From NCBI GenBank assembly GCA_016283355.1, contig JAEEMS010000004.1, forward strand, positions 1-39,237: 39,237 bases of DNA, given 5' to 3'. This DNA comes from Elusimicrobiaceae bacterium (lineage in GTDB: Bacteria > Elusimicrobiota > Elusimicrobia > Elusimicrobiales > Elusimicrobiaceae). A program made the position numbers and the translations under genes. Below the pieces are notes generated by a model. That model was not told the origin of the DNA, did not search any database, and was given only the letters and a program-made list of their open reading frames with translations. Shown here piece by piece: positions 1 through 39,237 of this stretch (positions are counted from its first letter, which is position 1; every line of letters starts with the position of its first letter).

Positions 1-308
1 TATAATCTGTTGGAAACGTTATAGATACCGCCTTGCAAACCATAAAGTTCGTTGGAGCGAGAATAAATCCACGCGGTGTTGATACCACGTACTTCATTGG
101 CTTTGCTGGAGATCAAATTTAATTGAAGACCATAGATAGAATTGGTGTTGGAACCAATACCCAAGTCCACACCTCTTACGGTTTGGGTGTTGTTGGGCAA
201 CGCCACGGCAATATCGTCCCACAAGGACAATTTGATAATGCCTTTATCCCCTGCAAAAGCGGGAGCGGCTACGAGTACAGCTGCTAACAATACTGCTAGT
301 TTTTTCAT
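1..308 (-). CDS. Exported surface-repeat protein, partial (C-terminus outside window)
   Basis: The gene reads leftward off the window edge, leaving 102 residues. It opens MKKLAVLLAAVLVAAPAFA, a clear Sec signal peptide with an AFA cleavage site. The mature start (GDKGIIKLSLWDDIAVALPNN) is followed by repeats of the G-x-Q/N-x-x-x-N kind: GLQLNLIS, VRGINTAW, LYGLQGGIYN. It is a close paralogue of the complete gene just upstream on the same strand (345-863), sharing the KLSLWD..AVA.PNN and DxGIGS segments. An AAAGGAG Shine-Dalgarno sequence lies about 10 bases before the ATG. The repeats resemble the LA_2272-type surface-repeat family. A cell-surface or outer-membrane location is inferred, and the molecular function is unknown. 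Confidence 0.85.
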   Translation of the reverse strand, partial: MKKLAVLLAAVLVAAPAFAGDKGIIKLSLWDDIAVALPNNTQTVRGVDLGIGSNTNSIYGLQLNLISSKANEVRGINTAWIYSRSNELYGLQGGIYNVSNRL

Positions 309-344
309 GTCGTTTTTTCTCCTTTATATATAACTTAAATACTA

Positions 345-863
345 CTAAAATCGTCCGTTTACAAATACCATCACGGGCAAGTAACCGTTTTCGGCAATGT
401 TAAGCAACCCAATTTGTAACCCTTTGTTAATTTCACGGGCATAGTTAATAAACCCAAGTTGCAAACCGTGGAGCTGTTCGGCCTGGTTATAAAATGCTAT
501 TTGGGCTCCGTTAATTGATTGCGTTATATTGACCGCACCTAATTGTACACCCACTACATCGGTTGCTCTCACAAAAACGGCCGTTTGAAAACCTTTCACT
601 TGATTGGCCATGTTTACCAACCAAGCAGAGCTTACCCCTTTTAATTGATAATTTGTTTCAGACCAAATCAAATCTAATTGTAAACCGGTAACGCTGTCTG
701 TTTTGGAACCGATTCCAAAATCAAGTCCGGTTACGTCGTGTTTGTTGTTCGGTGCGGCTACTGCCATTTGATCCCATAGTGAAAGTTTAAGTACGCTGGC
801 CTCCGTAGCAAAAGAGGGGAAAGAAACTATTAATAAAGAGAACAGTACAAATAATTTTTTCAT
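345..863 (-). CDS. Exported surface-repeat protein (GxQxGxxN repeats)
   Basis: This 172-residue protein has a signal peptide (residues 1-19, ending PSFA) and a body of short repeats with consensus G-[AVL]-Q-[LI]-[AG]-x-[IVY]-N: GVQLGAVN, GAQIAFYN, GLQLGFIN, GLQIGLLN. These repeats match the LA_2272-type surface-repeat family seen in several host-associated bacteria. The regular spacing suggests a stacked beta structure, which is inference. An AAAGGAG ribosome-binding site precedes the ATG. The paralogue at 1-308 starts 36 bases downstream, so the two probably form a tandem-duplicate operon driven by the promoter at 898-927. Function is unknown, and surface exposure is inferred from the signal peptide and repeats. 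Confidence 0.88.
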   Translation of the reverse strand: MKKLFVLFSLLIVSFPSFATEASVLKLSLWDQMAVAAPNNKHDVTGLDFGIGSKTDSVTGLQLDLIWSETNYQLKGVSSAWLVNMANQVKGFQTAVFVRATDVVGVQLGAVNITQSINGAQIAFYNQAEQLHGLQLGFINYAREINKGLQIGLLNIAENGYLPVMVFVNGRF

Positions 864-897
864 TTCAAAAAATCTCCTTTAAAAAACAACTACCAAC

Positions 898-927
898 ATT
901 GTAGCAATTTTATTTTTCTGTGCACAA
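898..927 (-). promoter_or_regulatory. Promoter of the surface-repeat gene pair
   Basis: On the minus strand, -35 TTGTGC (922-927) and -10 TACAAT (898-903) are separated by 18 bp. The ATG at 863 follows about 35 bases after the -10, with an AAAGGAG site in between. Confidence 0.6.
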
Positions 928-939
928 AAAAATAATGTC

Positions 940-956
940 AGGGTAGAGAGAACCCT
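940..956. repeat. Perfect inverted repeat in divergent intergenic region
   Basis: AGGGT (940-944) and ACCCT (952-956) flank a 7-base purine loop. The dyad lies between the surface-repeat promoter and the MATE start, upstream of the MATE -10. It could be an operator for either gene. No U-run follows it on either strand, which argues against a terminator. Confidence 0.4.
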
Positions 957-966
957 CAATATTTGA

Positions 967-979
967 TAAAATAATAAAT
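967..979 (+). promoter_or_regulatory. -10 element for leaderless MATE mRNA
   Basis: TAAAAT (967-972) ends exactly 7 bases before the ATG at 980, and no Shine-Dalgarno sequence is visible. Transcription would begin at or next to the start codon. No good -35 was found. Confidence 0.5.
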
Positions 980-2335
980 ATGAAGTCTAAGTTAAAAAAA
1001 ACAGGGAAAAAACTCCGCAAGCAGCTATTCCATTTAACCAATCCTATTTTTTTTGAAACGCTTTTGTTAATGGCAACCGGCGCCGTAGATGTGTTTATGC
1101 TCAGCCGTTACGCGGATGAAGCGGTGGCTGCTAGTGGGGTGGTCAATCAGCTTGTATTCCTCGTAAGTTTGGTATACATGATTACCACGCTGGGCACTTC
1201 CGTTTTATGTGCACAATACTTGGGAGCAAAACAACATAAAAATGTTTCTCAAGTGATTGGTTTATCCATCGTCATTAATACAATTATGGGAATTCTTGTC
1301 AGCACGGGTCTTTATTATTTTGCCCCGCAACTCTTAAACTTGATGGGGTTAAAAGAAGATTTAATGCGCTACGGTGTTCCCTACATGTGGTTAATCGGCG
1401 GCTCCTCCGTTTTCTTGGCTTTAGCGATGACGTTGGGCGCAATTTTACGCAGTTTTAAAAAAGCTTATTACCCCATGTTGGTAGCCCTCATTATTAATGT
1501 GGTAAATGTGGTAGGGAACTACCTCTTTATATTTGGGCATGGCGGATTCCCGGCCCTGGGCATTTCGGGTGCGGGCCTTTCTACCGCTTTGTGCCGTTTT
1601 TTGGCAGTTGTGCTATTGGCCATCATACTTTTTACAAAAGTAACTTCTTGGCCACGCCTTAAAATCTTCACCCCTTTTCCATGGGATAAAATCAAAAATT
1701 TACTTATCGTTGGGTTACCTGCTGCCGGAGAAAATATTTCTTACGATTTATCCCAATTAGTGATTACCTATTTTACCGTTATATTGGGAACTGTCTCTTT
1801 AACAGTTCGTACCTATGCCATGAATATCGTAATGTTTTCCTTTGTTTTTGCCATTGCTATCGGACACGGGGCTTCTATTATGATTGGACACTTGGTGGGG
1901 GAAAACAGGGCAAAGGCCGCTTTTTCCCTGGAAAAATATTCCGTGCGTTGGGCCATGATTGTAACGGTAGTTATCGCGTTAGTAACGGCTATTGTAGGCA
2001 AGCCGCTTTTTAGCTTTTTGTCGCAAAATCCGGAAGTAATCAAAATGGGTGCTTTGATTTTAGTGATAGATGTGGTACTGGAAATTGGTCGTGCGGTCAA
2101 TATTACAGCCGTTAATTCGTTGATAGCGGCCGGAGATGTTATGTTTCCGTTTCTCACAGGAGTCATTGTAATGTGGGGGGTAGCCACCTTATTTTCCTAT
2201 ATATTGGGTATTTGGGCCGGTTGGGGCCTCATGGGAATTTGGTTCGCCATGGCATTGGATGAACTTATCCGGGCCGCCTTGTTTGAACGGCGGTGGCAAA
2301 GCTGCAAATGGCAGAACAAGAGTTTTACACGTTAG
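980..2335 (+). CDS. MATE-family multidrug/toxin efflux transporter
   Basis: This 451-residue polytopic membrane protein has about 12 hydrophobic segments. It shows MATE-type features: an N-terminal NPIFFETLLLMATGAVDVFMLSRYADEAVAASG stretch (residues ~20-53), then AQYLGAKQHKNVSQV, and the equivalent positions in the second half (GHGASIMIGHLVGENRAKAA). Family members export cationic drugs or metabolites in exchange for Na+ or H+. The substrate cannot be told from sequence. The first residues are strongly basic, and no ribosome-binding site precedes the ATG, which fits the leaderless promoter. The 3' end lies 20 bases before the preferred yceD start. Confidence 0.92.
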   Translation: MKSKLKKTGKKLRKQLFHLTNPIFFETLLLMATGAVDVFMLSRYADEAVAASGVVNQLVFLVSLVYMITTLGTSVLCAQYLGAKQHKNVSQVIGLSIVINTIMGILVSTGLYYFAPQLLNLMGLKEDLMRYGVPYMWLIGGSSVFLALAMTLGAILRSFKKAYYPMLVALIINVVNVVGNYLFIFGHGGFPALGISGAGLSTALCRFLAVVLLAIILFTKVTSWPRLKIFTPFPWDKIKNLLIVGLPAAGENISYDLSQLVITYFTVILGTVSLTVRTYAMNIVMFSFVFAIAIGHGASIMIGHLVGENRAKAAFSLEKYSVRWAMIVTVVIALVTAIVGKPLFSFLSQNPEVIKMGALILVIDVVLEIGRAVNITAVNSLIAAGDVMFPFLTGVIVMWGVATLFSYILGIWAGWGLMGIWFAMALDELIRAALFERRWQSCKWQNKSFTR

Positions 2336-2342
2336 AATTTGG

Positions 2343-2355
2343 TAAAATAGAATAT
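2343..2355 (+). promoter_or_regulatory. -10 element for leaderless yceD-rpmF-plsX transcript
   Basis: TAAAAT (2343-2348) lies exactly 7 bases before the ATG at 2356, the same geometry as at MATE, hisS and lipA. This supports 2356 rather than 2293 as the start and suggests that the lipid operon has its own promoter. Confidence 0.5.
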
Positions 2356-2850
2356 ATGACGAATTCATCTTTTTACGCGCAGTATGATGTACCGCAAGAT
2401 TTGCAATTTAAAACCTCCGATATTGTTCGAATGGGCGGGTTGGTGTGCAGTACACAACTGCGCCCTTCGAATCTAGAAGGCGTACTGGAAAAACCGAATG
2501 AAATTACGCAGGCGGAAGTATCGTTGACTTTTTCCGTAGCCACCCATGAAATTCTGTTACGGGGGAAAATCAGCGGAACGCGCCGTATTGAATGTGCCCG
2601 CTGTTTAACGACGGCACAACAACCTTTTTGCGAAGAATTTGTAGAAACTTATAGCACGAAGACCGAAATAATTGATATAATGTCTTTAGTTAGGCAAACA
2701 TTGGCTTTAACGGACGATATTCGTTTTCTCTGTAATACGCAATGCAAAGGGCTTTGCCCGCACTGCGGTAAGAATTTAAACGAAGGATCGTGTAATTGTA
2801 AGCCGGAGAATTTGTCTCCTTTTGCAGTGTTAAAAGGAAAATTTAAGTAA
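2356..2850 (+). CDS. yceD: YceD/DUF177 family protein
   Basis: This 164-residue protein lies immediately upstream of rpmF, the conserved position of YceD (DUF177). The family is linked to 23S rRNA maturation and translation. Two cysteine clusters suit metal binding: CARC at the centre and CNTQCKGLCPHCGKNLNEG then CNC near the C-terminus. An in-frame ATG at 2293 would add 21 residues and overlap the MATE gene by 43 bases. I prefer 2356 because the shorter protein fits the family length and TAAAAT sits 7 bases before it. Confidence 0.85.
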   Translation: MTNSSFYAQYDVPQDLQFKTSDIVRMGGLVCSTQLRPSNLEGVLEKPNEITQAEVSLTFSVATHEILLRGKISGTRRIECARCLTTAQQPFCEEFVETYSTKTEIIDIMSLVRQTLALTDDIRFLCNTQCKGLCPHCGKNLNEGSCNCKPENLSPFAVLKGKFK

Positions 2851-2888
2851 AATTTACATTTTACTAATAAGTAACAGGAGTAATACCA

Positions 2889-3092
2889 ATGCCGAATCCA
2901 AAGAAAAAACACACTCGTTCCCGCCGGGACATGAGAAGATCTCATAATTCCGGGGTAGAATTACCGCAACTCGTGGACTGCCCGAACTGTCACGCGAAAC
3001 GCTTGCCGCACAATGTGTGCCCGGCCTGCGGTTTCTATAAAGACAGAGTGGTTGTTGCACAAAAAACGAAAGAAGAACCTGCCGCTAAATAA
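2889..3092 (+). CDS. rpmF: 50S ribosomal protein L32
   Basis: This 67-residue protein begins MPNPKKKHTRSRRDMRRSHN, typical of L32. It carries two CxxC pairs (CPNC and CPAC) separated by ten residues, which is the zinc-ribbon form of L32. An AGGAG site lies about 9 bases upstream of the ATG. The C-terminus (VAQKTKEEPAAK) is slightly extended. The gene is followed after nine bases by plsX, the widely conserved arrangement that couples ribosome and phospholipid synthesis. Confidence 0.97.
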   Translation: MPNPKKKHTRSRRDMRRSHNSGVELPQLVDCPNCHAKRLPHNVCPACGFYKDRVVVAQKTKEEPAAK

Positions 3093-3101
3093 CGCAATCT
3101 T

Positions 3102-4145
3102 ATGAAAATAGCCCTCGACGCATTAGGCGGAGATTACGGCGCTCGCCCCAATATTTTAGGGGCGATCAAAGCTGCTAAAAAACTCGACCTGGATATCATC
3201 TTGGTAGGGGATGAGGCAGTTTTGCGCCGTGAACTTGAGGCACTTGGGTATGACGATTTGCCCAAACATTTGGAAATCGTCCATGCCCCCGAAACGATTG
3301 ATATGGCCGCCGAACCGGCCAAGGAAGTCCGCACCAAGAAGAATGCAAGCATTGTGGTGTGTGCCAATTTGGTACATACCAAAAAAGCTGCTGCATTTGT
3401 TTCCGCGGGTCATTCCGGGGCCGCAATGGTGGCCGCATTATTTGGTATGGGCCGTATCAAAGGGGTACAGCGGCCTGCAATTGCAACCCCTATGCCCACT
3501 TATAAAGGCATCAGTTTATTATTAGATGCCGGCGCCAATGCGGATTGTAAGCCGATTCATTTATTGCAGTTTGCAGTTATGGGTTCCACCTATATGCAAA
3601 AAGTGTTTGATATTCCTGCCCCGTCAGTAGGGGTTCTCTCCATCGGAGAAGAGGAAACTAAAGGAAATATGCTTGTCAAACATACCGTTCCGCACATGCG
3701 CGAGATCGGAGTCAACTTTAGAGGAACGGTGGAAGGCAGAGACGTAAATACCGGTGATACAGATGTTATCGTTTGTGACGGTTTTGTGGGAAACATTGCT
3801 TTAAAACTGGCCGAAGGATTGGCAAAAACAATGATTAATATGATCAAGCGTGAGGTAAAAAAACGTCCGCTTGCCATTCTGGGAGCTTTGTTGTCCAAAG
3901 GAGCTTTTAAAGCGGTTAAAAAACATACCAACGCCGATACATACGGCGGCGCACCGCTTGTGGGTGTAAACGGGGTTGCTCTCATCTCTCACGGAAAATC
4001 GACCGATGTGGCTATTTTTAATGCCCTTAAAAATGCCGCACGTTTGGTAGAAAAAGATTTTGTCGGTGACATTGAAGCCAAAATGGCTGCATTGAAACCT
4101 ACTTTTGATGCGATTGAGGATAAATTGCATCAGGAGGATAAATGA
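3102..4145 (+). CDS. plsX: Phosphate acyltransferase PlsX
   Basis: PlsX (347 residues) converts acyl-ACP to acyl-phosphate, the donor for PlsY in phosphatidic acid synthesis at the membrane. Family landmarks are present: MKIALDALGGDYGA at the N-terminus, SAGHSGAAMVAALFGMGRIKGV (residues ~102-123), LLDAGANADCKP, and DVIVCDGFVGNIALKLAEG. The length is normal. No clear Shine-Dalgarno sequence occurs in the nine-base gap after rpmF, so translation may depend on coupling. The stop overlaps the fabG start as ATGA. Confidence 0.97.
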   Translation: MKIALDALGGDYGARPNILGAIKAAKKLDLDIILVGDEAVLRRELEALGYDDLPKHLEIVHAPETIDMAAEPAKEVRTKKNASIVVCANLVHTKKAAAFVSAGHSGAAMVAALFGMGRIKGVQRPAIATPMPTYKGISLLLDAGANADCKPIHLLQFAVMGSTYMQKVFDIPAPSVGVLSIGEEETKGNMLVKHTVPHMREIGVNFRGTVEGRDVNTGDTDVIVCDGFVGNIALKLAEGLAKTMINMIKREVKKRPLAILGALLSKGAFKAVKKHTNADTYGGAPLVGVNGVALISHGKSTDVAIFNALKNAARLVEKDFVGDIEAKMAALKPTFDAIEDKLHQEDK

Positions 4146-4882
4146 ATTTTCAAGGAAAGACCGTTTTAATTACGGGTGCCAGCCGCGGGATTGGTTTTGA
4201 AATGTCCGAGGAATTTACCAAAGCCGGAGCAAACTTAGCGATTTGCGCCACCCGGGAAAATGCCATCCGTGAAGCGGCTGAAAAATTACGTGTCCTGGGC
4301 GCAAAAGTATATGCCCAACCGGTTGATATCTCCAACGCACAAGCTTGTGAAGATTTTGTCAGTAACACACTCCAAGAGTTTGGCTCCTTGGATGTGGTTG
4401 TAAACAATGCCGGCATTACCAAAGATAATTTAACCGTTCGCATGAGTGAACAAGATTGGGATGCGGTGATGAATGTAAATTTGAAGGGTACCTTCTTAAT
4501 CAGCAAAGCTGCTTTGAAGGTAATGTTTAAAAAACGGGCCGGTGCGATTGTAAATATTTCTTCCGTAGTGGGAGAAATGGGGAACCCCGGCCAAGCCAAT
4601 TATTCGGCCAGTAAAGCCGGTATTATTGGGCTGACAAAAACATTGGCAAAAGAATTTGGTTCCCGCGGAGTGCGCGTGAATGCCGTAGCGCCCGGATTTG
4701 TACAAACGGCTATGACGGATGCGTTGCCGGAAGAAGTACGCGAGAAAGCCCTGGCATCCATTCCGCTTAAACGATTTGCAACAACGAAAGATATCGCCAA
4801 AGCAGTAATGTTTTTGGCCAGCGAAGATGCTTCGTATATTACGGGGCATGTTCTCGCCGTCAATGGCGGGCTTTATATTTAA
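4142..4882 (+). CDS. fabG: 3-oxoacyl-[ACP] reductase FabG
   Basis: This 246-residue short-chain dehydrogenase catalyses NADPH-dependent reduction of 3-oxoacyl-ACP in fatty-acid elongation. It has the TGASRGIG nucleotide loop (residues 11-18), NNAG (88-91), and the catalytic Ser (140/141), Tyr154 and Lys158 of the YxxxK motif. It ends in the usual GHVLAVNGGLYI. The ATG overlaps the plsX stop and has a strong AGGAGG. fabH and fabD, which often lie between plsX and fabG, are absent here. The neighbouring plsX and acpP support FabG over a generic SDR. Confidence 0.95.
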   Translation: MNFQGKTVLITGASRGIGFEMSEEFTKAGANLAICATRENAIREAAEKLRVLGAKVYAQPVDISNAQACEDFVSNTLQEFGSLDVVVNNAGITKDNLTVRMSEQDWDAVMNVNLKGTFLISKAALKVMFKKRAGAIVNISSVVGEMGNPGQANYSASKAGIIGLTKTLAKEFGSRGVRVNAVAPGFVQTAMTDALPEEVREKALASIPLKRFATTKDIAKAVMFLASEDASYITGHVLAVNGGLYI

Positions 4883-4930
4883 TTTACATAACAGTAAACA
4901 AGGGGAAGCCCCTTTTAATTGGAGGACAAA

Positions 4931-5176
4931 ATGTCTGTAGAAAACGTACAAGAAAGAGTGAAAAATATCATCGTGGAACAATTAGGCGTCGAAGCCGACC
5001 AGGTGAAACCCGAAGCTCAATTCGTGAACGATTTGGGTGCCGATTCCTTGGATACGGTAGAGCTCATTATGGCTTTGGAAGAAGAATTTGACGTTGAAAT
5101 TCCGGATGAAAAAGCCGAAAAAATCAAAACGGTTGGCGAAGCTATTTCTTACATTGAAGAAAACGCCAAAAAATAA
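4931..5176 (+). CDS. acpP: Acyl carrier protein
   Basis: This is an 81-residue acidic ACP. The phosphopantetheine attachment serine lies in [18 protein letters not shown], the classic DSL motif. The ATG at 4931 is chosen because GGAGGA lies 5 bases upstream. An earlier in-frame ATG at 4919 would bury that site and add a non-family MEDK. fabF, which often follows acpP, is missing: rnc begins two bases after the stop. Confidence 0.97.
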
Positions 5177-5178
5177 GT

Positions 5179-5844
5179 GTGTTTGAAGAAATAGAGCATA
5201 TCCTTGGATATCGCTTTAAAGATAAAGCATTTATAAAGGAAGCACTCACTCATAAGTCCTTTGCCGGGGAGCATCGTGGCATCAAGCATAACGAACGGCT
5301 CGAATTCCTGGGAGACAGTATCTTAGGTGCCATTGTTGCGGATTATATCTACAACCAATGCCCTCACGACGAAGAGGGAGTGCTTTCAAAAATTAAGTCC
5401 AACTTAGTTTCCCGTAAAAATCTTTATCTTTGGGGCAAAGAGTTGCAGCTCGGTACCTTTATATACCTCGGGCATGGGGAGCTTGCCACTGGCGGTAGGG
5501 GACGTGACAGTATCATTTCCAACGCCGTGGAAGCCGTTATCGGGGCTGTTTACCTTGACGGTGGGTACAAAGCAGCACAAGCGCTTATTTTACCTTGGGT
5601 AAAAACACAGCAACTTACAGCCGACACAAGAGATTATAAAAGCATCTTGCAAGAATTTTTGCAAAAACGCGGACCGCAGACGCCTGCATACGAAACTGTG
5701 CAAACGGTCGGCCCGGAACACGACAAAATTTTCACTGTACAAGTCAGTTTAAGCGGCCGTGTATTGGGCATAGGCAAAGGGCACAATAAAAAACAAGCGG
5801 AACAAGCTGCCGCCCAAGACGCATTAAAACAACTTCAAAAATAA
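5179..5844 (+). CDS. rnc: Ribonuclease III
   Basis: RNase III (221 residues) cleaves double-stranded RNA in rRNA and mRNA processing. The signature NERLEFLGDSILGAI contains catalytic acidic residues, with a second acidic cluster in SNAVEAVIGAVYLDGG. A C-terminal dsRNA-binding domain spans residues ~150-221 (SILQEFLQKRG ... GKGHNKKQAEQAAAQDALKQL). The start is GTG, two bases after acpP. Placement after acpP matches the common fab-rnc gene order. Confidence 0.96.
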   Translation: MFEEIEHILGYRFKDKAFIKEALTHKSFAGEHRGIKHNERLEFLGDSILGAIVADYIYNQCPHDEEGVLSKIKSNLVSRKNLYLWGKELQLGTFIYLGHGELATGGRGRDSIISNAVEAVIGAVYLDGGYKAAQALILPWVKTQQLTADTRDYKSILQEFLQKRGPQTPAYETVQTVGPEHDKIFTVQVSLSGRVLGIGKGHNKKQAEQAAAQDALKQLQK

Positions 5845-5848
5845 ATTT

Positions 5849-7627
5849 ATGTTTTCTAAAAAAACGAAAAATAGTTTTTCCTCTAAAACAACCGGGCACG
5901 GTGTCATCCGTCCGGGAGAGGAAAAAATCAAAAAAACGGTAACTGCGGCCAAGAAAAAGCCGTTTACTTCTTTATTTATTCTCTCTACTATTTTGTTGGT
6001 TGTCTTATTGGCTTTTACCTTTAAAAGTGGATTTGTACCTACTGCGAAAAGTAAAAAAATAGAAGATATTGTGGTAGTTCATACGCCCACAGAAACGGCG
6101 GATGAAATGACGGATCTTCTGCAAAAAAAAGATACCAATCAATTTTTAGAACTCCTTTCAAAATACGGTAAAAAAGATGTCAACATGGTCAACAGCAAAG
6201 GGGATACTTTGTTGCTGGTGGCCGCTACGCTTGGAAATGAAGTAGCGGTAGATGAATTATTGGCCTTGGGTGCCGACGTAAACAAAGCCAATGCGTTTAC
6301 CAAAGATACCCCTTTGATTCGCAGTCTTTCTTATGCAACGCCGGACATCTCCAAGCGTCTTGTATTTGCCGGTGCCAATTTAAATGCCAAAAACAACTAT
6401 AACCAATCGCCGTTGTTTATTGCGCTTGAAAAACAAGAGCAAGAACTGATTGACTTGTTTTTATCAAGCGGCGTAGAAGAAGGGCTCAATACGAATTATC
6501 TCTTTCGCGCGGCTGCCAAAAAGAATCCTTTGGGTGTACTGGCCATGCTTAAAGGGGGGGTGGACGGTAACGTGGCCAACGAAAAAGGAAACACACCGTT
6601 GATTATCTCCGCCTCACAAGGGGATGTGCTGAGCGTTCATTATTTACTGATGTACCGCGTGGATTTAAATGCCGCCAACCAAGCCGGCAATACTGCTTTG
6701 ATGTATGCATCCCTTTACAATCATCCGGAAGTGATCGAAGAGTTGTTGCAACCGCAAACACTGCAAGTTCCGTTGGATGTTAATGCAAAGAACAAACAAG
6801 GCCAAACCGCACTTTATTTAGGGGCTTCCAAGGGATTTGTGGAAGTGGTACAGCGCTTGCTGGCAGCCGGGGCGGACCCTACCATTGCGGCGAATAACGG
6901 TATGGTTCCTTATACGATTGCACAAAAGATGAACCGTACCCAAGTGTTAGAATGGTTTGAAAAACCGTTAGAAGAGGTAAAAGAAGCGGTTGCCAAAGCT
7001 GATCACGACCGAGCCGTCGCACAAGGCCTAGTGTTGCCGGATTCTTCCGATTCGTCCGCACAAGAAAAACCTTTGACGGAAGAAGATGTTTTCACCGCTA
7101 TTGCCCAAGAAGATGTGTCCAAATTTAACCGTGTTATCAATATTTACGGGCCTTTAGTGGTACAGAAGAAAGACCGGGAGCAAATGTCCGCTTTCTTGCG
7201 TGCGGTTGAAAAAGGCAATACGGAAATCGTAGATATTGCGTTGGATAACAGTGCCCGCATTTTTGAATCTTCCCCCAAAGGAAACGCATTTCACATAGCG
7301 GTACGCACCCAGAATTTGGATATGCTCAAACACATGGTGCAACGTGCTCGTGAAAGCGGTAACCTGTCCATGATGCTGGAATATAAGGCCATCGTACCGG
7401 GGATACAAGTGGTATCTAATTTGGGAACATTGGTCCCTGTTTCGCCGTTAACGGTAGCCGCATACTTATGTGATTACGAAATTTATAACTACTTAGTTTC
7501 CATTGGGGCAAAACCGGGCGTGGGCGGCAATTCTCCGGCGGACCTATTCTCTAAGTGTAAAACCAAGCAAGTACAAGCCAAACAGTTACGTACCCAAGCC
7601 ACCACGCAACAAAACGCCAGAAGGTAA
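5849..7627 (+). CDS. Membrane-anchored ankyrin-repeat protein
   Basis: This 592-residue protein has a basic cytoplasmic N-terminus and one transmembrane helix (residues ~39-58, SLFILSTILLVVLLAFTF). A long extracytoplasmic ankyrin domain follows. Recognisable repeats include GDTLLLVAATLGNEVAVDELLALGADVNKAN, GNTPLIISASQGDVLSVHYLL, GNTALMYASLYNHPEVIEELL and GQTALYLGASKGFVEVVQRLLAAGADP. A second, weaker block lies at about residues 415-560, after a charged linker. It starts four bases after rnc, so it is probably co-transcribed, and it ends at the terminator at 7641. Ankyrin repeats bind proteins; the partner is unknown. No catalytic domain is seen. Confidence 0.88.
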   Translation: MFSKKTKNSFSSKTTGHGVIRPGEEKIKKTVTAAKKKPFTSLFILSTILLVVLLAFTFKSGFVPTAKSKKIEDIVVVHTPTETADEMTDLLQKKDTNQFLELLSKYGKKDVNMVNSKGDTLLLVAATLGNEVAVDELLALGADVNKANAFTKDTPLIRSLSYATPDISKRLVFAGANLNAKNNYNQSPLFIALEKQEQELIDLFLSSGVEEGLNTNYLFRAAAKKNPLGVLAMLKGGVDGNVANEKGNTPLIISASQGDVLSVHYLLMYRVDLNAANQAGNTALMYASLYNHPEVIEELLQPQTLQVPLDVNAKNKQGQTALYLGASKGFVEVVQRLLAAGADPTIAANNGMVPYTIAQKMNRTQVLEWFEKPLEEVKEAVAKADHDRAVAQGLVLPDSSDSSAQEKPLTEEDVFTAIAQEDVSKFNRVINIYGPLVVQKKDREQMSAFLRAVEKGNTEIVDIALDNSARIFESSPKGNAFHIAVRTQNLDMLKHMVQRARESGNLSMMLEYKAIVPGIQVVSNLGTLVPVSPLTVAAYLCDYEIYNYLVSIGAKPGVGGNSPADLFSKCKTKQVQAKQLRTQATTQQNARR

Positions 7628-7640
7628 AATCTTTTGAATA

Positions 7641-7673
7641 AAAAAACACCCGCTCGATTGAGCGGGTTTTTTT
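7641..7673. terminator. Bidirectional Rho-independent terminator
   Basis: The stem CCCGCTC (7649-7655) pairs with GAGCGGG (7660-7666) around a GATT loop. It is followed by a T-run on the plus strand and preceded by an A-run that serves the minus strand. It separates the convergent ankyrin gene and asnS. Confidence 0.9.
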
Positions 7674-7692
7674 CATTTGTTTATTCCAAAAA

Positions 7693-8991
7693 TTACGGCC
7701 GTATCTTATCCATCATACGGGGGAAAGGGATTGTCTCCCGCACGTGCTGAAGGCCGCAAATCCAGCGCACCATGCGTTCAATACCCATTCCGAATCCGGC
7801 GTGCGGTACACTGCCGTATTTGCGCAAATCCAAATACCAGTCGTATCCGGCAGGATCCAAATCTTGCTCTTTCATACGCTCTACAAGCACGTCATAATCG
7901 GCTTCTCTCTCACTGCCGCCGATAATTTCTCCGGCGCCTTCCGGCCCGATGACGTCCACCGCCAATACTACTTTCGGATTTTTGGGGTCACGCTTCATAT
8001 AGAATGCCTTAATAGCGGCCGGGTAGCGGTGAATCATAATAGGGGTATCGTAATCTTCGCCTAAGAGCGTTTCTTCGTCTCCACCTATATCGCCGCCCCA
8101 CTGCGTATTATTGCCTTTTTTGTGCAGAATTTCAATGGCATCCGTGTAATCAATACGCGGAAATTTCTTTTCCACCGTGGCTTGTAATTTGGAAGTATCG
8201 CGTTCCAAAGTTTTCAAGTCATCGGCGCGGTTTTTGAGCACTTGCGCTACAATGTATTTAATAAAATCTTCCGCCAGATCCATGTTGTCATCCAAATCGT
8301 TGTAAGCCACTTCCGGTTCTACCATCCAAAATTCCGTCAAGTGGCGGCGCGTTTTGGATTTTTCGGCACGGAACGTCGGCCCGAAACAATAGGTTCGCCC
8401 CAATGCCATGGCAGAGGCCTCCCCATATAATTGTCCGCTTTGGGATAAAAACGCTTTTTCTCCAAAGTAGTCCGTTTCAAACAGAGTACTTTTTCCTTCG
8501 CAAGCGGCCGGCGTTAAAATCGGCGAATCGGAAAGTACAAATCCGTTTTTATGCAGATATTCGCGAATGGCAAAAATAATTTCATCGCGGATGCGCAAAA
8601 TGGCCATTTGTTTGGCCGAACGCAACCATAAATGACGGTTGTGCATTAAAAATTCCGGCCCATGTTCTTTGGGTGAAATTGGGTAATCTTTAGCCAATTG
8701 CACTATTTCCAAGTTCTTGACGCCCAGCTCATAGCCAAGGGGGGAACGTTTATCTTCGCGCACCGTTCCCGTAACGACGATGGAAGATTCTTGCGTTACT
8801 TTATCGGCTAAATCAAATTGCTCCGGAGTTACATCCCCTTTGAACATTACGCATTGGATAATACCGCTTCCGTCGCGAAGTTGCAAAAAATGCAATTTGC
8901 CGCTGGAGCGTTTATTGTAAAGCCACCCTTTTAGGGTAATTTCTTGGCCTAAGTATTGGCCTACATCTTTCACACGATATTTGCTGGACAT
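7693..8991 (-). CDS. asnS: Asparaginyl-tRNA synthetase
   Basis: AsnRS (432 residues) charges tRNA-Asn with asparagine. The N-terminal OB anticodon-binding domain (residues ~1-105) includes [22 protein letters not shown]. The class II core has motif 2 ([21 protein letters not shown]) and motif 3 ([16 protein letters not shown]) with the family ending RETIPFPRM. This fits AsnRS better than AspRS, and a separate bacterial AspRS lies at 10550. AAGAAGG precedes the ATG. The start codon is only about 16 bases from a terminator hairpin, leaving no room for a private promoter downstream of it. Confidence 0.96.
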
Positions 8992-9006
8992 AAAAACCTT
9001 CTTATT

Positions 9007-9028
9007 AAAAAAGCCCCGAGTGGGGCTC
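9007..9028 (-). terminator. Terminator hairpin immediately upstream of asnS
   Basis: On the minus strand, AGCCCC ACTC GGGGCT (9027 to 9012) is followed by TTTTTTAAT. It duplicates the hairpin at 9105-9130. It sits 16-20 bases before the asnS ATG, so it may act as an attenuator. Confidence 0.75.
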
Positions 9029-9036
9029 TAAATTAA

Positions 9037-9104
9037 AACGTGATTGGCACCCGAACGACGACCTCTTCGTTGATTCACCTTCGGGGCGAAACGCGCCTAC
9101 CCAC
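9037..9104 (-). pseudogene. Decayed tRNA copy (tRNA-Ala-derived remnant)
   Basis: On the minus strand this segment aligns with the intact tRNA-Ala next door over its 3' half: AACGAAGAGGTCGTCG against AACGAGGAGGTCGTCGG, and the shared end ATCACGT. It has lost one G in the T-stem, so the stem no longer pairs. Its 5' half does not form a proper D-arm or acceptor stem. Both copies are followed by near-identical AGCCCC..GGGGCT hairpins, so the duplicated unit was tRNA plus terminator. A functional divergent RNA or an asnS leader element is an alternative. Confidence 0.6.
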
Positions 9105-9130
9105 TAAAATTAAAGCCCCGCTTGGGGCTC
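9105..9130 (-). terminator. Terminator of tRNA-Ala
   Basis: On the minus strand, AGCCCC AAGC GGGGCT (9129 to 9114) is followed by TTAATTTT, 7 bases after the 3' end of the tRNA. The U-tract is interrupted, so some read-through is plausible. Confidence 0.75.
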
Positions 9131-9136
9131 AAATTT

Positions 9137-9209
9137 TGGACGTGATCGGGATCGAACCGACGACCTCCTCGTTGCGAACGAGGCGCTCTCCCAGCTGAGC
9201 TACACGCCC
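9137..9209 (-). tRNA. tRNA-Ala (anticodon CGC)
   Basis: A complete 73-nt cloverleaf can be folded by eye. The acceptor GGGCGTG pairs with CACGTCC and includes the G3:U70 wobble that is the alanine identity element. The D-arm is GCTC..GAGC. The anticodon stem CCTCG/CGAGG has loop TTCGCAA, giving anticodon CGC (codon GCG). The T-arm is GTCGG TTCGATC CCGAT and the discriminator is A73. CCA is not encoded, so it would be added by the nucleotidyltransferase. Confidence 0.95.
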
Positions 9210-9241
9210 GTGAAATCTTTTGTCGTACTGACAACATACTT

Positions 9242-9270
9242 ATTATAACAAATCTGTTTATTTTTTTCAA
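9242..9270 (-). promoter_or_regulatory. Promoter of tRNA-Ala
   Basis: On the minus strand, -35 TTGAAA (9265-9270), a 17-bp spacer and -10 TATAAT (9242-9247) form a near-consensus sigma-70-type promoter. The predicted start near 9235 is about 26 bases upstream of the tRNA 5' end. Confidence 0.85.
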
Positions 9271-9310
9271 AAAACGCACCGTTTACCTTTCCCGTACGCG
9301 TTTAAAATGC

Positions 9311-9323
9311 TAAAATATCTTAT
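9311..9323 (+). promoter_or_regulatory. -10 element for leaderless hisS-aspS mRNA
   Basis: TAAAAT (9311-9316) lies exactly 7 bases before the hisS ATG at 9324, and no Shine-Dalgarno sequence is present. Confidence 0.55.
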
Positions 9324-10553
9324 ATGGCAAAACTTGTACGCGGGTTCCGCGATATTTTTGAACCCCAATCTAAATCTTTTACCGAATTGGAAAACTGCGC
9401 ACGCGGCGTGTTTTCCCTGTACGGGTTTAGCGAACTGCGCCTGCCCACTGTGGAACAAAAGGAATTATTCGTCAAATCTACCGGCGAAACCACTGATATC
9501 GTACAAAAGGAAATGTACGCTTTTGAAGATGCCGGTCATCGTCAATTGGCAATCCGCCCCGAGGGAACCCCCGGCGTGGTACGCGCGTATTTGGAAAATA
9601 ATTTTGTACAACAAGCTCCCGTGCAAAAGTTCTACTATATCGGCAATATGTTCCGTGCCGAACGTCCGCAAGCCGGCCGCTACCGCGAATTTGAACAAAT
9701 TGGCGCAGAGTATATCGGCAATTCCGCCCCTGCCGCGGATGCGGAAGTAATTTTAATGCTTAAAGATATCGTGGCCAAATTCGGGGCAAAAAATTACCGC
9801 GTGAAAATCAATAGTTTAGGATGCGATAAATGTCGCCCGCTTTATCGCCAAGCGCTCATTGATTTCTTATCCAAAGAAAAAGACACGTTGTGCGAGAACT
9901 GCCAAGTACGTCTGGAAAAAAATCCACTGCGTGTGTTAGATTGCAAAATTGACGGTCCTCGTTTTGTAGGCCGCGTACCGACCATGCAACTCTGCCCGGA
10001 TTGCCAAGCGCATTTTGACGAGGTGCAAGCACTACTGAAAGGAAAAATCGATTTTGAAGTAGACCCAATGCTCGTGCGTGGGCTTGATTATTACTCTCGT
10101 ACCGTATTTGAATTTCAAGCCGGCGATGCTTCCCAAAACGCCATTGCCGCCGGTGGCCGTTATGATAGTTTAATCAAAAATATGGGTGGTCCCGCCACAC
10201 CTGCTATCGGTTGGGCTATGGGCGCAGAGCGTGTCATATTATCACGCGGAGAAATCCCCGTTGAAAAGCCGAAATCCATTTATGTTGTTTCCATGGAAAA
10301 ATCTTGCAACGAAACCGCTTTCAACCTAATGCAAACGCTTCGTCAAGCAGGTATCCGCACCGAGGGGGGACTCTTTGATAAAAATATCAAAGGGCAAATG
10401 AAACAGTCCGACCGTTGCGGTGCCGCTTATGCGCTTATTTTAGGCGGAGATGAACTTGCCAAACAAGTAGTAACCCTTAAAAATTTAACAACGGGCGACC
10501 AACAACAAATTGCCCTTTCTGAAATTGTAAACGAGGTTAAAAAAATCTTATGA
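9324..10553 (+). CDS. hisS: Histidyl-tRNA synthetase
   Basis: HisRS (409 residues) charges tRNA-His. It has class II motif 1 around RLPTVEQKELF, motif 2 in FYYIGNMFRAERPQAGRYREFEQIGAE, and the HisRS-specific LVRGLDYYSRTVFEF and GGRYDSLI boxes. The C-terminal anticodon-binding domain begins near residue 315. Four cysteine pairs lie in the insertion at residues ~170-230 (CDKC, CENC, CPDC), as in many bacterial HisRS. The stop overlaps the aspS start as ATGA, so hisS-aspS is one operon. The gene diverges from the tRNA-Ala/asnS unit. Confidence 0.96.
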   Translation: MAKLVRGFRDIFEPQSKSFTELENCARGVFSLYGFSELRLPTVEQKELFVKSTGETTDIVQKEMYAFEDAGHRQLAIRPEGTPGVVRAYLENNFVQQAPVQKFYYIGNMFRAERPQAGRYREFEQIGAEYIGNSAPAADAEVILMLKDIVAKFGAKNYRVKINSLGCDKCRPLYRQALIDFLSKEKDTLCENCQVRLEKNPLRVLDCKIDGPRFVGRVPTMQLCPDCQAHFDEVQALLKGKIDFEVDPMLVRGLDYYSRTVFEFQAGDASQNAIAAGGRYDSLIKNMGGPATPAIGWAMGAERVILSRGEIPVEKPKSIYVVSMEKSCNETAFNLMQTLRQAGIRTEGGLFDKNIKGQMKQSDRCGAAYALILGGDELAKQVVTLKNLTTGDQQQIALSEIVNEVKKIL

Positions 10554-12301
10554 AACGTACGATGTACTGCGGCGATGTAACAGCCAAACAAATTGGAACC
10601 ACACAAACGCTTTGCGGATGGGTAAATGCTTACCGCAATCACGGCGGCGTATTATTTATTGATTTAAGAGACCGTACCGGTTTTTGCCAGGTGGTCATAG
10701 AACCTTCCCGCCCGTTTTTTAACGAAGCTTATGGAGTACGCAATGAATATGTACTCCAAGTAACCGGTAAAGTACAACACCGTATTGAAGGTGCCGTGAA
10801 CAAAAATATCAAAACCGGTGAAGTGGAACTTGTAGCCGAAGATTTTAAAGTATTAAATACTTCTATTGCCCTTCCCTTTGATGTAGACAAATCGCGCGAA
10901 GCGCAAGAAGAAACTCGTTTGAAATACCGTTATTTGGATTTACGTAATCCAAAAATGTTTGCCAATCTTCACTTACGCCACCGTATTGCACAGGCCGCCC
11001 GTCGTTATTTGGACGCGAAGGGATTTATTGAAGTAGAAACCCCCGTTTTAACACGTTCTACTCCTGAAGGAGCGCGTGACTATCTCGTTCCGTCTCGTGT
11101 TCACCATGGCGAATTTTACGCACTTCCGCAAAGCCCGCAGATGTTTAAACAAACGTTAATGGCCAGTGGAATTGACCGCTATTTCCAATTGGCACGCTGT
11201 TTCCGCGACGAAGATTTACGCGCAGACCGCCAACCCGAACACACGCAAATCGATATGGAAATGTCCTTTGTAACAATTGACGACATCCATGAAATTGTGG
11301 AAGGGCTTATGACGGAAATTTTTAAAACAGCCGGCAAAGAATTGCAAACGCCGTTTGTAAAACTTCCGTTTGTGCAGGCCATGGAGCGTTTCGGTTCCGA
11401 CAAGCCGGACTTGCGCTATAGTTTAGAACTCAAAAATGCAAATACTGTCTTTGCCAAAACGGAATTTAAAGTATTTAAAGACGTTTTATCTGCCGGAGGG
11501 CTTATACAGGCCGTGCGCGGGGAAAAAGGTGCTGCCTATGCCCGCAGCCGCATGGATAAACTCACCGAACTGGTAAAAAAGAACGGTGCCAAAGGCCTTG
11601 TATGGCTCAAAGTAAATGAAGGAAAAGTGGAAGGCCCGTCCGCAAAATTTTTCTCTGCCGAAGAATTGGAAGGTGTCAAAAATTTAGTAGGCGCACAAAA
11701 CGGTGACGCTATCTTTATCGGTAGCGATACCGCCACGCGCACTTGCCAAACTTTCATGGGCGCTTTACGCAAAGAACTCATCAAAGAGCTTCCGCAAGAA
11801 AAGGAATGGGCATTTGCATGGATTACCAACTTCCCGCTTTTGGAATTTATTCCGGAAGAAAACCGTTGGGATGCTGCCCATAATCCGTTCACAGCTCCGG
11901 TGGAGGAAGATTTGCCCAATTTAGAAAAAGATCCGGGCTCGGTCCGTTCCTACCAATTTGACTTGGTGCTTAACGGCAACGAACTGGCTTCCGGTTCGGT
12001 ACGTAATTGCCGCAGAGAAGTGCAGGAACGTATTTTGGCACTGATGAAACATTCTAAAGAAGAAGCCGCCCGCCGTTTCGGTATGCTTTTAAATGCATTG
12101 GAAGCAGGGGCACCTCCCCACGGAGGGATTGGCCTCGGGTTGGACCGTATTACGGCACTTTTGGCCGGGGAAGATTCCATCCGTGAAGTTATTGCTTTCC
12201 CCAAAACGGCACAAGCGGTTTGCCCACTCACAGATTCGCCCAACGTGGTAGACCAAGTCCAACTGGATGAATTAGGAATTGCGCTTGTAAAGGAACAATA
12301 A
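10550..12301 (+). CDS. aspS: Aspartyl-tRNA synthetase (bacterial type, with non-discriminating signature)
   Basis: AspRS (583 residues) has an N-terminal OB domain, a class II core with motif 2 (FRDEDLRADRQPEHTQIDMEMS), the bacterial GAD insertion (~residues 280-420), and motif 3 in GIGLGLDRITALL. The tail AFPKTAQAVCPLTDSP is typical. Residue 31 is His (YRNHGGVLFIDLRD) and residue 81 is Gly (RIEGAVNKN). In studied AspRSs this His/Gly pair marks enzymes that also charge tRNA-Asn, whereas discriminating ones carry Leu/Lys. A separate asnS lies less than 2 kb away, so the signature is unexpected. Confidence 0.96.
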   Translation: MKRTMYCGDVTAKQIGTTQTLCGWVNAYRNHGGVLFIDLRDRTGFCQVVIEPSRPFFNEAYGVRNEYVLQVTGKVQHRIEGAVNKNIKTGEVELVAEDFKVLNTSIALPFDVDKSREAQEETRLKYRYLDLRNPKMFANLHLRHRIAQAARRYLDAKGFIEVETPVLTRSTPEGARDYLVPSRVHHGEFYALPQSPQMFKQTLMASGIDRYFQLARCFRDEDLRADRQPEHTQIDMEMSFVTIDDIHEIVEGLMTEIFKTAGKELQTPFVKLPFVQAMERFGSDKPDLRYSLELKNANTVFAKTEFKVFKDVLSAGGLIQAVRGEKGAAYARSRMDKLTELVKKNGAKGLVWLKVNEGKVEGPSAKFFSAEELEGVKNLVGAQNGDAIFIGSDTATRTCQTFMGALRKELIKELPQEKEWAFAWITNFPLLEFIPEENRWDAAHNPFTAPVEEDLPNLEKDPGSVRSYQFDLVLNGNELASGSVRNCRREVQERILALMKHSKEEAARRFGMLLNALEAGAPPHGGIGLGLDRITALLAGEDSIREVIAFPKTAQAVCPLTDSPNVVDQVQLDELGIALVKEQ

Positions 12302-12346
12302 AATTCAACGAAGTAATTTTTCGGCAGATGCTTCTGAGGAAAAGGT

Positions 12347-14002
12347 ATGGATGAAGATAGAGGTATCCTAGTAGGCGGGCTTATTTTATTGGCATTGGCA
12401 ATAGCATTGCTAGCCGTCTGGCGCGTTTGGATTTATAAGCCGGCGTCTCCGATACATTCTCTATACGATTCGAAAAGTACAAATTCCTATTTTGCGCAAA
12501 ACGCAGACCCCGAAACTTTGTCCCAAAAAATACGCCGTCAAGAACTGATGGCTGCTCCGGATTTTTCTTTATCTTCGCCGGAGGACTTAGGCCGAACAAA
12601 CAAATTCGTAATCACGGATCCGTCCACAGTTTCCGCAGTAAAAAAAGAAACCGCTGCACCCGCATGGAAAAAATATTTAGGCCAGCCGGCCCCCTTGCCC
12701 CATTCTACCTCTTATTCGGGTATGTCCAACGGGGCTTATCCAACTACAACTACTACGGGGAATCAAACGCCCATTCCCCTTAGCACTTATACACATTTTT
12801 CACAGCCGTCCTCTCTTGGAGATTCCCAAGAATTAAATACAGTCCGAGAGCAAATATTGGCACCTTATTTGTTGCCCAAACCGGAAGCCCAAACCAAATT
12901 GAATAACAATTTGCGAAATTTAAGCAATTCTATTGCCCTGGCCCTACAAAGGTTTTTAACTCCCAAAAGCAAAAAAGAAACAAATATTGAGAAGTATTTA
13001 CACAAAACAGAGCAAACATCTCCATCTGCAGGATTGGAAGATCCCTTCCAAGAAATGATGGTACAAATCAATAACCAAAAAAATGAGATTGTTCAAAATG
13101 TTACCCAAGCATTCGGGGCGCAGGCCGGGCAACGCGCCGGCGCACTTATGAGCGATTTCCAACGTGATTTGTCGTCTGAAATTTCCAAAACGGACCAAGC
13201 TCCTCAAACAACCGTTCAAAACATACAAAAAATTACTAAAAATTATCAACAAAAATTTGAAAAAATGAATCAAGAAAACCAATACAATCAGTATGTGGAG
13301 AATCTTACCCAAGATTATAACAAGCAACTGCAAGATTTGCAGGAAATTTATCCCGGTAATCCGGATTTACAACAAGAACTTGCCCGTATCTATCAAGAAT
13401 ATTTATCCAAAGATTTATCCTTGTCTTCACAAAATCTAACGTCACAGGAATATAGTACCGCTAAGTATGAAAATCACTATGCCCTTCAAAAAGAAGCGCA
13501 AGAAGCTGTCAAAAAATTAGGGGGCTCTGTAAACGATTTGCTCAAATATGAACAAGACCAAGAAAAACAAAAATGGCGGGAACAACAACAATTGGAAGAA
13601 GAGGGGAAAATTATAAGTGTTCCGCGCAAAATGTCCGAGACAGACACGGCAGGGCTGTCCACAACTTTGGAAAAAGAGCAAAACGATAAGCTCAACGAGT
13701 TTACCCAATACTTTGGCGAAGAAACCGCCGCAACCGTAAGGCCTATCTTGCAAAACTATTATCAACAAATGATGCAAACGGCCCGGGAAGAAATGACGGA
13801 TACGGACCGTATGCGCCAACAGGCCTTGCTTCGTTTGGAGGCCAACCGTAAAATTTTAGATGTGCAAATAGCCGCTGTGGAGCGGATGAATATTCCGCAG
13901 GATCAAAAAGAACAAACCTTGCAGTCATTGGAAAAAGAGCAAATCGCCTTACAAGATATGCTGCGCGAACTACAACAGCAAATGGCTGCTGCCAACCGTT
14001 AA
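12347..14002 (+). CDS. Membrane-anchored Gln-rich coiled-coil protein of unknown function
   Basis: This 551-residue protein matches no family I recognise. Residues ~7-27 form a single N-terminal membrane anchor (ILVGGLILLALAIALLAVW). Residues ~45-230 are a low-complexity Ser/Thr/Pro/Gln stretch. Residues ~235-551 are strongly Gln/Glu/Lys-rich with heptad-like helices, including the last 100 residues (e.g. LEANRKILDVQIAAVERM). GAGGAAAAGG precedes the ATG. It follows aspS by 45 bases. Its stop overlaps the stop of the convergent TPR-SpoIID gene inside TTAA. An envelope scaffold or tether is a possible role by shape only. Confidence 0.8.
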   Translation: MDEDRGILVGGLILLALAIALLAVWRVWIYKPASPIHSLYDSKSTNSYFAQNADPETLSQKIRRQELMAAPDFSLSSPEDLGRTNKFVITDPSTVSAVKKETAAPAWKKYLGQPAPLPHSTSYSGMSNGAYPTTTTTGNQTPIPLSTYTHFSQPSSLGDSQELNTVREQILAPYLLPKPEAQTKLNNNLRNLSNSIALALQRFLTPKSKKETNIEKYLHKTEQTSPSAGLEDPFQEMMVQINNQKNEIVQNVTQAFGAQAGQRAGALMSDFQRDLSSEISKTDQAPQTTVQNIQKITKNYQQKFEKMNQENQYNQYVENLTQDYNKQLQDLQEIYPGNPDLQQELARIYQEYLSKDLSLSSQNLTSQEYSTAKYENHYALQKEAQEAVKKLGGSVNDLLKYEQDQEKQKWREQQQLEEEGKIISVPRKMSETDTAGLSTTLEKEQNDKLNEFTQYFGEETAATVRPILQNYYQQMMQTAREEMTDTDRMRQQALLRLEANRKILDVQIAAVERMNIPQDQKEQTLQSLEKEQIALQDMLRELQQQMAAANR

Positions 14003-16113
14003 AATCCATCCAGAAATGTACTATTTTTAAATTCGTTGGAAGGGGATATTTGTTCCAACGGAGAATAAAAATTAGCCAGCGGGAAATAATGATGTAAAAT
14101 CGTTTGGTAATGTTGTCCTTCCTCGGCTCTTCCGGCTGCCCCCGTTTGGTCAAAACCCACTCCGTGCCCCCATCCGCCTCCATAGAGTACAAAATACTTC
14201 AATTGGCGGTTTTCATAATTGGGTTCTACAATAAAATAACTGCTGCGCAACATCCCTAACCCTAAATTGGAACGGATAATATTTTCTTTTTTTAATGTAA
14301 TTTGCCCTTTCGTTCCTTTGACAATTAATTTGCTAACATAGCCCGATTTCGTCCGTTGCTCCGGTATAAGGGCCACTATTTTGCCAATATCTTTTTTCTT
14401 TCGTTGAATTTCTTTCTGCAAATCTTCTATCGTAATGACCCGCGCCCAACGGAAAGCGGAAGCACTTACATTTTTATCATAACGGCTGTATGCTTCCTGC
14501 GGATATTGAAGCAACTCTTTAAACTGATAGGGCTGTAAATTCTCTAAATCCAACCGTTTATAATCAGACACAGAATGCAAATAGGGAGTTTCACTCCATC
14601 CGGCATCTTGGGCACTTTGTGTAATTCCTCCGGTATTGGCCGAAAATACACCCTCAATTGGCTTGTCTTCATAGAGAAGCACTTCCCCCAAGGTGGTAGA
14701 AACGGCATCATTGCCACTTGGGCTTTCACTCAGAACTCCACCGTAAACCTGACAATTTTGGCTGTCACACAAATCGAATCCATATTTTTTGTGCTTGTTT
14801 TTATGTTTTAGCGCGTAGGTTCGTGCCAAAACCGCTTGTGCTTTCAAGGCATCCGCCGGAAACTGGGTAGGCATTTCGGAGGCAATGACTCCTAACAAAT
14901 ACTCTTCTATCGTTACGATATTGATAGGGACCAGTGTATTTAAATTGGGGTTGTAAACTACCTGCAATTTTCCGCGATACTCTCGATCGGTTACGCTCAT
15001 CCATGTCATTCCGGCCCCACTCATGATATTTTTTAAGATAAAGGTAGGGGCTTTTGTATTATCATTGGAACGAGGGGTTACCGTAATGATTTTTTTAAAG
15101 GGAATTTTTGTTCCCTTCGCAGTAAGGATAAACGGTTTACGTTGTTGTAGATGAATCTGCCACTCTTCTCCGGCATTTCCTTTCGCTAACGCTATTCCGT
15201 GCGAATTGGTAATCGTAAAAGGATGCGACATGGTAAACTGAACCACCGTACGTGCGGAAGGATGCCCGTTTTTTTGTACACCCAACCCTATTTTTACTTC
15301 TTCCGGTTTATAAAGAGGGGGTATTGAAATGGGGGTTACAAAAGAAGGAACAAGCGGTTTTTTTTCAGTGGACGTGGGCGTAGGATGGGCCGATACATTG
15401 ACCTTCAACCGTGCCAAGGCCTTATTTGTAATATCATCATGTTTATCAACCGTATAGATCATTCGATATTGACGAATGGCCTCGTCTTTTTTCCCTGTTT
15501 TCTCAAGTGCTTGTGCATAGGAACGACGGGCTTCTGTAAATTGAGGATCATGCGCTACGGCTTTCGCAAACGACTCTCGCGCTTGCGAATATTGTTTATC
15601 TTCGTTTTGTAAGGTTCCCAGCAGATAGTACGCCAAACCGGCATGCGTACCGGAACGGGTTGCCATTTCTAAATTAAATTTAGCCAATTTCCGCTCATTT
15701 AATCCACGTTGGGCACGGGCGAGGTTAATGTAGTGAAAAGCGGCCTTTTCCGGTTTTTGGGAGGGGAATAACGATAAAATACGCTCTGCGGCCGTATATT
15801 GTCCGTCAGAAAGGAGAGCTTCCGCTAACATATCTAAAATATTTTCATCCTGCGGATAAATACGATAGGCGGCCATCATGATATCCACCGCTTTTTTAGC
15901 TTGGTTACGCTCCAGTGCGATAAAAGCCGCGTTTAAAAAAGATATTTTGTCTTGGTTCTTTTTGGATAAATCAATGTAGGCCGCCAATGCTTCTTCCTGT
16001 TGCCCGGAAAAATATAATTCCTTTGCTTGTTGCAAGGCCGCTTTCTCCTCCGCGCCATGAGCAACTGTCGGGGAAACGCAAAAAACAAAAAAAACGGGGA
16101 GAAACCATTTCAT
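13999..16113 (-). CDS. Exported TPR + SpoIID/LytB-domain protein
   Basis: This 704-residue protein begins MKWFLPVFFVFCVSPTVAHGA, a signal peptide. An upstream in-frame start at 16149 would mask it. Residues ~22-220 are TPR-like helices (e.g. AKELYFSGQQEEALAAYIDLSKK). A beta-rich linker follows, then a SpoIID domain: EYLLGVIASEMPTQFPADAL, KAQAVLARTYAL, CDSQNCQVYGG, FSANTGG and GWGHGVGFDQTGAAG. SpoIID enzymes are lytic transglycosylases that cut peptidoglycan strands lacking stem peptides, or help locate amidases. No spore genes are seen, so a cell-wall remodelling role is likelier. The N-terminal TPR fusion is unusual for the family. Confidence 0.9.
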   Translation of the reverse strand: MKWFLPVFFVFCVSPTVAHGAEEKAALQQAKELYFSGQQEEALAAYIDLSKKNQDKISFLNAAFIALERNQAKKAVDIMMAAYRIYPQDENILDMLAEALLSDGQYTAAERILSLFPSQKPEKAAFHYINLARAQRGLNERKLAKFNLEMATRSGTHAGLAYYLLGTLQNEDKQYSQARESFAKAVAHDPQFTEARRSYAQALEKTGKKDEAIRQYRMIYTVDKHDDITNKALARLKVNVSAHPTPTSTEKKPLVPSFVTPISIPPLYKPEEVKIGLGVQKNGHPSARTVVQFTMSHPFTITNSHGIALAKGNAGEEWQIHLQQRKPFILTAKGTKIPFKKIITVTPRSNDNTKAPTFILKNIMSGAGMTWMSVTDREYRGKLQVVYNPNLNTLVPINIVTIEEYLLGVIASEMPTQFPADALKAQAVLARTYALKHKNKHKKYGFDLCDSQNCQVYGGVLSESPSGNDAVSTTLGEVLLYEDKPIEGVFSANTGGITQSAQDAGWSETPYLHSVSDYKRLDLENLQPYQFKELLQYPQEAYSRYDKNVSASAFRWARVITIEDLQKEIQRKKKDIGKIVALIPEQRTKSGYVSKLIVKGTKGQITLKKENIIRSNLGLGMLRSSYFIVEPNYENRQLKYFVLYGGGWGHGVGFDQTGAAGRAEEGQHYQTILHHYFPLANFYSPLEQISPSNEFKNSTFLDGF

Positions 16114-16122
16114 AATGCTTAT

Positions 16123-16139
16123 ATTATATAATAAATAAT
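16123..16139. promoter_or_regulatory. Overlapping divergent -10 elements (lipA + / spoIID-like -)
   Basis: The palindrome ATTATATAAT (16123-16132) gives TATAAT on both strands. On plus it ends 7 bases before the lipA ATG. On minus it ends 9 bases before the ATG at 16113. Neither gene has a visible Shine-Dalgarno sequence, so both transcripts may be leaderless and may compete for polymerase. Confidence 0.5.
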
Positions 16140-17033
16140 ATGAAACCAATACCGGCCTGGCTGAAGGGAAAAATCGGCCAAAATAAAGCAGCTTTTCATA
16201 GTGCTTCCGCTCAATGGGCTCAACAAGAGATGCAACAGCAGGGCCTTCACACGGTTTGCCACGAAGCCCGGTGCCCTAACCGCGGAGAATGTTTTAATTG
16301 TGGGGATGCTACCTTTATGGTATTGGGGAACCGTTGTACACGCGGCTGCCGTTTCTGTGCCGTTACCAAACAAAAACCACTCCCGCCGGATCCGCAGGAA
16401 CCATTGCGCATTGCCCAAGAAATTAAAACCTGGGGTATCCGTTATGCCGTCCTTACAATGCCTACCCGGGATGATTTGCCGGACGGCGGGGCCGCACATT
16501 TTGCCCGTGTAATAAAAGAGATCCATACCCTCACACCGATTGTCAAAACCGAACCGTTGATTTCCGATTTTGGCGGCAATGAAAATGCCTTGCAAACGAT
16601 TTTGAATTCTCGTCCCACTGTATTGGCACACAATATTGAAACAGTAAAAGAATTATACTCTCAAGTACGAATCGGTGCCGTTTACGAGCGTTCGTTACAA
16701 TTACTCAAACGTTCCAAAGAGTTAGCCCCTTCCATTCCCACCAAAACGGGTTTTATGGTAGGGCTTGGAGAAAGTGAAGAACAAATTTATTCCTTATTAA
16801 AAGATTTACGCACAGCAGAGGTGGATTTGTTGACAATCGGTCAATATTTGGCACCTTCCAAACATCATTATGAAGTCAGAAGTTACCCGGAACCGGCAGA
16901 TTACCAACGGTGGGAAAAATTAGCACTTTCCCTTGGATTTAAAGCCGTGGCAAGCGGCCCGTTGGTGCGCAGCAGTTACCGGGCGGGAGCTCTTTACGCT
17001 AAGGCCGTTTTTGAAGGGGAAAACAACAAATGA
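16140..17033 (+). CDS. lipA: Lipoyl synthase
   Basis: LipA (297 residues) is a radical-SAM enzyme that inserts two sulfurs into octanoyl groups on lipoyl domains. It has both cluster motifs: the auxiliary cluster CHEARCPNRGEC (CX4CX5C) and the radical-SAM CTRGCRFCAV (CX3CX2C). The C-terminal RSSYRAG contains the serine ligand of the auxiliary cluster. PLPPDPQEP and DDLPDGGAAHF are family landmarks. No lipB or lipoylated subunit is in the window. The stop overlaps the lipoprotein start as ATGA. Confidence 0.96.
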   Translation: MKPIPAWLKGKIGQNKAAFHSASAQWAQQEMQQQGLHTVCHEARCPNRGECFNCGDATFMVLGNRCTRGCRFCAVTKQKPLPPDPQEPLRIAQEIKTWGIRYAVLTMPTRDDLPDGGAAHFARVIKEIHTLTPIVKTEPLISDFGGNENALQTILNSRPTVLAHNIETVKELYSQVRIGAVYERSLQLLKRSKELAPSIPTKTGFMVGLGESEEQIYSLLKDLRTAEVDLLTIGQYLAPSKHHYEVRSYPEPADYQRWEKLALSLGFKAVASGPLVRSSYRAGALYAKAVFEGENNK

Positions 17034-17317
17034 AAAAATATATTGCCTTTACATTTTGTTTAATTATTTTGACAGCTTGTGCCGGGAATCCTCCTGCATG
17101 GTGGAATCCTTCCGGGCGCTATTCAACTCCTTCCCCAACATCCTCTACTGTCTCCACTCCAACCGCGATTCCGACAATTTCCACCCCCGCACCCGAGGAA
17201 GAAACGCTCTTACCTACCGTGGATTCAGATTATGAAGAAATGGTCCTTTCCCCCGTTATGGCCCAAGAGGATACTCCTTCTTCTACCAATTTATCACCAA
17301 GCATTTTGGAAGAATAA
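17030..17317 (+). CDS. Small Pro/Thr/Ser-rich lipoprotein
   Basis: This 95-residue protein has signal MKKYIAFTFCLIILTAC with lipobox LTAC, so Cys17 is the likely lipidated residue. The mature part is a low-complexity Pro/Thr/Ser stretch (residues ~30-62) followed by an acidic tail (EEETLLPTVDSDYEEM). No domain is recognisable. It overlaps the end of lipA by four bases. Export and lipidation are well supported; the function is unknown. Confidence 0.75.
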   Translation: MKKYIAFTFCLIILTACAGNPPAWWNPSGRYSTPSPTSSTVSTPTAIPTISTPAPEEETLLPTVDSDYEEMVLSPVMAQEDTPSSTNLSPSILEE

Positions 17318-17327
17318 AAATTTCCCC

Positions 17328-17355
17328 TTGATTTTTTTTAAAAAATCATTATACT
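17328..17355 (+). promoter_or_regulatory. Promoter of the candidate ncRNA
   Basis: TTGATT (17328-17333), a 16-bp spacer and TATACT (17350-17355) predict a start near 17362. The A/T-rich spacer would suit strong transcription. Confidence 0.55.
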
Positions 17356-17361
17356 AACACT

Positions 17362-17590
17362 ATAAGCAGTTCGCCTCGTTTGGCAGGGTGCCGGGCTAAT
17401 GTTTGGGCGGAATTGTCTGTTGGGTGGGCGGTTCTGTTTAGGCATTTCCAAGTTGATAAATTGTTTCGGCTTGAGGTCTGGTGGTAAGGCCTGTTAGACA
17501 ATCCGAGCGGACGAAGCAAAGAAGGAGGCGTAATGACGCCGAGTAACTAGTACCCCCTGGTTGAAGAAACCGGGGGGCATTTTTATATTT
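17362..17590 (+). ncRNA. Candidate structured ncRNA of unassigned family (~230 nt)
   Basis: This 317-base region between the lipoprotein gene and the convergent gene at 17635 has no credible ORF. It does have a promoter, a strong terminator and nested complementary segments. CGCCTC (17372-17377) can close with GAGGCG (17525-17530). GGAATTGTCT (17409-17418) pairs with AGACAATCC (17496-17504) with one bulge. Local hairpins are GGCA/TGCC (17382-17392), AGGTC/GGCCT (17474-17492) and GGCGT/ACGCC (17527-17540); the last is exclusive with the outer helix. It lacks the GGAA/AGCA SRP helix-8 motif, the tmRNA tRNA-like end and RNase P core motifs. A divergent 6S-type RNA is possible by size only. Confidence 0.6.
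17553..17590 (+). terminator. Rho-independent terminator of the candidate ncRNA
   Basis: CCCCCTGGTT (17553-17562) and AACCGGGGGG (17568-17577) form a 10-bp stem with a GAAGA loop, followed by CATTTTTATATTT. The minus strand has no U-run, so the terminator is directional. Confidence 0.92.
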
Positions 17591-17634
17591 CCCAATTCAT
17601 GCGTCTTCACTGTTTGGAAATAACGAACCAAGTG

Positions 17635-18204
17635 TCACTTTTTATTTTTATATCTATTCAAAAACAGATATATTTTCATTTGAGGCACATTGATAAGAAA
17701 AATGAAAGTATTTTCGGAGGTGTTCGGTTTTAACCGTATTTCAACCATTCCTTCTTGATACTTCTTGGCGGATTGATTTTTTAAATTAAATCGAACTTCC
17801 CCGCAGGTAATTCCCTGTGTGAAAAAAGTATTTAAATTTGAAACATCGTTGTTATCAATAGAAATTAAATCTGTAGGTTGTGGAATAATGATTTCATATC
17901 CTCTTAGTAGCGGGTTTGAAAAAACTCCCCGTTCGAGTAAAAATTTCCGCTTATGAAAGGTATCCGCTGCTTTTGAATTTGTCGGAACGGGAGATTGTTT
18001 AAATTCTACCATGGTAGGGCATTTTTTAATTTTTGCGGCTTCTTTTACCAATGTTACCCACGGGAGTTCTTGATTTTTTGCTTTCTCCAAGACATTTTGT
18101 TTGTAATTCTCCGAGGACTTCCTTCGGGTACAACTTGTAAAAAACTGCGCTTGCACTCCATGTGTTGCAAAAAGCAATATCAATCCAAGAGCAATTTTTT
18201 TCAT
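17635..18204 (-). CDS. Exported protein of unknown family (paralogue A)
   Basis: This 189-residue protein has a signal peptide (residues ~1-19, ending GVQA). It is clearly related to the upstream neighbour at 18272-18856. Both share a W-x-x-LVKE-x-x-x-IK-x-P segment, a central IIPQPTDL / VVPQPKDL core and a C-terminal GMVEI / GVVEV beta region ending in IYLFL / IYFFL. No known domain is recognised. The C-terminus is Lys/Asn-rich. AAAGGGG precedes the ATG. It probably follows its paralogue in one transcript, with a hairpin between that could modulate expression. Confidence 0.8.
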   Translation of the reverse strand: MKKIALGLILLFATHGVQAQFFTSCTRRKSSENYKQNVLEKAKNQELPWVTLVKEAAKIKKCPTMVEFKQSPVPTNSKAADTFHKRKFLLERGVFSNPLLRGYEIIIPQPTDLISIDNNDVSNLNTFFTQGITCGEVRFNLKNQSAKKYQEGMVEIRLKPNTSENTFIFLINVPQMKIYLFLNRYKNKK

Positions 18205-18226
18205 TTTTTAAACCCCTTTAAAACAT

Positions 18227-18256
18227 ACATCCGGCATATGTTTCAACGCCGGATGT
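18227..18256 (-). terminator. Intergenic hairpin between the two paralogues
   Basis: ACATCCGGC (18227-18235) and GCCGGATGT (18248-18256) form a perfect 9-bp stem with a 12-base loop. On the minus strand it is followed only by ATGTTTTAAA, so it is at best a leaky terminator after 18272. It could instead be a processing or stability hairpin. Confidence 0.5.
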
Positions 18257-18271
18257 AAAGTTTATTTGATT

Positions 18272-18856
18272 TTAATGTTCCTTGAGAAAGAAATAAATTC
18301 TTTGTTCTCTGCAACTAAATACCAGAAGCAATTTATGATCAAAACCTTTTGGTCGGAAAATCACTTCTACTACACCATCTTGTTTCTTTTTAGCGGATGT
18401 AACAACCCCAGCATTGTCAGATTCTAAGAATAGAAATACTAGACGTGCCACTTCCATCTCATCCAATTTAACCAAATCCTTCGGTTGCGGCACAACAAAT
18501 TTAAATTCCTTCACAGTTTCCTGAAAACTGATTGCTTTTTGAATTGTTTCTCTATGCTGTGTAAATAGACCTGCATCTTTAGCACTAACGGAAACTTGTT
18601 CGTAAACAGGCGTTTTCCAGCCATACATATTGTCACCCACATAGCTAGGGCGTTTGATGTGTTGCAGTTCTTCTTTTACTAACGCTAACCAATTAATGGA
18701 TTGCTTTTTTGATTCTGCTTTTTTTGCATTACCTGCTTTTCTTGAGACCGTCGGTACTAATTTTTCAGACATCTCCACATCGTACCTAGTCAACTGTGCA
18801 TAGGCAGATGTACACAGTACAACTCCCAGCAAAATAGTTAATATATTCTTTTTCAT
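18272..18856 (-). CDS. Exported protein of unknown family (paralogue B)
   Basis: This 194-residue protein has a signal peptide (residues 1-20, ending SAYA) and AAAGGAG before the ATG. It is homologous to the 189-residue protein downstream (shared NWLALVKEELQHIKRP, FKFVVPQPKDLVKLDEMEVARL and GVVEVIFRP regions). No cysteine pair, lipobox or catalytic motif stands out. It lies first in a two-gene unit under a promoter of the class also found at 23167 and 28539, with a paired 19-bp site abutting the -35. A role in the envelope or outside the cell is inferred only from the signal peptide. Confidence 0.82.
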   Translation of the reverse strand: MKKNILTILLGVVLCTSAYAQLTRYDVEMSEKLVPTVSRKAGNAKKAESKKQSINWLALVKEELQHIKRPSYVGDNMYGWKTPVYEQVSVSAKDAGLFTQHRETIQKAISFQETVKEFKFVVPQPKDLVKLDEMEVARLVFLFLESDNAGVVTSAKKKQDGVVEVIFRPKGFDHKLLLVFSCREQRIYFFLKEH

Positions 18857-18886
18857 TTTTTTCTCCTTTCTTTTATTTTTAATTTT

Positions 18887-18952
18887 ATTGTAAATATTTT
18901 CTATCTCTACAGAAAGGGTCTTTGTACCCAGATAGATAGGTACAAAAGACCC
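18887..18952 (-). promoter_or_regulatory. Promoter with paired 19-bp regulatory sites (locus 1)
   Basis: On the minus strand, site TATCTGGGTACAAAGACCC (18934 to 18916) directly abuts -35-like TTTCTG (18915-18910). A 17-bp spacer and -10 TACAAT (18892-18887) follow. A second, inverted site (GATAGGTACAAAAGACCC on plus, 18935-18952) lies next to it, making a large palindrome. The T-run beyond it is on the plus strand, away from any gene end it could serve. Confidence 0.6.
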
Positions 18953-18968
18953 ATTTTTTTATAGGACC

Positions 18969-21038
18969 TTACAGTAATGTAATATCTGCCACCGTTTCTG
19001 TCAAAAGGTGTCGTGTCATATTCAAAAGTGCCAAACGGTTATTTCTCACTTTTTCATTTTCCACGTTAACCATAACATCCGTAAAGAATTTTTCTAAGGG
19101 ATCTTTCAGAACAGTCAAACCGGAAAGAACCTCTAAATATTGCTTTTGTGTACGTGGATGCAGCGGAATACGTTTGACCGTATTTTCCAATACACTAAAC
19201 AATTCCTGTTCTGCCGGTAATTCTAACAGAGAGGTTTGAACCGGGGATTCTTTGAGTGTTGATTTTTTTAAAATGTTACACACCCGTTTTGCGGATTCCA
19301 ATACAGCATCAAATTTGGGATTTGTTTTTACTTGTTCCAATGCCGTTACCACTTCCTCTACCTGCGCAAAGGGAATTTCTTCCCAATTTTTGACAGCATT
19401 TAATACAGCGGCATGATGCCCGCGTTGCTCCAACACCAAGGACAAACGCTGGAACAAAAATTCCGGCAACGCTTGCAGTCCTTTTTCTTCACGGCCCGCT
19501 TTGTACAACTTTGCGGCATAGGTCAAAATTTCCCGGATAGAAATAGGCATTTTATTTTCTAACAAAATACGCACTACCGCAAACGCTTGCCGGCGCAAAG
19601 CAAAGGGATCCTCGCTTCCGGTCGGAATCTGCCCGATCAAGAAATTCCCTACCAGCGTATCTATTTTTCCGGCCAGGGAAACAATATTTCCGGCTTCGGT
19701 AGAAGGCAAAGCGGAAGTAGAAGTAAGCGGGAAATAGAATTCTTCCATCGCCCGGGCGGCCTCTTTTTTCCCTTCTAAAGCGGCATATTGCCCACCCATA
19801 TATCCTTGCAATTCAGGGAATTCATATACGACGTGGCTTGCCAAATCGGCATAAGCATAACTGGCCGCATATTCTACCGTTTGTTTTAAATCATTTTTGC
19901 CGAACTTGTCCGTCAGCCACAAGGCCAGTTGTTGCACACGGGTTGACTTATCGAACAAATTTCCCAATCCTTCTAAGAATTGAATATTCTTCAGTTTTTC
20001 TTTGAAAACGTTTAATCCTTCTTTTTTATCATTTTCAAAGAAAAAAACCGCATCGGACAACCGTGCCGACATTACTTTTTTAAATCCATCGGATACTTCC
20101 GTTTGGTTGACGGATAATCCATCCCGCACGGCAATAAAGTAAGGTTGCAATTCGCCTTTTTTATTAACTACCGGAAACATTTTAATTTGCTTTTTCAGCA
20201 CGGTTGTAATCAATTCTTTGGGTAGTGTAAGGAACTTTAATTCAAAATCGCCTCCTACGGCTACCGGATGCTCCGTAAAACAGACGGTCTCTGCAATAAG
20301 CGATTCATCCAAATCAGCCAAATAGCCGCGGGCTTGCGCCTCATTGGAAACCGTTTTGATAAGTGCATTTCTTCTCTCTTGCGGTAATACCAAAATGGGG
20401 GGATATTGATTGCGCAATACCTGTACATACTCTTGCTTATCTGCCCGAGAGATTTTGATAGGTTTGCGACCAAAAGAAATCATGGGATAAGTATACCGGC
20501 TGGAAGTTACTCCTGCTACTGTAAATTTAACCACTTTATCGCCATATAATCCAATCAAAGAGCGTATGGGGCGACCATACTTAAGTTGGCTTTCCTCCCA
20601 TACCATATTTTTGGCAAATTCCAATTCAGTTACAATACGGGTAAAAATTTCAGGCAATAATTTGGAAGTTTTTTCGCCTTTAATTTTAATATCCGCATAA
20701 ATAAACGGCCCCTTGTCTGTCTCTTTGATAATTAACTTTTCCGGAGAGATTCCGTTTTTTTGTGCAAAACCGGCGGATTGAGGGGTAAATTTTCCGTTAG
20801 CATCTTTTAAAAGTTTAACCGGTGGTCCTTTGACTTCTTTTTGTATATCGGCAGCTTTATCAGCAATTCCATTAATCATAACCACCAAACGGCGGTAAGT
20901 GCCGAACGTCTCTACACTTTCAAATGAAATTCGCTTTTCCTGTAAAATAGCTTCTGTGTGTGTTTTTAATTGCTCCAAAGACGGCATTACAAACCGTGCA
21001 GGTAAATGTTCTGTACCTATTTCAAGTAATGTGTTCAT
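18969..21038 (-). CDS. glyS: Glycyl-tRNA synthetase beta subunit
   Basis: This is the 689-residue beta chain of the heterotetrameric bacterial GlyRS, which supplies tRNA-binding and editing-like regions. Family landmarks are [14 protein letters not shown] at the N-terminus, [59 protein letters not shown] and [19 protein letters not shown]. The ATG at 21038 is preferred over an upstream in-frame codon at 21092 because GGAGG lies just upstream and the protein then starts at the conserved LLEIGTE. It overlaps the glyQ stop as ATGA. Confidence 0.96.
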
Positions 21039-21913
21039 TTGGCCGTTTCCTCCTTCTTTCCTTCCACGCTTTCTACATACGCCTTTGCACATGCTTTGGC
21101 CAAATTGCGGATTTTGGTGATATTGTTGGTGCGGTCCGATACGCTAATGGCTCCGCGCGCTTCCAACATGTTGAAATAGTGAGAAAGTTTCATAGCATCA
21201 TCGTAGGCCGGTAGATAAAGCCCTTTTTTGCACAAAGCGTAACATTCCTGTTCACATTCTTCAATGTAACGTCGCAAATGTTCTACATTTGATTCTTCGA
21301 AATAGTAGTGAGAAAATTGCCGTTCGTTTTCGTGGTATACTTCACGATACGTGATTGTATCGTTCCAACGCAAATCAAACACGTTGTCCACTTTTTGGCA
21401 ATACATGGCAATACGTTCCAGTCCGTAAGTAATCTCTACTGTTATCGGGTTTAACGCAAAACCGGCCATATTTTGGAAATAGGTGTATTGTGTAATTTCC
21501 ATTCCGTCCAACCAAATTTCCCAACCGACACCGGATGCCCCCAACGTCGGAGATTGCCAATCATCTTCAATCCAACGGACATCGTGTTTTTTGGGATCCA
21601 GGCCAATTGCTTTTAAAGAATTCAAATAAATCTCTTGGATATTTTCCGGGGCAGGTTTCATAATCACCTGGTATTGGTAATATTTTCCCAAACGGTTGGG
21701 ATTCTCCCCGTAGCGCCCGTCTGCGGGCCGGCGGCAAGGTTCTACATAAGCACGGCGAACCGGTTTTTTGGTAAGAGACCCAAAAAAAGTTTCCGGATTA
21801 TAGGTCCCGGCTCCTTTTTCTACGTCGTAAGGTTGTACAATCACACAACCCTGTTTTGCCCAATAATTATTAAGGGCAACAATCATATCTTGAAAATTCA
21901 TACCTTGTTTCAT
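21035..21913 (-). CDS. glyQ: Glycyl-tRNA synthetase alpha subunit
   Basis: This 292-residue alpha chain carries the aminoacylation core of alpha2beta2 GlyRS. Landmarks are [80 protein letters not shown] and [11 protein letters not shown]. The ATG at 21913 is chosen because TATAAT lies 8 bases upstream on the minus strand. An internal ATG at 21901 is a less likely start. The gene order glyQ-glyS with an ATGA overlap matches the usual operon and assures equal subunit output. Confidence 0.96.
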
Positions 21914-21927
21914 ACTGATTAATTATA
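21914..21927 (-). promoter_or_regulatory. -10 element for leaderless glyQS mRNA
   Basis: TATAAT on the minus strand (21927 to 21922) lies 8 bases before the glyQ ATG, with no Shine-Dalgarno sequence. Confidence 0.5.
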
Positions 21928-21985
21928 CAAAATAACGAGTATCCGTAAGATTTTGGAAAACAATTATCCCCGGCAACACGAGAAA

Positions 21986-23167
21986 CTACTTCCAAAAATC
22001 CGATAAATTCTCTTGTGCAATATAATGAACGGTTCCTTGCGCAGTTAACGCTACAAACCAACCTTTTTCTTGCGCAGGATAGGCCCACACATAGCTATCT
22101 TTGACCAATGTTTTGTCCGGCGTACCGAAAGGAGTATTCATAAGAGATGCGTTTTCTGTTACCTTATACAACCGGGGCAAAATAACACTGGAATGGGATG
22201 TGTGCGGATCCGAAGCAATTTCAAATAGGATTTCACTACTCGGTACAAAATCTCTTTTTTCAACGGCAATATAATTTCCGAGAGCAACTTTTGTTTCAGA
22301 GGTACGGCCTTGATTATACGCGGAAACAGCTGCCCCTTTTTCTCCTAACACTAAAAGGTGAAAAAGTCCGATGGGGCGTTTCCAATTATTGGCGGTTGTT
22401 ACAATATAAGCGGCTGCTTTCCAAAAAATATCATTATCTTCTTTATACTCAAAAGGAATATGCGAAGCGTACGGATATCCAACACTTTGCTCCAAGAAAG
22501 AAGGTACATATTCGTGATAAATATGCGTGGTAGTATGGGCAGGGAATGTCTGCATCCAGTAAAAATATACTTCTTGCTGATAATCTTTGTGGGCCAGTTG
22601 CTCCTGTTGAGAAAAACGAGTACAAATACCGGTATCCTCGTTCATCTCCAAACAACTCTTTTCCAGTATGCCCAGATTCCGCATCTCTTGTTTGGTTTCT
22701 TCGGAGAGCGATTGAACTAATTGCTGTAATTTTTCGGCTGTTCCCTTCCAATCACTGCCGTCCAAAGCAACAACTTTTTCATATGAATCCAGTCCCATCA
22801 AATCAAAATAACGGGTAACATCCTTTTCATCCAGCATAATACGCCGGTGGGTTTGGTACGGAATTTCTTGTTCGTTGACAAATACTTTAAAATGGAAATT
22901 ATGTCCCTTGTTAAAATAAGGAACCAGCGGACTGGTTGGCGGAAGGGGGAAAAACACTTCCGTCGTGATGTCCTGAACGGACGTGTTTTCAAAAAGATAA
23001 TCCACTGCCACCTTTTCCGATAACACAAGTGCTTCATTTTTTAACACAATATTTTTTTGTCTTTTAAATTGAATTTCACCGGTAGGCAATAACTGTCCGG
23101 CCGTATCATTTGCCCATAACCACGAAGTTAATAACACATACACGCAACACAAAACTATTTTTTTCAT
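21986..23167 (-). CDS. Exported DUF4424-like protein
   Basis: This 393-residue protein has signal MKKIVLCCVYVLLTSWLWA. A GTG at 23179 would overlap its own GGAGTG ribosome-binding site, so 23167 is preferred. The mature start NDTAGQLLPTGEIQFKRQKNIVLKNEALVLSEKVAVDYLFEN and the VFFPLPPTSPL segment resemble DUF4424 proteins, exported beta-rich proteins of unknown role. A central helical region (~residues 130-190) with Cys-containing LEKSCLEMNEDTGICTRF could form a disulfide. It is controlled by a promoter of the paired-site class at 23195-23262. No partner gene is apparent. Confidence 0.75.
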   Translation of the reverse strand: MKKIVLCCVYVLLTSWLWANDTAGQLLPTGEIQFKRQKNIVLKNEALVLSEKVAVDYLFENTSVQDITTEVFFPLPPTSPLVPYFNKGHNFHFKVFVNEQEIPYQTHRRIMLDEKDVTRYFDLMGLDSYEKVVALDGSDWKGTAEKLQQLVQSLSEETKQEMRNLGILEKSCLEMNEDTGICTRFSQQEQLAHKDYQQEVYFYWMQTFPAHTTTHIYHEYVPSFLEQSVGYPYASHIPFEYKEDNDIFWKAAAYIVTTANNWKRPIGLFHLLVLGEKGAAVSAYNQGRTSETKVALGNYIAVEKRDFVPSSEILFEIASDPHTSHSSVILPRLYKVTENASLMNTPFGTPDKTLVKDSYVWAYPAQEKGWFVALTAQGTVHYIAQENLSDFWK

Positions 23168-23194
23168 AAGAAGAAACACTCCATTTTTTCTTTT

Positions 23195-23290
23195 ATTTTA
23201 CATAACAATTTTATCCCTCACAAGGGCCAAAAGTCCTATATGCTTTCTAGAACTTTGGGCCCTTTTTATCTTTGTATAATTTGCTAAAAT
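23195..23290. promoter_or_regulatory. Divergent promoter region with paired 19-bp sites (locus 2)
   Basis: On minus, site CATATAGGACTTTTGGCCC (23242 to 23224) abuts -35 TTGTGA (23223-23218), followed by 17 bp and -10 TAAAAT (23200-23195). The inverted partner CTTTCTAGAACTTTGGGCCC (23243-23262, plus) abuts TTTTTA (23263-23268), followed by 16 bp and TAAAAT (23285-23290), 6 bases before the HAD ATG. The palindrome could therefore control both genes. Confidence 0.6.
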
Positions 23291-23296
23291 GAAAGC

Positions 23297-23956
23297 ATGA
23301 TTACCACAGTAATTTTTGATATGGACGGGCTGTTATTCGATACAGAGACAATTTATTTTTGTTGTTATCAGAAGGCTGCGCGCGAAAAGGGTCTTGATTT
23401 CCCTTTTGAACTGTTCACTGCATGCATCGGTATCAGCCGGGAAGATGCCAACCAGTTTATGCGCCAACATTTTGGGGATAAAATCAGTCCGGAACAGTTA
23501 AACCAACGTGCCTTTTCTTTTGTAGAAGAATATTTAATGAGTGGGCAGGACATCCCCGTTAAACCCGGAGCCAAAGAAGCAGTGGAACTTTTTTATCGGC
23601 GCAATCTGAAACTGGGCCTGGCCTCTTCCAATATGCGCAGATGGATTGATTTTTATCTTAAAAAAACGGGATTGGGGTTTTATTTCACAACGGTTACATC
23701 TTGCGAGGAAGTCAGCAAACTCAAACCAGATCCGGAAGTATATCTCAAAACTGCAGGCAAGCTTCATTCTGACGTATCCCAATGTCTGGTATTTGAAGAT
23801 TCTATCCCCGGAGTAACGGCAGGAATTTGCGCGGGAATGCGTACTTGTATGGTACCGGATTTAAAACAACCCAACACCTTCGTTCGTGAAAACGCATTTA
23901 AAATTTACACATCTTTGTGGGATATTCCCAACGACCTAAAAGAGTTGTTATCTTAA
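23297..23956 (+). CDS. HAD-superfamily phosphatase (beta-phosphoglucomutase-like subfamily)
   Basis: This 219-residue HAD subfamily IA hydrolase has motif I VIFDMDGLLFDTE (nucleophile Asp in DMDG), a helical cap, motif II LASSN, the lysine of motif III in SKLKPDPEVYL, and motif IV VFEDSIPGVTAG. Members hydrolyse or isomerise sugar phosphates. The specific substrate cannot be given. A TAAAAT element 6 bases before the ATG, with no ribosome-binding site, suggests leaderless expression. The stop codon overlaps that of convergent recO within TTAA, with no terminator between them. Confidence 0.9.
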   Translation: MITTVIFDMDGLLFDTETIYFCCYQKAAREKGLDFPFELFTACIGISREDANQFMRQHFGDKISPEQLNQRAFSFVEEYLMSGQDIPVKPGAKEAVELFYRRNLKLGLASSNMRRWIDFYLKKTGLGFYFTTVTSCEEVSKLKPDPEVYLKTAGKLHSDVSQCLVFEDSIPGVTAGICAGMRTCMVPDLKQPNTFVRENAFKIYTSLWDIPNDLKELLS

Positions 23957-24651
23957 GCCACGTTTTGCGGCCGAAGCGTTAAAATTTCTTTTTCGTCTGC
24001 GGCAAAATCATCCCACTCATTGAGTCCCACCGGTTTGGTTGTTTGTAGCGGATAGGTTAAATAGTTGTCCAAAAAGCGTTTGCAAATATTATTGCACTTG
24101 GCCAAAGACAATAAATCCTCCGGTTGCGAAAAGTGCAAAGAAGAAAATTCTGCTTTATGAATCTTTTCCCAAAATTCCGTTGGTATTTTGAGTACCGGAT
24201 GATCAATACCGAACCCTGCCAATGTCATCAAACGCAGGGTAAAGGCACTGGCAAAGGCCGGGTGAGCACCATCTTGTTCCAAAGCATTTAAAGCCGATAA
24301 TAACAAATTGAATTTATCTTCGCTGGGTTGATGCAAAGGGGTTAAACGCAAGACCAATTCGCAACAGTGAAAGGCCAACTGCAAGCGCTTTAAATCTTGG
24401 CGGATGTGGGGGAAAATATTATTTAACTTTCCTCCCGTTATCGTTCCGATGACCCCGCCGCGCCGTACATAAATGCGGTAATCTGCCCATACAAACGGCT
24501 CGCACAGGGCCTTCAGTTTGCCTGTTGGACGCAAAACGCCCGGCAGGCGCGCATTGAAACGCCCCTGTTGACGGGTGTAAATCGAAACAATACGGTCCGT
24601 TTCGCGAAAATCTTGCCGCAGCAGTACAATACCGCTATCCGTAAAAATCAT
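23953..24651 (-). CDS. recO: DNA repair protein RecO
   Basis: RecO (232 residues) anneals ssDNA and, with RecR/RecF, loads RecA in gap repair. The N-terminal OB fold (IFTDSGIVLLRQDFRETDRIVSIYTRQQG) and the GVLRPTGKLKALCEPFVWADYRIYVRRGG segment are family-typical. A helical C-terminal domain follows; the usual zinc-finger cysteines are not evident. I place the start at 24651 because it gives the family N-terminus and TATAAT lies 6 bases upstream. In-frame starts at 24666 and 24708 would run through that promoter. Confidence 0.88.
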   Translation of the reverse strand: MIFTDSGIVLLRQDFRETDRIVSIYTRQQGRFNARLPGVLRPTGKLKALCEPFVWADYRIYVRRGGVIGTITGGKLNNIFPHIRQDLKRLQLAFHCCELVLRLTPLHQPSEDKFNLLLSALNALEQDGAHPAFASAFTLRLMTLAGFGIDHPVLKIPTEFWEKIHKAEFSSLHFSQPEDLLSLAKCNNICKRFLDNYLTYPLQTTKPVGLNEWDDFAADEKEILTLRPQNVA

Positions 24652-24663
24652 GCAGTTATTATA
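24652..24663 (-). promoter_or_regulatory. -10 element for leaderless recO mRNA
   Basis: TATAAT on the minus strand (24663 to 24658) ends 6 bases before the recO ATG at 24651. Confidence 0.45.
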
Positions 24664-24692
24664 CATTATTAACCCCTTAAACAGCGAGGTGT

Positions 24693-24721
24693 TTGCAAAG
24701 AAAACCAATAAAAGCTATAAT
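24693..24721 (+). promoter_or_regulatory. Promoter of rpmH-rnpA-yidD-yidC-jag
   Basis: TTGCAA (24693-24698), a 17-bp spacer and TATAAT (24716-24721) predict a start near 24728. This leaves a leader of about 90 bases before rpmH. Confidence 0.8.
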
Positions 24722-24818
24722 ATTACTACGTTTCACAGGAAACAATTTTATATTAATGAAGGAGAATCGTTTTTTCCAGTTCGCTTTTATAGCGTGCCAG
24801 AAATAACGAAGTTGAATT

Positions 24819-24956
24819 ATGTTACCGACATATAGACCGAACAAAAGAAGACGTGCCAAACACATCGGATTTCGTGCCCGTATGGCAACTGCAGGTGGAC
24901 GCAAAGTATTAAGCTCCCGCCGTGCAAAAGGCCGCCACGAATTAATCCGCGCTTAA
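24819..24956 (+). CDS. rpmH: 50S ribosomal protein L34
   Basis: This 45-residue, highly basic protein begins [20 protein letters not shown] and ends [19 protein letters not shown], the standard L34 sequence. It is followed two bases later by rnpA, the near-universal order. No strong Shine-Dalgarno sequence precedes it. The dnaA gene and DnaA boxes often found upstream are absent; recO lies there instead. Confidence 0.97.
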
Positions 24957-24958
24957 TT

Positions 24959-25351
24959 ATGTTGCAAAATGGTCTGCCGCGTACGTGCCGCCTTCATACA
25001 CAAAAAGATTTTGAACGTGTCATAAAAGGCGGCCGCAAGTTGCAAGCAAAGGGTCTTGTGATGTGGGTCTGTTCCAATCCATCCCCGTTATCAAATGTGC
25101 GTTTTGCGGTAGTGGTTTCCCGAAAGTTGGGACCGGCGGTTGTTCGCAACCGTACCAAACGATTGTTAAGAGAAGCTTTTAGACGTAGTAGAACTGAATT
25201 GAAGCAGGGGGTAGACATAATTGTCCGCCCGCAAAGTAGCGAAAAGTTACTTCATGTGCAAGCAGCGCAAGAGGCGCTCATGACACTATACGGCAAAGCC
25301 GGGTTAATGTGTCCTTCCGTGGTGCATAAAGAGGAAGGAACCGAAGAATGA
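24959..25351 (+). CDS. rnpA: Ribonuclease P protein component
   Basis: This 130-residue basic protein binds RNase P RNA and aids 5' processing of tRNA precursors. The N-terminal [17 protein letters not shown] and the RNR core [25 protein letters not shown] are diagnostic. A short acidic tail (KEEGTEE) extends past the usual end. It overlaps yidD by four bases. Confidence 0.95.
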
Positions 25352-25608
25352 AACGAATTTCGCTTCTCATTAGACATATTTTGCTTGCGTTGTTGGATGG
25401 AGGCATGCTAATAATCCGTCCGTTACTCGGGCCGCGTGGCGTGTGTCGTTTTACGCCCACTTGTAGCCAATATGCCCGGCAAGCAATTTTACAACACGGC
25501 ATTTTAAAGGGAACCTACCTTTCGGTGGTGCGCATATGCAAGTGTCATCCTTGCCACCCCGGCGGTTACGATCCGGTGCCGGCCTCTACTACAAAAAGCG
25601 CTTCTTAA
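25348..25608 (+). CDS. yidD: Membrane protein insertion efficiency factor YidD
   Basis: This 86-residue small protein has the YidD hallmark [19 protein letters not shown], then [17 protein letters not shown]. The four conserved cysteines are present. The N-terminal amphipathic helix ([18 protein letters not shown]) associates with the inner membrane. It sits between rnpA and yidC, its normal place. Confidence 0.96.
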
Positions 25609-25643
25609 CCCGCCGATATTATCGGCCGAGCTAAAGGAGTGTT

Positions 25644-27236
25644 ATGAATAACAGACAATTCCTCACCGCTGCAATGTTGTTTTTGCTGGTCCTTACCGGT
25701 TATAACCAATTTGTAGCGCTGCCTAAAGCACGCCAAGCCCAACTTGCCGCTGAAGAACAACTACGCCAAGAAGTGACAGCAAAAGCCGCCCAATCCTCCA
25801 CTTCGACGGTAGGCATACAAAAAGAAATTATGCCATCCTCCAAGCCGGAAGAGCTTACATCTTTTAGTTTGCCGCAAGCGGAAGTTACTTTTTCCAGTAA
25901 AGGGGCTGGCATCAAAACGTATGAATTCAAGGATATTTTGGGCCCGGTAGATTTAACACCCTATCCGGGAGAGGGTTATTTTGCCACATTCGCGCAAACT
26001 GATTTTAAAGAAACCGCACGCACCTCTCATTCCATTTCGTTTGAAGGAGAAGTGTCCTCCGGTATTTATGTTTACAAAACATACGATTTTGCGGAGAATC
26101 ATTTAAACCACTTAAAAATTACGTTTAAAAACAGTACCGGGAAAACCGTTCAATTACCTGCCTGGAATTTTAATTTCGGGCCGGGGCTCTCTACTGTAAA
26201 AAGTGAACTCAAAGACAACGAGCGTGAATCAAAAGCGGTTTATTTAGTGCAAGAAGAAGGCAAAAGACGTCCGACGTTGGAGGTAATGAGCAAAAATGAA
26301 AATCAACCCAAACTTCCGTGGACATGGGCCGGAATCGAAAACCGTTATTTCTTGAGTGTACTTATTCCACAAGGATGGACACCGGGCAAGCTGACGGTAG
26401 AAAAATCAGTAGTAACGCAACAAAAACGGTTATGGGGGCTGATGGGTAATGCGGATGTACAGGGCCCGCGCCTTCAAATAGAAGTTCCCTCTGCTGTACT
26501 GGATGCAGGTCAAAAAGCGGTATACGAATCGGATTTTTACTTTGGTCCGAAAGATTATAAAGAGTTTCTCAACTTACCCTACCAATTAGACCGCAGTATT
26601 GCCTTTGGCTTTTTTGGTGCATTGGGTAAGATTGCCCGTAACATATTGGAAACATTCTACGGATGGACCGGCAACTACGGAGTTGCTATCATTATGCTGA
26701 CGATCCTTTTGCAAGCCATTCTGTTTAAATTTACAGTGATGCAATTTAAATCAGCCGCGCAAATGAAGAAAATCCAACCGGAAATGAAACGTATCCAAGC
26801 CAAATATAAAGATAATCCGCAAGAACTTAACCGTGCCACCCTTGCTTTGTACCAGAAATATAAAGTAAACCCGTTGGCCGGTTGCTTGCCGTTACTTATT
26901 CAGTTGCCCATTTTCCTGGCGTTGTTTAACGCTTTGCGGACCTCTTGGGCATTGCACGGGGCAAAATTCGTATTATGGATTACGGATTTGTCTTCCAAAG
27001 ACCCCTACTACATCCTACCCATTTTAATGGGGGCGGTTATGTTTTTTCAGCAACGCGGCAATATCCCTGCCGGTACAGATCCGGCACAAGCTGCCATGTT
27101 TAAATATATGCCGTTAATTTTCACATTGTTATTTATGAATTTCCCGTCGGGGCTGGTGCTTTACTGGTTAACCAACAGCTTACTGACGTTTGGTATTCAA
27201 ACGATGATAAACAAAAAAATGGCGCAAGCCAAATAA
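25644..27236 (+). CDS. yidC: Membrane protein insertase YidC
   Basis: This 530-residue Oxa1/YidC insertase has an N-terminal anchor (residues ~7-25), a large periplasmic beta domain (~70-330) of the Gram-negative type, and then the conserved five-TM core. In the core, the hydrophobic GVAIIMLTILLQAILFKFTVMQF is followed by the cytoplasmic helical hairpin (QMKKIQPEMKRIQAKYKDNPQELNRATLALYQKYKVNPLAGCLPLLIQLP). The periplasmic domain supports a diderm cell. AAAGGAG precedes the ATG. Confidence 0.97.
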   Translation: MNNRQFLTAAMLFLLVLTGYNQFVALPKARQAQLAAEEQLRQEVTAKAAQSSTSTVGIQKEIMPSSKPEELTSFSLPQAEVTFSSKGAGIKTYEFKDILGPVDLTPYPGEGYFATFAQTDFKETARTSHSISFEGEVSSGIYVYKTYDFAENHLNHLKITFKNSTGKTVQLPAWNFNFGPGLSTVKSELKDNERESKAVYLVQEEGKRRPTLEVMSKNENQPKLPWTWAGIENRYFLSVLIPQGWTPGKLTVEKSVVTQQKRLWGLMGNADVQGPRLQIEVPSAVLDAGQKAVYESDFYFGPKDYKEFLNLPYQLDRSIAFGFFGALGKIARNILETFYGWTGNYGVAIIMLTILLQAILFKFTVMQFKSAAQMKKIQPEMKRIQAKYKDNPQELNRATLALYQKYKVNPLAGCLPLLIQLPIFLALFNALRTSWALHGAKFVLWITDLSSKDPYYILPILMGAVMFFQQRGNIPAGTDPAQAAMFKYMPLIFTLLFMNFPSGLVLYWLTNSLLTFGIQTMINKKMAQAK

Positions 27237-27248
27237 GGAGTTTTTTAT

Positions 27249-28355
27249 ATGCCACATAAAATTAAAGTTCAAGGAAAAGACGTTGACGAAGCAATCAATA
27301 AAGGGCTAAAAAAATTAGGGCTTCGCCACCGGGATCAAGTAGAAGTAAACGTACTGGAAATGCCGCGCAAAGGTTTTTTAGGTATCGGTTCCCGCATGGC
27401 CACGGTAGAAATACGTCAAAAACGCTGGAGCGGCCGCGATTTGGACTCACAAATCTACATGGACGTTCCCAAGCATAAAGGCCGTAATGGGCGTCGTTCC
27501 GGCAAAGGAAACCGCCGGGGTGGTGTGCGTGCTCACAAAGCGGAACGGCCCTTGCAGCGCCGCGAAGAACGGGAACGTACCCCCAAGGCCAACGAACCGC
27601 AACTTTTACCCAATGCCACCATTCAAAATGCCGTCATTCCGGACAATTTGAAACAACCCATGCAAGAAGCAAAAGATTATTTGCAACAAGTCCTTACGCA
27701 CATGGGGATAAAAGTAGAAAATCTCAATGCCTGGTGGGATGAAAAACAACAACGCATTTTGTTGACGTTCGATTGTGACAAACCGGCCATTGTGATCGGC
27801 AAAGAAGGCAAAACGTTGGAAGCCATTCAATATTTGTCCACGCTTTCGTTAAGCCGTCATTTTGACACGCCCATCTCCGTAGTGGCGGACACACAAAACT
27901 ACTGGCGCAAAGCGGAAGATAAAATCGAAGCCGAAATTGCCCGCGGAATTGATTTAATTAAAAACGGGAATTCTGTTTTCCGTTTCCGCCCGATGAGCGC
28001 TCAATTACGCCGTTACATCCACCGTGCGGTGGAAGGCAACGAATATGTTGTTACCACTTCGGAAGGGGAAGGGAAATGGCGCAAAGTAACTTTCCGCCCG
28101 ACGGAAAAAGCCCTACAAAACGCCAACATCAACCGTGCCCCGGCTGATTTTGTACCGGGGGTTATTGGGGAAGATGTTTCCACCACCGCTTTGGAACCGG
28201 TAACACCCAAAGAAACCTCGTTGCAAGTTCTACAAACTGTTTCCGAAACAACTGTGCAAACGCAAGAAGGAACGCTTACGCACGAAACTGTTTCGGTATC
28301 GGTTACAACACAAACAACAGATACTTTACAACCTCAAACATCCGAAACAAAATAA
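27249..28355 (+). CDS. jag: Jag/KhpB-type RNA-binding protein
   Basis: This 368-residue protein has a Jag-N domain (residues ~1-55: GKDVDEAINKGLKKLGL ... GFLGIG), a basic Gly/Arg linker (~70-115), a KH domain (ILLTFDCDKPAIVIGKEGKTLEAIQYL) and an R3H domain (FRPMSAQLRRYIHRAVEGNEYVVTTSEGEGKWRKVTFRP). A Thr/Val/Gln-rich tail of ~60 residues is not conserved in the family. Homologues bind mRNAs and sRNAs and affect envelope growth. It lies 12 bases after yidC with its own AAGGAG and ends at a terminator. Confidence 0.93.
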   Translation: MPHKIKVQGKDVDEAINKGLKKLGLRHRDQVEVNVLEMPRKGFLGIGSRMATVEIRQKRWSGRDLDSQIYMDVPKHKGRNGRRSGKGNRRGGVRAHKAERPLQRREERERTPKANEPQLLPNATIQNAVIPDNLKQPMQEAKDYLQQVLTHMGIKVENLNAWWDEKQQRILLTFDCDKPAIVIGKEGKTLEAIQYLSTLSLSRHFDTPISVVADTQNYWRKAEDKIEAEIARGIDLIKNGNSVFRFRPMSAQLRRYIHRAVEGNEYVVTTSEGEGKWRKVTFRPTEKALQNANINRAPADFVPGVIGEDVSTTALEPVTPKETSLQVLQTVSETTVQTQEGTLTHETVSVSVTTQTTDTLQPQTSETK

Positions 28356-28372
28356 CTATTGTTTCCCCAAAA

Positions 28373-28398
28373 ACCCCACTTTTGGTGGGGTTTTTTTT
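28373..28398 (+). terminator. Rho-independent terminator after jag
   Basis: ACCCCAC (28373-28379) pairs with GTGGGGT (28385-28391) around a 5-base loop, followed by eight T residues. Confidence 0.93.
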
Positions 28399-28423
28399 AT
28401 TTCTCGTCGAAACGCCAAAAACC

Positions 28424-28495
28424 CATCTAGGTCTTTTGGCCCATTCTCATCTAGGTACAAATACCCTTGCGGATCTCTCCCAATATTTCTATTAT
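28424..28495 (+). promoter_or_regulatory. Promoter with two direct 19-bp regulatory sites (locus 3)
   Basis: Sites CATCTAGGTCTTTTGGCCC (28424-28442) and CATCTAGGTACAAATACCC (28448-28466) are direct repeats 24 bp apart. The second abuts -35 TTGCGG (28467-28472), followed by 17 bp and -10 TATTAT (28490-28495). The GTG start at 28539 has AGGAG upstream. The arrangement matches those before 18856 and 23167. Confidence 0.65.
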
Positions 28496-28538
28496 AAAAA
28501 TGTAGCAGTGAAGTTTGTATTTATTTTAGGAGTGTTAC

Positions 28539-29696
28539 GTGAAGAAATTATTTGCTTTCTTATTAATTTGTTCTATCCCGGTTCTCTCGTTTGGAGCACC
28601 TGGGCATAGCTTTTGGAAAGGAATTTTTAGGAAAAACCGGGCTCCCGCGCAAGGGCAAGTGCGACGAGTAGGAAACTTTGCACCGCATGGCTATATTTCG
28701 CAAATCACGCGCAAAATAGGGCAACGGGCAAAGGAAAAACAACCCACCGTTCATCCGGTAATTTCCGCTTTATTCAAAGAGAGATACCCGCAAATAACCC
28801 CTAAGCTGCCTGAAAATTTCTTTGAGGAAATACCTTCTATTGCGCAGCGGACGAATAAACTTTGTCTGTTAGAATCACAACTTCCTTATTTATATTTAAC
28901 AGACACTAACAGCATCTTTTTTGAGCGTCTTGGCGCAACGGACGATATCGTTGTGGTACGCCTAAGACGGAATTTAGACGTATTTGACCCGGGCTCTCAA
29001 AAGTTCTATACACTCAAAAAATCTTCTACCTTAAATATGCAAATCTCGCAACTGTTGGAATTGCGCAATCAATTGCAACTCGACGACACCAACACCGTCC
29101 AGGCCAAAGCATCCGACTTGCAAACCATTGCATCCGCTTCTTCTGGGGCACGTAGTTTCTTATTTCAGGAAGAATTATTCCCGTTGGCATTATCACTCGA
29201 CAATAAGGTACTGGGCGAACCGTTTATTGCGGCCAGTCAAGCGGAACCCGGGTACGAAATAGGTGTAAATCTGAAAAAACCGTTATTCGTATTTTCGAAA
29301 GAGAAACAATCTTTCGTTCCCTTTTCAGAAGGCAGTTACTTATTTTTCACCTCTGATGGGCAAAATGTCTCCCATGCATCGGGTGTTCCTACCGCCCTTA
29401 CGAAAGAAACCCTTCTCAACCTGGTGGCAAACGATACAAACCATGTATTTTTTGAAGAACCCTTTGCCATTCGTTCTCTTTTAGACGGAAGAATGCACCA
29501 AGTATACCGTGCCAATTTTAAAATAACAATAGAAGGAACCTCTCAATGGACGCCAAAATTCATTCCTGCCGGGGATTATCTGGTACTGGACCCGGAAAAG
29601 GGATCTTTTCAAATATTAAAAGGGGATTCCAAGTTTGTTCCTGCCGGAAACTCTTTGGTGCTGGATCAGGGACAACAATCATTTACAACATTATAG
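28539..29696 (+). CDS. Exported modular protein 1 of a four-gene operon
   Basis: This 385-residue protein starts at GTG, 6 bases after AGGAG, with signal peptide residues 1-20 (ending LSFGA). No known family is recognised. It holds about three diverged copies of a module: a short helix, then an extended pattern ending P-L-F-V-F..F-V-P-F-x-E-G-x-Y-L. The copies lie at ~105-165, ~203-272 (GARSFLFQEELFPL ...) and ~284-350. The extreme C-terminus repeats a 21-residue unit (FIPAGDYLVLD and FVPAGNSLVLD). The three genes downstream encode related proteins. Export is clear; the function is unknown. Confidence 0.8.
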   Translation: MKKLFAFLLICSIPVLSFGAPGHSFWKGIFRKNRAPAQGQVRRVGNFAPHGYISQITRKIGQRAKEKQPTVHPVISALFKERYPQITPKLPENFFEEIPSIAQRTNKLCLLESQLPYLYLTDTNSIFFERLGATDDIVVVRLRRNLDVFDPGSQKFYTLKKSSTLNMQISQLLELRNQLQLDDTNTVQAKASDLQTIASASSGARSFLFQEELFPLALSLDNKVLGEPFIAASQAEPGYEIGVNLKKPLFVFSKEKQSFVPFSEGSYLFFTSDGQNVSHASGVPTALTKETLLNLVANDTNHVFFEEPFAIRSLLDGRMHQVYRANFKITIEGTSQWTPKFIPAGDYLVLDPEKGSFQILKGDSKFVPAGNSLVLDQGQQSFTTL

Positions 29697-29727
29697 GAAA
29701 AATTCAAAAAACAGAAAGGAGCCATCG

Positions 29728-30807
29728 ATGAAAAAACTAATCATATTAATGCTTTGCACAATAATCGCTTGTCCGGCTTTTGCTGCAGATATATTCAAGC
29801 TAAAAAGGATTCCGTTCAATGAAATACGCGCTAGAGTAGTAGCTCACCTTAAACGAGTCCGGCAGTCCAAAAACAGACAATACCTTTTCAAAACAAGAAC
29901 GCAAAGAGTACCCGCAAATCCCAAGTTGCCTGGGTTTCCGGGGGCTTCTTATATTGATATACCGCAAGCACAGACAACTCAAAAATTTATAGCTCGCACG
30001 ATACAAATTCCCGACTATAAAAGTGCACTTTCCTACAAGCAACCGGTACTGTCCGATAAACGCATCACTTTCTTAAATAATTTGGTTAAGAACAGCAGCG
30101 AGGATGTCCATATATTGACGCATGATTCCGACTATCATAGCACGGACGCTCAATTGGAAAAATTGGTAGGACTTTCCTATTTGGCCTCCCAACAGGGTTA
30201 CAAATCGCCGATTTTTGAACGTTTCTTCACTCGGCCGGTAAGCGATGAATTTGGATTTATACAAACCAATCCCGAATATATAGCCGTCGTCGGGAAAGAA
30301 GCCAAAATAGACGTATTGGATTCTGACGGTGCCTTTTATACGTTCGTACCGGGGGATGAAATTGCCGTCAGTCACGCCACCGTGAGGCAATTAGAAGAAT
30401 CTATGAATTCCCTCACACCTGAAATAGACATGCTGATAGCTCAAGCGTCATTGGAGCAGTTAGAACAAATCGCGCTCCGTTCCACCGGGGAACGCAGCTT
30501 TTTAACTCCCCAGGAATTAAAAGAACTGATAACAAGCGGTTACTTTGGCAAACCGAAAGCAGGCGTATACGAAGAAAGCGGTCATACCGTTTTAACGGTT
30601 CAATTGCCCCAAAAACTCACTGTATACGACGGGAGACACCTCACTGTGTTGGAACAAGGCAGCTATGTACAATTGCCACGAAGCGAAGTATTGAATACAA
30701 AAAAATCGGGCAACCCGTCTCAGCGTTTGGATGTACGCATTTATAACATCACTACGGAAAATAGAGTGGTGGAAGATTTTGCAGCGCCATCACTTTTAGT
30801 GGACTAA
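29728..30807 (+). CDS. Exported modular protein 2 of a four-gene operon
   Basis: This 359-residue protein has its ATG at 29728 after AGAAAGGA. A longer reading from 29635 lacks a signal peptide and was discarded. The signal is MKKLIILMLCTIIACPAFA, followed by a basic region (~25-60). Two module copies lie at ~140-216 (FYTFVPGDEIAV) and ~255-322 (GERSFLTPQELKEL ... LEQGSYVQLP). The second aligns with GARSFLFQEELFPL of protein 1 and HPRNFLYPSELYRL of protein 4. No catalytic motif is visible. It starts 31 bases after protein 1. Confidence 0.8.
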   Translation: MKKLIILMLCTIIACPAFAADIFKLKRIPFNEIRARVVAHLKRVRQSKNRQYLFKTRTQRVPANPKLPGFPGASYIDIPQAQTTQKFIARTIQIPDYKSALSYKQPVLSDKRITFLNNLVKNSSEDVHILTHDSDYHSTDAQLEKLVGLSYLASQQGYKSPIFERFFTRPVSDEFGFIQTNPEYIAVVGKEAKIDVLDSDGAFYTFVPGDEIAVSHATVRQLEESMNSLTPEIDMLIAQASLEQLEQIALRSTGERSFLTPQELKELITSGYFGKPKAGVYEESGHTVLTVQLPQKLTVYDGRHLTVLEQGSYVQLPRSEVLNTKKSGNPSQRLDVRIYNITTENRVVEDFAAPSLLVD

Positions 30808-30818
30808 AGAGGAAACAC

Positions 30819-32912
30819 ATGAAAAAACTACTTCTACTTACCCTTTGTTGTTTAATGGCCCCGCTGTCCTTTGGGCAAGGCGGGCTCAAGCAAGCCGCCA
30901 AAACCGTTGCGAATGCAAAAAACGGAACCGGTTTGTTAAAATGGACCGGCAAAGTGCGTTGCCCGAACTGTCCGAAGTATTTTTCAGCAAAACGGGCATT
31001 CGACCCGGCAGAACTTGAGAAGGTCACAAGCCAATTAGCCCTTATACAAAGCATACGCGACCAAGCAAACCGCCAAACAGTATCTTCGGACGCAGAAGTC
31101 CGTCAAGTGCTCTTCCCGCAAGTGGCGCAAGTAGAGTGTTCACGCCTTGGCTTGGAAGATCGTCTCACACCGGAAAATTCCCTTTCCGAGCAAGATCTAC
31201 ACGATATAAGATTCAAACCCGACATTTATGTACAAGGGGGGAATGGCACTCCTTATTGGTTGGATGACTCTTTTGATATGGACCATCTTTTGGCTTTTGA
31301 CGTATTTGCGGACGACGCCCCGCACAAATTTTTATCAGCACCCATCCATCACACAGACGGCAAAATATACGTACAAGTACGCCATCCTCTCGTTGCGATA
31401 GCACGACATGGCACCCCAACAAAGTTTGTTCGTTTGGAAGAAGGCACTTATATTGATATACAAAATCCGTTGAATGTTGAAGGCAACATCCGAACTTTAA
31501 CTCCTTCACAAGAAGTAATTCGCCTCACGCAGTTTGCGAACATCCCTGGTAGGAGAGAATATTATTATCAACACCTAGAGTCAGTGGCTACCAAAAGTGC
31601 GTTCGTAATGCACACGCCCATATCTGTCGATCAATTCCATGCGTTAATGCGTCACAACGACTCGCTTTTTGGTCCCACCCTGTTGGCGAAAAAACCTCAG
31701 AGTTATGGTCGTTATTCGGGAGAAGATATTATCTCCCTTACACCCCTTAAACAGTCGTTTTTGGTGCAAATAGGTGGTGATACGTTTATCCCGCTGCCGG
31801 CCAAGCATTATGCACAATTTAATCCGGTAAACGATTCCCATAATCCTCATGAAACAATTAGGGCTAGAAGTTGGGATGAGATTACCGAGGAGATGGCCTA
31901 TCCCTTTAAAGTATTTTCAGATTACTCCACTTTTGCAGATGACCTGCGTGCCAACTTCCTTGAAGTACAATACAAACAAGGGAAATTCTTTGCACACCTC
32001 AAGCCGGGTCACGCCCTCCTTTTTAAGGATGAAGACGATTCATTAAAGGTATTGACCGACCAAGATGTGATGGAAATAGTTCCTTGCAGTGATGAAGGAT
32101 TTGCTGCAACAATGTTAAATTGTGCTTCCTGGGAAGTGGATATTTTATTGAAAACCCGGGAAGGTCAAATATTTCCTTTCCCGGAGCATTCAGTCATAGA
32201 AAGTGCTACGTTAAAAACGTTCCCTGTTTCGTTTGAACAGTGGGAAAAAGAAGCATTCCGCGGAACAAACGACCCCTTAAATATACCCTTTACCACGGCC
32301 GAAAAAGCACGCTTTTTGAAAATAGAACAAGGCGGGTTGAGCCAACTGCCCGATGGCACTACCCCTCAACAACCGGCTGCCACCCGTTCCCCTGAATCCA
32401 CCATGGCGGCAAAGGCCTTTAAAAATGCCCAAAAAGTGGAAAGGAATCGCCGAATGGCCCCACAAGTTCCCGAAGAACAACCCGCTCCCAAAGGTTCCGT
32501 ACAAAAGGGAACTAAAAAACCGGATTTCAAGCCCTTGCCCTCCCATGACCCTTCGTTGTTCCGGTCGGACCCGGAATCAACCCCTTTCGGGCAAGACCCG
32601 GAAGAATTACCGGACTATGTAATAGAATCCATGCGCACAACACGATCTATGAATGTGTATCAGGAATTGTTCCTTTCCAATGGTGTCCCGCTTAATTACA
32701 TAGGTCCTATGAAAAAATTCAAATCCAACAGGGACGGTTCTATTGGATATTTTGTAGAAGTATTCCACCCGTTTATCGCGTGGGATTCGGGAGAAGTTGT
32801 TGAAGCCGGGAATTATGTGAACGTAACATTCATAAATCGCGGCCTTTCCGGCGGCATTTCTGTATATTCTCCGGATCAAATGAAATTTCGCTTTACCGAG
32901 GTAGTAGAATAA
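30819..32912 (+). CDS. Exported modular protein 3 of a four-gene operon (largest)
   Basis: This 697-residue protein has signal peptide MKKLLLLTLCCLMAPLSFG. A CPNC pair (residues 48-51) and later single cysteines may form a disulfide or bind metal. Module copies lie at ~150-215 (DGKIYVQVRHPLVAIA ... FVRLEEGTYIDI), ~259-335, ~370-422 and ~600-672 (GYFVEVFHPFIAWDSGEVVEAGNYVNV). A disordered Pro/Lys-rich linker (~505-595) separates the last copy. The P-L/F-x-A-I and E-G/A-x-Y-x-x-[IV] ends tie it to its neighbours. GAGG precedes the ATG, 11 bases after protein 2. Function is unknown. Confidence 0.8.
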   Translation: MKKLLLLTLCCLMAPLSFGQGGLKQAAKTVANAKNGTGLLKWTGKVRCPNCPKYFSAKRAFDPAELEKVTSQLALIQSIRDQANRQTVSSDAEVRQVLFPQVAQVECSRLGLEDRLTPENSLSEQDLHDIRFKPDIYVQGGNGTPYWLDDSFDMDHLLAFDVFADDAPHKFLSAPIHHTDGKIYVQVRHPLVAIARHGTPTKFVRLEEGTYIDIQNPLNVEGNIRTLTPSQEVIRLTQFANIPGRREYYYQHLESVATKSAFVMHTPISVDQFHALMRHNDSLFGPTLLAKKPQSYGRYSGEDIISLTPLKQSFLVQIGGDTFIPLPAKHYAQFNPVNDSHNPHETIRARSWDEITEEMAYPFKVFSDYSTFADDLRANFLEVQYKQGKFFAHLKPGHALLFKDEDDSLKVLTDQDVMEIVPCSDEGFAATMLNCASWEVDILLKTREGQIFPFPEHSVIESATLKTFPVSFEQWEKEAFRGTNDPLNIPFTTAEKARFLKIEQGGLSQLPDGTTPQQPAATRSPESTMAAKAFKNAQKVERNRRMAPQVPEEQPAPKGSVQKGTKKPDFKPLPSHDPSLFRSDPESTPFGQDPEELPDYVIESMRTTRSMNVYQELFLSNGVPLNYIGPMKKFKSNRDGSIGYFVEVFHPFIAWDSGEVVEAGNYVNVTFINRGLSGGISVYSPDQMKFRFTEVVE

Positions 32913-32927
32913 AAAATAGGAGATTTT

Positions 32928-33869
32928 ATGAAAAAAGTAATCATATTGTTAATAATTTGTATTACACCGTCTTTAATGTTCGGCGCAACGCCCGTAAAAC
33001 CAAAAGTTCCGAGGGGATTATGCGGTTCCCTGAAACAAACGCAAATTTTGAAGATACTGGATGGTTTGGCACGCAACGCACGGAGACAGTGGGGCCAACC
33101 GCAGAATTTCCGGCAAGTAAAAACCATTTTGCCGCCTACTCCGCTGACAATTAAACCTATTCCGAGTGTATATCCGCAACACTTGATTGAAGAATTTGCC
33201 GGCAATTATCAACTTCACCCGCAAATTTTGCCCACAGATGCGGAAATTCTCAGGTTGTTGGTCTATACCCTCAAAGAAAATGATTATTCTATCTCCTCTC
33301 CGTTATTTACGCTCAAACATGTGGAGGGGGATGTTAATCCTACTTTCTACCTTGAATTTCACAAGGAATTTCAAATGTTGTGTAAAGATGACGGTAACGC
33401 ATACCACGTGATGCCTGGCGACGTCGTGAAAGTTGATTTTGCACATGCAAAACTATTGCCCCTTTCCAAAGAAGAGGCCTTGGAAACACAAAAATTGCGT
33501 ATTCACCCCAGCCAACAATACTTATCACAAGTGATGCAGAATCAAGTCCGCAGATATTTTGATCATGTTTATGCACAAGATGTGGCAGAAGTAGGCGAAG
33601 ACCTGACAGCCATTCACGCCGCTATGAACAATTCGTTACACCCACGTAACTTTTTGTATCCAAGTGAATTGTACCGGCTGGCGGTCGTAGAGAATCCTTA
33701 CATTGAAGAAGCAGAACTTTCCGTTACATCCGTTGAATCATCTTTCTTGGCACGCCCGAAAAAATCTTTCTTAATTGTCACGAGCGACAACGAAATGATG
33801 CCCGTTGACAGCAACTACCTGTTGGAGATTTTTCCGCACAGCGTAAGGCCCATTTATAAGCCGAAATAA
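32928..33869 (+). CDS. Exported modular protein 4 of a four-gene operon
   Basis: This 313-residue protein has signal peptide MKKVIILLIICITPSLMFGA and TAGGAG before the ATG. Two module copies are seen: ~100-170 (YLEFHKEFQMLCKDDGNAYHVMPGDVVKVDF) and ~238-302 (HPRNFLYPSELYRL ... SFLIVTSDNEMMPVDSNYLLEIF). It closes the operon 16 bases after protein 3, and a strong terminator follows at 33900. No known domain is recognised. Confidence 0.8.
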   Translation: MKKVIILLIICITPSLMFGATPVKPKVPRGLCGSLKQTQILKILDGLARNARRQWGQPQNFRQVKTILPPTPLTIKPIPSVYPQHLIEEFAGNYQLHPQILPTDAEILRLLVYTLKENDYSISSPLFTLKHVEGDVNPTFYLEFHKEFQMLCKDDGNAYHVMPGDVVKVDFAHAKLLPLSKEEALETQKLRIHPSQQYLSQVMQNQVRRYFDHVYAQDVAEVGEDLTAIHAAMNNSLHPRNFLYPSELYRLAVVENPYIEEAELSVTSVESSFLARPKKSFLIVTSDNEMMPVDSNYLLEIFPHSVRPIYKPK

Positions 33870-33899
33870 ACGGTTTGTACAACAAATGATTACTTTTAT

Positions 33900-33926
33900 C
33901 CCCCGGGGCACCCGGGGGATTTTTTA
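33900..33926 (+). terminator. Rho-independent terminator of the modular-protein operon
   Basis: CCCCCGGG (33900-33907) and CCCGGGGG (33911-33918) form an 8-bp GC stem with a GCA loop, followed by ATTTTTT. Confidence 0.93.
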
Positions 33927-33986
33927 AGCGGGAGGGTCGCTGCACCGCATGCCCTATCTTTCCGCCCGCTGTTTCGTCAAATATTA

Positions 33987-34000
33987 TAAAATAACTGTAT
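33987..34000 (+). promoter_or_regulatory. -10 element for leaderless mnmE operon
   Basis: TAAAAT (33987-33992) ends 8 bases before the mnmE ATG at 34001, with no Shine-Dalgarno sequence. The overlapping TATAAA (33985-33990) is an alternative. Confidence 0.5.
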
Positions 34001-35356
34001 ATGAGTTTTTCTACCATTTGCGCGGTCGCCACCGGGGGGGCAAACGGGGCGGTCAGCATCATTCGCTTGTCGGGCGCGCGTGCGCGTACGATTGCTTGCG
34101 CGGTAACGCACCGGGAAAACTGGGCACCGCGCCACCAGTATTTTTGCACCCTTTTCGACGGCGAAAACATCTTAGACCAATCTTTGGTTACCTATTTTCA
34201 GTCCCCACATTCCTTTACCGGGGAAGACGTGGTGGAATTTGCCATTCACGGCTCCCCTTACATCAAAGGTAGACTGTTGGAAATCCTTTGCGAACAAGGG
34301 GCCGTACCGGCTCAGCGGGGGGAATTCTCCCAACGTGCTTTCTTAAACGGTAAAATGGACCTGTTGCAAGCCCAAGGTCTATGTGATTTGATTGCTTCGG
34401 GAAATAAAGCCGCGCACACCATTGCTATGACTTCGCTGGACGGCAAATTATCCTCCCGTATTGCGCAAATGAAAAAAACCCTCAGCGAGTTGTTGGCCCA
34501 AATTGAGGTCCGCCTGGATGATGTAGATGAAGAAATGACGCCCCTTTCACCCGCTTTTATTGCCGAACAACTCAACAGCGTTCTTTCGCACATTCAAGCA
34601 TTGGCTGCCACTTTTTCCGTCGGCCGTCTTATTAAAGAGGGGTTAAAAATTGCCATTGTCGGCGCTCCCAACAGCGGCAAGTCCAGCTTGCTCAATACGT
34701 TGGTAGGATTTGACCGTGCTATCGTGTCGGACCAAAGCGGTACGACGCGCGATACCGTGGAAGAATGTTTGGAAATCAACGGCCAAAAAATTATACTCAC
34801 CGATACCGCCGGCATCCGCGACCACGCCCTAGACCCGGCCGAACAAGAAGGGATGCGCCGTAGCAAACGCGCCATGGCACAAGCGGATGTTGTCTTATTT
34901 GTGTTGGATAGCACCCGCCCTGTATCTGACGAAGAAAAAGCCCTTTGGCAAGATATTCAATCACAAACGGGCAAACGGATTTTGCTGGTGCACAACAAGT
35001 GCGATAAACCCACCACACCCTGCACCCTTGAAAATCAGAACCATTTTTCCAAAGTGGCGGTTTCCTGCAAGACGGGGAAAGGAATCCAAACCCTCAAGGA
35101 CCTTTTGACACAAGATGTAACACAAGCTCAATCTGCCGACGGGTTGATGATTTCCAATTTGCGCCATTATGAATCGTTGCTCCGTGCTCAAACGGAACTT
35201 GAAACCGCCTTGCTGCAACTTAACAAAAACGCCGGGGGGGAAATTTATGCTGAACACATCCGCCGTGCACTGACCGATTTACAAGATTTGATGGGCGAAG
35301 TCACACCCGACGACGTATTGGGTATTATATTTTCAAAATTTTGTATGGGGAAATAA
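34001..35356 (+). CDS. mnmE: tRNA modification GTPase MnmE
   Basis: MnmE (451 residues) acts with MnmG to add the 5-aminomethyl or carboxymethylaminomethyl group to wobble U34 of certain tRNAs. It has the N-terminal tetrahydrofolate-binding domain (ICAVATGGANGAVSIIRLSG), a helical domain, and the G domain with GAPNSGKSSLLN, DTAG and the NKCD box. The C-terminal ILGIIFSKFCMGK is diagnostic, with the catalytic cysteine. It abuts mnmG directly. Confidence 0.96.
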   Translation: MSFSTICAVATGGANGAVSIIRLSGARARTIACAVTHRENWAPRHQYFCTLFDGENILDQSLVTYFQSPHSFTGEDVVEFAIHGSPYIKGRLLEILCEQGAVPAQRGEFSQRAFLNGKMDLLQAQGLCDLIASGNKAAHTIAMTSLDGKLSSRIAQMKKTLSELLAQIEVRLDDVDEEMTPLSPAFIAEQLNSVLSHIQALAATFSVGRLIKEGLKIAIVGAPNSGKSSLLNTLVGFDRAIVSDQSGTTRDTVEECLEINGQKIILTDTAGIRDHALDPAEQEGMRRSKRAMAQADVVLFVLDSTRPVSDEEKALWQDIQSQTGKRILLVHNKCDKPTTPCTLENQNHFSKVAVSCKTGKGIQTLKDLLTQDVTQAQSADGLMISNLRHYESLLRAQTELETALLQLNKNAGGEIYAEHIRRALTDLQDLMGEVTPDDVLGIIFSKFCMGK

Positions 35357-37138
35357 ATGTTTGTTTGCGAAGAAAACTTTGATGTAGTGGTGATCGGCGG
35401 CGGACACGCCGGGTGCGAAGCCGCACTTGCTTCGGCTAAATTAGGGGCCAAAACACTGCTACTCACCCAAAGTTTAGATACCATTGCTCAAATGTCCTGC
35501 AACCCTTCCATCGGCGGTATTGCAAAAGGCCAAATCGTACGGGAAATTGATGCGCTGGGCGGAGCTATGGGCCAAGTAACCGATTATGCCGCCCTTCATT
35601 ATCACATGCTCAACACCGGCAAAGGGCCGGCCGTGCATTCCCCGCGCGTCCAGTGTGATAAAAAAATCTACCAATTCCGCTTTAAACATTTACTGGAACT
35701 GCAAGACAATTTGCAACTCATGCAAGACGAAGCTGTCCGCATCACTACCGATGACAACGGTGTAAACGGCGTTTTGACGTTGCGCGATACTTTTTATAAA
35801 ACAAAAACCGTTATCCTCACGTCCGGCACCTTTTTGGCGGGCACCATTCATATCGGTACCGTCATGACACCGGGAGGCCGCTACAACGATATGCCTTCCA
35901 ACGCATTATCGGATAATTTACGCAAAGAGCTACACCTTCCCATTTCTCGTTTTAAAACCGGTACCCCTATGCGCATCAATGCGCGCGGTTTGGACTATTC
36001 TAAATTCCGGCTACAACCTTCCGACAATCCACCCTGGGCTATGTCACATTTTTCCGATGCAGCCCAACTTTCTAAACGCACGTACGGCTGTTGCTATGTT
36101 ACACGCACCACTTTGGCCACGGATAAAATTTTACGGGAAAATTTTCACCGCTCCGCTATGTACGGGGGCAACATTCACAGTCAAGGGCCGCGTTATTGCC
36201 CCTCTGTGGAGGATAAAATTAAAAAATTTCCGGAAGTGACTTCGCACCCGCTTTTCTTGGAACCGGAAGGGTTTCATACAGAGGAATTTTATATCCAAGG
36301 ATTTTCTACCTCTATGCCCGAAGACGTCCAACGGGCACTTCTCAAATCCGTTCCCGGTATGGAAAACGCCACAATTACCCGTCCCGGTTACGCCGTAGAA
36401 TATGATTTTTCCGACCCGAAAGATTTATTTCCTACCTTGGAAAGCAAACGGGTAGCACGGTTATTTTTAGCCGGTCAAGTGAACGGAACAACCGGGTACG
36501 AAGAAGCCGGCGGGCAAGGCCTTATGGCCGGCATCAATGCCGCTTTAAAAGTGCAGGGTAAAGAGCCATTTATCTTACGCCGGGACGAGGCCTATATCGG
36601 GGTACTAATTGATGATTTGGTGAACAAAGGCGTCAATGAACCCTACCGCATGTTTACCTCCCGCGCGGAATATCGTATTTTGCTGCGCAACGATAATGCG
36701 GATTTACGGCTGACACCACATGGTCTGCGTTTGGGCCTTGTGGATGAGAAATACCAACGTCCGTTTGAAAACTACAAAGCCCTTTGCGAAAAATTAAGGG
36801 ATAATTTGCAAACCCTTACCACAGACACCGGGGATTTGGGCCCATGGAGTGTATCCAAAGCCCTCGCCTATGCCGAAATTCATAAAAAATACGAAGGATA
36901 TTATGAACGCAATTTAAAAGATGCCCAAAAATTAGCGGAGATGGATGCCGTCAAAATTCCGGAAGGATTTGATCCTTCCACTGTGCGAGGATTGTTATTT
37001 GAAAGCGCACAAAAATTAAAAGAAGTTCGTCCGTTGACATTGGGACAAGCCAGCCGTATCCCGGGGGTTACTCCGGCAGATTTGCAACTGTTAGCCGTGC
37101 ATATCGAACGATTCCGGAGATTGAAAAATGCCCGCTAA
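35357..37138 (+). CDS. mnmG: tRNA U34 carboxymethylaminomethyl enzyme MnmG (GidA)
   Basis: This 593-residue FAD enzyme is the partner of MnmE. It has the N-terminal dinucleotide fold [90 protein letters not shown] and [22 protein letters not shown]. The C-terminal helical domain ([22 protein letters not shown]) binds MnmE and tRNA. It starts the base after the mnmE stop and overlaps rsmG by 11 bases. Confidence 0.97.
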
Positions 37139-37787
37139 CTTATTACAACCTTTTGTCCGGCAATTATCTCTCTCCCTAAGTAACAAACAATGGGAACAAT
37201 TAACAATTTATGCCCAATGTGGGTGGGAGAAAAAAGATTTTTTAAATTTAACCAGCGTCCAAACATTAGATGAAATTTTTACGCGTCACCTTGCGGACGG
37301 ACTGGTAGCAGCATCCCGAATTGCAAACATTGCCTCAACAAAAAAATGGGAAACACCCCAAATTGCGGATGTCGGTTCCGGGGCCGGTTATATTGGGTTT
37401 ACCTTGGCCATTGCATTGCCGCATGCACATATCACGTGTGTGGAAAGTTTGGAAAAACGGTGCTCCTTTATGAATTGGACAGCTTTAAAGACAGGTCTCT
37501 CCAATCTATCTGTCAAAAATGCCCGTTTAGGTCAAGGAAATTCTTTTCAATTTGATGCGGTAACGGAGCGTGCCATGGGCCAATTGCCCGAAATTCTAAA
37601 TATTTGTCTGGATGCCGTCAAACCGGGGGGGATTTTCTTGGCCTACCAAGGGGAACATCCGCAAACGCACGATTGTGCCGTTCCACAACATTCTTTTTTA
37701 CAAGACGAATTTGAATATCATCTTCCTTGTGCAGACAACAAAAAACGTCATATTGTTTTGTTCGAAAAGAGGGATTTAACCGTATGA
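37128..37787 (+). CDS. rsmG: 16S rRNA m7G527 methyltransferase RsmG (GidB)
   Basis: This 219-residue SAM-dependent methyltransferase modifies G527 in 16S rRNA. Landmarks are the upstream helix ending HLADGL, the SAM loop [34 protein letters not shown], and [31 protein letters not shown]. Following mnmG is the classic gidA-gidB order. The stop overlaps the next start as ATGA. Confidence 0.94.
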
Positions 37788-39196
37788 AAAAAATGATAGG
37801 GTTATCGGTTTTGTTGCTCTGTACCTTTCCGTCAAACGCTATGAGCGCCAGTGAGTGGTGGAGAACTTTGTTTTCCACTCCCAAACATTTTTCGGGAGAA
37901 AAAAATACCAACACCGTAGCAACTCCCTCCGATGATCCTGCTTTTGAACGCGGACGTGCCAGAGAACTCCGCCCGGATATTTCGGTGCCCCCGGCCGCAA
38001 ATAACCCCACTGATTCGGTCCTAACTTCCACTCAAACCGCGATCAATAATACATCAGAAGATAAACAAAATTTTGAAGATTTAATTACCGGATTGGAAAA
38101 AATAGCATCTTTTGGGGATAGTAAAACTCCTGCAAACACAGGTTCCAACATTATCCCTGTTCAAACATTCCGCCCCGCCAATGCGGCGCAAAAAATAAAA
38201 TGGTTGCCGCCGCCACCCGGTTTTATGACGGCTGATACCTATAATTATTTAATCTACCGCCAAGAGCAACCGGTCACCCCTGCTTTGAAAACGGTGTTGG
38301 ATACTATTCACGGAAATTTAATGTTGGATTTAACACCCTTTACGCTAGTATTAAAACCGAATAAAATACTGGTGATGTTATTTAATCAGCGTCAATCGTA
38401 TATGCAATATACCCATCGGCCCGCTTGGAGCGGTGCTTCTTCGGATCTTCAATCCGACAGTGTCTATGTAGTAGAAGAACCCGGCTTCTACCCGCTGACG
38501 GTTCACGAATTAACACACCTCTATTTCGACGGTTATTTCTTACCCACGTTATCGCCTCTTTGGCTCTCCGAAGGAATGGCTGTTTACATGCAAATTTTAG
38601 CTAGCAGAGAACGACCCGCCTGGGTCAACGAAAGTTTGCAAAAAATTTTGAAGGAAGGAAAACTCATTCCGTTCGAAGAGATGATGGCAGCCGAAACGCT
38701 GGACAAATATTCAGACGATGCCGCGGCTTTATGGTATACCCAGGCATACAGTGTGGTAGATTACTTACTCAACAATCGTTCCCGTGATGAGTTTTATCGT
38801 TTTTGCAACGAGTTAAAAAATAATTCACCGGTCTATCAAGCATTATACCGGGCCTACGGGATGCCGTTTAATAAAGTGAGCGTATTGCAAAATGTGTGGT
38901 TACACTATTTGCAAAAGGCCTATCAAGAAGGACGTTTGTTGGAAGCTACCGCGCCCAAACCATTAAATGGCCCTACAGATAATTTGAACAATGCACAAGC
39001 AGTTGCCACTGCACAAAAAATCATATTGGGGGATACCCCCAAGGCAACGCCTGCGCCGGCTCCTACCGCTCAGGAACCGGCTCCTTCACAAGGGCTCCAA
39101 AACCCGCGCCCGGTATTGCACCGCTCGGCACCACAACAAACACAAATTAACAAATTAAAATTGGTAGAACCCAACGCACAGGGAGGGTACTGGTAA
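37784..39196 (+). CDS. Exported peptidase-MA-like zinc metalloprotease
   Basis: This 470-residue protein starts at 37784, overlapping rsmG, with signal [21 protein letters not shown]. Residues ~35-135 are low-complexity. The catalytic region has HELTH (241-245) followed by WLSEGMAVYM with Glu263, the HExxH..E gluzincin arrangement of the peptidase MA family. NQRQSYMQYTHRPAW precedes it. A Pro/Ala/Gln-rich tail (~400-470) is probably disordered. The substrate is unknown, and a location outside the cytoplasmic membrane is inferred. The unusual position is right behind the tRNA/rRNA modification genes. Confidence 0.88.
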   Translation: MKKMIGLSVLLLCTFPSNAMSASEWWRTLFSTPKHFSGEKNTNTVATPSDDPAFERGRARELRPDISVPPAANNPTDSVLTSTQTAINNTSEDKQNFEDLITGLEKIASFGDSKTPANTGSNIIPVQTFRPANAAQKIKWLPPPPGFMTADTYNYLIYRQEQPVTPALKTVLDTIHGNLMLDLTPFTLVLKPNKILVMLFNQRQSYMQYTHRPAWSGASSDLQSDSVYVVEEPGFYPLTVHELTHLYFDGYFLPTLSPLWLSEGMAVYMQILASRERPAWVNESLQKILKEGKLIPFEEMMAAETLDKYSDDAAALWYTQAYSVVDYLLNNRSRDEFYRFCNELKNNSPVYQALYRAYGMPFNKVSVLQNVWLHYLQKAYQEGRLLEATAPKPLNGPTDNLNNAQAVATAQKIILGDTPKATPAPAPTAQEPAPSQGLQNPRPVLHRSAPQQTQINKLKLVEPNAQGGYW

Positions 39197-39237
39197 TGGT
39201 TTGGACACATATCCCTATCATGGCAAAAGAAATAGCA
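39196..39237 (+). CDS. Start of a further gene, possibly rsmH (partial)
   Basis: The ATG overlaps the preceding stop as TAATG. Only 14 codons are visible (MVWTHIPIMAKEIA). The H-I-P-x-M-x-x-E-I pattern resembles the N-terminus of RsmH, the 16S rRNA m4C1402 methyltransferase, but the fragment is too short to be sure. Confidence 0.45.
   Translation, partial: MVWTHIPIMAKEIA

Follow-up and report, generated by a model that had tools for sequence, protein, structure and literature searches.

A quasi-palindromic operator phased to the -10 marks a candidate class-II-like activator regulon for exported proteins in a gut genus of Elusimicrobiaceae

Could a single regulator stand behind three promoters which, within one stretch of an Elusimicrobiaceae genome, share a site abutting the -35 and lead to genes for exported proteins? 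The window in which they lie, the whole 39,237-nucleotide stretch of DNA analysed, is contig C10 of a 1.40-Mb genome in 29 contigs. Promoter 1 (28467..28495, plus strand) consists of a -35, TTGCGG (28467-28472), and a -10, TATTAT (28490-28495), separated by a 17-nt spacer. Its promoter-proximal site, which touches the -35, occupies 28448..28466 (plus strand; core 28453-28466, AGGTACAAATACCC) and a distal site, located by sequence inspection and matrix scan, occupies 28424..28442 (plus strand; core 28429-28442, AGGTCTTTTGGCCC), the two cores having the same orientation at a core-to-core distance of 24 bp. The distal core is identical to the exact consensus and obtained the top score (27.4) of the 424-kb sample described below. 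The gene that follows (28539..29696, plus strand, GTG start at 28539) encodes a 385-aa signal-peptide protein for which a Pfam scan returned no match. Promoter 2 (23195..23223, minus strand) combines TTGTGA and TAAAAT, again across a 17-nt spacer, with a proximal site at 23224..23241 (minus strand; core 23224-23237, AGGACTTTTGGCCC) and a distal site at 23245..23262 (plus strand; core 23249-23262, AGAACTTTGGGCCC) positioned 25 bp from the proximal core; it leads to a signal-peptide protein with DUF4424 (PF14415; 21986..23179, minus strand). Promoter 3 (18886..18915 to within a base, minus strand) has TTTCTG, a 17-nt spacer and TACAAT, with a proximal site at 18912..18929 (plus strand; GGGTACAAAGACCC when read along transcription, on the minus strand) and a distal site, inverted relative to it, at 18939..18956 (minus strand; GGGTCTTTTGTACC). 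A 194-aa signal-peptide protein follows (18272..18856, minus strand), also with no match in a Pfam scan. Thus, the three promoters of common architecture proposed in the original prediction are all found at their predicted locations, and the expected signal-peptide protein is encoded behind each of them.

The site had been presented as a 19-bp form, and this form is present at all three promoters, but a quasi-palindrome whose 14-bp core is RGGYC-N4-GRCCY describes it more accurately. A matrix derived from a 424-kb sample, representing ∼30% of the genome and comprising contigs C3, C4 and C11 together with the window, gives the motif as TAGGYC-TTTT-GRCCY with a 5-4-5 core geometry. The argument that six sites in the window exceed chance could not be decided from the window alone, in which there are three examples and one 14-mer, allowed as many as 3 mismatches, has nine matches versus 5.0 expected; two weak matches within genes (11584 and 36512) are at chance level, and scans with promoter and terminator consensus sequences gave values near those of shuffled sequence and were uninformative. 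The argument did hold for the whole genome, in which the 15-mer TAGGTCTTTTGGCCC with up to 2 mismatches has 43 matches versus 2 for the reversed pattern. In the 424-kb sample, 53 intergenic matches were observed compared to 5 for a reversed-matrix control, in intergenic DNA amounting to only ∼8% of the sample, while matches inside genes were at chance (19 versus 16 in the control) and the matrix scan detected none between convergent genes. Random scatter, a location inside genes or a location at gene 3' ends would each have told against a regulon; the sites are instead intergenic and precede signal-peptide genes.

This distribution also bears on a reading in which the sites are hairpin-forming repeats, either intrinsic terminators or copies of a dispersed repeat element. 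For both inverted pairs in the window, folding is indeed stronger than in shuffled sequences (z -3 to -5), and the pair at 18912-18956 sits just after glyS. In contrast, no folding is seen for the direct pair at 28424 (z -0.2), the region between convergent genes is devoid of sites, the phase with respect to the -10 is fixed, and the flanks differ among copies while the cores are kept across species, making this reading extremely unlikely. As a separate observation, the 18912-18956 pair folds strongly into a hairpin whichever strand is considered, and may also serve to terminate glyS.

Returning to the operator reading, the second copy at each promoter had been classified as direct in one case and inverted in the other two. 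This proved to be no real distinction, as the site is quasi-palindromic and direct and inverted copies are therefore equivalent; the constant feature is the core-to-core distance. Of 53 pairs, 36 have their cores 22-25 bp apart and a further 14 have them 45-48 bp apart, in all orientations, compared with one pair in the spacing control. Arrays hold from one to four sites, with four in line at L002. This layout resembles that of phage lambda CI at OR1/OR2/PRM, where dimer sites lie ∼23-24 bp apart and the promoter-proximal one, near -42, activates; the one CI-like protein examined here, XRE-S24, is missing from two of the motif-bearing genomes.

The position of the arrays with respect to transcription was determined from 42 promoters leading to signal-peptide genes. 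Counted from the end of the proximal core, a TANNNT begins at +23 nt in 21 and at +24 nt in 12 of these (33/42 together), with a binomial P of 8e-22 for +23. The motif matrix was built without use of the -10 regions, and the -10 phase is therefore independent evidence. The fixed +23/+24 position of the -10 places the proximal dyad near -42; a class II geometry, in which a dimer site centred near -42 abuts the -35 and the -10 is in fixed phase, is thus found in 33/42 promoters. As originally proposed, the site abuts the -35; the form TTnnnn given for that element was less apt, since the bases directly after the proximal core are T[TG]G in most of the 42 promoters, and TTGACA occurred in that position in none of the 42.

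Two further rivals are addressed by this geometry. The site could represent an extended -35 recognised by an alternative (ECF) sigma factor, as the genome does encode a small sigma-70-like protein and the site directly adjoins the -35. Sigma elements, however, are not palindromes with further copies 22-25 bp upstream, as this site is, and the -10 conforms to the usual TANNNT; we regard this explanation as very unlikely. Alternatively, the sites could bind a repressor or anti-activator. Sequence cannot reveal the sign of regulation, and operator arrays beside a promoter also occur with repressors; against this, the sites end at the -35 and leave the -10 and the start uncovered, while the 42 promoters have poor -35 elements and up to four sites extend upstream, the usual layout for activation. 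Repression is accordingly judged improbable, and the putative regulator is likely to activate its targets.

The identity of the targets was investigated in the sample using genes with >70 bp of upstream space, a site being counted when within 200 bp, and signal peptides assigned by a home-made rule. A site is carried by 20 of 57 signal-peptide genes compared to 6 of 142 other genes (Fisher P=5e-8). Approximately 25 such promoters in 424 kb suggests, by extrapolation, roughly 80 genome-wide. The target proteins are diverse, with sparse pairwise similarity, and most of those scanned lack Pfam matches, the exceptions being DUF4424, a trypsin-like protease, ankyrin repeats and a weak ChaN-like match. 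The exported ankyrin protein on C11 is a member of the regulon; in the window, a 592-aa ankyrin-repeat protein is encoded at 5849-7627.

Conservation beyond this genome was examined in the window's relatives, which are gut metagenome genomes labelled Elusimicrobiaceae, Elusimicrobium or Candidatus Avelusimicrobium; a published set of isolates from chicken caecum makes mention of Elusimicrobium (PMC6069880). The motif is above control in 25 of 25 same-genus genomes, own included, the 24 others having 8-30 matches versus 0-7 in the control (TAGGTCTTTTGGCCC, up to 2 mismatches); in 16 sister-family genomes as a group it is not above control. In nearly every same-genus genome with a scorable locus, the best site precedes a signal-peptide gene. 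The DUF4424 gene is too rare in the genus for footprinting and a 484-aa gene family was used instead: a 483-484-aa exported protein is a common target in seven species, and across the seven orthologous promoters both sites hardly change, in contrast to the sequence that separates and flanks them, with the proteins themselves at 17-80% identity to the first. The operator is retained between species even as some target genes are gained or lost. A more distant relative, G041, in which the response regulator RR-A discussed below has 60% identity, shows this array at two promoters within a 320-kb sample, while G043 yielded no such array promoter in 300 kb and no diverged form of the motif when one was sought. 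Thus, the wider regulon that had been predicted is borne out by a motif that recurs across the genome and in independent species, phased to the -10, and a genus-wide regulon with this promoter geometry is very likely.

A separate feature was observed in G041, which is Elusimicrobium-like. In the 320-kb sample, 14 of 28 pilin-like genes (GFTLIELLVVVLII; L341-L356) have promoters in which a run of 14-19 T lies between the -35 (TTGACA or TTGACT) and the -10, with spacers of 15-23 nt. T runs are prone to changes in length by slippage, and these therefore look like a family of phase-variable pilin promoters.

Which protein might bind the operator? The closest resemblance is to sites of NarL/FixJ regulators. 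The OsdR consensus of Streptomyces coelicolor, AGGGCCGATCGGCCCT, conforms to the DevR site (PMC5069765). As in the sites of OsdR and of DevR/DosR of Mycobacterium tuberculosis, the motif described here is a short GG...CC palindrome with a four-base centre, and the OsdR/DevR half-site AGGGCC equals its right half. Compared with the full palindrome AGGGCC-N4-GGCCCT, the right half is identical and the spacing is the same; the left half of the motif is TAGGYC and its centre is T-rich. NarL/FixJ regulators, one of them encoded beside a HisKA_3 kinase, also occur here. The systems differ in that DevR/OsdR act in other phyla on stress and dormancy genes, whereas the targets here are exported proteins and not genes of the dormancy or stress class, with the link between site and binder predicted from sequence. 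A second comparison is SsrB of the Salmonella SsrA-SsrB system, which recognises an 18-bp palindrome of 7-4-7 form, switches on secreted factors and has no strict spacing between its sites and the start (PMC2837388). The loose spacing of SsrB sites differs from the fixed spacing observed here, and the SsrB half-site mCCyTA seems to point in the opposite direction in the palindrome relative to the present motif. Given the OsdR/DevR half-site match, together with the SsrB palindrome, the likeliest binder is a NarL/FixJ regulator, although the chances that the candidate does belong to this family appear about evenly balanced.

Two NarL/FixJ response regulators, RR-A and RR-B, are found throughout the genus genomes. 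RR-A (G000:C28, 216 aa), whose nearest solved relative is EsrB of Edwardsiella, with SsrB matched as well, is encoded in a gene adjoining that of a HisKA_3 histidine kinase in which no membrane segment is evident. Identity to RR-A is at least 65% in 24 of the 25 genus genomes, and in the sister family it does not exceed 46%. G042-G044, in which the motif is not enriched, also encode RR-A, at ∼55% identity and with almost the same recognition helix, and no motif site was found upstream of RR-A or its kinase. The orientation of the half-site, nearer to that of DevR/OsdR than to NarL/SsrB, argues somewhat against RR-A, which is put forward as the best, though tentative, candidate. RR-B, close orthologues of which occur in the motif-free sister family, is a minor candidate. 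At L161:2549-8114, the RR-B gene follows those for a 622-aa kinase and a receiver-kinase hybrid and precedes genes which, by eye, are TadE/TadG-like; from this gene context, RR-B may control a Tad-type pilus.

Several other families were considered and rejected. CRP/FNR was suggested by the combination of a 5-4-5 palindrome and the -42 position, and PF00027 was detected in 0 of 25 genus genomes; Lrp/AsnC (PF01037) was detected in 0 of the 19 genus genomes searched. The gene for the MarR protein P0004 is itself preceded by a promoter with two motif sites, but among the 25 genus genomes only 6 encode a strong orthologue of this protein (66-100% identity) and one other gives a weak match. At L051:6037-10041 the MarR gene, with two motif copies upstream, is followed by a gene for a 1136-aa protein that by eye resembles a lysophospholipid transporter/acyltransferase/acyl-ACP synthetase fusion, and a second MarR copy is located at G000:C13:29614. 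The XRE-S24 CI-like protein is encoded by 24 of the 25 genus genomes and is matched no more than weakly in the sister family; it was not found in two genomes that bear the motif, G022 and G041, and the promoter of its gene has a distinct conserved element. This element, TTAGTATAGTAAGTATTGTTAGCATTTGTCAAG, is strongly conserved in the promoter of the CI/LexA-like regulator (L162:3999-4688, L290-L312). Between this element and the start, some species have a variant of the RGGYC site with longer spacing; in G000 the XRE-S24 gene adjoins a terminase gene.

The same regulon could also be controlled by a regulator of another family, whether winged-helix, TetR, GntR or of a new kind, with RR-A and RR-B as bystanders. 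The presence of RR-A where the motif is not enriched and of RR-B orthologues in the motif-free sister family is consistent with this, as is the coverage of the screen for helix-turn-helix proteins, ∼30% of the genome. Set against it are the agreement of the half-site and the 5-4-5 spacing with the DevR/OsdR class and the seemingly regulator-poor character of the genome, in which CRP/FNR and Lrp/AsnC are absent and the sample screened contained few obvious regulators. A regulator of another family is a serious possibility, if slightly less than evenly poised.

Taken as a whole, the observations are probably best explained by a class-II-like activator regulon for exported proteins with a candidate NarL/FixJ regulator. 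The site would be the operator of one dimeric DNA-binding regulator, dimers of which would bind side by side along the array. The promoter-proximal dimer, centred near -42, would contact RNA polymerase and recruit it to a -35 too weak to function alone, that is, by class II activation. Phosphorylation driven by a signal, with RR-A and its HisKA_3 kinase as the putative pair, could then switch much of the exported protein set in concert. A more far-reaching version is possible but rather doubtful: that one so far unknown regulator, possibly outside the families listed, sets approximately one third of the promoter-bearing exported-protein genes across this gut genus, with ∼24-bp operator arrays replacing a proper -35 and with targets that change rapidly between species.

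Activator regulons with operator arrays are already known; what is new is this regulon, its unusually strict geometry and its narrow target class, and a search of the open-licence literature found no paper on such a regulatory motif for this phylum. For these bacteria, a target list, an operator and a short list of regulators are now available, and the operator provides a handle on the proteins exported under shared control in uncultured or barely cultured inhabitants of the gut. As some target genes are gained or lost under a retained operator, the system is a possible model of repertoire turnover, and may show how a secreted repertoire is exchanged under a fixed switch.
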